64,000 nt of DNA from Ignavibacteriota bacterium. GTDB lineage: Bacteria; Bacteroidota; Ignavibacteria; Ignavibacteriales; Melioribacteraceae. The stretch's first letter is position 1; every line of letters begins with the position of its first letter. The notes beneath the pieces are model-generated. The model searched no databases and was not told the DNA's origin. It saw only the letters and a program-made list of their open reading frames with translations. The stretch is taken from the NCBI GenBank assembly GCA_013112585.1, contig JABFGH010000004.1, positions 124,001 through 188,000 on the forward strand. Direction: 5' to 3'. Of the stretch, positions 1-64,000 are shown piece by piece. The position numbers and the translations under genes are program-made.

Positions 1-1
1 A

Positions 2-829
2 ATTGAACTAAGCAAGTTAAATACCGGCTCGGGTTCAGCAGGTAAAAGGAATATAATTTCTTTTACTTCAGGCAAGGGGGGAACCGGTAAAACTGTGCTT
101 TCAGTTAATACGGCTTATGCTCTATCTAAACAGGGTAAAAAAGTGCTGCTTGTTGATTTAGATTCCAATCTTTCCAACATTAATATTTTGCTTAATGTTT
201 ATGCTGAAAATACAATAGCTAATTTTCTTGAAGGCAAAAAATTATTTTCCGATTTAATTTACGAGCATGATTCTAATCTTCATGTAATCTTTGGCGATTC
301 CGGCAATACTGAATATCCTAAACCAAGGATCGATCTTATAAAATTTATTTTTGTACAAATTTCAAAAATCCAAAATGATTATGATTTTGTTATAATTGAT
401 TCCACAGCAGGAATTGATGAAGATGTTTTAACAATATTAAAAAACTCTGACCTGAACATAATTGTTACCACTACAGAACCAACTGCAGTTATGGATGCTT
501 ATGTTGTACTTAAATTTTTGAAAAAGAATAATATTTTATCAAGCAGCAAAATATTAGTTAATAAATGTTTTGATAATTCCGATGCAGATTCCGCAGAGGA
601 AAACTTAAAGCAAGCCTCAATTCACTTTCTTAAACAAGAAGTCAGTTTTTTAGGTAAAGTAGGTTTTGATACAGATGTAAATAAATCAATTATCAACCAA
701 AATATTTTAGTAAAAGAAAACCCTGATAACAAAACCTCTAAACAAATTTACTCACTTTCAGCACAGTTAGAAAAACTCATTCAAGTGGTTAATAATAGCC
801 AGTCCGCAAAAGTAACTTTCTCCAAATAA
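2..829 (+). CDS. flhG: FlhG/MinD-like ATPase, 5'-truncated by window edge
   Basis: ParA/MinD-family P-loop ATPase. In flagellate bacteria FlhG controls flagellar number and placement with FlhF. The frame stays open to the window edge, and the deviant Walker A motif KGGTGKT lies at about 74-94, upstream of the first internal GTG at 95. The gene therefore starts before the window, and the GTG start would delete the ATP site. Downstream are the LLVDLDSN motif and a Walker B-like DFVIIDSTAG. Roughly 275 residues are visible, close to full length for FlhG. Its place just ahead of fliA and the flagellar operon favours FlhG over a cell-division MinD. I see no C-terminal amphipathic helix with certainty. 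Confidence 0.85.
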   Translation: MELSKLNTGSGSAGKRNIISFTSGKGGTGKTVLSVNTAYALSKQGKKVLLVDLDSNLSNINILLNVYAENTIANFLEGKKLFSDLIYEHDSNLHVIFGDSGNTEYPKPRIDLIKFIFVQISKIQNDYDFVIIDSTAGIDEDVLTILKNSDLNIIVTTTEPTAVMDAYVVLKFLKKNNILSSSKILVNKCFDNSDADSAEENLKQASIHFLKQEVSFLGKVGFDTDVNKSIINQNILVKENPDNKTSKQIYSLSAQLEKLIQVVNNSQSAKVTFSK

Positions 830-928
830 GTCCCCAAACAGCTTAAAATCAAACAAAACATAGCTCAATTAATTATTAAACCCTTGGTATAAATGTTGTC
901 AAATTACATATAAAAATAATGGTTAATA

Positions 929-1165
929 ATGAATAAAATTGTAATGCTAATAAGTTCACTTTCCTTTTTTCTGTCGATAATCTTTTTCAGTCAAAGAGAT
1001 TTTCCGCTGCAGGAAATTTTCCTCCGCTCTTTTGCAGTTTTCATAACAATAGCATTACTGCTCGGAATAATTACCATAGTTTTTATAAAATCTATAAATA
1101 AAGCTTCAATAAAAAGAAGTAAAGAAGTTCTTGATAACACAGCGGGAATAACGAATAATGAATAA
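929..1165 (+). CDS. small two-helix membrane protein ahead of fliA
   Basis: A 78-aa protein I do not recognise. It has two hydrophobic stretches (about residues 4-20 and 33-54) followed by a basic then acidic tail, so it is probably an inner-membrane hairpin protein. Its last 8 bases overlap the fliA start, which indicates translational coupling and argues that it is a real gene. It sits between flhG and fliA, a place where other bacteria often carry small unknown flagellar proteins. Function cannot be assigned. Confidence 0.6.
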   Translation: MNKIVMLISSLSFFLSIIFFSQRDFPLQEIFLRSFAVFITIALLLGIITIVFIKSINKASIKRSKEVLDNTAGITNNE

Positions 1166-1787
1166 TTTACACTTGTGGACACAATATAAGTCCTCGCCTA
1201 CAACTGATGTAAAAAAACAGATAATGCTCAGCTATTCTAACTTAGTTCATTATGTAATTTATCATTCCAAATTTTTCAATCAAGATTTACTGGATGACGG
1301 TGACTTTTACCAATTTGGAATTGAAGGACTAAGCGAAGCAATAGAGCGATTTGACCCTGAATACGGAACTAAGTTTGAAACTTATGCCATTCAGAGAATA
1401 AGAGGCAAAATAATTGATGAACTAAGAAAAGTTCAGATAAAGCCCCGCATTAAATCTACTGAAGACCCCGATGCTTTATACTACAGTAATGTATCCTTAA
1501 ACCGATCGTATAACGATGACGAAGGCTACATGCTGTATGAAACAATTCCGGATGAAGTAGAAATACCTGACCAGACGGTAGAGAAAAATGAAGAAAAAGA
1601 ACTGCTGGTTGCTACAATGAAAACTTTGGAAGAAAGAGACAGACTGATACTCAGTTTGTATTATTACGAAGGCTTAAATTACCGGGAGATTGCAGAGATA
1701 TTAAAAATTACCGTTTCCCGCGTTTCACAAATTCATTCAAAAATTTTAAAAGTACTTAAGAAAAAATTAGAAACAATTGATGAATAA
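1158..1787 (+). CDS. fliA: RNA polymerase sigma factor FliA (sigma-28)
   Basis: A 209-aa sigma-70 family factor of the FliA/WhiG class, which directs transcription of late flagellar genes. Region 2 is visible around residues 45-95 (GIEGLSEAIERFDPEYG, then FETYAIQRIRGKIIDELRK). Region 4 with its helix-turn-helix is at about 150-205 (LEERDRLILSLYYYEG, LNYREIAEILKI). Length is slightly short of the usual 230-250 residues. The start overlaps the preceding small gene and the end overlaps the HDOD gene. No flgM anti-sigma gene was recognised in the window. Confidence 0.93.
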   Translation: MNNLHLWTQYKSSPTTDVKKQIMLSYSNLVHYVIYHSKFFNQDLLDDGDFYQFGIEGLSEAIERFDPEYGTKFETYAIQRIRGKIIDELRKVQIKPRIKSTEDPDALYYSNVSLNRSYNDDEGYMLYETIPDEVEIPDQTVEKNEEKELLVATMKTLEERDRLILSLYYYEGLNYREIAEILKITVSRVSQIHSKILKVLKKKLETIDE

Positions 1788-2658
1788 TCAGACTATTGAC
1801 ATAGAAGCAAAGAAAGAGAAGAATAGAAACTTTTTAGCAAGTATTCAAAATCTTCCTTCAATACCGGTTGTTATGATGGAGGTTACAAATTTATTAGGTA
1901 ATCCAAATACAAGTGCCGGAGAGCTGGGTAAAATAATTAGTAAAGATCAGGGACTTGTAACTAAAATTCTGCGAGTCGCAAATTCACCTTTGTACGGCTT
2001 GCCGCGTAAGGTTTCTACTATAGAATTTGCCATTGTAATTTTAGGTTTTACGCACATTAAAAATATTGTTGTTGCGCTTTCAGCATTTGAGGCGTTCAAT
2101 TCTAAAAATGATCAGAAGTGGGATAAGAAAAAATTCTGGGCTCATTCTATAATGACTGCAACCGTTGCCAAAAGAATTTCGGAAGATATTGGTTATCGAA
2201 AATCGGGTGAGGCTTTTATTGCAGGGCTTCTGCACGATCTTGGTATTTCGGTTATTCAAAGATTTTTTTCAAAACAATTTAAAGAGATAATTGAACTGGT
2301 TGAAACCCAAAAGATACGTTATATAAATGCAGAGGAACAAGTTATGGGTTTGAATCATGGTGAGATTGGGCAATACTTAGCCGAAAGATGGAACCTTCCC
2401 GAATCACTCGGTGAAACAATTCGTCACCATCATAAACCATCGGAATCAGAGGACTTTAAAGTTGTGGCTTCAATTGTACACCTGGCAGATTACCTTACAC
2501 AACGTTTTAAAGTTGCAGATTTAAGCTGGGATGAGGGAATGCAGTTTGACGATAATATTGTTGATATACTCCGCTTAGGCGACGAACAAAACTTAAATAA
2601 CATGATACTCAGCTATGAGAAATTATTAGTTGATCAATATGAATCTATAAAAATATGA
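1780..2658 (+). CDS. HDOD-domain signalling protein (first copy)
   Basis: A single-domain HDOD protein of about 292 aa (domain roughly residues 15-215). HDOD is an HD-GYP-like fold used in signalling output, usually without proven hydrolase activity. Visible landmarks are SIPVVMMEV, ISKDQGLVTKILRVANSPLYG, FIAGLLHDLG, LNHGEIGQYLAERW, IRHHH and SIVHLADYLTQ. A TTG three bases upstream is also possible, but ATG at 1780, inside the fliA stop overlap, is preferred. It is a clear tandem paralogue of the next gene. HDOD proteins are often linked to motility and stress signalling, but the partner here is unknown. Confidence 0.85.
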   Translation: MNNQTIDIEAKKEKNRNFLASIQNLPSIPVVMMEVTNLLGNPNTSAGELGKIISKDQGLVTKILRVANSPLYGLPRKVSTIEFAIVILGFTHIKNIVVALSAFEAFNSKNDQKWDKKKFWAHSIMTATVAKRISEDIGYRKSGEAFIAGLLHDLGISVIQRFFSKQFKEIIELVETQKIRYINAEEQVMGLNHGEIGQYLAERWNLPESLGETIRHHHKPSESEDFKVVASIVHLADYLTQRFKVADLSWDEGMQFDDNIVDILRLGDEQNLNNMILSYEKLLVDQYESIKI

Positions 2659-2671
2659 AGTGAGATAAAAA

Positions 2672-3547
2672 ATGTATGAAGAAGACATACTAGAAAAAAA
2701 ACAGAGAACTGAATTAGTTCTAAAAAACGTTTACAACCTGCCGCCAATGCCGCAGGTAATTGATGAAACGTTAAGACTGTTAAATAGCAAAACCTCTACC
2801 GTGCGTGAGTTAACCGCGGTTATTATTAAAGATCAAAGTCTTGTTACAAAAATTCTATCGATAGCCAATTCGCCGCTTTACGGTTTGCAGCGCAGAGTTT
2901 CGACAATTGACTTTGCTGTAACAATTTTAGGTTATGCGGAATTAAGAAATATAGTGCTGATCTTATCTATGATAGAATCTTTTAAAAATAAAACAGATAA
3001 ATACCTTGACCAGAAAGAATTTTGGATGCATTCCTATATTGTTGGAAGTGCGTGTAAAAAACTTTCCGATGATCTTAATTTGCAGAAATCATCCGAAGCT
3101 TTTATTGCCGGTTTCCTTCATGATCTTGGTGTTACTGTCATGCATCGATATTTCCATTCCAATTTTATTACAATTACAGATCTTGTATTAAATGAAGGCA
3201 TGAATCATTTAGATGCTGAGAAAGAAATTTTAGGATTAACACACGGAGAAATTGGAACAATACTTTTAGAAAAGTGGAACTTCCCAAATAGCTTATGCGA
3301 TCCCGTTCGATTTCATCACACTCCAGGTAAGTCCGCTAATAAAGTTTTAGCATCGCTAATTCACTTAGTTGATTATATGACACAGAAATTTGAAATAGGC
3401 AATTTTAAGTGGGATGAAAAAATTGAACTTGATGAGGAAGCCATTGCTGAACTGAAATTAATAGATAAAAATAATGTTGATGAATTTATTGAATCATACA
3501 GAAATATGTTTCAGGAACAACTTCAAAATATAAGGTTATTCAATTGA
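2672..3547 (+). CDS. HDOD-domain signalling protein (second copy)
   Basis: A 291-aa tandem paralogue of the preceding HDOD gene, with the same landmarks in the same order: PPMPQVIDETL, IIKDQSLVTKILSIANSPLYG, FIAGFLHDLG, LTHGEIGTILLEKW and ASLIHLVDYMTQ. It has diverged in other positions, so the duplication is not recent. It is 13 bp downstream of the first copy, and its TGA overlaps the TTG start of the kinase-like gene. Two adjacent HDODs could form a heterodimer, which is inference. Confidence 0.85.
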   Translation: MYEEDILEKKQRTELVLKNVYNLPPMPQVIDETLRLLNSKTSTVRELTAVIIKDQSLVTKILSIANSPLYGLQRRVSTIDFAVTILGYAELRNIVLILSMIESFKNKTDKYLDQKEFWMHSYIVGSACKKLSDDLNLQKSSEAFIAGFLHDLGVTVMHRYFHSNFITITDLVLNEGMNHLDAEKEILGLTHGEIGTILLEKWNFPNSLCDPVRFHHTPGKSANKVLASLIHLVDYMTQKFEIGNFKWDEKIELDEEAIAELKLIDKNNVDEFIESYRNMFQEQLQNIRLFN

Positions 3548-4848
3548 GGTTAATTAAAGAAAATACATTCGCCTTTGAATCTTTTTATGATTCGCTGCGA
3601 GAAAAACGGCAGATAGAAAATAAAAAGAATGGATCATTAAATTTTGATTATGAGAATGAGAACCCCAATACTCTGCTTCAAAAGTATGCTCACTTCATTC
3701 AAAATATTTCTCTTCTCGAAAATAAAATTAATAATGCCGATTCAAGCGATTCAATAATTAGTATTTTCAATGCGGCAATTAAAAGAATACTCACTTCAAA
3801 AAAAGCCGACTTCTTTTTCTTCGATAAAACAAATCAGACTTTTTACCCTGCTGTAAAAACAAATGATGCCGCCGCCGGATTTATAAATCATATTAATAAG
3901 GAAGGTATTCTGGATTGGGTATATGAGAATCGCGAGCCGACCATTATTCCCGACACAAAAACTTACAGCATTAAAGGCTCCCAGTTAAACTATTTAGTTT
4001 TCCCAATAATTCAGAACAATAAGAACAAAGGACTGCTTTCAATAATAACTCCTATTTCCTCAGTTTCATCTTTTTCCATAGAAGTACACATGGTAAAAAT
4101 TGCTATCGGCATTGCGTTTCCCCGCATTCAGCTTTTAAGAAAGCAAGAAAGAATGAACAGAGTTTACAAAGAATTGCAAACATACCAATCAAAACTAAAG
4201 CAGGATTATAAACTTTCGGCAATTGGCGAATTGACTGAAGGTATTGTTGAAAATTTACTAACACCAATGCAGATAATACTTAGCAATACCGAAATGCTGG
4301 AGGAAAAATATGGCGAAACTGATAAAGAGAATTTTGTATCAATAAAAAAACAGATAAAATCAATTGATGCAATGGTAACAAGACTTGTAAAATTTTCCAG
4401 CAGAAACAGAACTAAAGAATCAACACAATCATGCGACTTAAATAAAATTATTTCCGACTATTTTCAATTGATCGAATCATTCTTCAAAAATAAAAATTAC
4501 GAATGCATTGTCGATCTTGAAGAAAATCTTCCGACAATTCTTAGTCACCCCGACCATATAAAGCAATTGCTCACACATGTGTTTTCGATTATACGGGCAA
4601 ACATGAATGATGACGGCGGATTGCTGGTTCAGACAAAACAATCGCAGGAAAAAGTAATTATTAGAATTATAACTACAGATTATATAGCCGGTTTAGCCGG
4701 TAGCAATTTAGCTGAAAGCAGTGATGCCAGTATTAAATTAATTAAAAATTTAATGAAGAAGCACGAAGGGAATATAACCTGTAAAGCGCAGCCTTCATCC
4801 GGTTCGCATATTGTATTAGAATTTCCTTTAAGAAGGAAGCTGAGATAA
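3544..4848 (+). CDS. GAF / histidine-kinase-like protein lacking the phospho-acceptor His
   Basis: A 434-aa protein with a GAF-like sensor region (about 60-195), a dimerisation helix pair (about 220-290) and a degenerate kinase C-terminus (about 315-430). The H-box position, normally G-I-A-H-E-x-N-N-P, reads GIVENLLTP, so the phosphorylated His is Glu. The N-box region (LLTHVFSIIRANM) lacks the catalytic Asn pattern, and the D-x-G-x-G box is replaced by IAGLAGSNLAES. It therefore looks like a pseudokinase, possibly an allosteric partner of the HDODs. The start is TTG at 3544, overlapping the preceding stop. No membrane segment is obvious. Confidence 0.72.
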   Translation: MRLIKENTFAFESFYDSLREKRQIENKKNGSLNFDYENENPNTLLQKYAHFIQNISLLENKINNADSSDSIISIFNAAIKRILTSKKADFFFFDKTNQTFYPAVKTNDAAAGFINHINKEGILDWVYENREPTIIPDTKTYSIKGSQLNYLVFPIIQNNKNKGLLSIITPISSVSSFSIEVHMVKIAIGIAFPRIQLLRKQERMNRVYKELQTYQSKLKQDYKLSAIGELTEGIVENLLTPMQIILSNTEMLEEKYGETDKENFVSIKKQIKSIDAMVTRLVKFSSRNRTKESTQSCDLNKIISDYFQLIESFFKNKNYECIVDLEENLPTILSHPDHIKQLLTHVFSIIRANMNDDGGLLVQTKQSQEKVIIRIITTDYIAGLAGSNLAESSDASIKLIKNLMKKHEGNITCKAQPSSGSHIVLEFPLRRKLR

Positions 4849-5597
4849 TGAAATTTATGAGATCACCAATAGCGGTTATGTTTTATTTATTAGGGTTAAC
4901 ACTAAATGCACAAATTGCACCGGATAGTGTTAACATAAAGATGATAGTTCAAAATCAAATTAAAGCTGCCCAGGAAGTTTTAGAAAAAGAGAAAGAAAAA
5001 ATTGAAATCTATAAAGCCGAGCAACAGGCTAAAGTAAATTCAGCAAAGAAAAATACTGCGGGAATAACGCAAGAAGTAAAAGCTGAAGATGACATTTACT
5101 TAAAACTGTACATAGTATTAACAGCGGTATTTTTAGCAACTCTTGTTGTGGCTTACAGAAGAAGAAAAGCAATTGAAAAAACATTACGCGAACGGCAGCT
5201 TAAGAAAAATATTAAACTGATGCGCGAAGAAACTCCATATACAAATGCTGAAGATGAACTAAAAGATCTGCGTAAAATTATGCTTAATGCCGCCGAAATG
5301 AGTGACAGTGCGAACGAATTAACTATGGGGAAAGATAATTTCAGATTATCGAAAGGTGAAATTTTACTTGCCGAAAAAATTATTGCAAAACGGAAAAAGA
5401 CAAAAACTAAAATTAAGAGCAGTGACAAAAATGATAAAGCAGAAGCTCAAACCGGTAGAAAACAAAAGGCTAAAATTGAAAAGTCGATTGGCTTGAGTGA
5501 AGAAGAAATATTAAAGAAAGCAAAAGAATTAAAAATTTCCCGCGAGGAAGTAATGTTAGCTGAACTGTTGAAAAAAATAAAATCGAGTGCGGCATGA
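4848..5597 (+). CDS. unknown membrane protein with coiled coil and basic cytoplasmic tail
   Basis: A 249-aa protein I do not recognise. The N-terminus looks like a signal peptide (cut near LNAQ). A charged, probably coiled-coil stretch follows (about 30-70), then one transmembrane helix (about 84-100, LYIVLTAVFLATLVVAY) and a long Lys/Glu-rich C-terminus. Its position between the regulatory genes and flgF suggests a flagellum-linked role such as FliO-like or motor-associated, but nothing specific supports a name. The start overlaps the preceding stop by one base. Confidence 0.6.
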   Translation: MKFMRSPIAVMFYLLGLTLNAQIAPDSVNIKMIVQNQIKAAQEVLEKEKEKIEIYKAEQQAKVNSAKKNTAGITQEVKAEDDIYLKLYIVLTAVFLATLVVAYRRRKAIEKTLRERQLKKNIKLMREETPYTNAEDELKDLRKIMLNAAEMSDSANELTMGKDNFRLSKGEILLAEKIIAKRKKTKTKIKSSDKNDKAEAQTGRKQKAKIEKSIGLSEEEILKKAKELKISREEVMLAELLKKIKSSAA

Positions 5598-5633
5598 CAA
5601 ATAATATTATTGAAACTAAAAGCCGGATGAAAA

Positions 5634-6341
5634 ATGATTAAAGGAATATACAACGCATCGCGCAGTATGAATGCCGGAATGAAAAACATGAATGCTGTTG
5701 CAAATAATTTAGCAAACCTAAATACAACCGGTTATAAACGGCTTGTACCTTTTACGGAAGTCATGTCTGAATACGCGCCCGGCAAGGTTCATCAGCTAAC
5801 AGATTTTAGGGAAGGTGAATTAGTTAACACGCAAAATAGATTAGACATGGCGTTAAACGGTGATGCCTTTTTTGCCGTTCAGTCGGATAGCGGAATTAGA
5901 TTTACAAAGAACGGCAAATTTAATATTTCTGATGACGGCTATTTAACAACTGAGAGCGGTGATAGAGTTCTGGGTCATTCCGGAGAAATTAATGTTACAA
6001 GATTTATGCTTGAGAAAGACCCGGAAGTAATTATAAATGATAGCGGTCAAATTCAAATTGGCAGTAACATTGTTGATAAATTATTGATAACAAAAATAAG
6101 TGATAAACAATCTTTAACCCATGATCAAAACTCCAATTTCATTTTGCGTGAAGGAAATTTTGGAATTGCAGATGCTGCCGATTATAAAGTTATGCAGGGT
6201 TATTTAGAAGCATCAAATGTAAATCCGATTTTAGAAATGGAATCGATGATTAAAACAAGTAAGAACTACGAAACTTCACAAAAGATTGTTAACTATTTAG
6301 ACCAGTCACTTTCGATGGCTAAAGAAATAGGAAAAGTTTAA
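5634..6341 (+). CDS. flgF: flagellar basal-body rod protein FlgF-like
   Basis: A 235-aa rod/hook-family protein, slightly shorter than its neighbour FlgG. The N-terminal signature (MNAVANNLANLNTTGYKR, about residues 20-37) is the conserved rod helix. The middle DMALNGDAFFAV and the C-terminal MQGYLEASNVNPILEMESMI with an amphipathic helix complete the family pattern. Preceding flgG and being the shorter copy favours proximal rod FlgF, although FlgF and FlgG are close paralogues. It should be exported by the flagellar type III apparatus, consistent with the absence of a signal peptide. Confidence 0.82.
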   Translation: MIKGIYNASRSMNAGMKNMNAVANNLANLNTTGYKRLVPFTEVMSEYAPGKVHQLTDFREGELVNTQNRLDMALNGDAFFAVQSDSGIRFTKNGKFNISDDGYLTTESGDRVLGHSGEINVTRFMLEKDPEVIINDSGQIQIGSNIVDKLLITKISDKQSLTHDQNSNFILREGNFGIADAADYKVMQGYLEASNVNPILEMESMIKTSKNYETSQKIVNYLDQSLSMAKEIGKV

Positions 6342-6352
6342 GGAGAAAATAA

Positions 6353-7153
6353 ATGTCATCAAGATCATTACGTACAGCAGCTTCCGGAATGAATGCACAG
6401 CAAATTAACATCGAAGTAATTTCGAATAATATTGCAAACATTAATACTACCGCGTTCAAAAAGAACAGAGCAGAGTTTCAGGATTTGATGTATCAGGAAA
6501 TCCAGGTGAATTCAATCTCTTCACCGGCGAGCGGAATTTCGGATACTATTTCAAATAAAATTGAAGTAGGTAACGGCGTTAAGCCCTCATCAACACAGAA
6601 GCTGTTTAAGCAGGGCGATTTAACTGCTACAAATCAGCAGCTTGATGTTGCTATTCAAGGCGAAGGTTTTTTTCAGGTACGGAAAGCTGACGGCTCTTAC
6701 GCTTACACGAGAGACGGTTCATTTAAGATTGATGCAAACGGTCAAATGGTAACTGCTGCAGGTTATTCTTTAGACCCTGATATAATTTTTAGTGAAGATA
6801 CTTTGGGAATGAGAATTGCACGTGACGGAACGGTAGAACTGGAAACTGCAAGCGGCGATTTAATTTCAGTTGATTCAATTCAGCTCGTTCGTTTTTTGAA
6901 TCCCGGCGGCTTAGCTCCTATAGGCGATAATCTTTACCTGGAAACACCCGAATCGGGTACGCCTTTGTTTGGTGTTGCCGGAAGTGACGGCTTCGGTGAA
7001 CTGCATCAAGGTTATCTTGAATCTTCCAATGTGGAAATTGTTGAAGAAATGATTGCTATGATTACCGCTCAGCGTTCTTATGAAATAAATTCTAAAACTG
7101 TAAAAACAGTTGAAGAAATGATGAGCATGGCAAATAATCTTAAAAGAGGTTAA
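6353..7153 (+). CDS. flgG: flagellar distal rod protein FlgG
   Basis: A 266-aa protein, the usual FlgG length. It has the rod signature (VISNNIANINTTAFKK), the central LDVAIQGEGFFQV and YTRDGSFKID motifs, and the C-terminal LHQGYLESSNVEIVEEM followed by the conserved AQRSYEINSK. A strong Shine-Dalgarno sequence (AAGGAG) precedes the ATG. It forms the distal rod inside the P- and L-rings, which are encoded just downstream. The gap from flgF is 11 bp. Confidence 0.93.
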   Translation: MSSRSLRTAASGMNAQQINIEVISNNIANINTTAFKKNRAEFQDLMYQEIQVNSISSPASGISDTISNKIEVGNGVKPSSTQKLFKQGDLTATNQQLDVAIQGEGFFQVRKADGSYAYTRDGSFKIDANGQMVTAAGYSLDPDIIFSEDTLGMRIARDGTVELETASGDLISVDSIQLVRFLNPGGLAPIGDNLYLETPESGTPLFGVAGSDGFGELHQGYLESSNVEIVEEMIAMITAQRSYEINSKTVKTVEEMMSMANNLKRG

Positions 7154-7158
7154 TTAAG

Positions 7159-7809
7159 GTGGTTACATTTTTATTAGGAATATTGTTTTTAATTTCTCCG
7201 GTTAAAAAGGAGGCTGAACTAAAAGTTGAGAAATACTTAAATCAGCGATTGACAAATTGTGAGTCTTTCGAATTTGAAATTTTCAACATTCCTAAAAATA
7301 TTTCCGACTTTAAAATTAAAGAGAATGATGAATTTGTAATTAGCGGTTCGATCTGCTACATACCTATAAAAGCTGTCCGAAATAATCATTCAGAATTCAA
7401 CTCTCTTTTATCAGTAAAAATTAAAAGATATTCTAAAATTCTTGCGGCAGTCAATTCGATAGAAAATAAATCTGAATTATATCCTGCGGATTTTGAATAT
7501 AAAACAATTGATATTACTGCTTTAAGAGGCGAACCCATTACTGAGTTAAATTCTATTAGTTCGTTCAGAGCAAAATGCTTTATAAAAAGCGGAGATGTAT
7601 TAACTGAAAATATGATTGAACTGCTGCCGGCAGTTTATTCCGGTGATAAGATTACGGCAAATATCAAATATGGAAATGTGATTGTTTCCACCGATGCTTA
7701 TGCAAGAAACGACGGAAGCATTGGAGACATAATTAAAATAAGAACCAGAGATAATAAGCAGTTTAAAGCAGAAATTTTAGATTCAAAAAATGTTAACATA
7801 ATTGAGTAG
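7159..7809 (+). CDS. flgA: flagellar P-ring assembly chaperone FlgA
   Basis: A 216-aa FlgA/SAF-domain protein that helps FlgI polymerise into the P-ring in the periplasm. The N-terminus is hydrophobic (VTFLLGILFLISPV) and works as a short export signal. The C-terminal SAF part shows TALRGEPI, FIKSGDVLTENMIE, GDKITANIKYGNVIVSTDAYA and GSIGDIIKIRT, typical of FlgA. The start is GTG, six bases after the flgG stop, with the SD inside the gap. Its location between flgG and flgH-flgI fits the role. Confidence 0.85.
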   Translation: MVTFLLGILFLISPVKKEAELKVEKYLNQRLTNCESFEFEIFNIPKNISDFKIKENDEFVISGSICYIPIKAVRNNHSEFNSLLSVKIKRYSKILAAVNSIENKSELYPADFEYKTIDITALRGEPITELNSISSFRAKCFIKSGDVLTENMIELLPAVYSGDKITANIKYGNVIVSTDAYARNDGSIGDIIKIRTRDNKQFKAEILDSKNVNIIE

Positions 7810-7813
7810 AAAT

Positions 7814-8389
7814 ATGAAACGAATACTAATTACAATAATTTTTTTAGCATCTGCATACAACCTATGCGCACAGGATTTTAGAAACAATGCAAACGCTTCA
7901 CTTTTTTCCGATCAGAAAGCGGCGCGTGTTGGCGATGCAATTACAATTTGGGTTGTCGAATCATCCGAAGCATCAAACAATGCTCAAACTTCAACCAGTA
8001 AGGATAGCGATTTGGGTTTAAATTTCGGCGGCTCTTTGGATGAAACAAATTTACCGCAGGCGAATTTCGGCATGGATACTAAAAATGGTTTTAAAGGCTC
8101 AGGCTCAACCCAAACAAGGGGAATGATAAAAACTAAAATTAGTGCAAGAATAGATTCAATGCTTGCAAACGGAGATCTGTTTATTAAAGGAAGCAGAAAA
8201 ATATCGATCAACGGTGAAGAACAAACATTGTTTATTAAAGGTATAGTTAGGGCTTCAGACATTAGAGCCGATAATTCTGTGTTATCATACAATGTTTCGG
8301 ATGCAGAATTTATTTTTGACGGCAGCGGTATGATTGCTAATGCGCAGGAGCCGGGCTGGTTAACAAAATTTTTCCATTGGTTATTTTAG
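7814..8389 (+). CDS. flgH: flagellar L-ring protein FlgH
   Basis: FlgH forms the outer-membrane L-ring. The start chosen is ATG 7814 (191 aa), because it gives a clean signal peptide. A TTG at 7802 would add four residues and overlap flgA. Family motifs are SLFSDQKAARVGDAITIWVVE near the N-terminus, GMIKTKISARI and NGDLFIKGSRKI in the middle, then the C-terminal IRASDIRADN-like segment. FlgH is normally a lipoprotein. Here the candidate lipobox is weak (YNLC before AQD), so simple signal peptidase I cleavage after AQ is equally likely. Confidence 0.9.
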   Translation: MKRILITIIFLASAYNLCAQDFRNNANASLFSDQKAARVGDAITIWVVESSEASNNAQTSTSKDSDLGLNFGGSLDETNLPQANFGMDTKNGFKGSGSTQTRGMIKTKISARIDSMLANGDLFIKGSRKISINGEEQTLFIKGIVRASDIRADNSVLSYNVSDAEFIFDGSGMIANAQEPGWLTKFFHWLF

Positions 8390-8396
8390 GTTCAAT

Positions 8397-9488
8397 ATGA
8401 AAAAGTTAATAATTCTAATAACGCTGTTTTCACTAACGCAATTAAATGCCCAGAGGATTAAAGATTTGGGATTTATAAACGGTGAAAGCTCGGAGCAGAT
8501 AATCGGCTACGGATTGGTTGTAGGTTTATCGGGTACAGGTGATAGTCAGCGTTCATCATTTACCGTACAGTCAATTACAAGTATGCTTAAAAGATTCGGC
8601 ATTACTGTTCCCCAAAATAATTTAAGAACCCGCAATGTTGCCGCAGTAATGGTAACGGCTACCTTGGACACTTACCTTAAACCGGGAACAAAGTTCGACG
8701 TTAACGTTGCCTCACTTGGGGATGCCCGGAGTCTTGAAGGAGGAACACTTTTGATGAGTCCTTTATCAGGAATCAGCGGCGATGTTTATGGATTTGCTCA
8801 AGGACCAATTTCCGTAGGCGGATTTGATGTTAGAACAAGAACCGGCAGCAGGAATGCAAAAAATCATGCACTTGCAGGCAGAGTACCGCAAGGTGGAAAT
8901 CTGCAGAAAGCTTTGAGTACGTCAGAAATTTCAACCAGTGAAATAACAATTTATTTAAAGGAACCTGACTTAACAACAGCAAGCAATGTAATGGATGCGG
9001 TTAATACAACATTTGGCGATGAAACTGCAAAAGCAGTCGATGCTTCAGAAATTAGAGTTACTGTGCCGGGTGAAAGACAGGATAATATTATTGGTTTTTT
9101 AAGTGAGCTTGAAGGCTTGAATGTTGAGCCGGATTTTGTTGCTAAAGTTGTGCTTAATGAAAGAACAGGAACAGTTGTATCAGGCAGTCATGTTCGCATT
9201 CAGCCGGTAACAATTTCTCACGGCGGATTAAATATTGTTATCGATTCATACCCGATAATTGCAACGCCGTCACCATTTACTTCGGGTGTTGATACAAAAG
9301 TGGTTTATGATCAAACTGCCTATGCGTCGCAGGATTCCAGCGGTACGATTGCCATTGACGGTGCTTCAAATATTCAGGAAGTAGCCGCAGCACTTAATTC
9401 ATTAAAAGTAGCACCCAGAGATATTATTGCAATTTTTCAGGCATTGAAAGAAGCAGGTGCTTTAGTAGCGGAATTGGTGATAATCTGA
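8397..9488 (+). CDS. flgI: flagellar P-ring protein FlgI
   Basis: A 363-aa FlgI, full length. The signal peptide ends near LNAQ. Family sequence is clear: RIKDLGFINGESSEQIIGYG, GLVVGLSGTGD, RNVAAVMVTA, DVNVASLGDARSLEGGTL, ERTGTVVSGSHVRI, and the C-terminal LNSLKVAPRDIIAIFQALK. It forms the periplasmic P-ring around the rod with help from FlgA. It overlaps flgJ by one base (TGATG). Confidence 0.96.
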   Translation: MKKLIILITLFSLTQLNAQRIKDLGFINGESSEQIIGYGLVVGLSGTGDSQRSSFTVQSITSMLKRFGITVPQNNLRTRNVAAVMVTATLDTYLKPGTKFDVNVASLGDARSLEGGTLLMSPLSGISGDVYGFAQGPISVGGFDVRTRTGSRNAKNHALAGRVPQGGNLQKALSTSEISTSEITIYLKEPDLTTASNVMDAVNTTFGDETAKAVDASEIRVTVPGERQDNIIGFLSELEGLNVEPDFVAKVVLNERTGTVVSGSHVRIQPVTISHGGLNIVIDSYPIIATPSPFTSGVDTKVVYDQTAYASQDSSGTIAIDGASNIQEVAAALNSLKVAPRDIIAIFQALKEAGALVAELVII

Positions 9489-10297
9489 TGAAAGAACTTC
9501 AGCTAAAAATAACGAATTCGATGAAGCATATAAACCAGCCGATTAAGCCGAAGAATATTTCTGCAGCTGAAAAAGGTAAAATGGTTAAAGCTGCAAAAGA
9601 TTTTGAGAGTTTGTTTACTTCCATGATGCTGAAGAGTATGACTAAATCTACCGGCGGAATGTTTGGTGAAAATAGTTTTGGCGGTGATTTTTATGAAACA
9701 ATTTTCCAGCAGAAAATTTCTTCCTATATATCAGAAAAAAACAGTATGGGTGTTGCTGATATGATGTATAAAAAATTAACCGGCGAAAGTTTACACGATG
9801 CTGAATTAGAGTTAAAAAAAATAAAAGCAGAAATGCCTGTAAATAAAAAAGAAGTTGATCCGGCAGTTGAATCGGCTAAACTGAAACCCAGCAGCGGAAG
9901 TGAAAACAGGCTGAATAATTATGAATCAATTATTAATGAGGCTTCAAAAAAGTTTAACGTAGATAAAAATTTAATTAAGTCTGTAATCTTTACAGAATCT
10001 GCAGCTAATGTAAAGGCTAAGTCATCTGCAAATGCAAAAGGATTAATGCAGCTGATGGATTCCACAGCAATGGATATGGGTGTTAAGAATGTTTGGGATC
10101 CAAAAGAAAATATTTACGGAGGCACTAAATATTTAGGTAAAATGCTTCGACAATATAATGGAGACGTAAAGTTATCCTTAGCTGCTTATAATGCAGGACC
10201 CGGAAATGTGAAAAAATATAATGGAGTTCCGCCATTCAAAGAAACAGAAAATTATATAACAAGAGTTTTAAGCTACTACAATTACTTAAACGGGTGA
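9488..10297 (+). CDS. flgJ: FlgJ rod-binding domain fused to lytic transglycosylase (SLT)
   Basis: A 269-aa two-domain protein. Residues about 28-100 are the FlgJ rod-cap domain (AAKDFESLFTSMMLKSM, then FYETIFQQKIS). Residues about 140-265 are an SLT-type lytic transglycosylase: the catalytic Glu in IFTESAAN, then AKGLMQLMDSTA, NIYGGTKYLGKML and LAAYNAGPGNV. Enterobacterial FlgJ instead carries a glucosaminidase domain. The combined role is to cap the growing rod and open peptidoglycan. No signal peptide is visible, consistent with flagellar type III export. It is tightly coupled to flgI. Confidence 0.9.
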   Translation: MKELQLKITNSMKHINQPIKPKNISAAEKGKMVKAAKDFESLFTSMMLKSMTKSTGGMFGENSFGGDFYETIFQQKISSYISEKNSMGVADMMYKKLTGESLHDAELELKKIKAEMPVNKKEVDPAVESAKLKPSSGSENRLNNYESIINEASKKFNVDKNLIKSVIFTESAANVKAKSSANAKGLMQLMDSTAMDMGVKNVWDPKENIYGGTKYLGKMLRQYNGDVKLSLAAYNAGPGNVKKYNGVPPFKETENYITRVLSYYNYLNG

Positions 10298-10301
10298 TAA
10301 A

Positions 10302-10766
10302 ATGAGCATAAATGAAATAATAAATTCATTAGAAACACAAATACATAACTTAAGAAACTTTTTAGTAATCATTAAATCGAAACAAGACTCGCTAATAAAG
10401 AGAGATATTGAAGCATTAAGCCTTTCGATGGAAAGTGAAGAAAAGTTTATTGCAAAAATAGATAAAGAAGAACAGAACCGATTAATGCTGATGGATAACT
10501 TAATTTCCGAGATTGAATATAATGATGACAAAAAGGAACTGCGTAAACTGCCGAACTTTATAAATGCAATTAGCGGAATTACCGAAGAAGGGGAAATTGA
10601 GCTGCTTAAAGAAAAACAGGAAGTTGTAAAAGACTTAACACAAAAAGTTATTAAAGTTAATGGAGAAAACCGCCACTTAATTGAAAATGCAAAAAGCCTC
10701 TTGAAGGAAATTATTACAGCAGCAGTTGGTGAAAGAAAACAATCAATAATAGATAGAAGAATATAA
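10302..10766 (+). CDS. flgN: FlgN-type chaperone
   Basis: A 154-aa, highly helical, charged protein placed immediately before flgK, as FlgN usually is. FlgN binds the hook-junction proteins FlgK and FlgL before export. No strong sequence motif exists for this family. Support comes from length, predicted all-helical composition (for example LIKRDIEALSLSMESEE) and the invariant flgN-flgK-flgL order. It is 4 bp after flgJ and 1 bp before flgK. Confidence 0.72.
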   Translation: MSINEIINSLETQIHNLRNFLVIIKSKQDSLIKRDIEALSLSMESEEKFIAKIDKEEQNRLMLMDNLISEIEYNDDKKELRKLPNFINAISGITEEGEIELLKEKQEVVKDLTQKVIKVNGENRHLIENAKSLLKEIITAAVGERKQSIIDRRI

Positions 10767-10767
10767 A

Positions 10768-12126
10768 ATGTCCTTATCAAGAATTTTAAATATAGCAAGC
10801 CGCGGACTCTCCACTTATCAGAGAGCCATGGATTTAACTTCGCATAATATTGCAAATGCAGGCAACTCATCATACTCAAGGCAGCGTGCGCTGCTGGGTA
10901 CAGGACGACCTGAATACTTGAATGGTTTTGAATGGGGAACAGGAGTTACAATTGATAGAATTGATCGTGTTAGAAATAAATTTGTGGATAATGAAATGCG
11001 CATAGGGCTGCAGAATTATTCGGCTAATGATAAGCGTGCATCGGTACTAAGCCGGGTAGAACAATATTTTGCAGAACCCGGAACTGCCGGATTATCAGAT
11101 TCAATCGGAAAATTCTTCAGCTCATTCAGTGAGCTTTCTGTTTCACCTAATTCCATACCGCTGCGTAATAAAGTAATAAGTCAGGCACAGCATTTGGCAA
11201 GTAATATTCAAAGTGTTTACGCAGGTGTTGATGCAATAAAAAAAGATACTTTCACAGAATTTAATTCAACTGTAAATGAAGTTAATACCTATCTTCAGCA
11301 AATACAGGAATTAAATCTCCAGATTTCAAATCAAACGCAAACCGGCGGAACAGCAAATGATTTAATGGATAGAAGAGATTTGGCAATAGATAAATTAAGT
11401 GAGCTTGTTAATATTAATGTAACTTATGATAACAGCAACTCTGCAAATATTTCCATTGGCGGAACACTTGCTGCCGATGTTGTACATGCAGTGGAGTTTA
11501 AGGCTGAGCTGAAAGATGGAAAACTTCAGATGGTTAGCGGTACAGATAATACAGCTGTTAAATTAACCGGCGGAGAACTTTCGGGACTTTCCAAAGTTTA
11601 TTCAAATGATATTCCGGCATACATAAACAAGATTGATGAAATATTTTCTACCCTGGTTGATACGGTAAATGCTCAGCATTCTACCGGTTATAATTTAGGG
11701 GATCCGCCGATAAATGGAATTAACTTCTTTAACGGTTACAGCAACGGAGTGTTAACCATAAATCAAGATATACTTGATGACCCCGCTAACATTGCTGTTT
11801 CGAGCGATGGAACATCCGGCAACGGAGATATTGCTCTAGCAATTTCCGAAATAAATAATCAATCTGTTTTAAACGGAAACACACTTATTGAAAGTTATTC
11901 GGGATTAATAAGCAGGCTTGGCACTGACATTAAAACAGCCTCCGATTCTGCCGATTCAACATATTTGGTTTTAGAACAGCTTCAATATGAAAGAGCTTCA
12001 ATTTCCGGTGTTTCGATTGATGAGGAAATGACCAATGTAATTATGTATCAAAAAAGTTACGATGCATCTGCTAAGTTAGTTAAAGTAGCTGATGAAATGT
12101 TATCCACAATAATTAATATGGTGTAG
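10768..12126 (+). CDS. flgK: hook-associated protein FlgK
   Basis: A 452-aa hook-filament junction protein HAP1. The N-terminal D0 helix is typical (LNIASRGLSTYQRAMDLTS then HNIANAGNSSYSRQR), and the C-terminal D0 helix has the conserved GVSIDEEMTNVIMYQKSY and VADEMLSTI. The middle shows LMDRRDLAIDKLSELVNI, a FlgK landmark. It is shorter than enteric FlgK (about 547), which implies a reduced variable surface domain. It is exported by the flagellar apparatus and probably chaperoned by the preceding FlgN-like protein. Confidence 0.94.
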   Translation: MSLSRILNIASRGLSTYQRAMDLTSHNIANAGNSSYSRQRALLGTGRPEYLNGFEWGTGVTIDRIDRVRNKFVDNEMRIGLQNYSANDKRASVLSRVEQYFAEPGTAGLSDSIGKFFSSFSELSVSPNSIPLRNKVISQAQHLASNIQSVYAGVDAIKKDTFTEFNSTVNEVNTYLQQIQELNLQISNQTQTGGTANDLMDRRDLAIDKLSELVNINVTYDNSNSANISIGGTLAADVVHAVEFKAELKDGKLQMVSGTDNTAVKLTGGELSGLSKVYSNDIPAYINKIDEIFSTLVDTVNAQHSTGYNLGDPPINGINFFNGYSNGVLTINQDILDDPANIAVSSDGTSGNGDIALAISEINNQSVLNGNTLIESYSGLISRLGTDIKTASDSADSTYLVLEQLQYERASISGVSIDEEMTNVIMYQKSYDASAKLVKVADEMLSTIINMV

Positions 12127-12128
12127 CT

Positions 12129-13022
12129 ATGAGAGTTTCAGATTCAATGACGGGACTTAGTCTTATCAATAACCTAAATAGAAATAAAGCATACATTGAA
12201 GAGCTTAGAACAAAGATTGCCTTAAATAGTAAAATTAGAAAACCATCTGATGAACCGATCGGCACGGCAAGAGTTCTTAATCTTACCGATCAGTTAAATG
12301 GTATCGAAACATTTACAAAAAACTCCGATGCAGGTGTTGCTTACCTGGATAACACAATTTTTCATATGGAAAGCATGCAGACAGAGATAGAAAAAATTAT
12401 GATTAACCTAGCCGACTTAAACAATGGCACTTTGCAGGACAACAAAGCTGAATATGCAGCAAAAATTGATCAGGCAATTAATACATTAATGGACTTAGCG
12501 AACTCTGAATTTGACGGTAAATATTTATTCGGCGGAACTGACCATTCCGAAAAACCCTTTGGGTATAACGCCGCGGAAACTGCAATTGAAGTAAAGGTTT
12601 CGGGAATTGACGGTGAGCAGAAAATTCAGATATCAAAACATTTAACACAAAAAATTAACATTACCGGCGAGGAACTATTCGGTCCGGTTGACGGCTCGGA
12701 TATATTTAACACATTAATTGGAATAAGAGATTCACTGGAAGCCGGGCTTGATCCTCCTCAAATGCTGATTGAGGGAGTAAGTGATTTTAATGATAAAGTA
12801 ATAAATAAATTATCAGAGGCAGGAAATTTACAAAACAGGCTTTACGATAATATGGAACTGCTGGATAATCAGGCACTGCTGCTTAATGATTTAGTTTCGC
12901 GCGAAAAGGATATTGACATGGCTGGAGCAGTAATGGAACTTCAGAATCGGGAATATCTACTGAACTTATCGTATAAATTAAGTGCTTCAATACTGCCAAA
13001 ATCTTTAATGGATTTTATGTAA
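12129..13022 (+). CDS. flgL: hook-associated protein FlgL
   Basis: A 297-aa flagellin-like junction protein HAP3. The N-terminal helix region shows the FlgL pattern KIALNSKIRKPSDEPIGTAR. FDGKYLFGGTDHSEKPF is a strong FlgL marker, and the C-terminal helix (MAGAVMELQNREYLLNLSYK) matches flagellin-family D0. It is 2 bp after flgK and overlaps the motA stop/start by one base. No flagellin (fliC) lies in the window, so the filament genes are elsewhere. Confidence 0.93.
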   Translation: MRVSDSMTGLSLINNLNRNKAYIEELRTKIALNSKIRKPSDEPIGTARVLNLTDQLNGIETFTKNSDAGVAYLDNTIFHMESMQTEIEKIMINLADLNNGTLQDNKAEYAAKIDQAINTLMDLANSEFDGKYLFGGTDHSEKPFGYNAAETAIEVKVSGIDGEQKIQISKHLTQKINITGEELFGPVDGSDIFNTLIGIRDSLEAGLDPPQMLIEGVSDFNDKVINKLSEAGNLQNRLYDNMELLDNQALLLNDLVSREKDIDMAGAVMELQNREYLLNLSYKLSASILPKSLMDFM

Positions 13023-13798
13023 TGAAAAGATACGGAGCAATAAACGGACTTATTCTCGGGGTAATTTCAATATTCGGTGCATTCCTTATCGAAGGCGGTT
13101 CGATTTCTGCTTTGTTTTTAATTGCACCTATTATTATTGTATTCGGCGGTACATTTTCGGCAGCTATAATAGGCTGCGGTTTCGATAAGTTCAAAAATAT
13201 AATTACACTTATTAAAATAGCTTATGATTCTAAGGAATATAATTTAAGAGAAATGATAAACTCTTACGTAGAATTTTCGATAATATCGAGAAGAGACGGC
13301 TTATTATCCGTTGAAAAGCATTTAGCAAGAATGGAAAATTATTTTCCGCAGAAAATTATTAAAAATGCTATTGACGGAAATGATGAAGAAGATTTAAGAA
13401 ATTTAGCTCACATAGAAATGAAAGCAATGCAGGATAGACATTACTCGAATATATTTTTATTTAGTAAAATGGGCGGTTATGCCCCTACAATGGGAATACT
13501 TGGAACAGTAATGGCTTTAATTATGACACTCGCAAATGCGGGTCAGGATCCCAACGTTTTAATAAATAATATTGCAACAGCATTTATTGCAACACTTTGG
13601 GGTGTATTTAGTGCAAATATTTTTTGGTTACCAATTGCGGATAAATTAAAACAATGTCACATGGACGAAAAGCATATGATGGAAATGTCGCTAGAAGGTA
13701 CGATAGCTCTAGTCAATGGAGAAGTTCCCTCGGTTCTGAAAGCACGCCTAATAAGCATGCTCCCTCAAAAAGAACAGTTGGAATTAATGAAAATGTAG
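13022..13798 (+). CDS. motA: flagellar stator protein MotA (set 1)
   Basis: A 258-aa MotA/PomA-family stator subunit. It has four predicted membrane helices. The first pair is at about 7-25 and 30-50, the latter ending in FGGTFSAAIIGC. The large cytoplasmic loop contains SRRDGLLSVEKHL, and the last two helices lie around GGYAPTMGILGTVMALIM and NNIATAFIATLWGVFSANI. This sequence is closer to the PomA/Bacillus MotA style than to the longer second MotA downstream. It overlaps the motB frame in an unusual way (see motB). Confidence 0.9.
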   Translation: MKRYGAINGLILGVISIFGAFLIEGGSISALFLIAPIIIVFGGTFSAAIIGCGFDKFKNIITLIKIAYDSKEYNLREMINSYVEFSIISRRDGLLSVEKHLARMENYFPQKIIKNAIDGNDEEDLRNLAHIEMKAMQDRHYSNIFLFSKMGGYAPTMGILGTVMALIMTLANAGQDPNVLINNIATAFIATLWGVFSANIFWLPIADKLKQCHMDEKHMMEMSLEGTIALVNGEVPSVLKARLISMLPQKEQLELMKM

Positions 13799-14469
13799 AT
13801 TTTGAAGAATCTCCTTTTACCGACTCATCCGATAAAGACAGGTATTTAATTACCTACGCAGATTTAATTACATTGCTGCTTGGATTATTTATAATACTTT
13901 ACGCAATTTCTAATGTAGATATTGAAAAATATAAAAGTATGATTTCAGTTATGGGAAATGTTTTTGGAAATAGCGGTGAAGTTATCGGACTTGAAAAAAA
14001 ATCAAGTATTATAAATGTTGAAGAAATTGATCAATTAAAATTCAAAGTAAATCAGCTTATTCAAGAATACGATTATGAAAACGCGGTTAAAGTTGAAGAG
14101 AACGAAAGAGGAATTATAATTAGAATTTTAGAAGAAATATTATTTGCATCGGGAAGTGCGGAACTTGGTAACAATTCCAAACAAGTGCTAAAACAGATTG
14201 GCGCTATCATACAAAGTTTGCCTAATGATATTAGAATAGAAGGTCATACGGATGATATTCCCATAAGTACGGCACAGTATCCATCAAACTGGCATCTATC
14301 GGTAACGCGTGCACTGAACACTGCATATTATTTAATAAATGATGAAAACATTAATCCTGAAAAAGTATCAATAGTAGGTTACTCCGAATATAAACCGGTG
14401 CAGCCGAATGAAGAAATAAAAAATAGAGCATTAAATAGAAGAGTAGACATAGTAATTATAAAAGAATAA
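13654..14469 (+). CDS. motB: flagellar stator protein MotB (set 1), start uncertain
   Basis: A MotB/PomB-family peptidoglycan anchor. The membrane helix carries the ion-binding Asp in ITYADLITLLLGLF. The C-terminal OmpA-like domain shows IRIEGHTDDIPI and NRALNRRVDIVI. The only ATG/GTG/TTG in frame upstream of the helix is ATG 13654, which overlaps motA by 145 bp out of frame and has no visible SD. The residues it adds are not MotB-like. A non-canonical ATT at 13783, just before the motA stop, would give a normal MotB N-terminus. I keep 13654 as the formal limit. Confidence 0.85.
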   Translation: MSHGRKAYDGNVARRYDSSSQWRSSLGSESTPNKHAPSKRTVGINENVDFEESPFTDSSDKDRYLITYADLITLLLGLFIILYAISNVDIEKYKSMISVMGNVFGNSGEVIGLEKKSSIINVEEIDQLKFKVNQLIQEYDYENAVKVEENERGIIIRILEEILFASGSAELGNNSKQVLKQIGAIIQSLPNDIRIEGHTDDIPISTAQYPSNWHLSVTRALNTAYYLINDENINPEKVSIVGYSEYKPVQPNEEIKNRALNRRVDIVIIKE

Positions 14470-14473
14470 AAAC

Positions 14474-14857
14474 ATGAAACTAAAAACTCGACATTTCGGT
14501 GAGATCGAATTTGATGAAAATCTCACAATCAAATTTCCTAAAGGTCTATTAGGCTTTGAGGATTTAACTAACTATTTGTTAATCAAAACTGAAAATGAAT
14601 TATTTTTCTGGTTAAACTCGGTTGAGAATCCCGAATTAGCTTTTCCCCTAGTTGGGTTAAGGATGATACAGGATACATACCCAACCGCAGAAGAGCATGA
14701 ACCGTTTGGGGTGACTATCCTTCATTCGGATCCGGCTCAAATAACGGTAAATCTTAAAGCACCGATTTACATTAACCAGAATGAGAAAACAGGATATCAA
14801 AAAATTATTGATGATGAAAAATTTCCTGTTGACTATAACTTATTTGTTCAGCAATAA
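14474..14857 (+). CDS. fliW: flagellar assembly factor FliW
   Basis: A 127-aa FliW, a single-domain protein that binds CsrA and flagellin so that flagellin translation matches filament export. The family pattern is visible: MKLKTRHFGEIEFDE, FPKGLLGFEDLTNYLLI, FFWLNSVENPELAFPL, then ITVNLKAPIYINQ near the C-terminus. It lies 12 bp upstream of csrA, the standard fliW-csrA pair. Known biology (Bacillus, Campylobacter) makes it the CsrA antagonist. Confidence 0.94.
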   Translation: MKLKTRHFGEIEFDENLTIKFPKGLLGFEDLTNYLLIKTENELFFWLNSVENPELAFPLVGLRMIQDTYPTAEEHEPFGVTILHSDPAQITVNLKAPIYINQNEKTGYQKIIDDEKFPVDYNLFVQQ

Positions 14858-14869
14858 GAAGGGAATCTT

Positions 14870-15103
14870 ATGCTTATTTTATCAAGGAAGAAAGGCGAAG
14901 AAATTAAGATCGGTTCCGATATTACATTAACCATATTGTCGGTTTCTGAAAATCAAATTAAAGTTGGAATTGATGCACCTAAAAACGTAGAAATTTTACG
15001 AGGTGAGTTATACAATAAAGTTAAAGAATTAACAATTGCGGCATCGCAAAAAAGCACCGAAGGCATTGCCGACATTTCTAAACTAAAATTGAATAAAAGG
15101 TAA
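14870..15103 (+). CDS. csrA: translational regulator CsrA
   Basis: A 77-aa CsrA/RsmA RNA-binding protein. It starts MLILSRKKGEEIKIG, has the strand pattern through KVGIDAPKNVEILR, and keeps the RNA-contact residues Leu4 and Arg44. A GAAGGGAA SD-like sequence precedes the ATG. It probably represses flagellin or other mRNA translation until freed by FliW. Both genes are inside the flagellar operon, so their dose follows basal-body synthesis. Confidence 0.95.
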   Translation: MLILSRKKGEEIKIGSDITLTILSVSENQIKVGIDAPKNVEILRGELYNKVKELTIAASQKSTEGIADISKLKLNKR

Positions 15104-15113
15104 AGGCAATCTG

Positions 15114-15821
15114 ATGGTTCTGAAAAAATCAGATACTCTTTTAGTTGTTGATGATTCTGATATTACAAGGCAGCTGATCAAAGATATTTTTGTAAATACT
15201 AATTTAAAAATTGTTACTTGTAATGACGGACTTGAAGGAATTAAAAAAGTGCTTGAGCATAAACCGGCTTTAATTCTTCTCGATTTAATGATGCCTGAAT
15301 TTGACGGTGTAAAAATGCTTAAAGTTATTAAACTGTTAGATGACGTGAAAAGCATACCGGTTGTTGTTATAAGTGCAAACACAAATAAAAGAAATGTAAT
15401 TGCAGCAACTGAAGCAGGTGCTGATAGAATAATACCAAAACCGTTCGATAATAATGTAATTATCGATTGTGTTAAGGAATTTATTGATTTTAAGAAAATT
15501 GAACCAAATGAAAAAAGATTGAATGAGCAAGTTTCAAATTCCGAAGTAAACGAGATAAAAAATAAATTGGAAAATTATTTTCTCGAAAGCTTTCATAAAA
15601 AGAAAGCAATGATGATAAGAGGAATTGAGACTTGCAATATTGATCGGATAAAAAATATTGTACACGAAATTAGAGGTACAGGCAGTGTGATTGGATTGCC
15701 TGAATTGACACAAATAAGTTCGGTGATTGAAAATAAACTGGAAGAACGAACGGTAAACTGGACTGAGATTGAAGAAATGAGCAGTAAATTATTCACTATA
15801 GTTAACACTTTGCAGAAATAA
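15114..15821 (+). CDS. response regulator receiver fused to an Hpt-like domain
   Basis: A 235-aa protein. Residues 1-125 are a complete REC domain: acidic pair in LLVVDDSDI, phospho-acceptor Asp in LILLDLMMPEFDG, Lys in RIIPKPFD. Residues about 150-230 form a helical bundle with IVHEIRGTGSVIGLPEL, matching the Hpt pattern H-x-x-(K/R)-G around the phosphorylated His. It could therefore accept phosphate on Asp and relay through His. Its place between csrA and the second motA suggests a motor or chemotaxis role, which is inference. No cognate full kinase is in the operon. Confidence 0.8.
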   Translation: MVLKKSDTLLVVDDSDITRQLIKDIFVNTNLKIVTCNDGLEGIKKVLEHKPALILLDLMMPEFDGVKMLKVIKLLDDVKSIPVVVISANTNKRNVIAATEAGADRIIPKPFDNNVIIDCVKEFIDFKKIEPNEKRLNEQVSNSEVNEIKNKLENYFLESFHKKKAMMIRGIETCNIDRIKNIVHEIRGTGSVIGLPELTQISSVIENKLEERTVNWTEIEEMSSKLFTIVNTLQK

Positions 15822-15833
15822 AAGAATAATAAT

Positions 15834-16691
15834 ATGTTTGTAATAATTGGTGCGGTAGTAGTAACAGTTTGTGTAATAGGCGGCTTTATGATGGCTGGCG
15901 GCAATGTGGTTCTGCTTATTCAGCCGGCGGAGTTTGTAGTGATAGGCGGTGCGGCAATCGGCAGTATTTTAATTTCATCACCCCCTGCCTTAATTAAAAA
16001 GTTACTCGCTTCTGTACCCGAAGCTATAAGTCCTAACCATTTTACAAAAAAAGATTTTTTAGATCTGCTTAAATCTTTTAACGATTTATTTCTGATTGCA
16101 CAGAGAGATGGTTTGCTTGCAATTGAGCCTCATGTTGAAAATCCGGAAGAGAGTGAAATACTTTCGAAGAATAAAAAGTTTATGGCTAATACAGTAGCAA
16201 TAAATTTCTTTTCCGATACAATGAAGGTAATGCTTTCCGGAGGTGTACCCCCGCATGAACTTGAAGGATTAATTGATAACGAAATTGAAACATACGAAAA
16301 AGAACTTCATCCAATTGCAGCATCAATGGCAAAGGTAGGCGATGCACTGCCGGGACTTGGAATTGTGGCTGCCGTACTGGGAATTATAGTAACAATGGCT
16401 TCAATTAACGATGGAGCGGAGGCAGTTGGGCGTCATGTTGCCGCTGCACTTGTTGGTACTTTTTTAGGTATTCTTTTGGCGTATGGTTTTGTAAATCCGC
16501 TTGCTCAAAATCTTGAACATATAGCTGAAGATAAAGTACAATTTATGAATACAATAAAATCATGTATAATTGGTTATGCAAAAGGTAATCCGCCAATTAT
16601 AGCTGTAGAACTTGCACGCAGAACAATTTTTTCTGATGAACGACCAACTTTTTCGGAACTTGAAGCACACATAAGAAATAAGGATAAATAA
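15834..16691 (+). CDS. motA: flagellar stator protein MotA (set 2)
   Basis: A 285-aa MotA of the longer, Escherichia-like class. Helix 1 is at the N-terminus (MFVIIGAVVVTVCVIGGFMM), then EFVVIGGAAIGSILI. The cytoplasmic loop has FNDLFLIAQRDGLLAIEPH. The final helices are ALPGLGIVAAVLGIIVTMAS and VAAALVGTFLGILLAYGFV. It is distinct from the set 1 MotA in length and sequence, so this is a second stator type, not a recent duplication. It overlaps motB by one base. Confidence 0.94.
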   Translation: MFVIIGAVVVTVCVIGGFMMAGGNVVLLIQPAEFVVIGGAAIGSILISSPPALIKKLLASVPEAISPNHFTKKDFLDLLKSFNDLFLIAQRDGLLAIEPHVENPEESEILSKNKKFMANTVAINFFSDTMKVMLSGGVPPHELEGLIDNEIETYEKELHPIAASMAKVGDALPGLGIVAAVLGIIVTMASINDGAEAVGRHVAAALVGTFLGILLAYGFVNPLAQNLEHIAEDKVQFMNTIKSCIIGYAKGNPPIIAVELARRTIFSDERPTFSELEAHIRNKDK

Positions 16692-17464
16692 TGGCAGATA
16701 ATGATTCTGCTCCGATAATAATTAAAAAAGTTAATAAGGGTCACGGCGGTCACCACGGCGGCGCATGGAAAGTTGCGTATGCTGATTTTGTAACTGCAAT
16801 GATGGCGTTATTTATTGTGCTGTGGGTGCTATCTCAAAACGACGAGGTAATTCAAGGTGTTGCCGGGTACTTTCAAGACCCGATCGGTTTTTCAAACAAC
16901 TCAACTCAAATAATTGACGGACCCGGAAGCGGGACACAAGAAGTTACTATTGACGTTGAAAGAAAACTTCGGGAAATGGAACGTGAAAGATTAGCTGAAA
17001 TGGGTCAAGAGATTGTTAATGAAATTTCATCTAATGAAGAGTTCGTTCATTTAGCGAATCAAATAGAAATTGAATTTGTTGATGAAGGAATGAGAATTGA
17101 AATGGTGGAATCTGCCGAACATGTGTTTTTCCAGATTGGAAGTTCGAACATGCAGCCGGAATCTAAAAAAATATTGAGAGATATTGGTTCGCAGCTCGCA
17201 AAAATTAATAACCTTATTGTTGTTGAGGGGCATACAGATGCCCGACCATTTGTTTCTGCCGGAGAAGATTATTCAAATTATGAATTGAGTGCAGATAGAG
17301 CAAATGCTGCAAGACGTGAACTTATTGCGGGAGGCTTGCATTCAGATAGGGTTTATGAAATAAGAGGTTATGCCGATAAAATGCTCCGGGATGAACAAGA
17401 CCCGTTTAATGTTGTTAATAGACGAATTAGTATAATAATAAAGTTTACTAAAAATGAGCGGTAA
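16691..17464 (+). CDS. motB: flagellar stator protein MotB (set 2)
   Basis: A 257-aa Escherichia-type MotB. The N-terminus has a Gly/His-rich segment (KGHGGHHGGAWKVAYADF) leading into the transmembrane helix with the ion-binding Asp (YADFVTAMMALFIVLWVLS). A plug-like YFQDP segment follows, and the C-terminal OmpA-like domain has LIVVEGHTDARPF and NVVNRRISIII. The E. coli-like helix suggests proton coupling, which is inference. It is tightly coupled to the motA at 15834. Confidence 0.94.
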   Translation: MADNDSAPIIIKKVNKGHGGHHGGAWKVAYADFVTAMMALFIVLWVLSQNDEVIQGVAGYFQDPIGFSNNSTQIIDGPGSGTQEVTIDVERKLREMERERLAEMGQEIVNEISSNEEFVHLANQIEIEFVDEGMRIEMVESAEHVFFQIGSSNMQPESKKILRDIGSQLAKINNLIVVEGHTDARPFVSAGEDYSNYELSADRANAARRELIAGGLHSDRVYEIRGYADKMLRDEQDPFNVVNRRISIIIKFTKNER

Positions 17465-17849
17465 AATAATTATAGTTGAAGACGATCCGTTTTCACAAGA
17501 ATTTTATTTATTACTTTTTGATAAAAGAGGTTATAACCCAATTATTGAAGAAGACGGGGATAAACTTTTTAAAGAGATTGAAGACGGTAATGTAGATTTG
17601 ATAATCATGGATATAAACTTGAGAAATACATATTTTAAAGGTGATAAGATTGATGGAGTAAAACTTTCTTCAATTATAAAACAGAACCCTAAGTTTAGCC
17701 ATATTCCAATATTACTAATTACAGCATACTCCGATTCGATAGTTGAAAATAAATACTTTGAAGAAAGTTTGGCAGACGATTATATTATTAAACCAATTAC
17801 AGATTTTAATAAACTGCTGAATAAAGTAGAAGGATTGATAAAAAGATAA
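17454..17849 (+). CDS. single-domain response regulator
   Basis: A 131-aa stand-alone REC domain. Landmarks are IIIVEDDPFSQEF (acidic pair), LIIMDINLRNT (phospho-acceptor Asp), LLITAYSD (conserved Thr) and DDYIIKPI (Lys). It has a slightly extended loop after the phospho-Asp (YFKGDKIDGVKL). There is no output domain, so it probably works as a CheY-like shuttle or phosphate sink. It overlaps motB by 11 bases and the next REC gene by one, showing co-translation with the stator set. Confidence 0.85.
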   Translation: MSGKIIIVEDDPFSQEFYLLLFDKRGYNPIIEEDGDKLFKEIEDGNVDLIIMDINLRNTYFKGDKIDGVKLSSIIKQNPKFSHIPILLITAYSDSIVENKYFEESLADDYIIKPITDFNKLLNKVEGLIKR

Positions 17850-18508
17850 TGGAAAAGCCGCGTGTGCTTGTAGTAGAAGATGAACCGGAAACAAGATATA
17901 TTCTTGACCGGCTGCTTACCAAAAATAACTTTGATGTAATTACGGCTGAAAATGGTGAAGAAGCATTGGAAAAAATTAAAACCAAACCGCCTAAAGTTAT
18001 TATTGCCGATTGGACTATGCCGGTTATGGATGGAATTGAGTTATGTAAAATTATTAAACAAAACGATCAGTATAAAAGTGTTTACTACATAATACTTACT
18101 GCTCGCGTTCTTATTGAGGATAGGGTAAAGGGACTAGATATTGGCGCCGATGATTTTTTAACTAAGCCGGTTGAAAATGAGGAATTACTTGCAAGAATTA
18201 GAGCAGGGGTAAGAATTTTTAATTTGCAGAATGAATTAAAAAAAGTTGAGCACACAAAGGCTCTTATTGAAATGGCTTGTACAATCGGTCATCAAATTAA
18301 CAATCCCTTAAGCAGTTTAATGATGTCTTTGCAGAACATTGAAGATGAAATTGATATTACAAATAATGAAAATGTTAAATATGATTTGGAAGTAATTCAA
18401 AAATCCGCAGTTAAAATAAAAAAACTTACAGCCGATTTAACGCAGCTGCAGAACCCCGAGGTTATTGATTATACCTCAGATAATAAAATGATAAAGTTGA
18501 ATAAGTAA
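17849..18508 (+). CDS. response regulator fused to a DHp helix pair, no ATPase domain
   Basis: A 219-aa protein with REC at residues 1-122 (VLVVEDEPETRYIL, IIADWTMPVMDGIEL, DFLTKPVENEEL). After this comes a helical segment with a HisKA-type H-box (CTIGHQINNPLSSL, about residues 148-161). The protein then stops where a HATPase domain would begin. It thus has a candidate phospho-His without a catalytic domain. It could act as a phosphotransfer protein (Spo0B-like) or a substrate of another kinase. The reading frame ends normally, and the next gene starts 10 bp later in another frame. Confidence 0.78.
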   Translation: MEKPRVLVVEDEPETRYILDRLLTKNNFDVITAENGEEALEKIKTKPPKVIIADWTMPVMDGIELCKIIKQNDQYKSVYYIILTARVLIEDRVKGLDIGADDFLTKPVENEELLARIRAGVRIFNLQNELKKVEHTKALIEMACTIGHQINNPLSSLMMSLQNIEDEIDITNNENVKYDLEVIQKSAVKIKKLTADLTQLQNPEVIDYTSDNKMIKLNK

Positions 18509-18518
18509 TAGCTAATGC

Positions 18519-19169
18519 ATGTTAGGAAAAGTACTACATATAAACCCTACAAGCGATTACCAGGGAAACAGCAAACGCCGCGGTAGAGGCGGGGCGCTGA
18601 AAACTGTACTTCGTTCATTTAACCAGAATAGCGATTACTCCGATATTTCTGCGGCAAGTAATTTTTTGCGCAAAACCAATTGGCTTATTAATCAGTTAAA
18701 CCAGGGTGAAGATACCCTTAACTTAGATTTTTCGATAGATGAATTTAGGATCAAAGTTGATGTCGATTTGCGGGACTTGAGTAAACTAAGCAGGTTACTT
18801 TATACTGTTCATCAAATGGGAAAGGATAAACAGACGACAAATTCATTTGTAGCGGTTGTATCTATTGATATAATTGAAAAACCGAGGAACCTTTACGAGC
18901 CTAAATTTAAACTTGATACGATAAGAGAATTTTTCAGCAGGATCAAAGATCTAAAAATAAGCAGTGATATTTCACGCTACGATACATCATTGATCAACAT
19001 TCTGCTCGAAGGAATTATAAACAATCTGTACAACGAATTTAAATTACTAAATTTTGCAATCATTGAATTTATAAGAGTACTTACCTTGCAGGAAATTAGC
19101 GGTAAGACTGAACCTACTGAAGTTTATGATGCCATTACAATTGAAAAAATTTATAGCTTAAAGGGCTAA
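18519..19169 (+). CDS. unknown protein ending the flagellar operon
   Basis: A 216-aa protein I do not recognise. The N-terminal 35 residues are basic and Gly-rich (GNSKRRGRGGALKTV). The rest looks mixed alpha/beta, with FSIDEFRIKVDVDLRDL and FVAVVSIDIIEK strands followed by helices. It has no signal peptide or membrane helix. It starts 10 bp after the REC-DHp gene in the same direction and is the last gene before a 166-bp gap. A role with the motility regulators is likely by position only. Confidence 0.6.
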   Translation: MLGKVLHINPTSDYQGNSKRRGRGGALKTVLRSFNQNSDYSDISAASNFLRKTNWLINQLNQGEDTLNLDFSIDEFRIKVDVDLRDLSKLSRLLYTVHQMGKDKQTTNSFVAVVSIDIIEKPRNLYEPKFKLDTIREFFSRIKDLKISSDISRYDTSLINILLEGIINNLYNEFKLLNFAIIEFIRVLTLQEISGKTEPTEVYDAITIEKIYSLKG

Positions 19170-19335
19170 GTAGAACTGCACTACTCAAAGTAAATAAAAA
19201 TCACATCACAGTTCATTTCATTTAATAATTTAATTTTTTTTTCGATGATGTTAGAGTAAAGTTGAATTATTCTAAAGCATTATTTTTAATAACGAGCAAA
19301 ATTTACAAAGCATATTAAAGAGCGTATAATACAAA

Positions 19336-21258
19336 GTGAAATCTAAAAACGGATATCTTTCTTTTCATCATTCATTGCTTAACAAGGTATTAAAAACCAA
19401 CGGTGAAAGTTTATGTATTCTTGACCGAGAGAAAAGGTATAAATATTTTAATGATACCCACAAGCAGTTGATTGAAACGACAACAAACAATCAAATTGAA
19501 GTAGGTGATTCATTTATAAATCTTTTCGAAGATGAGTGTGTTAGGAAAGAGCTTGAAAGAAATATAAACAAAACTTTAACCGGCAGTGAATTAAAGGTAA
19601 TACAAAAATTAAGCAGTACCGGTAACGGCAGTTCAACAGTAGAAAATAATTTTATTCCATTTACAGATGAATCGGAAGAGATAGCCGGTATTTTAATAAA
19701 ATCGAAAAAAGCAGTTGAGAGCCGGACAAAAGTTGAAGGAGATGACCGGCTTGCTAATCATGATAATGTATTAGCCAAGGTGAATAATTTAGATTACAAT
19801 TCGGGACTTATAAATCATGCATTAAATTCTCTAACACATGGAATTGTAATTACAGATTCAAAAGGGATAATAGTTTGGGCAAATGATGCGGTAACTAAAT
19901 TTTCAGGTTTTAATTTAAGTGAACTAAAGGGGCAGACACCACGAATATTTAATTCAGAAATTCATGATGAAAGTTTTTTTAAAAAGTTATGGCAGACAAT
20001 AAAATCGGGAAGTGAATGGAAAGGTGAGTTAGTTAATCGGAAGAAAAACGGCTCATTTTATTTTGAGGAAATGATTATCACACCTATACTAAACGATAGT
20101 AGGGAGATAACACATTTTATTGCTATTAAGCAAGACATAACAGAACAACGCCAAAAAGAAAAAGAGCTTGAAAAAGACTCGGCTTCGTTAAGTTTAATTG
20201 TTGATAAAGTACCGGCAGTTTTGTGGATGGTAGATTCTGAATTACTATTTCTATCATCACAAGGATCAGCTTTAAAGCAGATGGGATTAAAACCGAATCA
20301 AGTTGTGGGTACAACTGTTTATGATTTTTTCAAATCAAAAGATAAAGAGTATCCGCCTATTAAAGCCCATTGTGATGCATTAAAGGGCAGCTCGCGGCAG
20401 TTTAAACTTTTTTGGAAAGGTGAAACATTTGATGCACAAGTTGAACCGCTAAGGGATAAAGAAAACCGAATTATTGGATGTGTAGGCATTGCGCATAATG
20501 TTACCGACAGGGTAAAGTATGAACAGGCATTAATTGAATCAAGAGAAAAAGCTGAGCTATCAAATAAATTGAAATCTGAGTTTCTTGCTCAAATGTCACA
20601 CGAAATCAGAACTCCACTTAATGTAATAATCAGTTCGGCTAGCCTGCTTCAAGAGGAATTGACAGATAGTGTTGATGAAGATGTTTATACTTCATTTGAA
20701 CTAATAGATTCAGCAGGCAGAAGAATTATAAGAACAATTGATTTGCTGTTAAACATGTCAGAGATTCATACAGGGAATTATGAATATATAAAAGAAGAAT
20801 TTAATTTGAATGGAGATGTTTTACAGCAGGTATTTGAAAGTTATAAATTCAAGGCAAATTCAAAAGAGCTGCAATTGGTATTATCATGCCAAACCGATGA
20901 TACAATTATTAGCGGCGACAGGCATTCAATTCTAGAAATCTTTTCGAATCTTGTTGATAACGCGATAAAATATACCGAATCAGGCAGAGTTGAAATTATT
21001 GTTGATAAGGATGAAGAGGGTAATCTTGCAGTGCTGATTGCTGATACTGGAATTGGAATTTCAAAAGATTATTTGCCTCATTTGTTCGATAAGTTTACGC
21101 AGGAAGATGAAGGCTATACCAGGCAATATGAAGGTAACGGCTTAGGGCTTGCACTTGTAAAAGAGTACTGCGCTTTAAATAATTTAACTTTAGATGTTGA
21201 AAGTGAAAAAGGAAGTGGAACAATAATTAAAATTTTATTCAATCGATCTGAAAATTAA
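19336..21258 (+). CDS. multi-PAS sensor histidine kinase
   Basis: A 640-aa soluble kinase with no obvious membrane helix. It has PAS-like regions at about 20-115, 160-270 (HGIVITDSKGIIVWAN, then a C-terminal PAC motif ending DITEQR) and 285-395. The DHp H-box is FLAQMSHEIRTPLN. The ATPase boxes are NLVDNAIKYTESG, IADTGIGIS, LFDKFTQEDEG and GNGLGLALVKEYC, all intact. The start is GTG at 19336, 166 bp after the flagellar operon. No adjacent receiver partner exists downstream. Confidence 0.9.
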   Translation: MKSKNGYLSFHHSLLNKVLKTNGESLCILDREKRYKYFNDTHKQLIETTTNNQIEVGDSFINLFEDECVRKELERNINKTLTGSELKVIQKLSSTGNGSSTVENNFIPFTDESEEIAGILIKSKKAVESRTKVEGDDRLANHDNVLAKVNNLDYNSGLINHALNSLTHGIVITDSKGIIVWANDAVTKFSGFNLSELKGQTPRIFNSEIHDESFFKKLWQTIKSGSEWKGELVNRKKNGSFYFEEMIITPILNDSREITHFIAIKQDITEQRQKEKELEKDSASLSLIVDKVPAVLWMVDSELLFLSSQGSALKQMGLKPNQVVGTTVYDFFKSKDKEYPPIKAHCDALKGSSRQFKLFWKGETFDAQVEPLRDKENRIIGCVGIAHNVTDRVKYEQALIESREKAELSNKLKSEFLAQMSHEIRTPLNVIISSASLLQEELTDSVDEDVYTSFELIDSAGRRIIRTIDLLLNMSEIHTGNYEYIKEEFNLNGDVLQQVFESYKFKANSKELQLVLSCQTDDTIISGDRHSILEIFSNLVDNAIKYTESGRVEIIVDKDEEGNLAVLIADTGIGISKDYLPHLFDKFTQEDEGYTRQYEGNGLGLALVKEYCALNNLTLDVESEKGSGTIIKILFNRSEN

Positions 21259-21423
21259 ACTTCCGGAAATATGAATTGTTCACCAATATTATTGTGAATA
21301 ATAATAACCAAATTTAGAACTCCAACATATTTGAAAAATACGTTAACACTCAATAAAATCAATAATACCAACGGCATAGCAATTGATAATAACATGTATG
21401 CAAAACTTAAATTTTAAATCGTT

Positions 21424-22563
21424 ATGAATATCAAGAAAAATTATTTAACTAAATTAGCTGCCATAACATTACTGTTATTGTTATCAATTTCAGCATGTAA
21501 GTCAGATGAAGAAAACCCTATCGAACCAATAACAGTAGGAGCAATACAAGGTCAGGTTACATCGGCAGTTAACGGGTTAAGCATTACTAAAGCAAATATA
21601 TTTACTGTTCCGCCTACGAGCCGCGTTACTACAGATGCAGACGGAAATTATTTAATAAGTAATGTTGAACCGGGTGAGTACACAATTACTGCATCGAAGG
21701 AAGGGATGGATACATTAAACGCCGAAGTTACAGTTGCAGCAGGTGCAGAAACTAAAGCCGATTTCATTCTCAATCAATATGATTCCTTAAACAGCGCATT
21801 TTATGGCATAATAACCGGTACAGTAAAAAATGCAATTGATGAACTTGCTTTGAGCAATGTATCAATTAGAACTATCCCGCCGACAAGCTCGGTAAGTACA
21901 AATTCTGCCGGTTATTTTTTAATTCCAAATGTAGAGCCGGGTGAATATTTAGTTGATGCAAAAAAAATCGGGTACGACTCAACTCAAATTACTGTAACAG
22001 TTTTTAAGGGTAAAACAGTTTTTGCTGATTTAATAATTGTACCAGCAGATACCTCAGCACTGCCTACTACGGCAAAAATTTCAGGTTATGCTGTTGATGC
22101 TTCCACCGGAAACAAATTAAGTGATGTACAGGTAAGTGTTGATCCTCCGGTAAGTTCTGTACTAACAGATGCACTCGGGTACTATGAAATTGAAAATGTA
22201 GAACCGGGTCAATACACGGTGAACGCAGTTAAAGCAAACTATACTTCGTTCTCAGTTGATATTTCCGCACAGGCAGGAACTGTTACGAAAGCAGACCTGC
22301 TGTTAACAAAATCTACAGGCGCGGTTACAGGAAAAGTTTTAAGAGCTTCTGACGGAAGTCCTGTCAGCGGAGCTTACATTAAAACTAATCCCGGTTCCGG
22401 TACGGTATTAACTGATGCAAGCGGAGTTTATTCTTTTGAAAACATAGCTCCGGGAACTATTACAATAACCGCTGATAAGCAAGGCTTTACTACTGCGTCA
22501 GTTAGTGTGCAGATTAAGTCGAGCATTACAATCCAAGCAGATATTTTACTTGATTCAAATTAA
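21424..22563 (+). CDS. lipoprotein of four carboxypeptidase-regulatory-like repeats
   Basis: A 379-aa protein. The signal peptide ends in a lipobox (SISAC), so it is probably lipid-anchored. The body is four repeats of a CarboxypepD_reg / prealbumin-like beta-sandwich. They lie at roughly residues 36-115, 128-205, 215-295 and 298-378. Each carries a TDADGNYLISNVEPGEYT-type core; the second has SAGYFLIPNVEPGEY and the fourth DASGVYSFENIAPGT. There is no enzymatic domain. A role in envelope adhesion or a surface scaffold is inference. It overlaps the next small gene by one base. Confidence 0.85.
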   Translation: MNIKKNYLTKLAAITLLLLLSISACKSDEENPIEPITVGAIQGQVTSAVNGLSITKANIFTVPPTSRVTTDADGNYLISNVEPGEYTITASKEGMDTLNAEVTVAAGAETKADFILNQYDSLNSAFYGIITGTVKNAIDELALSNVSIRTIPPTSSVSTNSAGYFLIPNVEPGEYLVDAKKIGYDSTQITVTVFKGKTVFADLIIVPADTSALPTTAKISGYAVDASTGNKLSDVQVSVDPPVSSVLTDALGYYEIENVEPGQYTVNAVKANYTSFSVDISAQAGTVTKADLLLTKSTGAVTGKVLRASDGSPVSGAYIKTNPGSGTVLTDASGVYSFENIAPGTITITADKQGFTTASVSVQIKSSITIQADILLDSN

Positions 22564-22760
22564 TGTATAAAAAAATAAATTATACAAGTAAGAGGGTCAA
22601 TTGCAGAAAATGTAATTATTTTTATGTTACCTGGGATGCAAAATCGCCCTACGGATGCAAGGCTTTGGGATTCAAAACACCAAACATGCCTTCTTCGGAT
22701 GTATTTAATAACTCGGGAATTGAGTGCTTAAAGTTCTTACCTAAATCGAATAAATTTTAG
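22563..22760 (+). CDS. small Cys-rich protein, conserved YF-VTWD-PYGCKA family
   Basis: A 65-aa protein with four Cys (NCRKCNYF, PYGCKALGF, GIECLKF). The motif order C-x2-C-x-YF-x-VTWD-x3-PYGCKA-x-GFK, then P-x6-F-x2-SG-x2-C, matches a small protein family I recall from Proteobacteria, sometimes annotated misleadingly as uracil-DNA glycosylase. The Cys pattern suggests metal or Fe-S binding, though this is unproven. It overlaps the lipoprotein stop. Confidence 0.7.
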   Translation: MYKKINYTSKRVNCRKCNYFYVTWDAKSPYGCKALGFKTPNMPSSDVFNNSGIECLKFLPKSNKF

Positions 22761-22896
22761 TTCAAATTATAACCATTATTTATTAAGCCCTTCTAATTAA
22801 TCATTTATTATTTTATCATTATTTATTTTTTGAATAATAAAAACTTGACAACATTCATTATATTTTATGAGTCCGTTCATTTAAATTAATAAGAGA

Positions 22897-23865
22897 TTGA
22901 AATTGAAAACGGAAGAAGAAATAACTCTATTTTTAATTGGTTCAAAATTCTTTAAAACCAATCTGAACCGATTGGCTGCTCAAGCAGAAGGTGTAAGGAA
23001 TAGTGCGGAAATTGAATACCTGCATAGAATGAGAGTAGCTTCGAGAAGATTGTTAAATGGTTTAAGCACATTTTCCGAAGCGATACCAAAAAGAAAATTA
23101 AATAAATGGAATTTAGAAATTCGGTCACTCGTAAGAGTTTTAGGTAAGTCAAGAGATCTTGATGTTCAAATTAAATACTTGAGGTCAAACAGAAAAAATA
23201 TAAAAACAAAAAATTATAAAATTGGAATCGAGAGATTAATTCTTCGTTTAGAACAGAGAAGAAATCAAAAACAGCCAGGAGTTGTTGAAGCGATATATGA
23301 ATTTAATGAGAGCAGTTTTAAGCGGGACATTAAAAATATATTTGATGCAAGAAATTATAAAAAAAGGTTAACAATAAAAAAACTTCACGATAAAAAATTT
23401 ATAAATAAAATTAAAAAAATTATATCAAGTAAAATTACAGGCGTTTTAGTTTTTGATGAAACTATTTATGATCAGCAAAATACAGCCGAATTGCATGAGT
23501 TGCGAAAAGCAATTAAGCAGCTTCGTTATACACTTGAAACATTCGATTTCCATTACGGGGGTTGCATTAAAATGCACATTAAAATCATAAAAAACATTCA
23601 AGATATATTAGGCAGAATTCATGATTATGATATGTGGGTAGAATTGATTCCAAAGTTTATCATCAAAGAAAAAAGAAGAACAGAAAAATATTTTGGAAAC
23701 ATAAAAAACTTTGGAAATATAGAAAGGGGGCTGCTGCATTTTTTAAAGGAAGTTAATAACAAAAGAAAAAAAGAATACAAGCAGTTCATCTTATATTGGG
23801 ATGAATTAAAATCGAAAAAATATTGGGAAAGTATTCCGGTTGATTTAAATTCACTTATCAAATAA
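22897..23865 (+). CDS. CHAD-domain protein
   Basis: A 322-aa, very basic helical protein. CHAD domains bind polyphosphate and are often encoded near polyP enzymes. The typical signature is IEYLHRMRVASRRLLNGLSTF (positions about 38-58), then LVRVLGKSRDLDVQI and the second-half repeat LHELRKAIKQLRYTLETF and DILGRIHDYDMW. The start appears to be TTG at 22897; no ATG precedes the conserved region. No CYTH domain is attached. Polyphosphate kinase is 31 kb away in the same window, not adjacent. Confidence 0.88.
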   Translation: MKLKTEEEITLFLIGSKFFKTNLNRLAAQAEGVRNSAEIEYLHRMRVASRRLLNGLSTFSEAIPKRKLNKWNLEIRSLVRVLGKSRDLDVQIKYLRSNRKNIKTKNYKIGIERLILRLEQRRNQKQPGVVEAIYEFNESSFKRDIKNIFDARNYKKRLTIKKLHDKKFINKIKKIISSKITGVLVFDETIYDQQNTAELHELRKAIKQLRYTLETFDFHYGGCIKMHIKIIKNIQDILGRIHDYDMWVELIPKFIIKEKRRTEKYFGNIKNFGNIERGLLHFLKEVNNKRKKEYKQFILYWDELKSKKYWESIPVDLNSLIK

Positions 23866-24103
23866 AGAATATGATTGAAGAAAAATATTTGACATGCTAA
23901 ATGTACCTGTAATTCCCTAATAAAAATGTAAGCTTTGTTTTTACAAAACGCCCAATTTAGGCTAAATTATTACATATTGGGAGTGCTGCTGCATGGCATA
24001 TTATTTGAGCTAACAATAGGCTGATTGGATTAATTTTTACTCAAAATTTTAGATCAGTTAATAAAAACATATTTGGTATTTAATAGAATAATAAAAACGG
24101 ATC

Positions 24104-25984
24104 ATGAAACAACTTCACTCATTACTTCAAAAACATATTCAAAAAAACCTTGGCGGCATAGATTCAGTTGATGGCGACTTGAAGAAGTTTATAAATGAAG
24201 TAAACTCAGATTATGTAAAAAGTGAAGTAGAAACTAGGAGCAAGGAAAACAGCGAAGCAGAAGATTGTATCGTTGTTGAAGAAAAAACCAACTTAAATCA
24301 AGTTGAATATTTGAAGGGTTTACTGTATGATAAAAATGCAGAGATTAAAAAACTGAAGGAAGAACTGCAATACCAATCTGATGAAAAAATTCACTCCGAT
24401 ATTATTTTAAGAAGTCTCTACAGAATAAACCAAGCCAGTTATGAAAGTGATACGCTTGAAAAAATGCTTAACAATATTCGCGAGATACTCGGTTCATTTA
24501 TGGACACGACAAATTTCTTTATAGCATTGTATGATAATTCAACAGGCTTACTTTCGCTGCCATACTTTATTGATAAGAATGATCGCTTTGATACTTTTCC
24601 TGTAGGCAAAACCTTAACGGGTTATGTGATTGAAAATAACGAATCGGTTATGCTTTACAAAAATCAAATATTAGAGATGGTTGAGAAAGGATATATTGAT
24701 CAAGTTGGAACTTTGCCCGAAGTGTGGCTCGGAGCGCCGATGAGAGCATCGGATGAAGTTAACGGGGCTGTTGTTGTGCAGAGTTATATTAGTTCCGATG
24801 CTTACACAATTAAAGATTTAGAAATATTAAAATTTATTGCAAAACAGGTAGGCTCTTTAATTGAAAGAAAAAAATCGGATGAAGCATTAAAGCAAAGTGA
24901 AGAAAAGTATAGAATGCTGATTGAGGCGATGAACGAGGGAGTAGTAATTTTAGACGATAGAGGTTTTATAAAATTTACAAATAATTCATTCTTAAAAAAT
25001 TTGGGATACACAAAGGAGGAGTTGTGGGGATGCACGCCGAGTAAGATTTTGGCAAGTGAAAGCAAAAATAAAATTGCCGAGATGATGCGGAAAAGGAAAA
25101 AGGGAAATTCAGCATCCTCCTTTGAGATAGACTTAGTAAGAAAAGATAAAACAATTGTGAAAAGTTTAGTTTCACAAAGAAATGTTTATTCAACCTTAGG
25201 GCAGTTCCAGGGAAGCTTTGCAATTATTACTGATGTTACTGAAATAAAAAAAGCGGAATCTTCCTTTAGAAAATATTCCGAAGAGCTGGAAGAACTGAAT
25301 GCCAATAAAGATAAGTTCTTTTCGGTAATTGCTCATGATTTACGAAGCCCGTTTATATCACTGCTCGGTTATACAGAAATTCTAAATGAGGATATTGACG
25401 AGCTTAGTCCGGATGAAACAAAGTTATTTGCATCAAATATTCATGAGTCCTCTCAAAATCTTTTTAGTCTGCTCGAAAATTTATTAGAATGGTCACGAAT
25501 ACAATCAGGTAAAATAAAGTTCTCACCGGTTAATATTAATCTTCAAAAACTCGTAGTTGAAACAATAGGGTTATTTTCAGAAAATGCACAGAGAAAAAAT
25601 ATCTTTTTAAATTTAGTCGATTCACCACTCACAGAAGTATTTGCAGATTTAAATATGATTGAGTCAGTACTTAGAAATTTAGTTTCCAATGCAATTAAAT
25701 TTACTAATGAAGGCGGCACAATTAAAATATTATATACAGAAGAAAATGGTTTCTGCAAAATTTCTATTGAAGATAATGGCTGTGGAATTCCTGAAGAAAG
25801 CATTGATAAAATATTCAGTATTGGCGATCATATATCAACCAATGGAACTAACGATGAAAAGGGAACAGGGCTGGGACTAATTTTATGTAAAGAATTTGTT
25901 CAGAAAAATGGCGGCACAATTTGGGTAGAAAGTAAAGTAGATGTCGGCAGTAAATTTATATTTACAATTCCTCTTAATAATTAA
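24104..25984 (+). CDS. GAF-PAS sensor histidine kinase
   Basis: A 626-aa soluble kinase. An N-terminal coiled-coil linker (residues 60-100) leads to a GAF domain (about 110-255) and a PAS domain (about 265-385, MNEGVVILDDRGFIKFTN). Then come the DHp H-box (FFSVIAHDLRSPFISLL) and ATPase boxes NLVSNAIKFTNEGG, EDNGCGIPEES and GTGLGLILCKEF. The kinase core is a close paralogue of the REC-kinase at 28626. No receiver gene is adjacent. Confidence 0.9.
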   Translation: MKQLHSLLQKHIQKNLGGIDSVDGDLKKFINEVNSDYVKSEVETRSKENSEAEDCIVVEEKTNLNQVEYLKGLLYDKNAEIKKLKEELQYQSDEKIHSDIILRSLYRINQASYESDTLEKMLNNIREILGSFMDTTNFFIALYDNSTGLLSLPYFIDKNDRFDTFPVGKTLTGYVIENNESVMLYKNQILEMVEKGYIDQVGTLPEVWLGAPMRASDEVNGAVVVQSYISSDAYTIKDLEILKFIAKQVGSLIERKKSDEALKQSEEKYRMLIEAMNEGVVILDDRGFIKFTNNSFLKNLGYTKEELWGCTPSKILASESKNKIAEMMRKRKKGNSASSFEIDLVRKDKTIVKSLVSQRNVYSTLGQFQGSFAIITDVTEIKKAESSFRKYSEELEELNANKDKFFSVIAHDLRSPFISLLGYTEILNEDIDELSPDETKLFASNIHESSQNLFSLLENLLEWSRIQSGKIKFSPVNINLQKLVVETIGLFSENAQRKNIFLNLVDSPLTEVFADLNMIESVLRNLVSNAIKFTNEGGTIKILYTEENGFCKISIEDNGCGIPEESIDKIFSIGDHISTNGTNDEKGTGLGLILCKEFVQKNGGTIWVESKVDVGSKFIFTIPLNN

Positions 25985-26304
25985 CGAGTATAAAACTTAA
26001 AGTGGTTTTAAAAACGTTACACACAAAAAATAATTATTCAAATTAACATCAAAAATTTTTAATTAATTGTAATAGATTTAATGTGACAATTAATTTTAAT
26101 TTCATAAACAATAAAAAAATTTTATATTAATAGTATAAGCTGCACTAATAAATATAGTCTCGTTGAAAGGTATATGGTTATTGAGGTTTATGAGTTTGTT
26201 GAATTTTTAAAATCATCAGAACAAAAGCAGTTTTCTAATTGCTTGATTTAATTACTTTAAATTTATATATTGGCATCGCTCACTAAATAACAAGGGGAAC
26301 ATAA
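25985..26304. other. AT-rich intergenic region, no gene seen
   Basis: A 320-bp AT-rich gap between the GAF-PAS kinase and the histone-like gene. I see no ORF, tRNA or strong hairpin. It presumably contains the promoter for the histone-like gene. Candidate TATA-rich blocks are present but not distinctive enough to call. The start of the histone-like gene is preceded by an AAGGGGAAC ribosome-binding sequence. Confidence 0.5.
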
Positions 26305-26664
26305 ATGGCAAAAGCTAAAAAAGCTGCACCAAAGAAAAAAGCCGTAAAGAAAAAAGCTGCAAAAAAGAAAGCCGCACCAAAGAAAAAAGCAGCTAAAAAA
26401 GCTGTAGCAAAAAAATCGGCTGCAAAGAAAAAAGTAGCTAAGAAAAAAGCTGCACCAAAGAAAAAAGTGGCTAAGAAAAAAACCGCTAAGAAAAAAGCCG
26501 CACCAAAGAAAAAAGTGGCTAAGAAAAAAACTGCTAAGAAAAAAGCTGCACCAAAGAAGAAAGCAGCTAAGAAAAAAACTGCTAAGAAAAAAGCCGCACC
26601 AAAGAAAAAGGTAGCTAAGAAGAAAGCAGCACCGAAGAAAAAAGCAGCTAAGAAGAAAAAATAA
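26305..26664 (+). CDS. histone H1-like Lys/Ala-rich DNA-binding protein
   Basis: A 119-aa protein made almost only of Lys, Ala and Pro, with minor Val, Thr and Ser. It is organised as repeats of the form KKAAPKKKVAKKK. Such low-complexity proteins resemble the C-terminal tail of eukaryotic H1 and bacterial HU/Hc-like tails, and they condense nucleic acids by charge. No globular HU domain is present. A good SD and a strong downstream hairpin (26745-26768) define an independent unit. The opposite-strand open frame is an artefact of the codon bias. Confidence 0.88.
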   Translation: MAKAKKAAPKKKAVKKKAAKKKAAPKKKAAKKAVAKKSAAKKKVAKKKAAPKKKVAKKKTAKKKAAPKKKVAKKKTAKKKAAPKKKAAKKKTAKKKAAPKKKVAKKKAAPKKKAAKKKK

Positions 26665-26744
26665 ATAATCGTAGTTCGTAATTTTACATCGCTGCAAATG
26701 ATGTAAGTTTGATGAACAATAAACTTTGCGGTTTAAATTTATTA

Positions 26745-26768
26745 GCCTGCAAGTTTTTACTTGCAGGC
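26745..26768. terminator. 9-bp perfect hairpin between convergent genes
   Basis: GCCTGCAAG, a 6-base loop TTTTTA, then CTTGCAGGC form a perfect stem. It lies 80 bp after the histone-like gene and 76 bp beyond the convergent aminotransferase stop, so it may terminate both. The T-tract after it is weak. Confidence 0.6.
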
Positions 26769-26843
26769 ATTACTTCTCTTTCTCTAATTCATACCCTATA
26801 CAATTTTATTTAGACTTATTGTTTAAATAACTGTCTAAAATGA

Positions 26844-27950
26844 TTAAACCAATCTGCTAAAAAAATCTTTAAATTTATTGTGTTCAACCGATACACAAAT
26901 TCTTGCAAATTTGGCAGCTTCTTCTTTATTAGTTTGTGTAAAGAAAGAGAGCGCAACGCTGCCGATGTTTGCTTCGAGCAGTTGATCAAAACTTTTATTT
27001 ACTATTACAAAAATACCAATCGGTTTCGAATCTGAGTAAAACTCTTTTGCCAATAAATTATTTTCTTCTAAGTATTCAATATTCTTTGCTATTCCATCTT
27101 TTGTATCTCTTTTAAAATCATCCGATGCCTTGATGCCTTCTTCAGTTGTTAAAAGTTTTTCAACCAAAATTTGAGCAAATGCATTTATTCCATTTGTAGA
27201 ATAAAGTAAATTTGTGTTAAACTCTTTATTAAATTCTTTATCGTTTGTATGAATGAAACCAATGCGCTGACCGCTTAAACCGATTGATTTACTGAAACTT
27301 TCTGAAATGATTACATTATTGAACTCCAGCAGAGATTCGTACATTTTATCAGTTTTATCTTCAAACAATAACCTGTAAGGGCTATCCCAAATTATAACTA
27401 CATTATTGTCATTCAATTTTCTAACAAGTTTTAATAATTCTTCATCATCGTGCTTATCGCCAACCGGATTATTAGGATCACAAATTATTACAGCATCTCC
27501 GCTTAATTGCTCAGCATGCTTATCCAAATAATCAAAACTATTGTAGGAATCAAAGGGCGTGCTATTAATCTTCATTATATTTGTGTAAGCGCCCCAATAA
27601 TATTTTGAGATATGAATTTTATTAACCTTGAGAGTTTTAACAATTAAGTCTAATCCTCCCATTCCGCCGTTAGTAATAAAAATATTATCCGAAGAAGTTT
27701 TGGAATGAAAATAAAAATCGTTTATAGCATTGCGTAAACCCAGGCGACCATTATTAGGCGGATAAACTTGAATGTCATTTGAATTAAAATCAATAAGCGG
27801 AATAATTTTGGAGAGATTAATATTTGTTACTGCATTTACACCTCTATTAAGGTATAAATATTCCTTGCCCGATTCTTTACTCATCTCCCTTAATTTTTCA
27901 CCAATCCCAACAATTGCTGAATATTTTGCGCCGGTCTCATTGATCTTCAT
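26844..27950 (-). CDS. class I/II PLP-dependent aminotransferase
   Basis: A 368-aa fold-type I PLP enzyme. The PLP Lys lies in SESFSKSIGLSGQRIGF. The Asn/Pro landmark is CDPNNPVGDKHDD, and ITNGGMGGLDLI is the cofactor phosphate region. It belongs to the HisC/CobD-like superfamily, but substrate cannot be inferred. It stands alone, facing the histone-like gene, with a long upstream region containing a repeat element. Compare the second HisC-like enzyme at 48491, which is more distant. Confidence 0.82.
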   Translation of the reverse strand: MKINETGAKYSAIVGIGEKLREMSKESGKEYLYLNRGVNAVTNINLSKIIPLIDFNSNDIQVYPPNNGRLGLRNAINDFYFHSKTSSDNIFITNGGMGGLDLIVKTLKVNKIHISKYYWGAYTNIMKINSTPFDSYNSFDYLDKHAEQLSGDAVIICDPNNPVGDKHDDEELLKLVRKLNDNNVVIIWDSPYRLLFEDKTDKMYESLLEFNNVIISESFSKSIGLSGQRIGFIHTNDKEFNKEFNTNLLYSTNGINAFAQILVEKLLTTEEGIKASDDFKRDTKDGIAKNIEYLEENNLLAKEFYSDSKPIGIFVIVNKSFDQLLEANIGSVALSFFTQTNKEEAAKFARICVSVEHNKFKDFFSRLV

Positions 27951-28080
27951 TTTTTTATCCTTTCTTTTTAATAATTAGCTAGCAAAAATAATAAATGTTT
28001 TTTCTGAAACCAGTATAAAACAAATTCACGAAATTATTTTTACGATAATTTAAAAAAACAGTTAAAAAAACTTTAATAAA

Positions 28081-28280
28081 TTTACTTCCTAAATCAGGCT
28101 GCAATTCAGATGTAAAAATATTTTATTTATCTTGTACCACTAACGCGGTTCGATCAAATCTATTAATTCGAGTTCTGCAAACATTCAACTCTTCCAGAGT
28201 CGTTCCCGACCGCAGAGCGGTCAAATGTTTGCGGCATTAAACACACCGCTTATAACAAGAACCACGTTTATAGTTCAACT
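28081..28280. repeat. interspersed multi-hairpin repeat, copy E
   Basis: A non-coding repeat within the 675-bp gene-free stretch 27951-28625. It has an AT-rich leader (28081-28130), then a structured core. The outer stem GCAAACATT (28177-28185) pairs with AATGTTTGC (28224-28232) and encloses two small hairpins, ACTCT-TCC-AGAGT and GACCGC-AGA-GCGGTC. Leader and core recur at about 43021-43235 and 43481-43693. The rest of the gap is AT-rich, with nothing callable. Confidence 0.8.
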
Positions 28281-28625
28281 TCCGTTTAAGTTTTACTGAT
28301 AAAGATTATTACATGTACTTTTAACATTATTAATTTGAAATTACTATTAACAAAAATTTAATTAGTTGAATGAACAAGAAGCATTCTCAAATAATTAACT
28401 AAAAAATATTTGAAAACTAACCTTAATCAAACTTTTTAACCTATTTGAAAGCTATTTCTACATTCATTTACGGCAATTTAATTTCTTGTGAATTTTAACC
28501 TAAATTTATTATATATGGTATAATAATTGAACATTATATTTAGGACAGTTTAAAAACCAACTAAATGACATAATATCTTTTAATTATAAAAGTCAGTTTA
28601 AGACTATGATTTGGAGTAAGTTTTA

Positions 28626-29834
28626 ATGAATATCGAGCCGGTACGTAATTCAACAATTTTAATTGTAGATGATAGTGCAGCAAATCTTGGATTTTTAAGA
28701 GATTATCTGCTGATGTATAAGTTTAAGGTACTAATTGCACAAGATGGGCAAACTGCATTAGATTTAATTACACAAGGGGAGCGCCCCGATTTAGTAATGC
28801 TCGATATTATGATGCCCGGCATGGACGGATTTGAGGTTTGCAAAAGACTTAAAGAAAATGAAGCTACAGTAGATGTACCGGTTATATTTTTAAGTGTTCT
28901 AAGCGAAGCTGCTGATAGACTTAGAGGTTTTGAAATTGGGGCAGTAGATTATATTGATAAACCTTTTCAGAAGGAAGAAGTACTTGCAAGGGTAACTGCA
29001 CAGCTTACGATAAGAAAACAGCAGCAAGATTTAAGAAGAGAAATTAAAGAACGTACACAAGCCGAGAAACAGCTTCAAAAATATACAGAAGAATTAAAAG
29101 AGCTTAATGCTAGCAAAGATAAATTCTTTTCTATAATTGCTCACGATTTGAAAAGCCCCTTCACCGCACTGCTTGGTTTCGCTGATTATCTGACAAGTCA
29201 GCTTGATGAGTTAAGCAAGGATGAAGTTAGAGAATGTTCAACTAATATTTACAAATCGGCGCAGGGTGTTTTTAATTTACTCGAAAATTTACTTCATTGG
29301 TCTTCGATGCAGACAGGCAGAATTGAGTTTGCACCGATGAGTTTTAATCTAAATAAATTGATTGATGAAACCTTTATTCTTTATCAAGTAAATGCATTTA
29401 AGAAAAAAATTACACTTGTAAACGAAATGAATGCAAGTGTTGAAGTGTATGCTGATAGAAAGATGGTTGAAACTATTTTACGTAATCTAATTTCAAATGC
29501 AATTAAATATACACCCGCCGGCGGAGAAGTTGGCATATCTGCAAAACCAAATGAGGAGAAAGTTGAAATTGCTGTATCCGATACAGGTGTTGGAATTTCG
29601 ACTGAACAGATGGCTGCTTTATTTAAAATTGATGAAGATCAAAACGGAATTGGACCCAATAAAGAAATGGGCACCGGAATTGGATTAATACTTTGTAAAG
29701 AGTTCGTAAATAAAAACAACGGTAAAATTTGGGTAGAAAGCAAAATGGGAGAAGGGAGTAAATTTATATTTTCCTTACCTGTCATAAAAATCGAAAATAA
29801 TTGGAGAACGACAAAACTGAATAAAACTTTTTAA
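28626..29834 (+). CDS. response regulator-histidine kinase hybrid
   Basis: A 402-aa protein with an N-terminal REC (about 8-128; LIVDDSAANLGFL, LVMLDIMMPGMDGFE, DYIDKPFQKEE). A helical linker follows, then a kinase core with FFSIIAHDLKSPFTALL, NLISNAIKYTPAGG, SDTGVGIS and GTGIGLILCKEF, all catalytic boxes intact. The REC-first order is typical of regulators that sense an upstream kinase rather than a ligand. The kinase core is a close paralogue of that at 24104. The last dozen residues (after LPVIKIE) look like an unstructured tail. Confidence 0.9.
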   Translation: MNIEPVRNSTILIVDDSAANLGFLRDYLLMYKFKVLIAQDGQTALDLITQGERPDLVMLDIMMPGMDGFEVCKRLKENEATVDVPVIFLSVLSEAADRLRGFEIGAVDYIDKPFQKEEVLARVTAQLTIRKQQQDLRREIKERTQAEKQLQKYTEELKELNASKDKFFSIIAHDLKSPFTALLGFADYLTSQLDELSKDEVRECSTNIYKSAQGVFNLLENLLHWSSMQTGRIEFAPMSFNLNKLIDETFILYQVNAFKKKITLVNEMNASVEVYADRKMVETILRNLISNAIKYTPAGGEVGISAKPNEEKVEIAVSDTGVGISTEQMAALFKIDEDQNGIGPNKEMGTGIGLILCKEFVNKNNGKIWVESKMGEGSKFIFSLPVIKIENNWRTTKLNKTF

Positions 29835-30023
29835 CGCGTCTTATCAATTCTTTTTAATTCCCATCAAAGTATGCCTGCCTTACAATAACAAATTAGTAAG
29901 CAATTTAAATTTGTAAACAGTAAAATTTAACAATTATTCAAAAATTTATTAACTTGGGTTTATATTATTACCCTATATCTTAATTTATGAGTATAATAAA
30001 ATTAATAAATTAAAGGAATTGTA

Positions 30024-32705
30024 ATGGACGACTTGAGAAAAAATGATGACCATGAAATAGAAGATATCGAACTTATAGAATGGTTGGAATCGCTGGAATA
30101 TGTGCTTCAAAACGGAGGACCGGAGAGGGTCAGAGAACTGCTTCATGAACTTGATACCCATGCGCATGAAGCAGGTGTTGATTTACCGTTTACAGCAAAC
30201 ACACCTTACATTAACACAATACCTAAAGATAAGCAGCCTAAATTTCCCGGTGGGAGAGAAATAGAGCGAAGAATAAAAAGTTTAGTACGCTGGAATGCGA
30301 TGGCAATGGTAGTTAGAGCAAATAAGCAGGAAGCCGGAATTGGCGGTCATATTTCAACTTATGCTTCCGCAGCAACCCTGTACGAAATTGCGTTCAACCA
30401 TTTCTTTAAAGGTAAAGATAATATTGCAGATGGAGATCAAATTTATTTCCAGGGTCACGCATCTCCCGGAATTTACGCACGAGCTTATCTCGAAGGAAGA
30501 ATATCAACAGAACAATTAGAGAATTTTAGACGTGAATTAAGTAAAGGAGGCGGTCTCGCTTCCTATCCGCATCCCTGGTCGATGCCTAATTTTTGGGAGT
30601 TTTCAACAGTTTCAATGGGACTTGGACCTATTATGGCAATATACCAAGCCCGGTTTAACAGATACTTAGAAGACAGAGAATTAATTAGAAAAAGTGATAA
30701 CAAAGTTTGGGCATTTTTAGGTGATGGTGAAACTGATGAACCTGAAGCTCTTGGTGCAATTTCACTTGCCAGCAGAGAAAATCTTGATAATTTAATTTTT
30801 GTGATTAATTGTAATCTGCAAAGGCTCGATGGTCCGGTTAGAGGAAATGGAAATATTATTCAAGAACTTGAAGCTGTATTTAGAGGAGCGGGCTGGAATG
30901 TAATTAAAGTAATTTGGGGCGGCGATTGGGATGTTCTGCTCGAACACGATCATTCCGGTAACCTGCTGCGGAGAATGAATGAAAGTATAGATGGTGAATC
31001 GCAGAACTATGTTGTAAGAGGCGGAAAATATATTCGGGATCACTTTTTCGGTAAGTACCCAGAACTTGGAGAACTAGTTAAAAATTATTCCGATGAAGCC
31101 TTAGAAAAAATGAAAAGAGGCGGGCACGATCCTGAAAAGGTTTATGCCGCCTATCAAGCCGCCGTGTCGCATAAAGGTGCGCCTACAGTTATTCTTGCAA
31201 GAACCGTTAAAGGTTACGGTTTGGGTGAAGCAGGCGAAGGCAAAAATATTACTCACCAGCAGAAAAAATTGAATGAAGAGGAACTAAAACATTTTAGAAC
31301 AAGATTCGGCATCCCTATTTCAGATGAGGATGTTTCAAAAGCCCCGTTCTATAAACCTTCTGAAGACAGTGCAGAAATTAAATACTTGAAAGAAAGAAGA
31401 ATAGCGCTTGGAGGATATGTTCCTAAAAGAGTTGTTCGCAATCAGCCGATACATACTCCCCCTGAAGAATTGTTCGAAGAGTTTTATAAAGGTACCGGTG
31501 ACAGGGAAGTTTCCACAACCATGGTTTTTGTTAGAATACTTAATAAGCTATTGAAAGACCGTGAAATTGGAAAACTTATTGTACCCATAGTACCCGATGA
31601 AGCCAGAACATTTGGTATGGAAGCTCTGTTTCGACAAATTGGAATTTATTCTCATATTGGTCAGCTTTACGAACCGGTCGATAGCGACAGTCTTCTTTAT
31701 TATAAAGAAGCAAAAAATGGTCAGATACTTGAAGAAGGTATTACTGAAGCCGGGTCAATGTCATCATTTATTGCTGCCGGTACTGCCTATGCAACGCACG
31801 CAGTTAATACAATTCCTTTCTTCATCTACTATTCAATGTTCGGCTTTCAAAGAGTTGGTGATTTAGCCTGGGCAGCCGCAGATATGCGCTGTAAGGGATT
31901 TCTTATTGGAGGTACTTCCGGAAGAACTACCTTAGCAGGTGAAGGTCTTCAGCATCAAGACGGACAAAGTCATTTACTCTCATATTCAATACCTAATCTT
32001 ATCAGCTACGACCCTGCGTATGCCTATGAGTTGGCTGTGATTATACGCAACGGTATTTACAGAATGTTTGAAAAACAAGAAGATATATTGTTTTACATAA
32101 CTGTTATGAATGAAAATTACGAACAGCCGTCAATGCCAAAAGGAGTTAAGAAGGATCAAATTCTAAAAGGAATGTATAAACTGAAAGCATCAACTAAAAA
32201 AACTTCAAAAGCAAAAGCACATTTATTAGGCAGCGGTACAATACTGAATGAGGTAATCAAAGCAAAAGATATTTTAGAAAAAGATTATAATGTATCAACA
32301 GATGTGTGGAGTGTTACCAGTTATAAAAATCTTCATACAAACGCATTAGAGATTGAAAGATGGAATATGATGAATCCTACAAAAAAAGCGAAAGTACCCT
32401 ACATAAGTGAATTAACAAGCGGCGAAAGCGGAGTGTTTGTAGCGGCTTCTGATTATGTCCAAATATTAAAAGATTCTGTCGCAAAATATGTACCGGGAAA
32501 ACTAATAACCCTTGGAACTTACGGTTTCGGCAGAAGTGAAGGCAGATCTCAGCTGCGTGACTTTTTTGAAGTTGACGCTAAACATATTGCTTATGCAGCA
32601 CTTTACTCCCTTTACAAAGAGAAAAAAATTAAAGTTGAAGTAATTAATAAAGCTATTAAAGAGTTAGGAATTGATGCCAAGAAACCGATTCCGTGGACTG
32701 TATAA
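30024..32705 (+). CDS. aceE: pyruvate dehydrogenase E1 component, homodimeric AceE type
   Basis: An 893-aa single-chain E1 that decarboxylates pyruvate with thiamine diphosphate and reductively acetylates E2 lipoyl groups. The ThDP motif is GDGETDEPEALGA ... NLQRLDGPVRGNG. GHISTYASAATLYEI and FQGHASPGIYARAYLEGR are AceE landmarks, and GGTSGRTTLAGEGLQHQDG is in the C-terminal half. Length matches E. coli AceE (887). A good SD (TTAAAGGAATTG) precedes the ATG. aceF follows after 23 bp. Confidence 0.97.
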   Translation: MDDLRKNDDHEIEDIELIEWLESLEYVLQNGGPERVRELLHELDTHAHEAGVDLPFTANTPYINTIPKDKQPKFPGGREIERRIKSLVRWNAMAMVVRANKQEAGIGGHISTYASAATLYEIAFNHFFKGKDNIADGDQIYFQGHASPGIYARAYLEGRISTEQLENFRRELSKGGGLASYPHPWSMPNFWEFSTVSMGLGPIMAIYQARFNRYLEDRELIRKSDNKVWAFLGDGETDEPEALGAISLASRENLDNLIFVINCNLQRLDGPVRGNGNIIQELEAVFRGAGWNVIKVIWGGDWDVLLEHDHSGNLLRRMNESIDGESQNYVVRGGKYIRDHFFGKYPELGELVKNYSDEALEKMKRGGHDPEKVYAAYQAAVSHKGAPTVILARTVKGYGLGEAGEGKNITHQQKKLNEEELKHFRTRFGIPISDEDVSKAPFYKPSEDSAEIKYLKERRIALGGYVPKRVVRNQPIHTPPEELFEEFYKGTGDREVSTTMVFVRILNKLLKDREIGKLIVPIVPDEARTFGMEALFRQIGIYSHIGQLYEPVDSDSLLYYKEAKNGQILEEGITEAGSMSSFIAAGTAYATHAVNTIPFFIYYSMFGFQRVGDLAWAAADMRCKGFLIGGTSGRTTLAGEGLQHQDGQSHLLSYSIPNLISYDPAYAYELAVIIRNGIYRMFEKQEDILFYITVMNENYEQPSMPKGVKKDQILKGMYKLKASTKKTSKAKAHLLGSGTILNEVIKAKDILEKDYNVSTDVWSVTSYKNLHTNALEIERWNMMNPTKKAKVPYISELTSGESGVFVAASDYVQILKDSVAKYVPGKLITLGTYGFGRSEGRSQLRDFFEVDAKHIAYAALYSLYKEKKIKVEVINKAIKELGIDAKKPIPWTV

Positions 32706-32728
32706 TTGAAAATTAATTTGGATAAAAA

Positions 32729-34456
32729 ATGTTAACTGAATTTAAACTTCCTGAATTAGGTGAAAATATTGAAACGGCTGATATCACAAAAGTATTAGTA
32801 TCAGTCGGAGATAAAATTAAGGTTGATCAATCGGTGTTAGAAATTGAAACCGATAAGGCAACTGTTGAAGTTCCTTCAGAAGTGGAAGGTGTGATTAAAG
32901 AAGTTCTTGTTAAAGACGGAGACCAGGCTAAAGTTGGTGATGTAATTCTAAAAGTGGAAGGGGAAACATCGGACTCTGAACAACCGAAAGAAGACCAAGC
33001 GGGTAAAGCTGAGGAATCAACAGCGGATGAGAAAAAATCCGATGAGACTTTAGAGACTTCCTCAAAAAACGGTGATGAAAATAACCAGGAAAATGTAACC
33101 CAAGAAGAGAGTGAGGAAGAGGACAATAAAACTACCGGCGGTATTATTGAAATTGAACTGCCGGAATTAGGCGAAAATATTGAATCCGCTGATATAACTA
33201 AGGTTTTAGTTTCTAAAGGTGATACAATTGAGATAGACCAAGGTCTGCTCGAAATAGAAACTGATAAAGCTACGGTAGAGGTACCGTCGGAAGTAGCCGG
33301 TACTATTAAAGAAGTCAAGGTTAAAGACGGTGATAGTGCAAAAGTTGGTGATGTAATTTTTGTTGTTGAAACTTCAGGCGGTAAAAAAGCTAAGTCTAAA
33401 AGTGAATCAAAAACAGAGAAGAAATCTGAACCGGTTAAGAAGCCCGATACCCAAAAAGATGAATCGCAAAAAAGTGAGAAAAGTGTATCAACTGAAGTAG
33501 AGAGAAGTGATACAGCAAGTCTCCGAAAAAAAATGAAATCAAGTAAAATTGCTCCCGCCTCGCCAACTGTAAGAAGATTCGCACGTGAAATAGGAATTGA
33601 CATTCATACAGTAAACGGTACAGGTCCCGGCGGAAGAATTTCAATTGATGATGTTAAAGTTTATGCCAAAAGTATTAACGAGCAGATCAGCAAGTCAGGC
33701 GGAACTTTTTCAATGGGTGTTCAGTCGGAATCACTTCCCGATTTTTCAAAGTGGGGTGATGTTGAAAGAAGACCGATGTCTAACATCCGCAGAAAAACTG
33801 CCGAGCATTTATCATACGCGTGGAGTTCTATACCCCATGTTACACAATACGATAAAGCGGATATTACTGAATTGGAAAAATTGCGGAAGAAGTTTGCAAA
33901 GCAAGCCGAAGCCGCCGGGGGAAAATTAACCATAACTGTAATTCTGCTTAAAGTTATTGCATCAGCGCTTAAAAAATTTCCCGAGTTTAATACCAGCGTT
34001 GATATGAGCAATAAAGAAATTATTTACAAAAGCTATGTAAACATTGGTATTGCTGTTGATACGGATAGAGGATTACTTGTTCCCGTAATACGAGATGTTG
34101 ATAAGAAGAATATAATTGAATTGGCTGCAGAACTCACCGAGTTATCGGAAAAAGCACGTGATAAAAAATTATCATTAGATGAAATGCAGGGAGGTAATTT
34201 TTCAATTAGTAATTTAGGAGGAATTGGCGGTACATACTTTACTCCAATTGTTAACGCGCCCGAAACAGCAATACTTGGTGTTTCGCGCGGCAGTAAAGAG
34301 GCAGTACTTATCGACAATGAATTCGTTCCTCGACTATTGCTCCCTCTATCATTATCTTACGACCATAGAGTTATTGACGGAGCTGATGCTGCTCGATTTA
34401 TTAGATGGGTTTCGCAAGCTTTGGAAAACCCGTTTTTACTTAGTTTAGAAGGATAA
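32729..34456 (+). CDS. aceF: pyruvate dehydrogenase E2, dihydrolipoyl acetyltransferase with two lipoyl domains
   Basis: A 575-aa E2 core protein. It has two N-terminal lipoyl domains, each with the lipoylated Lys in IETDKATVEVPSE (about residues 42 and 170), separated by acidic Ser/Glu linkers. The E3/E1-binding domain follows (ASPTVRRFAREIGID, about 275-310, and GTGPGGRISIDDV). The catalytic acyltransferase domain ends in SLSYDHRVIDGADAARF, with the catalytic His and Asp. The linkers are rich in repeats and likely flexible. It forms the acetyl-transfer core with aceE and lpd. Confidence 0.97.
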   Translation: MLTEFKLPELGENIETADITKVLVSVGDKIKVDQSVLEIETDKATVEVPSEVEGVIKEVLVKDGDQAKVGDVILKVEGETSDSEQPKEDQAGKAEESTADEKKSDETLETSSKNGDENNQENVTQEESEEEDNKTTGGIIEIELPELGENIESADITKVLVSKGDTIEIDQGLLEIETDKATVEVPSEVAGTIKEVKVKDGDSAKVGDVIFVVETSGGKKAKSKSESKTEKKSEPVKKPDTQKDESQKSEKSVSTEVERSDTASLRKKMKSSKIAPASPTVRRFAREIGIDIHTVNGTGPGGRISIDDVKVYAKSINEQISKSGGTFSMGVQSESLPDFSKWGDVERRPMSNIRRKTAEHLSYAWSSIPHVTQYDKADITELEKLRKKFAKQAEAAGGKLTITVILLKVIASALKKFPEFNTSVDMSNKEIIYKSYVNIGIAVDTDRGLLVPVIRDVDKKNIIELAAELTELSEKARDKKLSLDEMQGGNFSISNLGGIGGTYFTPIVNAPETAILGVSRGSKEAVLIDNEFVPRLLLPLSLSYDHRVIDGADAARFIRWVSQALENPFLLSLEG

Positions 34457-34482
34457 AAAATTCTTTTGCCCCAATGGTGGTT

Positions 34483-34606
34483 TGTCATTGCGAATCCGTC
34501 GGCTGACGGATGAAGCAATCTCTAGATTGGGATTACTTCGTCGCAAAAAACGACTCTCCGCCGCGCCTGCCTGTCGGCAGACAGGGCGGATAAACTCGTA
34601 ATGACA
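34483..34606. repeat. palindromic repeat between aceF and lpd (GTCATTGCGA family)
   Basis: TGTCATTGCGA (34483-34493) pairs with TCGTAATGACA (34596-34606) as an outer inverted repeat. Inside are CCGTCGGCTGACGG and a GCCTGCCTGTCGGCAGACAGG hairpin. It contains no ORF. A related element is at 63853-63932. Similar GTCATTGCGA...GAAGCAATC repeats occur in many bacterial genomes. The remainder of the 249-bp gap (34457-34705) is unremarkable. Confidence 0.75.
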
Positions 34607-34705
34607 GTTTGGAATTGCCGTTCTGAATGGAGACCTATCTTGTCGAAATGAAGAATCTCTTTGAAATAATAGTAGAAATTAAAAAGTATTTATGCGGAGA
34701 AATTA

Positions 34706-36124
34706 ATGTCAACAAAAACTCAAATTGCTGTTTTAGGCGGCGGACCCGGTGGTTATGCTGCAGCTTTTTTAGCTGCCGATCTCGGAATGAAAGTTACACT
34801 AATTGATAAGGATGTGAACCCCGGCGGAGTTTGTCTCTACCGAGGATGTATTCCTTCAAAAGCATTGCTGCATGTTGCTAAATTAATTCACGAAACCGAA
34901 ATATCTAAAAATTGGGGTGTAACTTATTCAAAACCTAAAATTGATTTGGATAAACTGCGTGAGTTTAAAAATGGTGTAGTTAATAAAAATACCGGCGGAC
35001 TTGGGCAATTAGTTAAAGCTCGTAAAATAAACTACATACAAGGAACAGGGTCGTTTGTAAATTCAAATACAATTTATGTTGATAAGGCGGATGGAAGCCA
35101 TGATGAAATTGAATTTGAAAATGCAATTCTCGCTACCGGCTCACTCCCAACAAAAATTCCCGGTTTATCAATTGATTCAGAACGAGTTATGGATTCTACA
35201 GATGCACTTGAATTAAAGGACGTGCCTAAAACTTTGCTGGTTATCGGCGGCGGTTATATAGGTTTGGAAATGGGCTCGGTTTATTCTGCACTCGGCAGTA
35301 AAGTTACTGTTGTTGAAATGATGCCCGGAATTTTACCCGGAGCTGATAAAGATCTGGTTAATGTTCTTTCAAGAAGTATAACACCAAAATTTGAAGCAAT
35401 ACATACGAATACTAAAGTAACAGATTTAAGTGATACCGGTAAAAAAATCAAAGTAAAACTTGAAGGTGAAAAAATTGAAAAAACGGAACAGGAATTTGAT
35501 AAAGTTTTAATTTCTGTTGGTCGTAGTCCGGCAACAAAAGGATTGGGCTTAGAGAACACTAACGTAAAAATAAATGAACGCGGATTTGTTGAAGTTAACG
35601 AGCAGGGGAAAACAAGCGATAATTCAATTTACGCAATTGGTGATATTGTAGGCGGGGCAATGCTCGCGCATAAAGCATCAGCGGAAGGCAAGGTTGCAGT
35701 TGAAGCAATTGCAGGTCATAATGTTGCTTTTGAACCGAATGCAATTCCTGCTGTTGTTTTTACTGATCCTGAATTAGCCTGGGCTGGGTTAACGGAAATC
35801 GAAGCCAAAGAAAAAGGTATTAAAGTGGAAGTTGCAAGATTTCCGTGGGCTGCTTCGGGAAGGGCAACAACTTTGGACCGCAACGATGGTATGACAAAAT
35901 TAATAATTGATCCCGAAACTGAACGAGTATTGGGAATGGGCGTGGTTGGCGCCGGCGCAGGAGAACTAATTGCCGAAGGTGTGCTTGCTGTTGAAATGGC
36001 GGCACTTGCTAAAGATGTTGCTCTAAGTATTCATCCTCACCCAACATTGTCTGAGACTGTTATGGAATCTGCGGAAGTTTACTTTGGTGAGAGTACTCAT
36101 TTGTACCGACCGAAGAGAAAATAA
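34706..36124 (+). CDS. lpdA: dihydrolipoyl dehydrogenase (E3)
   Basis: A 472-aa flavoprotein that reoxidises dihydrolipoyl-E2 with NAD+. The FAD motif is AVLGGGPGGYAAAFLAADLG. The redox disulphide is in GGVCLYRGCIPSKALLH, the NAD motif in LLVIGGGYIGLEMGSVY, and the second FAD motif in NSIYAIGDIVGG. The C-terminal HPHPTLSETVMES carries the catalytic His. It is 250 bp from aceF with a repeat between, but same strand, and is followed by a clear terminator. It probably serves the pyruvate dehydrogenase and possibly other 2-oxoacid complexes. Confidence 0.97.
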   Translation: MSTKTQIAVLGGGPGGYAAAFLAADLGMKVTLIDKDVNPGGVCLYRGCIPSKALLHVAKLIHETEISKNWGVTYSKPKIDLDKLREFKNGVVNKNTGGLGQLVKARKINYIQGTGSFVNSNTIYVDKADGSHDEIEFENAILATGSLPTKIPGLSIDSERVMDSTDALELKDVPKTLLVIGGGYIGLEMGSVYSALGSKVTVVEMMPGILPGADKDLVNVLSRSITPKFEAIHTNTKVTDLSDTGKKIKVKLEGEKIEKTEQEFDKVLISVGRSPATKGLGLENTNVKINERGFVEVNEQGKTSDNSIYAIGDIVGGAMLAHKASAEGKVAVEAIAGHNVAFEPNAIPAVVFTDPELAWAGLTEIEAKEKGIKVEVARFPWAASGRATTLDRNDGMTKLIIDPETERVLGMGVVGAGAGELIAEGVLAVEMAALAKDVALSIHPHPTLSETVMESAEVYFGESTHLYRPKRK

Positions 36125-36159
36125 GTTTATTTAATATTGTATTATTCAAACAGCTGAAC

Positions 36160-36194
36160 AAAAGCCCGACTTTTTAGAAAAGTCGGGCTTTTTA
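36160..36194 (+). terminator. Rho-independent terminator after lpd
   Basis: A hairpin AAAGCCCGACTTTT-TAG-AAAAGTCGGGCTTT followed by a T-run, 36 bp after the lpd stop. Close variants of the same CCCGACTT...AAGTCGGG hairpin recur at 36411-36445 and 38506-38540. Confidence 0.85.
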
Positions 36195-36211
36195 ATTTCG
36201 TACAGTAACGT

Positions 36212-36300
36212 AGATTGCTCGTGCCAAGGGCATCATTTTGTGGCAATCTGCGTTTAAAAAACAGATTGTCACAAAGTGATCCCGTTAGGACAAGCAATCT
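36212..36300. repeat. long imperfect palindrome (REP/MITE-like)
   Basis: GATTGCT near 36212 pairs with AGCAATC near 36299, and an inner GGCAATCTG pairs with CAGATTGTC around a TTTAAAAAA centre. The whole can fold as one imperfect hairpin of about 88 bp. A shortened version is at about 38330-38395, missing the middle of one arm. It is non-coding. Confidence 0.7.
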
Positions 36301-36502
36301 ATTTTACTATTCCAATCACAACCGAAATGAATTTCGGTTTACATGTAACTCGAAATTTATTTCGAGAGTGAATTATTAATATTTTAATTTGCACACAAAT
36401 AGTTTAAAAGCAAAAACCCGACTTCTCCAAAAAGTCGGGTTTTTACAAAGCATTGAATATTATTTGTTTTAACTAAAAAGTAAAACTTATTCCAATATTA
36501 AA
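36293..36502. repeat. direct repeat copy 1, flanking the T9SS gene
   Basis: 88 bases (36293-36380) look identical by eye to 38388-38475. Similarity continues through the terminator to about 36502. The block holds two tandem hairpins, AACCGAAAT-GA-ATTTCGGTT (36320-36339) and CTCGAAAT-TT-ATTTCGAG (36349-36366). With copy 2 it brackets the gene at 36543-38075. Confidence 0.85.
36411..36445. terminator. Rho-independent terminator hairpin within direct repeat 1
   Basis: AAAAACCCGACTT-CTCCAA-AAGTCGGGTTTTT has A- and T-runs on both sides and could act on either strand. It lies about 100 bp beyond the end of the minus-strand T9SS gene. Confidence 0.75.
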
Positions 36503-36541
36503 AAGCATACTATTAACAATATTGTAAATCAAACGCCACAT
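36473..36541 (-). pseudogene. 3' remnant of an outer-membrane protein gene
   Basis: On the minus strand this reads a short tail ending FNIGISFTF then stop, matching FKIGMSFTF-stop at the end of the gene at 38570. The match is embedded in the direct repeat, and upstream codons diverge. It is therefore the leftover C-terminal end of a duplicated or replaced copy, not a functional gene. Confidence 0.55.
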
Positions 36542-36542
36542 A

Positions 36543-38075
36543 TTATTTAATTAGCATCATTTTCTTACTTTCCGAATATTTCCCCGCTGTCAAACGGTAA
36601 ATGTAAATTCCACTTGGTAAATTCGAGGCGTCAAACTTTACATTGTACGTGCCTTGTGATTGAAATTCATTAACTAATGTTTTTAATTCTTTTCCGAGGA
36701 CATCATAAACTTTCAAACTGACCGTTCCTTCATTCGGTATCTGGTATTTTATTACCGTTTGCGGATTAAACGGATTGGGGTAATTTTGGTGCAAATTATA
36801 TTCAGCCGGCAGAGGATCATCTGAAACAATAAGAGTTGGATCATCCTTAATTGCAATTAGATTTTGCTTGTGATCACTCAATAGAGTACTTCCATTAAGA
36901 CCAATATACAAAGTACCGTCTGAACCTATAGCCGGAGAAGCGTCAAATTCATATTCTTCTATAAGTAATTTCCAGAGTAGTTCTCCTTCATTGCTTATTG
37001 CATAAAAATAGCCGGGCCAGGTTGGACCGCAGTAAATTGTACCATCGGCATCGCAAACTAACCCGTGATCCATTTGATCAGTTTGATTGTCTAAAAGGTA
37101 TTCCCAGTTTACATCGCCGTTATAATTGACAGATATTATCCGGTCACCAAAATTATATGCATAAAATATACAGTTCCCATTTTTATCTAAAGTAGGGGCA
37201 GCATATTGAGGTGCTATACTCTGAGCAATATATTTCCATTTAACACTCCCGTCATCTTTTAGGCAAAATAATCCAACATCATAAGGGTTACTTGAATCGG
37301 CACCAAAGACGTATATATTATTTTGATTATCTACCAAAGGGGCACCATAATTGGATTCGTAGAATGGATATCTCCACAATAGATTTAGGTTTAGGTCAGC
37401 GGCATTCAGATAACTTGGCTTTATGTTACCCCCGCGAAGTCCGGTATGATAATAAACTGTATCGCCTGATGGTGAGAAGGAAAAATCAGTAATAATATCT
37501 AAAATTAATTTTTCAAGTATAATTTCTCCTTCAGGGCTTACAACCTTGCTGGTTCCAGCAGCAACATAAATATTACCATCTTTTGATATTGCAAAATTAA
37601 ATCTGTGTCCATCTTCAACCTGCAGTTTCCATTTAAGCTGCCCATCGAGTGTAAAGGCATAAAGATAACCATGATTTGATCCCATATAAACTGTACTATC
37701 TGAGGTAACAATCGGATTTGTCCAATTTGGAACAAAGGAGTCAGTTTCATAAATCCAGTAAGGTTCACCCGAGGGATAATAAGCATAAAATTTATTATGA
37801 TTGCTCGTATCAACTGAATTTGTGCCGAAATATAAAATATCGTCAAATCCTATCGCCGGTCCATCAACAATACCAAGCGGCAGGTCTGCACGCCAAATAA
37901 CATTTGCTGTTTTAGGTCCTACAAATTGTGATCTACCGGTGCATTGCATATCGCCCCTAAATGCTGGCCATGGGGAATCAGCTAAGGATGGCCAATCGAT
38001 AGTTTCTTGTTGTTGACTGAATAAAATAGTAGAGAAAAATAATAGTAAAGTAATTAAAGAAAATAGGTCTTTCAT
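36543..38075 (-). CDS. secreted PQQ-like beta-propeller protein with T9SS sorting domain
   Basis: A 510-aa protein with a signal peptide (FSTILFSQQ). Next comes a repetitive Trp/Gly/Tyr-rich beta-propeller region (about 30-415; SPWPAFRGDMQCTGRS, then repeated GTIYCG / NIYVAAG-type blades) that resembles PQQ-binding or quinoprotein-like propellers. The last ~80 residues are a type A T9SS C-terminal domain (NLHQNYPNPFNPQTVIKYQI, VYDVLGKELKTL, LPSGIYIYRLTAGKYSESKK). It should be exported across the outer membrane by the type IX system. No catalytic residues can be assigned. Confidence 0.9.
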   Translation of the reverse strand: MKDLFSLITLLLFFSTILFSQQQETIDWPSLADSPWPAFRGDMQCTGRSQFVGPKTANVIWRADLPLGIVDGPAIGFDDILYFGTNSVDTSNHNKFYAYYPSGEPYWIYETDSFVPNWTNPIVTSDSTVYMGSNHGYLYAFTLDGQLKWKLQVEDGHRFNFAISKDGNIYVAAGTSKVVSPEGEIILEKLILDIITDFSFSPSGDTVYYHTGLRGGNIKPSYLNAADLNLNLLWRYPFYESNYGAPLVDNQNNIYVFGADSSNPYDVGLFCLKDDGSVKWKYIAQSIAPQYAAPTLDKNGNCIFYAYNFGDRIISVNYNGDVNWEYLLDNQTDQMDHGLVCDADGTIYCGPTWPGYFYAISNEGELLWKLLIEEYEFDASPAIGSDGTLYIGLNGSTLLSDHKQNLIAIKDDPTLIVSDDPLPAEYNLHQNYPNPFNPQTVIKYQIPNEGTVSLKVYDVLGKELKTLVNEFQSQGTYNVKFDASNLPSGIYIYRLTAGKYSESKKMMLIK

Positions 38076-38387
38076 AGTTTTGGTCCGGAATTAATTTAAT
38101 AAATAATACACTTTTAAGGATATTATGAGTACACAATTCATCCTTTGATCTATATTAAATTTTAAAAATTTCCTAAGCAGCTTTTACGTAATAAGAAAAA
38201 TGATTCATAACATCTAACAAATACAATGTTTTGAAATTTTACTATCAAAAGTTATGAGGTTAAAATGGAAGATGCAACTATATTCTAAATGACTCTAAAA
38301 TCAAAGGTGTTTTACCCTAGAATGTCCAGTATTTTTTGTGCCGAAGGGATCACTTTGTAGTAATCTGCGTTTAAAAAACAGATTGCG

Positions 38388-38600
38388 AGCAATCTATTTT
38401 ACTATTCCAATCACAACCGAAATGAATTTCGGTTTACATGTAACTCGAAATTTATTTCGAGAGTGAATTATTAATTTTTTACTTTGCACACAAATAGTTT
38501 AAAAGCAAAAACCCGACTTTTTAGAGAAGTCGGGTTTTTTATGAAGTGTTGTAGGTTATTTAGTTTTAACTAAAAAGTAAAACTCATTCCAATCTTAAAA
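38388..38600. repeat. direct repeat copy 2, including 3' end of the 38570 gene
   Basis: This is the second copy of the block at 36293-36502. It has the same tandem hairpins, the same terminator and the same coding end (SFTF-stop). It lies inside the 494-bp gap 38076-38569; the rest of that gap has a shortened palindrome (38330-38395) and AT-rich sequence only. Confidence 0.85.
38506..38540. terminator. Rho-independent terminator hairpin within direct repeat 2
   Basis: AAAAACCCGACTTTTT-AG-AGAAGTCGGGTTTTT lies about 30 bp beyond the stop of the minus-strand gene at 38570, so it probably terminates that gene. Confidence 0.8.
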
Positions 38601-39451
38601 GTTTCTAAAGTCAATGGTGTTTCACTTGAAAAGGGCCAGTTCATTTTATTACGCTGTAAAGAATAAAAACCATACGCAAATGCATTTTGCAGTACAAAAT
38701 TAATAATCGGTCCGGCTTCGGGAGTTGATTCAATAATTTCATCAGTAAAATATGATAGCGCTCCAAGTCCAATATATTTAATTACTTCGCTGCCTGCCCA
38801 TTTCCAAAAGAGGTGCCGGGGAAAAATTACTGTTGCTTCATAGCCGGCATTTATTGAGATAAAATCGTTGTAATCAATCCTAACTCCTCCCTCAGCTTGA
38901 CTTCCAAAACGAAAAGTATCTTCATACCTATCAATAATTTTCAGCTGGCTGGGGGATGAATTCATTAATCTTTCAGATGAAATATTTGACCAGACAAAAC
39001 CATTCTGGTCGTAAGGTAAAATTGAAATTTTACCGGCACGGTAACCGTAACCATTTCTGTTCGCAAAACCAAAACGCCATGCACTCAGCTTAGTTTTATC
39101 ATCCTTACTCGCGGAACTCAAATCATCGGAGATGTGAGAAACGAAAAGAAATTTATCATGAAATTCAAGTATAGGCGCTTTGTAATATTCATCAACAGAA
39201 CTATAGCCTAATTTAATTTCTGTAATTCCCGCATTGGAAAAATCTTCTCCAAAATTTTTATGCTTAAAATTTGAGAAGCCGTAATTAAGTTCAATCATCG
39301 GTTGTGCTGAATCATCCCAATCAAATTCAAAATTGTAATCAATATCAGAGCTTGTTGTAATCTGAGCGAATTGGTTATTGTTTTGTGCTTGCAGCATGTT
39401 TGAGGCAATTAGTAATGCCGATATAAAAATTGTGAAAATTTGTTTTTTCAT
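38570..39451 (-). CDS. predicted outer-membrane beta-barrel protein, unknown
   Basis: A 293-aa protein with a signal peptide ending LQAQ. Many alternating aromatic/charged stretches and a C-terminal LTLETFKIGMSFTF, ending in Phe, fit an outer-membrane barrel. I do not recognise the family. The last codons are inside the direct repeat that is duplicated at 36473, so its 3' end has taken part in a rearrangement. Its gene-free upstream region is 105 bp. Confidence 0.6.
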   Translation of the reverse strand: MKKQIFTIFISALLIASNMLQAQNNNQFAQITTSSDIDYNFEFDWDDSAQPMIELNYGFSNFKHKNFGEDFSNAGITEIKLGYSSVDEYYKAPILEFHDKFLFVSHISDDLSSASKDDKTKLSAWRFGFANRNGYGYRAGKISILPYDQNGFVWSNISSERLMNSSPSQLKIIDRYEDTFRFGSQAEGGVRIDYNDFISINAGYEATVIFPRHLFWKWAGSEVIKYIGLGALSYFTDEIIESTPEAGPIINFVLQNAFAYGFYSLQRNKMNWPFSSETPLTLETFKIGMSFTF

Positions 39452-39556
39452 TTTAAATGTATTTATTGTTAGTAAGTCTAATTATTTAGACGAACCCATT
39501 TTAATAAATGTTACAAGTTAAATGATTAAAAGTTATAAGGTTAGATCAAAAAAATG

Positions 39557-39964
39557 TTAGTCTATTTTTATACCCGATTTTTGCTCTAAAGTTTTTACAA
39601 GAGTTTCCAGCAGAACATCATTTTGAACAGGCTTGGTAAGAAAAACATCAACCCCGGCTTTGTACGCGTTATCTTTATCACGCTGAAAAGCATGAGCCGA
39701 TAACCCTACAACGGGCATGTTTTGATATTCGGGCATTTCTCTAATTTCACGGGTTAGTTGAAACCCATCTTTTTTGCCTCTTAAAGAAATATCCATAAGA
39801 ATAATATCAAATTTAGTTTCATTTAATTTTTCATAAAATGTTTCTGAGGAGTCACATATCTCGAGATCAAATTTCCTTTTAAGAAAAATTTGCAGGAATT
39901 TTTGGTTTTCATAATCATCTTCAACTACTAATAATTTTGGTCTGGCTGTTTCGTTCTCGCTCAT
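39557..39964 (-). CDS. single-domain response regulator (orphan)
   Basis: A 135-aa receiver domain. LLVVEDDYENQKFL holds the acidic pair, IILMDISLRGKKDGFQL the phospho-Asp, VVGLSAHAF the conserved Ser/Thr position and VFLTKPVQ the Lys. There is no output domain. It resembles receivers paired with hybrid kinases. It stands alone, divergent from the HAD gene. Confidence 0.88.
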   Translation of the reverse strand: MSENETARPKLLVVEDDYENQKFLQIFLKRKFDLEICDSSETFYEKLNETKFDIILMDISLRGKKDGFQLTREIREMPEYQNMPVVGLSAHAFQRDKDNAYKAGVDVFLTKPVQNDVLLETLVKTLEQKSGIKID

Positions 39965-40109
39965 GTGATTTGTCCCGTATTAAAAATCAAAATAACTAAA
40001 TCTTATTGTATCAAATATATTAAAACTAACTGAAATTGCAAATGATACATTCTTTATTACTATCGAAAAAAAACTGCTGATTGTTTAATGTTCTTTTGCT
40101 GTTTTTCAT

Positions 40110-40250
40110 TTTTCAAATATAATTAATTTGATCTTTCAAATAAAACACAAATTTATTACATTTTGTATGACCATATTGGTCGCATAAACAATTTGGATAA
40201 TTTTCCAAACTACTTGCAATAAGCCCGGTTCTGCCGGGTTTATTTTTGTT
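40110..40250 (+). ncRNA. possible small RNA or structured leader with terminator-like hairpin
   Basis: The 341-bp divergent gap 39965-40305 holds no ORF. It has a TATAAT-like box near 40117, an inverted repeat GACCA-TAT-TGGTC (40169-40181), and a hairpin CCCGG-TTCTG-CCGGG (about 40224-40238) followed by TTTATTTTTG. This is a terminator-type end with no upstream plus-strand gene. It could end a short RNA or attenuate the HAD gene at 40306. No RNA family is recognised. Confidence 0.3.
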
Positions 40251-40305
40251 CAAAAAATTTTGTAATGTTGAACTTTAATTTACAGAAACAAAGAAATATT
40301 TCTAA

Positions 40306-41073
40306 ATGAAGCAGCCCTTGCTAATTGACATGGATGGAGTATTAAGATTGGGAAACAAACCCGCGCCCGGTCTCCCGGAATTTTTTGAATACTTAGAAAA
40401 TTCCGGAAGGAAAGTTTGCATAATTAGTAACTCAACCTTAGCGGATTCAGCAGGATTTATACAATTTTTCAAATCGAATTCAATTGATTGTAAAATACCA
40501 ATTTTAACTACTGTTGAAGGAACATTAAAATATGTTAAGGATAATTATGAAAGAATTGAAATCCACTGCGGTGAAAAGGTAAAGCATTTGTTTAATGAAT
40601 ATATTGATAGTGAAACTCCGCAGGCAATTATTGTTGGGGATATCGGCAAAGCCTGGAACTTTGAAATATTGAATGACATTTTCAAAAAAGTTTTAGCCGG
40701 TGCGGATTTAATTGCTATGCAGAAAAATAAATTTTGGAGCACACCTGAAGATGGACTATTGCTTGATGCCGGAGCTTTTATAAAAGCAATTGAGCATGCA
40801 GCAGGAAAAGAAGCTTTGCTTATCGGTAAACCTTCACCCTTGTATTTTCAGAATGCACTGCAGTTTATCGGATTAAATAAAGATGAAAAATTTATAATGC
40901 TTGGCGATGATTTGGAAACTGATATTCTCGGTGCGAAAAATTTAAACTCAACCGGAATATTAATTTATACCGGTAAAACAAATAGAGAGATGGCTAAAAA
41001 ATCTAGTGTTAAACCCGATTTTGAAATTGACACTCTTATTGATGCCATTGAATTACTTGAAAAAAATAATTGA
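40306..41073 (+). CDS. HAD-family sugar-phosphatase, NagD-like
   Basis: A 255-aa HAD hydrolase. Motif I is LLIDMDGVLRLGNKPAPG (nucleophile Asp and acid/base Asp), motif II VCIISNST, and motif IV MLGDDLETDILGAKN. A C2-type cap between motifs II and III fits the NagD/PGP group. It probably dephosphorylates a small metabolite; substrate unknown. It is 15 bp upstream of the isochorismatase-like gene in a likely operon. Confidence 0.85.
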   Translation: MKQPLLIDMDGVLRLGNKPAPGLPEFFEYLENSGRKVCIISNSTLADSAGFIQFFKSNSIDCKIPILTTVEGTLKYVKDNYERIEIHCGEKVKHLFNEYIDSETPQAIIVGDIGKAWNFEILNDIFKKVLAGADLIAMQKNKFWSTPEDGLLLDAGAFIKAIEHAAGKEALLIGKPSPLYFQNALQFIGLNKDEKFIMLGDDLETDILGAKNLNSTGILIYTGKTNREMAKKSSVKPDFEIDTLIDAIELLEKNN

Positions 41074-41088
41074 TATTTAGGAGAATTT

Positions 41089-41658
41089 ATGACTACTGAA
41101 ATAAAACGAAACAGTAAAATATTAAGAAGAGAAGATACGGCACTTTTAATAATTGATGTTCAAAAACGAATTCTCGGAGTGATGCAGAATCATGAAGAAT
41201 TAGTGAAAAATATTATAAAGTTAATTAAGGGTGCAGAAATACTTGGGATAAAAATTTATTATACCGAGCAGTATCCAAAAGGTTTGGGCGAAACAATTGA
41301 TGAGTTGAAAAATCTTCTTAATAAAAATGAAGCCGTTCACAAAATGACTTTTAGCTGCAGCGGAGCCGGAGATTTATTTTCAGAACTTAAGAAAAATAAT
41401 TTTTCTCAAATTGCAGTATGCGGAATCGAATCGCATGTTTGTGTTCAGCAGACGGTGCTCGATTTAATTGAAAACGATTTTCAAGTTACGCTTACTGCCG
41501 ATGCATGTTCTTCACGTAGAAAAACCGATTACGATTTTGCAATGGATAGAATGAGACAGCATGGGGCAGAAGTTACCACGACGGAATGTGTATTATTTGA
41601 ACTGCTGCAAGTTTGCGGAACTGATGAGTTTAGGTCAATTTCAAAACTTGTTAAATAA
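41089..41658 (+). CDS. isochorismatase-family cysteine hydrolase
   Basis: A 189-aa alpha/beta hydrolase of the isochorismatase/nicotinamidase superfamily. The catalytic Asp is in LLIIDVQKRILG, the Lys in VHKMTFSC, and the nucleophilic Cys in CGIESHVCVQQTVLDL. The AF-type cis-peptide pattern is compatible. The typical nicotinamidase His metal ligands are not evident, so a generic hydrolase is the safer call. Good SD (AGGAGAA). Confidence 0.88.
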   Translation: MTTEIKRNSKILRREDTALLIIDVQKRILGVMQNHEELVKNIIKLIKGAEILGIKIYYTEQYPKGLGETIDELKNLLNKNEAVHKMTFSCSGAGDLFSELKKNNFSQIAVCGIESHVCVQQTVLDLIENDFQVTLTADACSSRRKTDYDFAMDRMRQHGAEVTTTECVLFELLQVCGTDEFRSISKLVK

Positions 41659-41666
41659 TTCAGCGG

Positions 41667-42761
41667 ATGAATTTATTAAAATATACTTTTCTACTCGTTC
41701 TCATTTTTTACTGCACAATTGATGCTTCGGATATAGAAGCAAAAAACGACAGCACTGAAAGTGATTCCTTTGAATATCTATTATTTCCTTTTGTGTTTTT
41801 CTCACCCGAAACTAATTTAGCCTTTGGCGGCGGGGGTATAGCTTATTTTAAGGCGGATGCAAATCCATTGGGTAAGCCTTCTAAAATTACTTTTTCTGCC
41901 TATTACACTATTAATCAGCAGTACAGTGTTGATATAATTCCCCAAATTTATTTGTGGCGCGAAAAAGTTTTTTTGTCGGTTGAATTTAATTACAGCAAAG
42001 CCATTGATAAGTTTTTTGGTATCGGTAATAAAACTGTTGATAACGGAATTGAAGATTACGAGCATTTAAACTTGAGGTTCACTACAAATATCAGCTACAA
42101 GGTTTATGAAAATCTGCAGTATGGAATTATTTATCAATTTGAAAGAAGAAGCATTAAAGACAAGTTGGATAACAAATTATTGGATGATGTGAACTTGCTC
42201 GGCTCCGGCGGGGGAGTTTCATCGGGAATTGGTGTCTCAACTTTTTGGGATACACGCGATAATATATTTTTCCCTTCGCAAGGGGGGCTTTATGAAATCA
42301 AAGCTGTTTTTTCTTCAAAGGCTCTCGGCAGCGATTTTAATTATAACAATTATGAATTCAATTTTCGGCGTTACAATACATTAACCGAGAATCATTATTT
42401 GGCTTTCCAGTTTTATTTAAATATGGTTAGAGGCTATCCTCAGTTTTATGCGTTAGCAGCTTTGGGCGGTCAAAATATAATGCGCGGTTATTACGAAGGC
42501 AGATACAGAGACAATAATTATTTTTCAATTCAAACAGAGTATAGAGTTAAGCTATTTTGGAGATTTGGTGCAGTTGTGTTTCTCGGAATTGGTGATGTTG
42601 CCGATAGGGTGAGTAATTTTAAATTTAAGTATCTAAAACCAAGTTACGGTGCCGGATTAAGATATATGATGGATGAAGATGATAAGCTGAATTTACGGAT
42701 TGATTTAGGTTTTGGTAAAAATGGGTTTGGTGTTTATTTTTCTATTGAAGAAGCGTTTTAG
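41667..42761 (+). CDS. BamA/D15-like outer-membrane beta-barrel protein
   Basis: A 364-aa outer-membrane protein with a signal peptide ending near TIDAS. The body has strands typical of the surface-antigen D15 family: AFGGGGIAYF near the start, TFWDTRDNIFFPSQGGLYEI in the middle, and FYALAALGGQNIMRGYYEGRY, close to the conserved VRGF/Y-like loop motif of Omp85 proteins. It has no POTRA domains, so it is a short, barrel-only form. The C-terminus ends in AF. It follows the isochorismatase by 8 bp. Confidence 0.8.
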   Translation: MNLLKYTFLLVLIFYCTIDASDIEAKNDSTESDSFEYLLFPFVFFSPETNLAFGGGGIAYFKADANPLGKPSKITFSAYYTINQQYSVDIIPQIYLWREKVFLSVEFNYSKAIDKFFGIGNKTVDNGIEDYEHLNLRFTTNISYKVYENLQYGIIYQFERRSIKDKLDNKLLDDVNLLGSGGGVSSGIGVSTFWDTRDNIFFPSQGGLYEIKAVFSSKALGSDFNYNNYEFNFRRYNTLTENHYLAFQFYLNMVRGYPQFYALAALGGQNIMRGYYEGRYRDNNYFSIQTEYRVKLFWRFGAVVFLGIGDVADRVSNFKFKYLKPSYGAGLRYMMDEDDKLNLRIDLGFGKNGFGVYFSIEEAF

Positions 42762-42830
42762 TTTTATTATATCATAAATATTTTAAAACGGGTAAATAGA
42801 CAGAAAAATAATTGTAATTGTGCATCAGCC

Positions 42831-43289
42831 TGTTGAACCCCTAATGGGGTTCGATCAATTCATTTAATTCCATATCTACAAACATTCAACTCCTCCGGAG
42901 TTGTTACCGACCGCAGCGCGGTCAAATGTTTGTAGCACGAAATGAACCCAATACAATATAGAACCACGTTAGTGGTTCAACTACCATTAATAAAAAACGT
43001 TACTTTAATAAAATTTACATCCTAAATGAGGCTGCAATTCAAACATAAAAATATTTTATTTATCCTTGAACCACTAACGCGATTCCGTCAATTCTACTAA
43101 TTTAATTTCTACAAACATTCAACTCCTCTGGAGTTGCTGTTGACTGCATCTCGGTCTAAACTTTCCTGACGGCAGTAATGTGTTTGTAGAATTAACCGCA
43201 CCCAATACAACAAGAACCACGTTAGTGATTCAATTGCAAATTATTTCCATTCAAAATCTTGATCAATTATTTATAGTTGATCAATCATT
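42831..43289. repeat. multi-hairpin repeat, tandem unit 1 (copies A and B)
   Basis: The first unit of a 460-bp tandem duplication in a 953-bp gene-free region (42762-43714). Copy A is 42831-42981 and copy B 43065-43235. Each has nested elements: outer GAACC.../...GGTTC arms, a CAAACATT...AATGTTTG stem, and small CTCCGGAG-type and GACCGC-GCGGTC hairpins. An AT-rich spacer joins A and B, and it also precedes copy E at 28081. Confidence 0.85.
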
Positions 43290-43700
43290 CTGTTGAACCC
43301 CAAACGGGGTTCGATCAATTCATTAAATTCAATATCTGCAAACATTCAACTCCTCCGGAGTTGTTACTGACCTCAGCGCGGTCAAATGTTTGTAGCACGA
43401 AATGAACCCAATACAATATAGAACCACGTTAGTGGTTCAACTACCATTAATAAAAAACATTACTTTAATAAAATTTACATCCTAAATGAGGCTGCAATTC
43501 AAACATAAAAATATTTTATTTATCCTTGAACTACTAACGCGATTCCGTCAATTCTACTAATTTAATTTCTACAAACATTCAACTCCGCTGGAGTTGTGGC
43601 TGACCGCAGCGCGGTCAAAACTTGCCTGACAGCAGCCAGGTGTTTGTAGGTATCGTGGAATTTGAAAGAGGGGAACCGCTTTAGCGGTTCAACTGCATTT
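43290..43700. repeat. multi-hairpin repeat, tandem unit 2 (copies C and D)
   Basis: The second unit of the tandem duplication, with copy C 43291-43441 and copy D 43525-43693. TGTTGAACCC at 42831 and 43291, and CCTAAATGAGG at 43021 and 43481, give the same 460-bp offset. Copy D ends in its own GAACCGCTTTAGCGGTTC hairpin, 22 bp from the stop of the PAP2 gene. Confidence 0.85.
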
Positions 43701-43714
43701 GGGAAAAAAGAGAT

Positions 43715-44569
43715 TTAAAATTTGAGATTGAAGGAAAGATTTAGCGCGTTGTTACGGCTTGGAAGTAATGAAAAATTATCGAGCAAGGTTTCTTCTTTAT
43801 CTTTTTCATGATAAATATTATAAACAAAAATTGACATTAAAGTACCAACCGTAGCACCGATTAGAACATCTGTAACATAATGCTTATTATCAAGCATACG
43901 TGAATAGCCGACATAACCAGCCCACCCGTAAAGCAACCCGAATGAGGAAAATTTTAGAACAGACCTAAGGGTTTGATCGTTCTTTGTAACGTTCCATTCA
44001 TTCAGTAAATTATTGACCTCAAGAAATAAATATGTTGAAGTAGCAAAAGTTGTTGAGGTGTGTCCGCTGAAAAAACTTCTTGTATCGGATTCATCCGGTC
44101 GCTGTCGTTTAACAATTGTTTTTGTGTATTCGGTTAAAGTGTAGGTATATACAATTGCTTTCTTAAATAAAAATATATCTCTAAAAGTATTTTTTGAAAT
44201 TTTTGTATCAGTAAATAAACCTAAACCAACTGCAGCAAGAAGCCTTCCTCCGAAAAAAAGATTTGGATAATAATCTTGATCAAAACTGCCGAAGGACTCA
44301 CGATTGTTTACACCAACCGAGCCGCTTATTTTCTTTTCGAATGTTGATGCAGGAATATAAATTGAATTGTGAAGAGGACTTTTATCATAAAATTTTCTTG
44401 TAAAATATGCTGCTCCAATCGGTATGTCATACCATTCGGCTGATTCTAAAAGTCCGCCCCAAAGATTGCTGAATGTGGATGAAAACTTATTTTGTTCTTG
44501 AAAACTTTGACTGCATACAGCCGCATTCAAAGAAAACAAGAGTGTTATGGATATGAATAATTTATTCAA
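43715..44569 (-). CDS. PAP2-family phosphatase, probably periplasmic
   Basis: A 284-aa protein with a signal peptide. The three PAP2 motifs are intact: KRQRPDESD, SFFSGHTSTTF and SRMLDNKHYVTDVLIG, which hold the catalytic His residues of lipid-phosphate/acid phosphatases. It probably dephosphorylates a lipid or undecaprenyl phosphate at the cell surface. Its start overlaps the stop of the CotH-like gene, so it is the end of a minus-strand operon. Confidence 0.87.
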   Translation of the reverse strand: MNKLFISITLLFSLNAAVCSQSFQEQNKFSSTFSNLWGGLLESAEWYDIPIGAAYFTRKFYDKSPLHNSIYIPASTFEKKISGSVGVNNRESFGSFDQDYYPNLFFGGRLLAAVGLGLFTDTKISKNTFRDIFLFKKAIVYTYTLTEYTKTIVKRQRPDESDTRSFFSGHTSTTFATSTYLFLEVNNLLNEWNVTKNDQTLRSVLKFSSFGLLYGWAGYVGYSRMLDNKHYVTDVLIGATVGTLMSIFVYNIYHEKDKEETLLDNFSLLPSRNNALNLSFNLKF

Positions 44570-45711
44570 TTATTAAAATAATCTTTTGTTAATAAATTTA
44601 AATTATCGTTAATGTAATTTCTTCTTTGGGAAATATAGGATTTTAAATTTTCAATTTCAGTCAAAAAATTATACCTGCCCCCGCTGCCCAAATATGGGTC
44701 TAAATTGTAGCCGTCTTCAATAATATTTTTAGTTGAATCAATAACAGGAAAAATATTTTGTTCTGTAAAAATATTGTTCAACTGATATTCCAATTCATCC
44801 TTGTACAAATTAAAAGTTGAATCATTTTGAAATAGCTTTTTGATAATGGAGTTTTCACCCGCCAATTTTGAAAGATTATCTGATTGAAATATTTTATCAA
44901 AATCCCACGGTACAAGAGTAAAAGGTTCAGCCGAACTTTTTTTAAGCAGAAAAATATTGTTTGTAAACGCATCAAAGCTGTTCATTAAAGTTGTTATTGC
45001 ATGGTACTTTATATATTGATTTATATCTAAATGTTTACCAAGTGTATTAAAAATATTTTCAGTGCTGCTTGTATCAATGGCGTAAATTAAATTATACAAT
45101 TCACTAAAATTATCATCATCCGGTATTTTCTTTTCAAAATGAAATTCGGGATAGTTACCGCCTATAAACGTAAACTTGGAATCAAAGCCCAGCTTGAACA
45201 ATTGATAAACCGGAATATCACGATCAGAAAAAAACGGCTGATCAACAACTTCAATCATTGGGTATAAGCCTTCATCATTATTATTTATTTTGAGAAATAG
45301 ATGCCGGCTGTTAAAAAGAGTGAAACCCAATTGCTTGTAAAGATGAGTTGCAATCGTGGTGTGCATTAAAGTGGGGTCAAAAACTTGTGCGCTTAAATTA
45401 AATTCAGGTAAACCTTCTATTAATATTCCATCAGTAAGTTTGATGTTGTAAGACCATTTAGGATGGTAGCGTGATCCTGCACCGGCTGCGCGTATTTCCC
45501 CTGAATGTATTTGATTATTGAATTTTATTAGTACAGGTACTTTTAAACTGTTTGTTCTATTGTTTTTCAGTCTAATATAATCTTCATTAGAAATTTCTAA
45601 TTCTAAAAGTGGAATTGATTCAAGAGCATCACTGGGATTTAGAATTCCGGAATCCTCACAAGAGATTGTTATGATGGATATGGCTAATAAAACTATTCTA
45701 AAAGTTTTCAT
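44566..45711 (-). CDS. CotH kinase-family lipoprotein
   Basis: A 381-aa lipoprotein (lipobox near TISC). CotH proteins are atypical, secreted-type kinases that phosphorylate envelope proteins. LMNSFDAFTNNIFLLKK and VPWDFDKIFQSD match the CotH catalytic pattern of an Asp...Asn-Asn stretch followed by a D-x-D metal motif. GSRYHPKWSYNIKL near the N-terminal half is also family-like. It is flanked by a porin (upstream) and a PAP2 phosphatase (downstream) with overlaps, in one operon. Confidence 0.85.
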   Translation of the reverse strand: MKTFRIVLLAISIITISCEDSGILNPSDALESIPLLELEISNEDYIRLKNNRTNSLKVPVLIKFNNQIHSGEIRAAGAGSRYHPKWSYNIKLTDGILIEGLPEFNLSAQVFDPTLMHTTIATHLYKQLGFTLFNSRHLFLKINNNDEGLYPMIEVVDQPFFSDRDIPVYQLFKLGFDSKFTFIGGNYPEFHFEKKIPDDDNFSELYNLIYAIDTSSTENIFNTLGKHLDINQYIKYHAITTLMNSFDAFTNNIFLLKKSSAEPFTLVPWDFDKIFQSDNLSKLAGENSIIKKLFQNDSTFNLYKDELEYQLNNIFTEQNIFPVIDSTKNIIEDGYNLDPYLGSGGRYNFLTEIENLKSYISQRRNYINDNLNLLTKDYFNN

Positions 45712-46730
45712 TAAAATTTTACCAAAACTTCTAATATCATTCTTGATTCTTTTGTTGAGTAGTCTGTGTTGAATTCATTTTTTGTAAATCTTATATCACC
45801 ATTTAGCCGGGCTAAAACTTTTTTATGAAAATAAATATTCACTCCAATTATTGTTTGAATTACATGATTATCAGTATTATCAAAATCGGGTAGGAAAACA
45901 CCTGCGGTTAACACTGGTTCAAGTTTTTTTACAATTTCACCATCGGTATCAATTTCGTAAGAGCCCGTTAAAGCGGCACCTCCAATATTAACAACTTCAT
46001 CTTTATTCTGCAGTCTCCTTATCACACCCTCAACAGGGTCCTGTGCATAGTAAAACTCAAGTATAGCTTTGTAATCTTTATGGTCTAGTGCATAATCTAA
46101 TGCAAAACCATTTGTGTTGATGGGTTCTTCACCTCCTTGCTGCTGCAATAAAAAATTTAATGATAAAGCATTATCATCATCAAAGTGAAAACCGAATCTG
46201 CCGGCAAAGCCATAGTTTTGGGAGTTGTTTGTAAATAGGGAAGCATAATAAGTGAAAGGGAAATCGGGTCTTTTATCGGAGTACTTGTAGTAGCCCATTA
46301 GGCTGACACTTCTTCCTCCAAACCCTAGTTCATTAAATCTATCGAGTGCAAGATTTCTGTCAATAGTAGATAAATCTTCTCTGCTCGTTTCAATGTAGTG
46401 ATACCCGAAAGGTCTTTTAATATTTCCAATTTTTATATCTAAATATTTAAAAAACTCAAACTTTACACTGAACTCTCTAAAGTTTACTGAGCGGTCGGTG
46501 GAATTTCCTCTAAGGTCTAATTGAGCTTTGATCTGTTTGTTGAATTTTATTTCTGCCTGAAGCTTGCCTTCAAAATAGGTTTCCTGGTTAGCACCGTTTA
46601 ATCTATTGCGTGCAAAATACTTAAAACCCGTAGCACCCCAGCCTTCAAATTTTATTTCCTGGGCTTTATGTAAATCGGTAATTAGGAGAATGGCTGCTAT
46701 TAGAATTATAAATAATTTTAATGTTTTCAT
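45711..46730 (-). CDS. phosphate-selective-porin-like (OprO/P) outer-membrane protein
   Basis: A 339-aa outer-membrane protein with a signal peptide (LHKAQE). The region IKAQLDLRGNSTDRS ... YLDIKIGNIKRPFGYHYIETS resembles the OprP/OprO porin family, and the end EVLVKF terminates in Phe. Phosphate selectivity is inferred from family resemblance only. It overlaps the CotH-like gene by one base, which suggests a functional pairing. Upstream is a 145-bp gap to the cytidylyltransferase gene. Confidence 0.72.
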   Translation of the reverse strand: MKTLKLFIILIAAILLITDLHKAQEIKFEGWGATGFKYFARNRLNGANQETYFEGKLQAEIKFNKQIKAQLDLRGNSTDRSVNFREFSVKFEFFKYLDIKIGNIKRPFGYHYIETSREDLSTIDRNLALDRFNELGFGGRSVSLMGYYKYSDKRPDFPFTYYASLFTNNSQNYGFAGRFGFHFDDDNALSLNFLLQQQGGEEPINTNGFALDYALDHKDYKAILEFYYAQDPVEGVIRRLQNKDEVVNIGGAALTGSYEIDTDGEIVKKLEPVLTAGVFLPDFDNTDNHVIQTIIGVNIYFHKKVLARLNGDIRFTKNEFNTDYSTKESRMILEVLVKF

Positions 46731-46875
46731 TTTTTCTCTTATGGCTGCGGGTTAAATTATACTAACTATTAAAGGCAAAAAAATTTTTACTCAATCAATT
46801 TGAAAGAAAATATAATATAAAAATTAATTAAAGGAGAGAATGTTAAAAAAAATTTTAGATAGGATTTTCGGTAGA

Positions 46876-47613
46876 TTAATTATCCAAATCGAAAACGATA
46901 TTTTTTCTAGCTGCTTCAATATCTTCAACTGTATCAAGTTCCATACATTTCAATCCATTAACATCAACGGCATAAATTTTACATCCTGCTTCAATCGTTT
47001 CCTCAAATGCAGCTTCGTACCATTGATTAACTTCGCCGCGGTTCAATATTTTATCATCCAAAATATCAAAAAGTGTTATTAAGTATTCGGAACTAAATAA
47101 TTCAATTCCTATTGATTCACCAATGGCAATCTTAGGATCAACAACTTTGTTAATCTTGGTTATCGCACGGTCTGAATCAACTGTTACTTTTATTTCTTCT
47201 TCCCCCAACTGATGATCGGAACGGATTGCAAGACAGTTTTTATAACCGGAATTTAACAACAACTCAATTATTCTATGATCAAACAAAATGTCGCTGTCCA
47301 TTAAAAGCATATCATTATTTAAAACTAATTCCTTGGTCATCCATAATGAATAAATATTATTCGTCGAGTCATACTTTTCGTTGTACAAATATTCAACATT
47401 AAGCTGCGGATAATTGCTGCCGATGAAATCTGTAATTTGTTCCTGCATAAATCCCGTTACTACAATAACATCCTTAATATCATTTTTAATTAAGTTATCA
47501 ATTGTTCTTTCAAGAATATTTTTTTCACCAATTTTCAGTAAACATTTTGGAGTATTGTTTGTTAAGGGTTTTAAACGGGATGCAACACCTGCGGCTAAAA
47601 TTACGGCTTTCAA
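46876..47613 (-). CDS. sugar/choline-phosphate nucleotidyltransferase (LicC-like)
   Basis: A 245-aa NTP transferase. The N-terminal MKAVILAAGVASRLKPLTN is the nucleotide-binding loop, then PKCLLKIGEKNILERTI. The segment YDSTNNIYSLWMTKE resembles CTP:phosphocholine/2-AEP cytidylyltransferases such as LicC and PntC. LLMDSDILFD holds the metal-binding Asp residues. Combined with the overlapping CDP-alcohol transferase, it probably makes a CDP-linked headgroup donor. The 4-base overlap (ATGA) with the upstream gene indicates coupling. Confidence 0.85.
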   Translation of the reverse strand: MKAVILAAGVASRLKPLTNNTPKCLLKIGEKNILERTIDNLIKNDIKDVIVVTGFMQEQITDFIGSNYPQLNVEYLYNEKYDSTNNIYSLWMTKELVLNNDMLLMDSDILFDHRIIELLLNSGYKNCLAIRSDHQLGEEEIKVTVDSDRAITKINKVVDPKIAIGESIGIELFSSEYLITLFDILDDKILNRGEVNQWYEAAFEETIEAGCKIYAVDVNGLKCMELDTVEDIEAARKNIVFDLDN

Positions 47614-48491
47614 ATTTGACCTGCTAATTTGGTTGATTTATTAATTCTATTTTGGAAAAAGTAGAGAACAGCCATATAAAGGTTGCCAACGGTAACAATA
47701 CCAATTAGGTAAATATCCAATCGGTTAAACATAGCTGTGATAATTAAAAATGTTAATTCAGTGGTTGGACCTAAATATGTCCAAAGGTGCATAATAGTTT
47801 TATGTTTTTTATAAAAATCTTTTGCGTCATATTTTTTCTTTTCTGTTTCCAGGGAACTGGAAGAAAATTTTAATTGGACTTTTGAATAGAGAAGATAAAC
47901 CCAAAGAATACTCTTTTCATAGTAGTGTCCTTTTTTGTCCTTCAAGTCGTCCTGCATATCCTGAAACTCTTTTAAGCTATCGCCCAAAATACTTTCTCTA
48001 TTGAGTGAATAATCTAAAAAGCGATTTCTGTAAAAATCCAATATAGATGAGTGAACAGCATTGCTTAAACCTGCTGCAATTGTTAAACCCCAATACAGTA
48101 AAGGATTATCGCTATTGCTTGCAAACCCAATTCCGATAAATAGATATGCCAATGTTGTAACAATGTAGTCTGCTAGTCCGTCCAGCACTCTGCCGATCGG
48201 CGTTCCATTTTTTTTAATTCTTGCTAACTGTCCGTCGGCGCAATCGAGCACATCATAAATAATAAATAAAATTGCCGCTGTAAAAAGTGCTGTGGGTGTA
48301 TTAAAATAGAATAGAAAACTTCCTACAACTCCAAATAACAGTGCAGTGGTTGTAATTTGATTAGGGGTTAAATTTGTGCCGATAATCATCTTAACAAATA
48401 TAAATGCTAATGGTCTATAAAAAATGAGGTCGAGGATTTCCTCAACCTCAAGCATTTTTAATGATCGTTTATAATCTTCTAGTAATTTCAT
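47610..48491 (-). CDS. CDP-alcohol phosphatidyltransferase-family membrane enzyme
   Basis: A 293-aa integral membrane enzyme. The active-site signature D-G-x2-A-R-x8-G-x3-D-x3-D is visible as DCADGQLARIKKNGTPIGRVLDGLADYI. Membrane helices surround it. It transfers a CDP-linked headgroup or lipid to an alcohol. With the flanking cytidylyltransferase and aminotransferase it may complete a Kennedy-like pathway. A charged loop of about 60 residues (about 165-225) lies between helices. It overlaps both neighbours by 1-4 bases. Confidence 0.9.
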   Translation of the reverse strand: MKLLEDYKRSLKMLEVEEILDLIFYRPLAFIFVKMIIGTNLTPNQITTTALLFGVVGSFLFYFNTPTALFTAAILFIIYDVLDCADGQLARIKKNGTPIGRVLDGLADYIVTTLAYLFIGIGFASNSDNPLLYWGLTIAAGLSNAVHSSILDFYRNRFLDYSLNRESILGDSLKEFQDMQDDLKDKKGHYYEKSILWVYLLYSKVQLKFSSSSLETEKKKYDAKDFYKKHKTIMHLWTYLGPTTELTFLIITAMFNRLDIYLIGIVTVGNLYMAVLYFFQNRINKSTKLAGQI

Positions 48492-49531
48492 TAGGATAAA
48501 TTATTAGCGGCAAATTCTTTGATAGCATCAATTAATAATTTGTTCTCTTCCTGAGTACCCAAAGTAATCCTCAAGTGATGGTTAAGTAATTCTTCATTCA
48601 TAAATTTAACTACCAGCCCTTTCGATTTTAAGAATTCCTTTAAGTCAGCTTGAATTTCATCCGGGATTTCGACAAGAATAAAATTTGCGTTTGATTTATA
48701 AGCGGTAAAGCCGGGGATTTTGTTCAATTCAGTAAAGAACATTTTTCTATCCGAATCCATTTTATCGGCAATATCTAAATAGTAATCCGGGGAGTCTAAT
48801 GCAGCAAGCGCCACTTCTTCTGAAATTCTATGGTAGCCTAAATATCGATTAGTATATTTGTTTAGTTGTGCTAAATTCTCTCCTAAAAGTCCAAACCCAA
48901 TTCTCATTCCAGCCAAAGCATAATATTTTGAAAAGGTTCGGATAACAAGCAGGTTGGGATAACTATTGACTAAGTTTCTCACAGTTTCATTCATAACATT
49001 ATAAAAGTACGCTTCATCTAAAATTATAATTGCATCCTGCAGTTTCTCTAAAACCTTAATCAAATTTTCCTGCGAAATTGAATTACCGGTAGGGTTATTA
49101 GGAGAACTGATAAAAACCATTTTAGGTTTTTCTTTGTCATATTTTTCAAACAAAGCATCAATATCATATTCAAAAGTTTCACCATTAGGAACCAGCGGAT
49201 ACTCGACATTTATACCGTCAACTTCATCTGCAATTTTTTTGTAGTACCACCATGAGTGAGTTGGAATCATTAGTTTTTCGCCCTTGCCGAGATAGCATTG
49301 CACAGCTTGTTTTAATAAATCTTCTGCACCGTAACCGAGCACAACCCTGCTTTCGGGTATATCAAATTCTTTTGCAAGTCTTTCCGATAAAATACTTTTC
49401 ACGCCTCTGGAATATGCCTTTGTGTACCAGCTGAGTTTTGTCAAATCTGCCTTTTTTAGTACCTCGAAACACGCAGGTGCAGGACCATAATTATTTTCGT
49501 TCCTATCAAGATAAATCATTTCTTTTTCCAT
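48491..49531 (-). CDS. HisC/CobD-like PLP aminotransferase or decarboxylase
   Basis: A 346-aa fold-type I PLP enzyme. Landmarks are LDRNENNYGPAP, YGAEDLLKQAV, SSPNNPTGNSIS, ILDEAYFYN and the PLP-Lys in RTFSKYYALAGMRIGF. It reads as HisC-like, but CobD-type L-serine/threonine-phosphate decarboxylases share these features. Standing first in an operon with a cytidylyltransferase and a CDP-alcohol transferase, and with no other his gene present, a phospho-amino-alcohol role (phosphoethanolamine formation) is plausible. Histidinol-phosphate transaminase is the conservative alternative. Confidence 0.85.
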   Translation of the reverse strand: MEKEMIYLDRNENNYGPAPACFEVLKKADLTKLSWYTKAYSRGVKSILSERLAKEFDIPESRVVLGYGAEDLLKQAVQCYLGKGEKLMIPTHSWWYYKKIADEVDGINVEYPLVPNGETFEYDIDALFEKYDKEKPKMVFISSPNNPTGNSISQENLIKVLEKLQDAIIILDEAYFYNVMNETVRNLVNSYPNLLVIRTFSKYYALAGMRIGFGLLGENLAQLNKYTNRYLGYHRISEEVALAALDSPDYYLDIADKMDSDRKMFFTELNKIPGFTAYKSNANFILVEIPDEIQADLKEFLKSKGLVVKFMNEELLNHHLRITLGTQEENKLLIDAIKEFAANNLS

Positions 49532-49659
49532 AATTTTTTATAACTGAATTTTAATTTTTAGTATGTCAAAAATAAGCAATATGCTATATCAACTTCAAAT
49601 CTAATATCCCTAAAGAATCTTATTATTATCTGAATGAAATAAAATCCAAAAATCTATGA

Positions 49660-50460
49660 TTAAAATAGTAATATTGCTGCCCTGTATGCTAAATAAAAAC
49701 TAATACCAATTAAACAAATACCCAGTCCCTGTATAATTTTTGTTAATAGATTTATGTTAAATTTCTGTCTGTATTTAACAATTAATTTTGAATAAACATA
49801 AAGCCAAATGTAACTTCCTAAAGCAACTGCAAGAGCATAAATAACGGCAAGTAAAATAGAAGATAACTTTTCCCCTTCGCCTGCTTTTGTATCGGTCTCC
49901 TCAATATCAATATCATTCAAACCTTCGAACTCATCATCGCCAGTTAGTTCTTTTAGTGATTCAACATTTTGATTTACAATTAAATCAAGTCCCCCGGTGT
50001 TTAATCCTACCGAAGATGCAAATGAAAAAACGATAAATGTAGAAATCAGCCAGCCTAAAAAAAGTGAGGGGTTTGTAAGATTTACAAAAACGCCTGTTCT
50101 AAAACCTCCTTTGTTTCTAATCTTGTCCTTCATAATTGTTTTGGATTCAAGATTTTTTACATCAAGTTTTGTCTTAGTAATTTTTATTCCTACAAAAACA
50201 AGAATTATGCTTCCGGCAATTAACAAGTAAGGTATAAAAGGTTTGTATAGTGCGTACAGCGCAGTAATTCCGTAAACCACAATTAATACATAAAAGAATT
50301 CCATAATGCAGGCGCCGAGGGCTGTACGCATGCAGTATCGGAATTTGCCGGCTAATGCATTAGTTGTAATAATAATGTTTATTGGTCCGGCAACAGGTAT
50401 CGAAAAAATAAACCCGGCTGTAAAACCAATTATGGTAAGTGTAATTATACTTTCTATCAT
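49660..50460 (-). CDS. LysE/RhtB-family amino-acid exporter with acidic loop
   Basis: A 266-aa membrane transporter. The LysE signature is at the N-terminus (GFIFSIPVAGPINIIITTNAL), and further helices follow, ending FYLAYRAAILLF. Between the fourth and fifth helices is an acidic insert of about 45 residues (TGDDEFEGLNDIDIEETD), which most LysE proteins (about 205 aa) lack. It is on the same strand as the aminotransferase but 129 bp upstream, and divergent from the next gene. Confidence 0.82.
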   Translation of the reverse strand: MIESIITLTIIGFTAGFIFSIPVAGPINIIITTNALAGKFRYCMRTALGACIMEFFYVLIVVYGITALYALYKPFIPYLLIAGSIILVFVGIKITKTKLDVKNLESKTIMKDKIRNKGGFRTGVFVNLTNPSLFLGWLISTFIVFSFASSVGLNTGGLDLIVNQNVESLKELTGDDEFEGLNDIDIEETDTKAGEGEKLSSILLAVIYALAVALGSYIWLYVYSKLIVKYRQKFNINLLTKIIQGLGICLIGISFYLAYRAAILLF

Positions 50461-50638
50461 TAAAAGAAGTTTTGTGGTTATTTATTTTATAATAGGAAGA
50501 TAACAATTTTTATTGTGATGATAAAAACTCTTATTGCCTTTATTTTTTAATGCACAATTTAATAATTTGGTTGATGCATCCATATACAAATAGTATTTTC
50601 TTTCAATCTATTTTTAGCTTTTATCATAAGGAAATTTA

Positions 50639-51508
50639 ATGAAGCAGATCAGCAAATTATTTTTTATTCTGTTCTTTTTAACTATTTATTTTACAATATA
50701 CGGTTGTAGTAAAGAAAGAATTGAGCAAAAAACAGAAGTTAACTCAGTGAAAAATTCTGAAGAAATTTATCAGACAAAATTAAAAAATGTACTAAAAGAA
50801 ATATCAGGCTTGGCTGTTACCGATGACGGACGATTATTCGGACATAATGATGAACTAGGAGTTATTTATGAAATCAATCCGAAAACCGGTGAAATTATTA
50901 AACGTTTTGAATTAGGTACCTTTGGAATTACGGGAGACTTTGAAGGACTTGCATTTGCAAATTCTAAATTCTATTTGACTGAGAGCAATGGCACACTTTA
51001 CGAATTCAGTGAGGGGAGCAATAATTCCTCAGTTAAATTTAAAACTTTCAAAACCGGATTCAGTTCAAAATTTGAAATTGAAGGTCTCTGTTATTATCCT
51101 GAGAGCAACGTGCTTCTTTTTGCAAGCAAGGATTATCCGGGTAAAAATTATAAAGGCTTCAGAACCGTATATGCTTTTTCATTAGAAAGTTATTCACTTT
51201 TACCAGAACCATTTTTGAAAGTTGAAATTGATAAAATTAATAGTGAATTAAAAAATAAAGGTTTCTTCCCATCGGGAATTGAGTACAACAAATTTACAAA
51301 TACCTTTTTTATTATTTCATCCAAAGGGCAAAAAGCTATAGTGGAAATTAACACTGATGGTGAATTACTGATGGTTGAAAAACTAAAGGGTAAATATCAT
51401 AAGCAGCCCGAAGGTATTGCGTTTTTGCATGATGGAACAATGGTAATAGCGGATGAAGGCGTTAAAGGTAATGCTACTCTTACAGTTTATCCCGCTCCAA
51501 ATAAATAG
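50639..51508 (+). CDS. SdiA-regulated-like / phytase-like beta-propeller lipoprotein
   Basis: A 289-aa lipoprotein (lipobox near YGCSK). The body resembles SdiA-regulated or esterase-like propellers: LKEISGLAVTDDGRLFGHND, EIIKRFELG, DFEGLAFANSKFYLTESNG and KGYHKQPEGIAF-like (GKYHKQPEGIAFLHDG). Known members have no assigned enzyme activity. It lies 19 bp upstream of the kinase-barrel fusion in the same direction, so the two are probably co-expressed and act at the outer membrane. Confidence 0.8.
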   Translation: MKQISKLFFILFFLTIYFTIYGCSKERIEQKTEVNSVKNSEEIYQTKLKNVLKEISGLAVTDDGRLFGHNDELGVIYEINPKTGEIIKRFELGTFGITGDFEGLAFANSKFYLTESNGTLYEFSEGSNNSSVKFKTFKTGFSSKFEIEGLCYYPESNVLLFASKDYPGKNYKGFRTVYAFSLESYSLLPEPFLKVEIDKINSELKNKGFFPSGIEYNKFTNTFFIISSKGQKAIVEINTDGELLMVEKLKGKYHKQPEGIAFLHDGTMVIADEGVKGNATLTVYPAPNK

Positions 51509-51527
51509 CAACTGGAAAGGTTAATTT

Positions 51528-54146
51528 ATGAAGTCAGCAGTCAATTATCTTTATACTGCAATAATATTTTTGATTCTTTTAGCGCCGGTAAATGGACAAG
51601 AAAAAAAGCATGTAACCATAATTCCGGGTGAGCAATTTAAAGCAGGCTGGCTTAAAGAATTATTTTTTGGTGAGCATTGGCGGGATGTTTGGGGAGTGCC
51701 GATTGAAGTTGAAGTTTTAGATTTAAATAAGTTTGCCGGCGGACTTACACCAATTAAAAAGGGGGGCGGGTTTCAAACACTATCTTTAAGATTAAAGGGG
51801 CAGGACGGAAATTTTTGGAAATTCCGTTCAATGGAAAAAGACCCGTCAAAAACACTTCCGCCTATTTTAAGAGAAACAATTGCAGCAGATATTTTAAATG
51901 ATCAAATTAGCTCCTCGCATCCGTTTGCAGCTTTAGCAGCAGCTCCCATTTTAGATAGCTTGAAAATCATCCATAATAAACCTTATCTATTTTACATGCC
52001 GGATAGTGAATTGTTAGGAGAGTTCAGAGAAGATTTTGGAGGCATTGTTGGAATGATGGAGATTCATCCGGATGTGGAGGAAGATGAAGGTATTAGTTTT
52101 AGAGGTGCTGATAAAATTGAAGGTACACTAGACCTTTTTGATAGACTGGCAGATAAGCGTAGTGAAAAAATTAATGCCGAAGAATACTTAAAAGCAAGAT
52201 TGGCTGATCTATTAATCGGCGATTGGGATAGACATTCCGATCAATGGAAATGGGCTTTGTATAAATCTGAAATTGAAAAAATCTGGTTTCCCATTCCGCG
52301 CGATCGTGATCAGCCTTTTGCAAAATTCGATGGATTGCTTGTTAGAGTTGCCGAATACATGGTTCCGCAATTTGTTCATTTCGGCGAGAACTATCCGCAG
52401 GTTGAAGACTTAACCTGGAGCGGAAGATTTGTTGACCGGCGCTTTTTAACCGAAATAGATAAACCAACGTGGGATTCCGTTGCCCAGTTTGTTCAAAACA
52501 AAGTAACCGACCAAGTTATTGACCTGGCAATTAGTAAACTGCCTAAAGGGGTTTATGAGTTATCAAAAGATGAACTTGAATATAAATTGAGAAAGAGACG
52601 AAATAATTTATTAGAAGTATCGGAAGAATATTATCAATTAATAAATGAAGTAGTTGATATTTATGGCAGCGACAAGAAAGACTATGTTGTAGTAAATAGA
52701 CTGAATGATAAATCAACTGAAGTAAAAATTTATAATAGAGATAAGAAAAATGATTCTTTTAAGGGCACGATCAAATATCATAAAATATTTAATAATGAAT
52801 TAACCAATGAAATTAGAATTTACCTTTTGGATGATGATGATATAGTTTATTTGTCCGGTGATGTAGATTGTAGTCCGCTAGTTAGAATTATAGGCGGCGG
52901 CGGTGCGGATGAAGTTATCGACAATTCAATAGTTAATGGATATTGGTTAAGCATAACACCGATAAGTAATGCGGAGAATAAAACCAAAGTTTACGATAGC
53001 GGAAAAAAAACAAAAGTAAAATTTGGTGCAGGCACTTGCTTTAATGATGAAGAAATTATCGAGCCGGAAAATCAAATAGAAAAATATGAACCGGAACTGC
53101 GTGATAGGAGCCATGATTGGTTTCCCGTTCCGGTAATAAACTTAAATGCCGATGACGGGTTTATTTTAGGAGGCGGTCCTTCAATTACCAAATACAATTT
53201 TAGAGCAGACCCATTTGACTATTATATGGAGCTAACCGCTCACTATGCAACTAATGTGAAAAATGGTGCGGTTAATTTTGAAGGCGTCTTTAACTCATGG
53301 CTGCCGAACTCTGCCGTTTATATTGCTGCAGAATATACCGGACTTAAATACACAAAGTATTTCGGTTTCGGTAATGAAACAAGTTATGATCAAGCGTTGG
53401 AGGAAGATAATTTTTATAGAATTAAAAATAGTTATTTTGATTTGACTGCTAAATTATTGTTCGGGATAAAGAGTAAGCATAAATTTACTTTGGGTGCTTC
53501 TTTTAATTATTCTAATCTTTCAATCGATAATATAGAATTGTTAGATAATGCAAAACAAAATCTCTATGGACTTGGTAAATTAAGTTCGTTGGAATTAAAC
53601 ACAAATTATATTTTTGACACAAGGGACAATTTAGATAACGCCAAAGATGGATTTTATTTTAAGTCTACTTTTACTTTCACCCCTTCAATATTTAATATCA
53701 AATCCAATGTGTATTCGGCATCGTTCGAAGCACGAAATTATCTATCACTAAAAACATTTACACATATTACACTTGCTTTAAGAGTCGGCGGAAAAAAAGT
53801 TTGGGGCGACTATCCATTTTTTAACGCGGCATTTGTAGGGGGGCAGAATAATTTAAGGGGATACAGCCGGGAACGTTTTGCAGGTGATGCTTCTTTATTC
53901 GGGCAAAGTGAATTAAGAATTAGATTAAGTGAGGTTATGCTGATATTGCCCGGCTATATTGGCTTAACGGGGTTTGCGGAAGCAGGCAGAGTATTTACGG
54001 AAGAGGGCAATTCGGATAAGTGGCATCCATCTTACGGAGGTGGTGTTTGGCTGGATTATCTCGAAAGGATGGTTACACTTTCTGCAAATATAGCTTTCTC
54101 AAATGAGAAAACAGCTTTGTATTTTTCTATTGGAATGATGTTTTAA
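51528..54146 (+). CDS. CotH/HipA-like kinase domain fused to a BamA-type outer-membrane barrel
   Basis: An 872-aa protein with signal peptide (PVNGQ). Residues about 30-310 contain WKFRSMEKDPSK, then ADLLIGDWDRHSDQWKWALY (about 225-245) and FPIPRDRDQPFAKFDG. The D-R-H-x2-Q then D-R-D order resembles the catalytic and metal motifs of CotH/HipA-like atypical kinases. Residues about 530-872 are a surface-antigen/BamA-type barrel (FIFDTRDNLDNAKDGFYF, FVGGQNNLRGYSRERF, ending IGMMF). Bacteroidota proteins I recall share this middle domain but add a metallophosphatase. No POTRA domains are seen. Confidence 0.8.
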   Translation: MKSAVNYLYTAIIFLILLAPVNGQEKKHVTIIPGEQFKAGWLKELFFGEHWRDVWGVPIEVEVLDLNKFAGGLTPIKKGGGFQTLSLRLKGQDGNFWKFRSMEKDPSKTLPPILRETIAADILNDQISSSHPFAALAAAPILDSLKIIHNKPYLFYMPDSELLGEFREDFGGIVGMMEIHPDVEEDEGISFRGADKIEGTLDLFDRLADKRSEKINAEEYLKARLADLLIGDWDRHSDQWKWALYKSEIEKIWFPIPRDRDQPFAKFDGLLVRVAEYMVPQFVHFGENYPQVEDLTWSGRFVDRRFLTEIDKPTWDSVAQFVQNKVTDQVIDLAISKLPKGVYELSKDELEYKLRKRRNNLLEVSEEYYQLINEVVDIYGSDKKDYVVVNRLNDKSTEVKIYNRDKKNDSFKGTIKYHKIFNNELTNEIRIYLLDDDDIVYLSGDVDCSPLVRIIGGGGADEVIDNSIVNGYWLSITPISNAENKTKVYDSGKKTKVKFGAGTCFNDEEIIEPENQIEKYEPELRDRSHDWFPVPVINLNADDGFILGGGPSITKYNFRADPFDYYMELTAHYATNVKNGAVNFEGVFNSWLPNSAVYIAAEYTGLKYTKYFGFGNETSYDQALEEDNFYRIKNSYFDLTAKLLFGIKSKHKFTLGASFNYSNLSIDNIELLDNAKQNLYGLGKLSSLELNTNYIFDTRDNLDNAKDGFYFKSTFTFTPSIFNIKSNVYSASFEARNYLSLKTFTHITLALRVGGKKVWGDYPFFNAAFVGGQNNLRGYSRERFAGDASLFGQSELRIRLSEVMLILPGYIGLTGFAEAGRVFTEEGNSDKWHPSYGGGVWLDYLERMVTLSANIAFSNEKTALYFSIGMMF

Positions 54147-56197
54147 TTTGAACTGCTATTTTTAAGAAACTCGTAGAAATCTACCTGCGACCTTATTATA
54201 TTATTTGAATCCGAGGATACATACTCATTTGAATTTTCAGTATCAATAATGCGGGCTTTACAATTGTCGTTAAGCTGAATTTCAATCATCTTTAAAATTT
54301 CATCTCTAATATTCTGCTGATAGATTGGAAAACCAACTTCAATTCTTCTGCTCAAATTCCTTCGCATCCAATCGGCTGATGCAGCATAAATTAATTCATT
54401 ACCGTTGTTATGAAAAATATAAAATCTTGAATGCTCTAAATATTTATCAATTATACTGATGACTTTAATATTCTCACTCATTCCCTTGACTCCGGGGACC
54501 AAGCAGCAAATCCCCCGGACAATTAATTTAATTTCAACTCCGGCATTGCTAGCTTCATAAAGTTTTCTAATCATCTTCTTGTCTTCAATGCTGTTCATCT
54601 TCAAAACAATTTTGCCTTTACCGCCGGCAGCTGCTGCATCTATTTCATTCTGAATTAATTTTAAAAATTGTTTACGCATATTAAACTGTGCTACCAGTAA
54701 ATGTTTGAACTTGTGCACCTGCTCGTTACCCGAAAGAAAATCAAAAACTTGCGAAACTTCATTTGTAATTCTTTCATCCTTTGTCAGCAATCCAAAGTCG
54801 CTGTAAATTTTTGCAGTTTTTTCATTAAAATTGCCGGTACCGAGATAACAATATTTATTAAGCACATTGTTTTCCTCTCTAACGACCATAGCAATTTTTG
54901 CATGAACTTTTAAGCCGGGGAAACTATAGTAAACTTTCACGTCATTCTTTTCCATTTGTTCAGCCCAATGAATATTCTGCTCTTCATCGAAACGGGCTTT
55001 CAGTTCAACAAATGCCATTACATCTTTTCCATTTCGGGCAGCTCTAATTAAGGCTTCTACAATTTTAGAATCTTTAGCTACTCTATATTGTGTTATTTTT
55101 ATTTCCTTTACTTTTTCATCATCGGCGGCTTTGTTAATAAAATCAACAACATAGCTGTATGACTGATAAGGAAAGTGCAGTCCAAAATCCTTAGTAGAAA
55201 TAGCATCAAAAATATTTTCAATATTTTTTAGTTCGCTGTGCTCTAAAATCTGAATAGCAGGATTTTCTAATTTCGGTTTAAGGGGATTGGGAAAAGTAAA
55301 AAAATCGTTAAAGTTATGATATTTTCCGCCTGCAACCATGTCGTCATTTTCAAGTTCAAGTGCTTCTTTAATAAAACTTAGAAAGGATTTGTTAATTGAA
55401 TTATCGTATAAAAAGCGAGAGGGGACACCGGTATTTCTTTTTTTAATTCCTTTCTGAATCTTACTTAATAGATTACCTGTAAACTCATCATCAATGTATA
55501 GTTCGGCGTCACGGGTAAGTTTAACAGAACTGCATTCAACAATTTCATAATCGGGAAATATTTTATCTAATGAAATTCTAATCACATCATCAAGAAAAAT
55601 AAAATTATGTTCTGTTGACTTTGAGGGCAGTTTTATGAAGCGGGGTAAGGTGTTCGCGGGTATTTCTACAAGGGCGTAAGTATGCCTTACCCTGCCGGTT
55701 CTATTTTTGGGTTTAATTTTTACAGCCAAATAGAGATGACTATTTTTTAGGAAAGGTTTAATTTTATTTTTAATTAATAATATCGGCTGAATGTGTTCCT
55801 TAATATTTTCTTCGAAATAATTTATGGCAAATAGTTTATGGTCTTCAGAAACATTATTTTCATTCAGCAGATAAATATTATTTTCTTTAAGCTCAACTAA
55901 AATTTCATTTCTAAAAATTTCTCCAAATTCTTCCTGCTGTTCATTTACAGTTTTATGAATTGATTTTAATAAAAGATCCGGATCAAATTTTAGTTTGCTT
56001 TGTGTTTTTTTCTTAAGTGAAAGCAAACTTCTTAATGATGCCACGCGTACTCTAAAAAACTCATCGAGATTAGAAGAATAAATTGCAAGAAATTTTATTC
56101 GCTCATAAAGAGGAACGGATTTATCCTTTGCCTCTTGAAGCACGCGATAGTTAAATGAAAGCCAGCTAAGCTCTCGATTGTGAAGTTCTATTTTCAA
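54143..56197 (-). CDS. ppk1: polyphosphate kinase 1
   Basis: A 684-aa Ppk1, full length. It has the four-domain organisation: N-terminal helices (ELSWLSFNYRVLQEA), head domain, and two phospholipase-D-like C domains. The autophosphorylated His is in GLKVHAKIAMV (about residue 430), and the second catalytic His in YLEHSRFYIFHN (about 588). It makes polyphosphate from ATP reversibly. Neighbours are sixA (13 bp) and the barrel fusion, whose stop codon it meets convergently with a 4-bp overlap. Confidence 0.96.
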   Translation of the reverse strand: MKIELHNRELSWLSFNYRVLQEAKDKSVPLYERIKFLAIYSSNLDEFFRVRVASLRSLLSLKKKTQSKLKFDPDLLLKSIHKTVNEQQEEFGEIFRNEILVELKENNIYLLNENNVSEDHKLFAINYFEENIKEHIQPILLIKNKIKPFLKNSHLYLAVKIKPKNRTGRVRHTYALVEIPANTLPRFIKLPSKSTEHNFIFLDDVIRISLDKIFPDYEIVECSSVKLTRDAELYIDDEFTGNLLSKIQKGIKKRNTGVPSRFLYDNSINKSFLSFIKEALELENDDMVAGGKYHNFNDFFTFPNPLKPKLENPAIQILEHSELKNIENIFDAISTKDFGLHFPYQSYSYVVDFINKAADDEKVKEIKITQYRVAKDSKIVEALIRAARNGKDVMAFVELKARFDEEQNIHWAEQMEKNDVKVYYSFPGLKVHAKIAMVVREENNVLNKYCYLGTGNFNEKTAKIYSDFGLLTKDERITNEVSQVFDFLSGNEQVHKFKHLLVAQFNMRKQFLKLIQNEIDAAAAGGKGKIVLKMNSIEDKKMIRKLYEASNAGVEIKLIVRGICCLVPGVKGMSENIKVISIIDKYLEHSRFYIFHNNGNELIYAASADWMRRNLSRRIEVGFPIYQQNIRDEILKMIEIQLNDNCKARIIDTENSNEYVSSDSNNIIRSQVDFYEFLKNSSSN

Positions 56198-56209
56198 GAT
56201 AGATTGAGT

Positions 56210-56710
56210 TTATTTTTTAAAATATTTTTTCGGGTATTCAAAGCTGACAAGTGTGCCGGAGTCTTCATCAATTTCTTTCCAGTCTTCAATTCGTAAATCA
56301 ATTTCTACAATTCCGCATGTAGGTATATTGTCTAAATATTTAGCTGTTAAATAATTACTGAATTCGGTTAGCCCCGGGTTATGACCAAAGATCATAAGTG
56401 AATTTATTTTCTTGTCCGTTTTTTTTATGCTAACCATAAGCTCCCTAATTGACCCATGATAAAGTCCTTCATTTTTCTGCAGCTTTTTGGCGGGGTAATT
56501 AATTTGCTCAGCAATTGTGCGTGCAGTTACGTATGCCCTAACAGCGGGACTGGATAATAGAAGATCAGGTTTTATTTTTTTATCCTTTAGCAGTTTCCCC
56601 ATAAAAGGAGCATCACGTTTTCCTCTTTTATTAAGGGGTCTATCAAAATCTTCAAGCTCCGGAAATTTCCAGCTTGATTTTGCATGCCGTACTAAAAATA
56701 ATTTTTTCAC
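56210..56710 (-). CDS. sixA: SixA-type phosphohistidine phosphatase
   Basis: A 166-aa histidine-phosphatase-fold protein. The RHG-type signature is LFLVRHAKSSW at the N-terminus; SSPAVRAYVTARTIAEQ and MIFGHNPGLTEFSNYL supply the other catalytic Arg and His. SixA removes phosphate from Hpt-type domains. It is 13 bp upstream of ppk1, so the two are probably co-transcribed, which makes polyP or phosphohistidine turnover both possible roles. Confidence 0.88.
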   Translation of the reverse strand: MKKLFLVRHAKSSWKFPELEDFDRPLNKRGKRDAPFMGKLLKDKKIKPDLLLSSPAVRAYVTARTIAEQINYPAKKLQKNEGLYHGSIRELMVSIKKTDKKINSLMIFGHNPGLTEFSNYLTAKYLDNIPTCGIVEIDLRIEDWKEIDEDSGTLVSFEYPKKYFKK

Positions 56711-56739
56711 ATTTATCCTTATAAATTAAATCGCAATTC

Positions 56740-57981
56740 TTATTCAATTATTATTCCCAAGTCGGTTGGCTTTTCATAAACCCATACTGCAATTGCAAAA
56801 GCAATTATTGAAATTATTAAGCCGTACATAAATATATTATAGCAGATTCTCAAATATTTATACTTTGTGCCGAGTACTTGTCCTAAGTAATAAAAATCCT
56901 TGATCATATTTCCGTATAAGTAATCTTTATCGTTCATCATTTCAAGCATGCCCCATTGAAAATTCTTCAGATCCATATTATAAAAATTACCGAAGAATAA
57001 AAGGTTCGCACGTTTCATTTCTATATCTTCTCTTGTAAAAGTACCGGCGGTAACCACTGGTCTTGTAACAAGCACTGCGTAAATAAGTGTAACTAAACTC
57101 ATGATTGTAATAATGGCTGTGGGTGCAATCAAATGCGGGTTCGAATCAAGTTTTCTCATTAGTATGGCAACAATAGCAGTAAGCAGCAAGGTATTAACAC
57201 TGATCATTATGTTTGCTTTGTTATCTGCCATGGAACTGAAACTGACGTGAGTTCTCATAATATTCCGGAACATGGTTTCGATACCACGGTCAGCTTTTTT
57301 TTCTGATGACTTTTTGTTCCTTAATTTTTCTTCATCAATTGCAATTTTATCTTTTTTAAGTTTATTCTTTTCTTTTTTTTCAGAGTACTTTCTGTATTGC
57401 TTCTGAAGCTTTGTCAGATGACGATTTTTCTGTTCTTCAAAATTTTTGCGTGCGTAGTTCGTATAAAAGGTATGATTCAAAAAGAAACTTATATTGTTTT
57501 TCACCCATTTTCTATTGCTGAAAAACTCACCGTTTTTTTGTTCAACCTCAGTACGCAGCAATTCATTTTTCTTAAAAAAATCTTCATCACCCAAATGATG
57601 CAAGTCGGCATCACAAACAACCTCTTCAATTTTAGATTTCGGATTCTGAGGCATTTTAGTAGCTAAAATACATGAACTGACTTTCTCTTTAAAATCCGCA
57701 TCAACTTCTACTTGATTTAAAAACTCCTCGGCATATCTTATACTTTCTTTTTCATGTTCTTCTATCTTATTAAAATACCCAACATCATGAAACCAAGCAG
57801 CTACAAGTGCAATCTCCATTTCACTTTCAGATAAGTTAGATGCCTCACCAATTATTTTTGATGCTTCAACGACTTTAACTGTATGGTTTAAGTCGTGATA
57901 AATATTTTCCGGAGGTGATTTTTCTAGAAATAAATTTTTAACATGATGCTCTGCCATATCAACTATGCTGCGACTTTTCAT
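56740..57981 (-). CDS. HD phosphohydrolase fused to a PycTM-like membrane domain
   Basis: A 413-aa protein. Residues about 10-150 are an HD domain (YHDLNHTVKVVEASKIIGE, AAWFHDVGY, ATKMP, VCDADLHHLG). Residues about 190-235 are a Lys/Glu coiled coil. Residues about 240-413 match the Pycsar effector transmembrane domain pattern (MFRNIMRTHVSFSSMADNKA, ANIMISVNTLLLTAI) with three or four helices. No pyrimidine cyclase gene lies nearby. It sits 29 bp upstream of sixA, in the same direction. Alternatively, it is a general nucleotide phosphohydrolase on a membrane anchor. Confidence 0.82.
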   Translation of the reverse strand: MKSRSIVDMAEHHVKNLFLEKSPPENIYHDLNHTVKVVEASKIIGEASNLSESEMEIALVAAWFHDVGYFNKIEEHEKESIRYAEEFLNQVEVDADFKEKVSSCILATKMPQNPKSKIEEVVCDADLHHLGDEDFFKKNELLRTEVEQKNGEFFSNRKWVKNNISFFLNHTFYTNYARKNFEEQKNRHLTKLQKQYRKYSEKKEKNKLKKDKIAIDEEKLRNKKSSEKKADRGIETMFRNIMRTHVSFSSMADNKANIMISVNTLLLTAIVAILMRKLDSNPHLIAPTAIITIMSLVTLIYAVLVTRPVVTAGTFTREDIEMKRANLLFFGNFYNMDLKNFQWGMLEMMNDKDYLYGNMIKDFYYLGQVLGTKYKYLRICYNIFMYGLIISIIAFAIAVWVYEKPTDLGIIIE

Positions 57982-58080
57982 TTTAGCCTCTACAATAAAA
58001 ATATTTTATTTTGAATTTATGAAATTATACAATAACAATTCTATTTGATTCAGTTTTATTTACATCGTTTGAAAATTAAA

Positions 58081-58136
58081 AAAATGCAAAACTATAAAAA
58101 GCATTTATTTTTTTATAGATTTAAGAAATGCATTTT
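58081..58136. repeat. double-stem inverted repeat upstream of the 58154 gene
   Basis: Outer arms AAAATGCA (58081-58088) and TGCATTTT (58129-58136) enclose inner arms CTATAAAAA (58092-58100) and TTTTTATAG (58110-58118). It ends 17 bp before the TTG start. It may be a 5'-UTR hairpin or an operator. It has no T-run suited to a terminator in either orientation. Confidence 0.35.
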
Positions 58137-58153
58137 AACAAATTCAGCATCAT

Positions 58154-58717
58154 TTGAAAACCATTAATTATCTATACATTTTTATTCTCTTGTGTATCAC
58201 CGTTTCAGCAGCGGGGGCACAGGAAATTAAATGGAAAAATTTATCTTTCGGGGTAACGGCTCAATATTTATTTACAGACGGAGACTTAAATAAATTTTGG
58301 GGCAATACCTTAGCGGGCGGCGTTTTATTTAATTATAAAATCGATGATTCGTTTTCACTAGAAGGAGGATTACTGGGTACGTACCTTAAACCGAAATCAG
58401 ATCCCGATAGAATCCCAAATTTTATATTTCTTAATATCCCGGCAGGATTAAAGTATTCACTTGAGGTAAACAGGCGGCTAAAGTTTAATATATTTTCGGG
58501 TATTCAAAATCATTCATTTATTTATAGCGGTGAAGCCGCTGAGCTGGTTGAAGAAAATGACATTGAACATGAACTGGGTCTCTTTATTCAAGCCGGTATT
58601 GAAGTTTTGACATTTAAAAATATTGGTGTTGAACTAAATACAAAAATACAAAACGTGTTCACTTTGCCCGATCAGCTTAAAATTATAAATCTTGGTTTAA
58701 CAATTTACTTTTATTGA
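58154..58717 (+). CDS. outer-membrane beta-barrel protein, small
   Basis: A 187-aa protein with a signal peptide ending AGAQ. The body alternates hydrophobic and polar residues (KNLSFGVTAQYLF, GGLLGTYLKPKS) as in OmpA-like or porin-family small barrels, and the end LGLTIYFY is typical of strand termini. The start is TTG at 58154. It overlaps the next gene's start (TGATG), so the two are an operon of outer-membrane proteins. Family not recognised further. Confidence 0.7.
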   Translation: MKTINYLYIFILLCITVSAAGAQEIKWKNLSFGVTAQYLFTDGDLNKFWGNTLAGGVLFNYKIDDSFSLEGGLLGTYLKPKSDPDRIPNFIFLNIPAGLKYSLEVNRRLKFNIFSGIQNHSFIYSGEAAELVEENDIEHELGLFIQAGIEVLTFKNIGVELNTKIQNVFTLPDQLKIINLGLTIYFY

Positions 58718-60678
58718 TGAATAAATTTTTTCAAATATTTGGTGCTTTATTTTTATTTGTATTTATTTCAACTGAAATTAATTTTGCTCAGCATCCATTT
58801 AATAAACAATATTTCGGTAAAGCAAGTTTTGGCAGCGGTGTTCAAGTCGGTACCCAACCATTTGGTTATGTTATAAAGGCAACACGATTTCTTCCCGTCT
58901 TTTCTTACGATGGTTTTGATGAATGGAGTTCACCCGGAATTGATTATCGTATTGGTAATGAAAGCTACAATAATTTTCCTCTTAACTATTTTAGTCCCGA
59001 TTTAATTCCCTTTGATATTTGGCAGACCGGTGTTAATGAAACAGACCGGCAAGAATTAAATGCAGCTGCAGAAAATAGAATGAGTTTCTCTTTACCGAAA
59101 AGAGATTCATCAGAAATATTTTTCAATTCTTTTTTCGGCAGTGAAACCGGCGACCCGGCAATACATGTTTTTACAAATGAGAATAGACGAGCTGTCAATC
59201 GAAACAAAATTCCAATTTCCGGAATTATCGGTACAAGAGGATCATTCAGCAACATGGTTAAATATAATATCAGTGCAGGTTATTTTGGCGCTTACTCAAC
59301 AGGCTCTATTAATGACTTCATGCTCTCATCCTTTGATTATTATTACTTCGGTAAACTCAATAAGCAATTTTTAGGCTCGGCGGGAATTGATATTTTAACA
59401 AGCAGTGCAGGTACGCTTAAAATAAACGCGGGCATTGTTAGTTATTATGGCTGGGATGTTGCTCCTTTCCTTGCATCATTTACCCATTTTGAAATAATTA
59501 ACAGCACGCTCCGTGCAGAATATATTACCCCGGTTAACGGATTAAGCATAAGCGGTAAACGTGATGAAGGAATTGGGAAAATAAACAGGACTTCGATTAC
59601 ATCTCCCGCAGAGTTTTATACAAGAACATATTCTGTAAAACCCGTTTATAGTTTTGAAGCCGGTGCCGGTGAATTATTCACTGCTGCAGTTTCTGCGGAA
59701 ATTGAATTTTTATCAGCCGGTAATTTAAGTTTAGATGATGGAGTTGCCGGGCATGAATTTTTCACAGATCAAATTGAAAAGAGAAATTATAATTTTAATT
59801 TTAACTCAACTTACAAAGCAAAAATATTTGATCTGAATACCGGGCTTATTTATAGATATCACTTTAGTGAAAATAAAAGTCTATCAGGCGTTATTACAAT
59901 TGATAATTTCTGTTTGCCAGGGGTAAGAAATTTTTCCGTATCACTTTCCTCTATTACAAAAGATGCAAACATTACGGAAGCCTTCGGCAAATATACGTTT
60001 GAAAGAGAGATTGCGGGGAGCATCAGAGAGTTTAATATTTATGGCACCGAGCATGTTAACACTGAACGTGTGAATCGGTTTTCCGCTGCGTACAATCTAC
60101 TAACTGAATCATCAAAAATTAATCTGGAGATTTTTTACAAAACTGTGGAAAACCCAATTAAGCAAGTACCGGCTGAGGTTGTACGCATCTCGCATGAAAG
60201 AGATTTATTACGAAATTCAGTTTACAAAAACGGATTTAGGAAAAGTGGTATTGGAGCATCTTTATTTTTTGCAACACAAAATTTTGATTTTGTAAACGGG
60301 GTTCTAAATTATAATTATTTACAAAATGATGATGCGCTTTATTCACCAAAAAATAAATTTGAAGCAAGTGTAATTTTAAGTCTTCCATTTGAAGCCAAAC
60401 TTACTTTTAACTGGCTCTACAACTCTGCAACAGTTTGGCAGGACTTTAGCGTTCGTCCTGAAAATGATTTTTATAAAGGAACCGGTTTCGATGGAGAAGT
60501 TGATGAAATAAGTTCTTTCAATTTATATTTTGAATACGATTTTACAAGTTTTTATTTTTTAGAAAATTTGAATGTTAAGATGAGTTTTACCAATATTTTT
60601 AATAGGGCAATGCGATTTCACCCGTTAGGGAATAGAATGGATAGAGCTTTCTTATTCTCATTATCGGGTAAATTATAA
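58717..60678 (+). CDS. large outer-membrane beta-barrel protein, TonB-receptor-like without plug
   Basis: A 653-aa protein with a signal peptide ending NFAQH. It has long beta-strand-like repeats (FNLYFEYDFTSFYF, LNVKMSFTNIFNRAMRF) and ends in SLSGKL. The C-terminal region resembles TonB-dependent receptors (MSFTNIFNRAMRF), but no plug domain or TonB box is evident. The ATG at 58717 is preferred to a TTG three bases upstream. It shares an operon with the small barrel before it. Substrate unknown. Confidence 0.68.
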   Translation: MNKFFQIFGALFLFVFISTEINFAQHPFNKQYFGKASFGSGVQVGTQPFGYVIKATRFLPVFSYDGFDEWSSPGIDYRIGNESYNNFPLNYFSPDLIPFDIWQTGVNETDRQELNAAAENRMSFSLPKRDSSEIFFNSFFGSETGDPAIHVFTNENRRAVNRNKIPISGIIGTRGSFSNMVKYNISAGYFGAYSTGSINDFMLSSFDYYYFGKLNKQFLGSAGIDILTSSAGTLKINAGIVSYYGWDVAPFLASFTHFEIINSTLRAEYITPVNGLSISGKRDEGIGKINRTSITSPAEFYTRTYSVKPVYSFEAGAGELFTAAVSAEIEFLSAGNLSLDDGVAGHEFFTDQIEKRNYNFNFNSTYKAKIFDLNTGLIYRYHFSENKSLSGVITIDNFCLPGVRNFSVSLSSITKDANITEAFGKYTFEREIAGSIREFNIYGTEHVNTERVNRFSAAYNLLTESSKINLEIFYKTVENPIKQVPAEVVRISHERDLLRNSVYKNGFRKSGIGASLFFATQNFDFVNGVLNYNYLQNDDALYSPKNKFEASVILSLPFEAKLTFNWLYNSATVWQDFSVRPENDFYKGTGFDGEVDEISSFNLYFEYDFTSFYFLENLNVKMSFTNIFNRAMRFHPLGNRMDRAFLFSLSGKL

Positions 60679-60683
60679 TTGTT

Positions 60684-61124
60684 ATGAGTGAAAATAAATT
60701 GAAACCTACGGAAGCCTGGTTTAATCAATCAGGTGTAATTCCTTACCGGATTAAAAATAAAGAATTAGAAATTTTACTTATCACCTCGCGTAAAAAGCAG
60801 CGATGGATTATACCAAAAGGAATTATAGAAGATAACTTGCATCCTCAAACATCGGCTGGCAAGGAAGCCTTAGAAGAAGCCGGCATAGTGGGTACTGTAG
60901 AGGATCACTATTTGGGATCGTATGCCGTTAAAAAATGGGGCGGTAAAATTAAGATTGAAGTTTATCCAATGATAGTAAAGCTTTTGTTGGATGACTGGGA
61001 AGAAAAAGATTTGCGAAAACGAAAATGGTTTTCGTTTAAAGAAGCAAAAGAAAAAATTGAAATTAGAGGTTTGCAGAAAGTTTTAGATAATTTTATAATT
61101 AAAATTAATGAAGCAGATTCTTAA
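60684..61124 (+). CDS. Nudix hydrolase with a variant Nudix box
   Basis: A 146-aa Nudix-fold protein. The Nudix box is readable as PKGIIEDNLHPQTSAGKEALEEAGIVG. Compared with G-x5-E-x7-R-E-U-x-E-E-x-G-U, the first Glu is Leu and the Arg is Lys, but the E-x2-E-E metal core is kept. The PKG start resembles diphosphoinositol/diadenosine polyphosphate hydrolases. A reduced or altered activity is possible. It is 5 bp after the barrel gene. Confidence 0.85.
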   Translation: MSENKLKPTEAWFNQSGVIPYRIKNKELEILLITSRKKQRWIIPKGIIEDNLHPQTSAGKEALEEAGIVGTVEDHYLGSYAVKKWGGKIKIEVYPMIVKLLLDDWEEKDLRKRKWFSFKEAKEKIEIRGLQKVLDNFIIKINEADS

Positions 61125-61127
61125 AAA

Positions 61128-61844
61128 TTAGTGATGCATCATCATTTCTGTTCCGGGTTTTGCAAAGTTTTTTAGGGGCGGACTAATATATGGTATTCCC
61201 AAATTTAAGCCGCGCAAAATAAATATTACACCGAGAATAAACGCAAACACCGGAACCAGCTTATTTATTCTTCTTCTAACCCCAACGTTCAGATACTTAC
61301 CTGCAACAGAAGTAATGAACATAATTGGAAAAGTACCCAACCCGAAGAACGTCATAAAAATTGCGCCGGATATTACACTGCCGGAACTTAATGCACCCGC
61401 TAAGGCAACGTAAACAAGTCCGCATGGTAAAAATCCGTTAATTATTCCAATCAATAAAAATGATTTTGTAGATTTGCTTTTGGTAACTTTATTGAACCCC
61501 TTTTTGATCGAATTATAAATTGTAGAATAAATTTTGGTGGATGAAAGTTTAGCTTTATACCTACGCGGAGTTATAACATATAAAACAATTATAACCCCAA
61601 GTATGATTGAAGTATACTGCTGAAGCCCAATAACAATAATACGGTTACTGAATAGACCAAGAACTGCACCGAAGAGAGCGTAAGTAATTACCCTGCCTAA
61701 ATTATACAGCACACGGCTTAACATTAGTTGAAAGTTGTTTTCAAAAACAGCAGGCAATGCTAGGGCAATTGGTCCGCACATTCCAACACAATGAAAACTG
61801 CCAACTAAACCAATTGCAAATCCAGCCCATATTTCCATTTCCAT
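61128..61844 (-). CDS. TauE/SafE-like membrane protein linked to cbb3 maturation
   Basis: A 238-aa membrane protein with six to seven predicted helices. The N-terminal motif GLVGSFHCVGMCGPIALAL is typical of the sulfite exporter TauE/SafE-like proteins found beside ccoGHIS genes, and GFLPCGLVYVALAGAL carries a second Cys. A role in metal or thiol handling for cytochrome oxidase assembly is inferred from context. The C-terminus is His/Met-rich (MMMHH), which could bind metal. It is 1 bp after fixH. Confidence 0.85.
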   Translation of the reverse strand: MEMEIWAGFAIGLVGSFHCVGMCGPIALALPAVFENNFQLMLSRVLYNLGRVITYALFGAVLGLFSNRIIVIGLQQYTSIILGVIIVLYVITPRRYKAKLSSTKIYSTIYNSIKKGFNKVTKSKSTKSFLLIGIINGFLPCGLVYVALAGALSSGSVISGAIFMTFFGLGTFPIMFITSVAGKYLNVGVRRRINKLVPVFAFILGVIFILRGLNLGIPYISPPLKNFAKPGTEMMMHH

Positions 61845-61845
61845 T

Positions 61846-62289
61846 TTACTGCACCATTAATATTTTTTCACTCAAATAATTTATCCCATCAATTTTCCAA
61901 TCAACATAAATCCGCCACATACCGGCAGTAAACCGTGCAGAGTTTACAATTTGTTCACCATGCTGATTGAGATCGATTGGCACTGCAAAATCCATACTGT
62001 TGTTTGAAGGGCGGTAAAAATTAATTATGCCTTCAACCATATTTGAATTAATACTGTTAGGAAATTTTAAGTACATATTTTTTCCGGCTAAGCTGATTAC
62101 GGGCTGTTCGGGTAATGATTTTGTGCGGGTTACTTTGTCAATTTGATTTTGAAATGCAAGTTCTTTTTCATAATAATCATCTGTAACAAGATTAACATCA
62201 ATGGTTGTTGTAAACAAAACAACACCAACAGTTGCAATAACAAATGCGATATAAAAAATTGCTATTCCTAATCCCCAATTCATTTTCAT
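61846..62289 (-). CDS. ccoH: FixH/CcoH family protein
   Basis: A 147-aa protein with one N-terminal transmembrane helix (GLGIAIFYIAFVIATVGVVLF) and a periplasmic domain with YYEKELAFQNQIDK and TAGMWRIYVDWKIDG, as in FixH. CcoH helps assemble the cbb3-type oxidase. It overlaps ccoG by 4 bases (ATGA), forming a ccoG-ccoH-TauE-like unit. The order and strand are typical of Bacteroidota-group cco clusters. Confidence 0.88.
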   Translation of the reverse strand: MKMNWGLGIAIFYIAFVIATVGVVLFTTTIDVNLVTDDYYEKELAFQNQIDKVTRTKSLPEQPVISLAGKNMYLKFPNSINSNMVEGIINFYRPSNNSMDFAVPIDLNQHGEQIVNSARFTAGMWRIYVDWKIDGINYLSEKILMVQ

Positions 62290-63704
62290 TTTTCAGAACC
62301 TCTCTTACTTACTTTTCCTAAAAAGGAAGTTTTAATAACGTCAATAATATTATCTTCGGTAGTAACTGCAATTTCAATTTGAGTATTCATTACTTTTATT
62401 TGATCCTTGTCAAGTATAACTAAAAATTTAGCCTCTTCAACTCCCTGCGGTTCAATAATAAGATCACTGCCGATAATTTTAATTTCACCTTCAATATTTT
62501 GTAATTCTAATTTAGCCGGAAGCGTTTCAAAAGTTTTATTGATAATCTTCAAATCATATAGATTGCTGATTTTATTATTAGGCTGCTCTTGAAATATTAT
62601 TCCCGGAGTTCGCAGAATAGAAAGCTCAAAATCAGAACGGGTAATTAGAAGTCCGGTTAACAATGATAGAAGCAGAAACAGTACTGCAGTGTAACCAATT
62701 GAACGTGGTGTAAATAATTTGCGGACTTTAGTTTCAATCTCATTTTTAGAGGCATATCTGATCAAACCCTTTGGTCTATTTACTTTTGTCATTATAGTAT
62801 CGCAGGCATCAATACATGCGGTACAGTTAACGCATTCGAGCTGCGTTCCGTTTCGAATATCAATTCCGGTAGGGCAAACTTCAACGCATTGGTTGCAGTC
62901 AACACAATCGCCCAGATCGTTTTCTTGTCCCTTTTTAATTTTACCGCGCGGCTCGCCTCTTAAATGATCATAAGCGATCACAATTGAATCCCGATCAAGC
63001 ATTACGCCTTGCAGCCTTCCGTATGGGCATACCATTGTGCAAACCTGCTCGCGGAATTTTGCAAATATAAAATAAAAGACTCCTGAAAAAATTAATATTG
63101 AAGTTAAGCCTGCTAAATGCTCTGCCGGCGGATCTGAAATTATTTCCAAGAGCTGATCCATTCCAATGATATAGGATAAAAATATGTTGGCAATAAAAAA
63201 TGAGAGGGAATAAAATATTATATGCTTTGAAGTTTTCTTAATTATTTTTTCACTCGTCCAGGGTGCTCTATCTAATCTTCTCTGCTGACTTGAATTACCC
63301 TCAATCCAATATTCAATTTTTCTAAAAACCATTTCCATAAAAATTGTTTGCGGGCAAACCCAGCCGCAAAATATTCTGCCGTAAACAACAGTGAATAAAA
63401 ATATTGAAACAACAACTGCAATCATAGCAATTACAAAGAGAAAAAAATCATGCGGACCGAATGAAATACCGAACACAATAAATTTACGTTCAAGAAAATT
63501 AAACAGCATAAAAGGTCTACCGTTAACTTTTATGAAGGGAGTAATCACAAGTATTGCTAACAAAATAATACTAACAATATTGCGGGCATTATAAAATTTG
63601 CCCTTCGGCTTTTTAGGGTAAATCCAAATCCGTTTACCTTCATCGGTTACGGTCGCTAATTTATCTCTAAATTCTTCGTTGTCTTTTACTTCAGTATTTT
63701 CCAA
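62286..63704 (-). CDS. ccoG: cbb3 oxidase accessory ferredoxin-like protein CcoG/FixG
   Basis: A 472-aa membrane Fe-S protein. The N-terminal membrane helices are followed by GRIFCGWVCPQTIFMEMVFR, a FixG hallmark. The two 4Fe-4S motifs are CVDCNQCVEVCP and CVNCTACIDAC. The C-terminal domain is Ig-like. CcoG reduces copper for the cbb3 oxidase. Upstream (towards 64000) the ccoNOP genes would be expected outside the window. It heads the minus-strand ccoG-ccoH-TauE-like unit. Confidence 0.96.
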   Translation of the reverse strand: MENTEVKDNEEFRDKLATVTDEGKRIWIYPKKPKGKFYNARNIVSIILLAILVITPFIKVNGRPFMLFNFLERKFIVFGISFGPHDFFLFVIAMIAVVVSIFLFTVVYGRIFCGWVCPQTIFMEMVFRKIEYWIEGNSSQQRRLDRAPWTSEKIIKKTSKHIIFYSLSFFIANIFLSYIIGMDQLLEIISDPPAEHLAGLTSILIFSGVFYFIFAKFREQVCTMVCPYGRLQGVMLDRDSIVIAYDHLRGEPRGKIKKGQENDLGDCVDCNQCVEVCPTGIDIRNGTQLECVNCTACIDACDTIMTKVNRPKGLIRYASKNEIETKVRKLFTPRSIGYTAVLFLLLSLLTGLLITRSDFELSILRTPGIIFQEQPNNKISNLYDLKIINKTFETLPAKLELQNIEGEIKIIGSDLIIEPQGVEEAKFLVILDKDQIKVMNTQIEIAVTTEDNIIDVIKTSFLGKVSKRGSEK

Positions 63705-63852
63705 GGTGTGTTCCGGAATATTTCCATAAAATTTCGAATTACATTTGATGTAAATTCAGGTAATAAGTTGCAAAATTTGAATAATAATATCTCAAAAATT
63801 TGTATTAATTATTTTGGAATTGAATGTTGAAAGGATTAGAATTATCCATAAA

Positions 63853-63932
63853 TGTCATTGCGAATCCATCGGCTAACGATTGAAGCAATCTCTAACAACA
63901 GATTGCTTCGGTTAAAACTACTCCCGATGACA
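63853..63932. repeat. palindromic repeat (GTCATTGCGA family), second copy
   Basis: TGTCATTGCGA (63853-63863) pairs with the GATGACA end (63926-63932). An inner GAAGCAATCTC...GATTGCTTC hairpin is present. The flanking sequence to the window end has no gene. It is a relative of the element at 34483-34606. Confidence 0.7.
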
Positions 63933-64000
63933 GCAAATTGTTTCCATCAAAGGCTATTCGTAAACTCGATTAACTTCTGACTTCTGAATTCTGCCTTTTC

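Follow-up and report, generated by a model that had tools for sequence, protein, structure and literature searches.

A probable Kennedy-like CDP-headgroup operon with a HisC-derived PLP enzyme in an Ignavibacteriota genome

The window analysed here – a stretch of 64,000 nucleotides from the genome of an Ignavibacteriota bacterium – contains a real Kennedy-like operon for a CDP-activated headgroup, built from three overlapping genes that encode a PLP enzyme, a CDP-alcohol phosphotransferase and a cytidylyltransferase; the CDP-headgroup logic is itself already known in bacteria. On sequence grounds we take the genes, their coupling and conservation, their catalytic motifs and the separation of the PLP enzyme from HisC and CobD to be firm. 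The leading reading of the operon as a whole (a PLP step, activation by CTP, and transfer of an amino-alcohol headgroup, phosphoethanolamine, to a lipid) we judge to be evenly poised between right and wrong. The first-pass annotation had proposed a Kennedy-like headgroup operon, and that proposal is supported in part: the operon stands, as do the Kennedy-type logic and a PLP enzyme distinct from the HisC of the genome. The genes are as follows.

46876..47613, minus strand: LicC/PntC-like cytidylyltransferase, 245 aa, TTG start (Pfam NTP_transferase, 5.6e-14)
47610..48491, minus strand: CDP-alcohol phosphotransferase, 293 aa, membrane protein (PF01066, CDP-OH_P_transf, 8.6e-14; 52.6 bits against a cut-off of 22)
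48491..49531, minus strand: PLP-dependent fold-I enzyme, 346 aa (Pfam Aminotran_1_2, 5e-43)
49660..50460, minus strand: LysE-family membrane protein, 266 aa, upstream of the triad (PF01810, 3.4e-17)

The open reading frames of the triad (46876-49531) are as first described, all on the minus strand: the PLP and transferase genes overlap by 1 nt (TAATG), the transferase and cytidylyltransferase genes by 4 nt (TTGA), and 128 nt separate the LysE-family gene from the PLP gene. The protein classes originally assigned are likewise borne out by Pfam and NCBIfam, which are concordant. A promoter search for the operon gave nothing convincing (14 matches against 21 expected by chance). A terminator-like hairpin (11 bp followed by T6) lies at 48450-48425 on the minus strand, within the 5' end of the transferase gene; it is strong in only about a third of transferase orthologues and is probably a by-product of the codons for LEVEEILDLI. 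Downstream genes for porin-, CotH- and PAP2-like proteins were considered as members and placed outside the operon, since they were not seen beside the triad in relatives.

That the three genes form an operon is upheld by the overlaps together with a gene order conserved in relatives and in other phyla. Among 146 genomes searched (the window's own included), a transferase close to that of the window (47-64% identity) is encoded by 17 relatives, every one of which retains the order PLP enzyme, CDP-alcohol phosphotransferase, cytidylyltransferase, with 45-68% identity per protein. The LysE-family gene adjoins the triad in 11 of these 17 (12 of 18 lineage genomes when the window's is counted). 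An initial contig scan with the transferase sequence alone as query returned no matches. When named genomes were scanned with the PLP alignment, members of the PLP clade (40-53% identity) were found in Ignavibacteria, Aminicenantes, Krumholzibacteria, Acidobacteria, Desulfobacterales and Bacteroidales, Segatella and Prevotella being among the last; complete sets of the three genes are present in Aminicenantes (L095), Acidobacteria (L103) and Krumholzibacteria (L100). At 68 PLP-clade loci a cytidylyltransferase is encoded on the same strand within 4.5 kb in 60 cases, and a CDP-alcohol enzyme, by the same measure, in 49: the association of the genes across lineages is far above chance expectation. 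Mirror-distance correlation, applied as a test for a core pair of PLP enzyme and cytidylyltransferase, was greater for the PLP enzyme with the CDP-alcohol phosphotransferase (0.83) than with the cytidylyltransferase (0.66).

The closest NCBIfam model for the PLP clade is hisC (TIGR01141), to which the window enzyme scores 248.5 bits, under the cut-off of 276.55; its score to the CobD model (TIGR01140) is 138.2 bits, under a cut-off of 290.55. The genome holds nine matches to the hisC model, one of which exceeds the cut-off (362 bits). This true hisC, whose existence the first-pass annotation had marked as a point to check, belongs to a hisG-hisD-hisC run on a different contig, away from the triad, and rules out the window enzyme as the sole hisC of the genome. 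In a tree of 91 PLP sequences the window clade (46 rows) has support of 100/94 and the genome's own HisC falls outside it, while CobD, SMUL_1544 and the PLP domains fused to a cytidylyltransferase in genomes G033 and G047 make up another clade (100/99); deep HisC branches are weakly resolved. Of the two placements entertained at first, HisC or a CobD-type decarboxylase of serine phosphate, neither describes the enzyme: it lies outside HisC, and so is not the HisC of its genome, yet it lies outside the CobD/SMUL_1544 group too.

Within the clade the PLP lysine K202 is retained, as are D172, R210 and R321, whereas the P-Y/F-N stretch of HisC is replaced by Y-L-G (230-232), position 67 is Tyr rather than the Asn of most HisC sequences, and K309 stands where HisC and CobD have Arg; R10 and S-W-W-Y-Y (93-97) are additions. 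Comparison of the predicted fold does not separate the groups, Z being 31-36 for HisC and CobD alike among the matches listed. From its sequence the enzyme belongs to a HisC-derived family of its own, a clade not previously set apart from HisC. Both profile scores and tree place it nearer HisC than any known decarboxylase, so that transamination is equally natural by ancestry; and since it lies outside the CobD and SMUL_1544 groups its reaction could be a transamination, for example of DHAP to serinol phosphate. Decarboxylation of phosphoserine is plausible, and transamination of DHAP is its main rival.

The solved structures closest to the cytidylyltransferase are LicC (1jyk, 4.9e-20) and PntC (6pd1, 2.8e-16), and the enzyme has the NTP_transferase fold, the active-site Arg and Lys and the acidic pair of that type, retaining R13, K23, D106, D108, E200 and D227. 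PntC has a pair of glutamates next to the substrate amine where LicC has two aspartates (PMC6697681); the pair at these amine-binding positions is here D106/E200, invariant in all of the 31 clade sequences, out of 32, that span both positions (L103 is incomplete). Pfam matches are to NTP_transferase and related families, with none to the Pcyt2-type CTP_transf_like family. We propose that the substrates are CTP and an amino-alcohol phosphate, as these residues suggest; against this reading counts the presence of sugar and inositol phosphate enzymes among the best profile-family matches.

The CDP-alcohol phosphotransferase carries the motif DxxDGxxAR(8)GxxxDxxxD which, with its PF01066 score, places it in the family; the motif (D83xxDGxxAR...G100xxxD104xxxD108) is invariant in 23 transferase sequences. 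An AlphaFold2 model (pLDDT 85) is most similar to AF2299 (Z 22) and DIPP synthase (Z 19), followed by PIP synthases (Z 16) and cholinephosphotransferase (Z 13.6). Because a dedicated cytidylyltransferase adjoins the transferase, the latter would take a CDP-headgroup as donor and a lipid hydroxyl as acceptor: that the donor is a CDP-amino-alcohol we regard as probable, and with similar confidence we expect the acceptor to be a lipid.

The nature of the headgroup is indicated by the company that related transferases keep. These occur with three supply modules: that of the window, an aminoethylphosphonate pathway, and a cytidylyltransferase–CobD-like fusion. In three genomes (G011, G062 and G116) the transferase stands beside a PEP mutase (PepM)–NTP fusion, a phosphonopyruvate decarboxylase (Ppd) and a PntC-AEPT fusion, as identified from profile matches for G011 and from sequences for all three; the loci L071, L072 and L073 are apparent aminoethylphosphonate phosphonolipid operons comprising PepM-NTP fusion, Ppd, PntC-AEPT fusion and CDP-alcohol transferase. 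G033 and G047 have, next to the transferase, the cytidylyltransferase–PLP fusion, the PLP half of which is nearest SMUL_1544 and CobD; such a fusion adjoins a CDP-alcohol transferase at L074:1-2909 and L075:1-2912. In the transferase tree the types with alternative modules lie near the window type, with deep branching poorly supported. The simplest common denominator of these modules is a small amino-alcohol phosphate or phosphonate headgroup, activated by CTP. PepM was searched for in the window genome and none was found: the headgroup of the window operon is therefore not aminoethylphosphonate. Its oxygen analogue, phosphoethanolamine, fits best, a choice in which our confidence is middling.

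On the leading reading the PLP enzyme would make an amino-alcohol phosphate, most likely phosphoethanolamine by decarboxylation of L-phosphoserine; the LicC/PntC-like enzyme would combine this with CTP to give CDP-ethanolamine; and the membrane CDP-alcohol phosphotransferase would move phosphoethanolamine to the hydroxyl of a lipid (diacylglycerol, ceramide or similar), releasing CMP. The LysE-family protein is a probable associated transporter or flippase, perhaps one that exports or flips the product or an intermediate.

In standard teaching bacteria make PE from CDP-diacylglycerol via phosphatidylserine; animal cells make it via a CTP-activated headgroup, and most bacteria do not. CDP-activated headgroups do occur in bacteria (Lic, Pnt, CpgD), but de novo synthesis of CDP-ethanolamine is not standard. 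The operon resembles the eukaryotic Kennedy (CDP-ethanolamine) pathway in that a headgroup phosphate would be activated by CTP and passed to a lipid by a CDP-alcohol phosphotransferase. It differs in being without an ethanolamine kinase – the headgroup being made de novo, as we propose, by the PLP enzyme – and in having a cytidylyltransferase that belongs to the NTP_transferase (LicC/PntC) family rather than to the Pcyt2 type. SMUL_1544, the Sulfurospirillum multivorans decarboxylase (PDB 6oux) that supplies ethanolamine phosphate for norcobamide, shares the CobD/HisC-like fold of the window enzyme, but groups with the PLP half of the fusions in G033 and G047, in a different clade.

With the Pnt pathway (PntC-AEPT, PMC6697681) the operon shares the coupling of a LicC-like cytidylyltransferase to a PLP enzyme, and Pnt-type modules in relatives include a CDP-alcohol transferase of the window's kind; unlike Pnt, it is without PepM and Ppd, its PLP enzyme is HisC-like rather than AEPT, and its acidic pair is D/E against E/E. 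In Bacteroides vulgatus a putative alternative cluster for inositol lipids has been described as Kennedy-like and unconfirmed; also unconfirmed is the route by NTP transferase and CDP-alcohol transferase that has been proposed for the inositol lipids of Bacteroides and Prevotella (PMC9246714). The same two enzyme types are present in the B. vulgatus cluster and in the window operon, where a PLP enzyme takes the place of MIPS and a HAD hydrolase. CpgD of Caulobacter, in the CDP-glycerate route to the lipid ceramide diphosphoglycerate (PMC12275187), is likewise a bacterial cytidylyltransferase of the inositol/phosphocholine kind supplying a CDP-headgroup for a lipid; its substrate is phosphoglycerate, unlike that proposed here.

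Should the leading reading be true, headgroup-first, CTP-activated synthesis as in eukaryotes would constitute a second PE logic in bacteria, and some PLP genes annotated as hisC may be lipid genes. The swapped modules (aminoethylphosphonate, CobD-like fusion, HisC-like) give direct, testable predictions of headgroup chemistry.

Were the PLP enzyme instead an aminotransferase converting DHAP to serinol phosphate, the operon would lead to CDP-serinol and a serinol-headed lipid (elsewhere to a serinol-bearing polymer), an outcome we consider unlikely. Its HisC ancestry is that of a transaminase family, and both chemistries have precedents: two PLP enzymes of Campylobacter jejuni capsule synthesis are Cj1436, which decarboxylates serine phosphate to ethanolamine phosphate, and Cj1437, a serinol-phosphate aminotransferase (PMC12409886), while RtxA makes serinol phosphate from DHAP (PMC3222319). 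The Campylobacter enzymes are likened to that of the window by their described reactions; unlike what is proposed for the window operon, their product is attached to a glycan by amidation and is not first activated as a CDP derivative (PMC12409886). With D106 where PntC has Glu, the site would be roomier, and the presence of Psd in the same genomes would be accounted for by a product that is not redundant. On the other side, the alternative modules on related transferases yield heads of the aminoethyl type, and the literature searched turned up no serinol phospholipid of bacterial origin.

A serinol product is also favored by the presence, in some PLP-clade loci, of a TagF-like gene for a CDP-glycerol-type transferase. 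Five loci from Desulfobacterales and Bacteroidales (L094, L102, L108, L111 and L131) have such a CDP-glycerol-glycerophosphotransferase-like gene (Glyphos_transf; two identified with Pfam, the others because they resemble those two) near the PLP-clade and cytidylyltransferase genes, suggesting a polymer modified with the CDP-headgroup; the product thus need not always be a lipid. Prevotella-type loci have a different type of CDP-alcohol transferase beside an LPG_synthase_TM membrane protein, and together with the CDP-glycerol-type genes this indicates that the CDP-headgroup may serve different acceptors.

The window genome carries PssA and Psd genes side by side. The operon is thus not its only possible route to PE, and plain PE would be a redundant product. 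Psd is present in 16 of the 18 triad genomes of the lineage, on which account the operon as a substitute for the PS route was rejected: in this lineage it stands alongside the usual route to PE rather than taking its place. Retention of Pss and Psd would be explained if phosphoethanolamine were transferred to ceramide, giving ceramide phosphoethanolamine rather than PE. For this sub-case of the leading reading, which we again think improbable, speaks a serine-palmitoyltransferase-like gene in the genome, located beside an SDR-family gene; its score of 489.6 bits, however, is under the curated cut-off of 640, and a genome that is 99% complete (G017) has the triad but is without an SPT-like gene. 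Since 131 of the 146 genomes possess an SPT-like gene, with or without the triad, co-occurrence of the two carries no information on a sphingolipid link.

A different background is provided by the class Krumholzibacteriia, from which 78 genomes were sampled (G152, G157, G187-G262). The PLP clade is present in 12: in nine carriers PLP, CDP-alcohol, cytidylyltransferase and LysE-family genes form one run, the last directly after the triad, and the other three are cut by contig ends. Psd was detected in 3 of the 78 genomes and in none of the 12 carriers, and in two carriers examined the sole other CDP-alcohol enzyme found is PIP-synthase-like. These data are consistent with synthesis of an amino-headed lipid by the operon in this class, and in that case it would suggest how such lipids are made by carriers where Psd is scarce. 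The absence of Psd is nevertheless not a correlation with the triad, because it is class-wide (75 of 78) and the MAGs are incomplete; as specific support it was rejected. The most far-reaching version of the phosphoethanolamine reading – that the HisC-derived clade, found in five phyla or more, represents a new family of phosphoserine decarboxylases feeding a complete de novo CDP-ethanolamine pathway to phospholipid and, in the Krumholzibacteriia carriers, where Psd is nearly absent, the aminophospholipid route – is one that we advance tentatively and lean against.

It is very unlikely that the PLP enzyme is a second histidinol-phosphate aminotransferase lying by chance with an inositol-type CDP-alcohol module. 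Such a coincidence could be read from hisC as the best profile and from the likeness of the transferase to AF2299 and DIPP synthase, but the score falls short of the hisC cut-off, the clade is separate, the P-Y/F-N motif and N67 are lost, a true hisC stands in a his run elsewhere, and the association of PLP enzyme with cytidylyltransferase persists across phyla. CobD, CobY and CobS have roles superficially like those of the triad, and the CobD model gives 138 bits for the PLP enzyme, but a cobalamin side branch (CobD-like, nucleotidyltransferase, CobS-like) is barely credible and was rejected on clade placement, the PLP enzyme being outside the CobD clade, and on the full CDP-alcohol phosphotransferase motif of the membrane enzyme, no cob gene having been recognised among those recurring neighbours that were annotated.

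The window genome also encodes a paralogous CDP-alcohol transferase (L049, C8:40000-51000, 3965-8946), which is accompanied by genes for a class-III aminotransferase, an inositol-dehydrogenase-like Gfo/Idh protein, an HpnL-like membrane protein and a HAD phosphatase. Similar neighbourhoods recur in many relatives (L076-L093), and the gene content is such that this cluster could supply a headgroup of the amino-inositol type.
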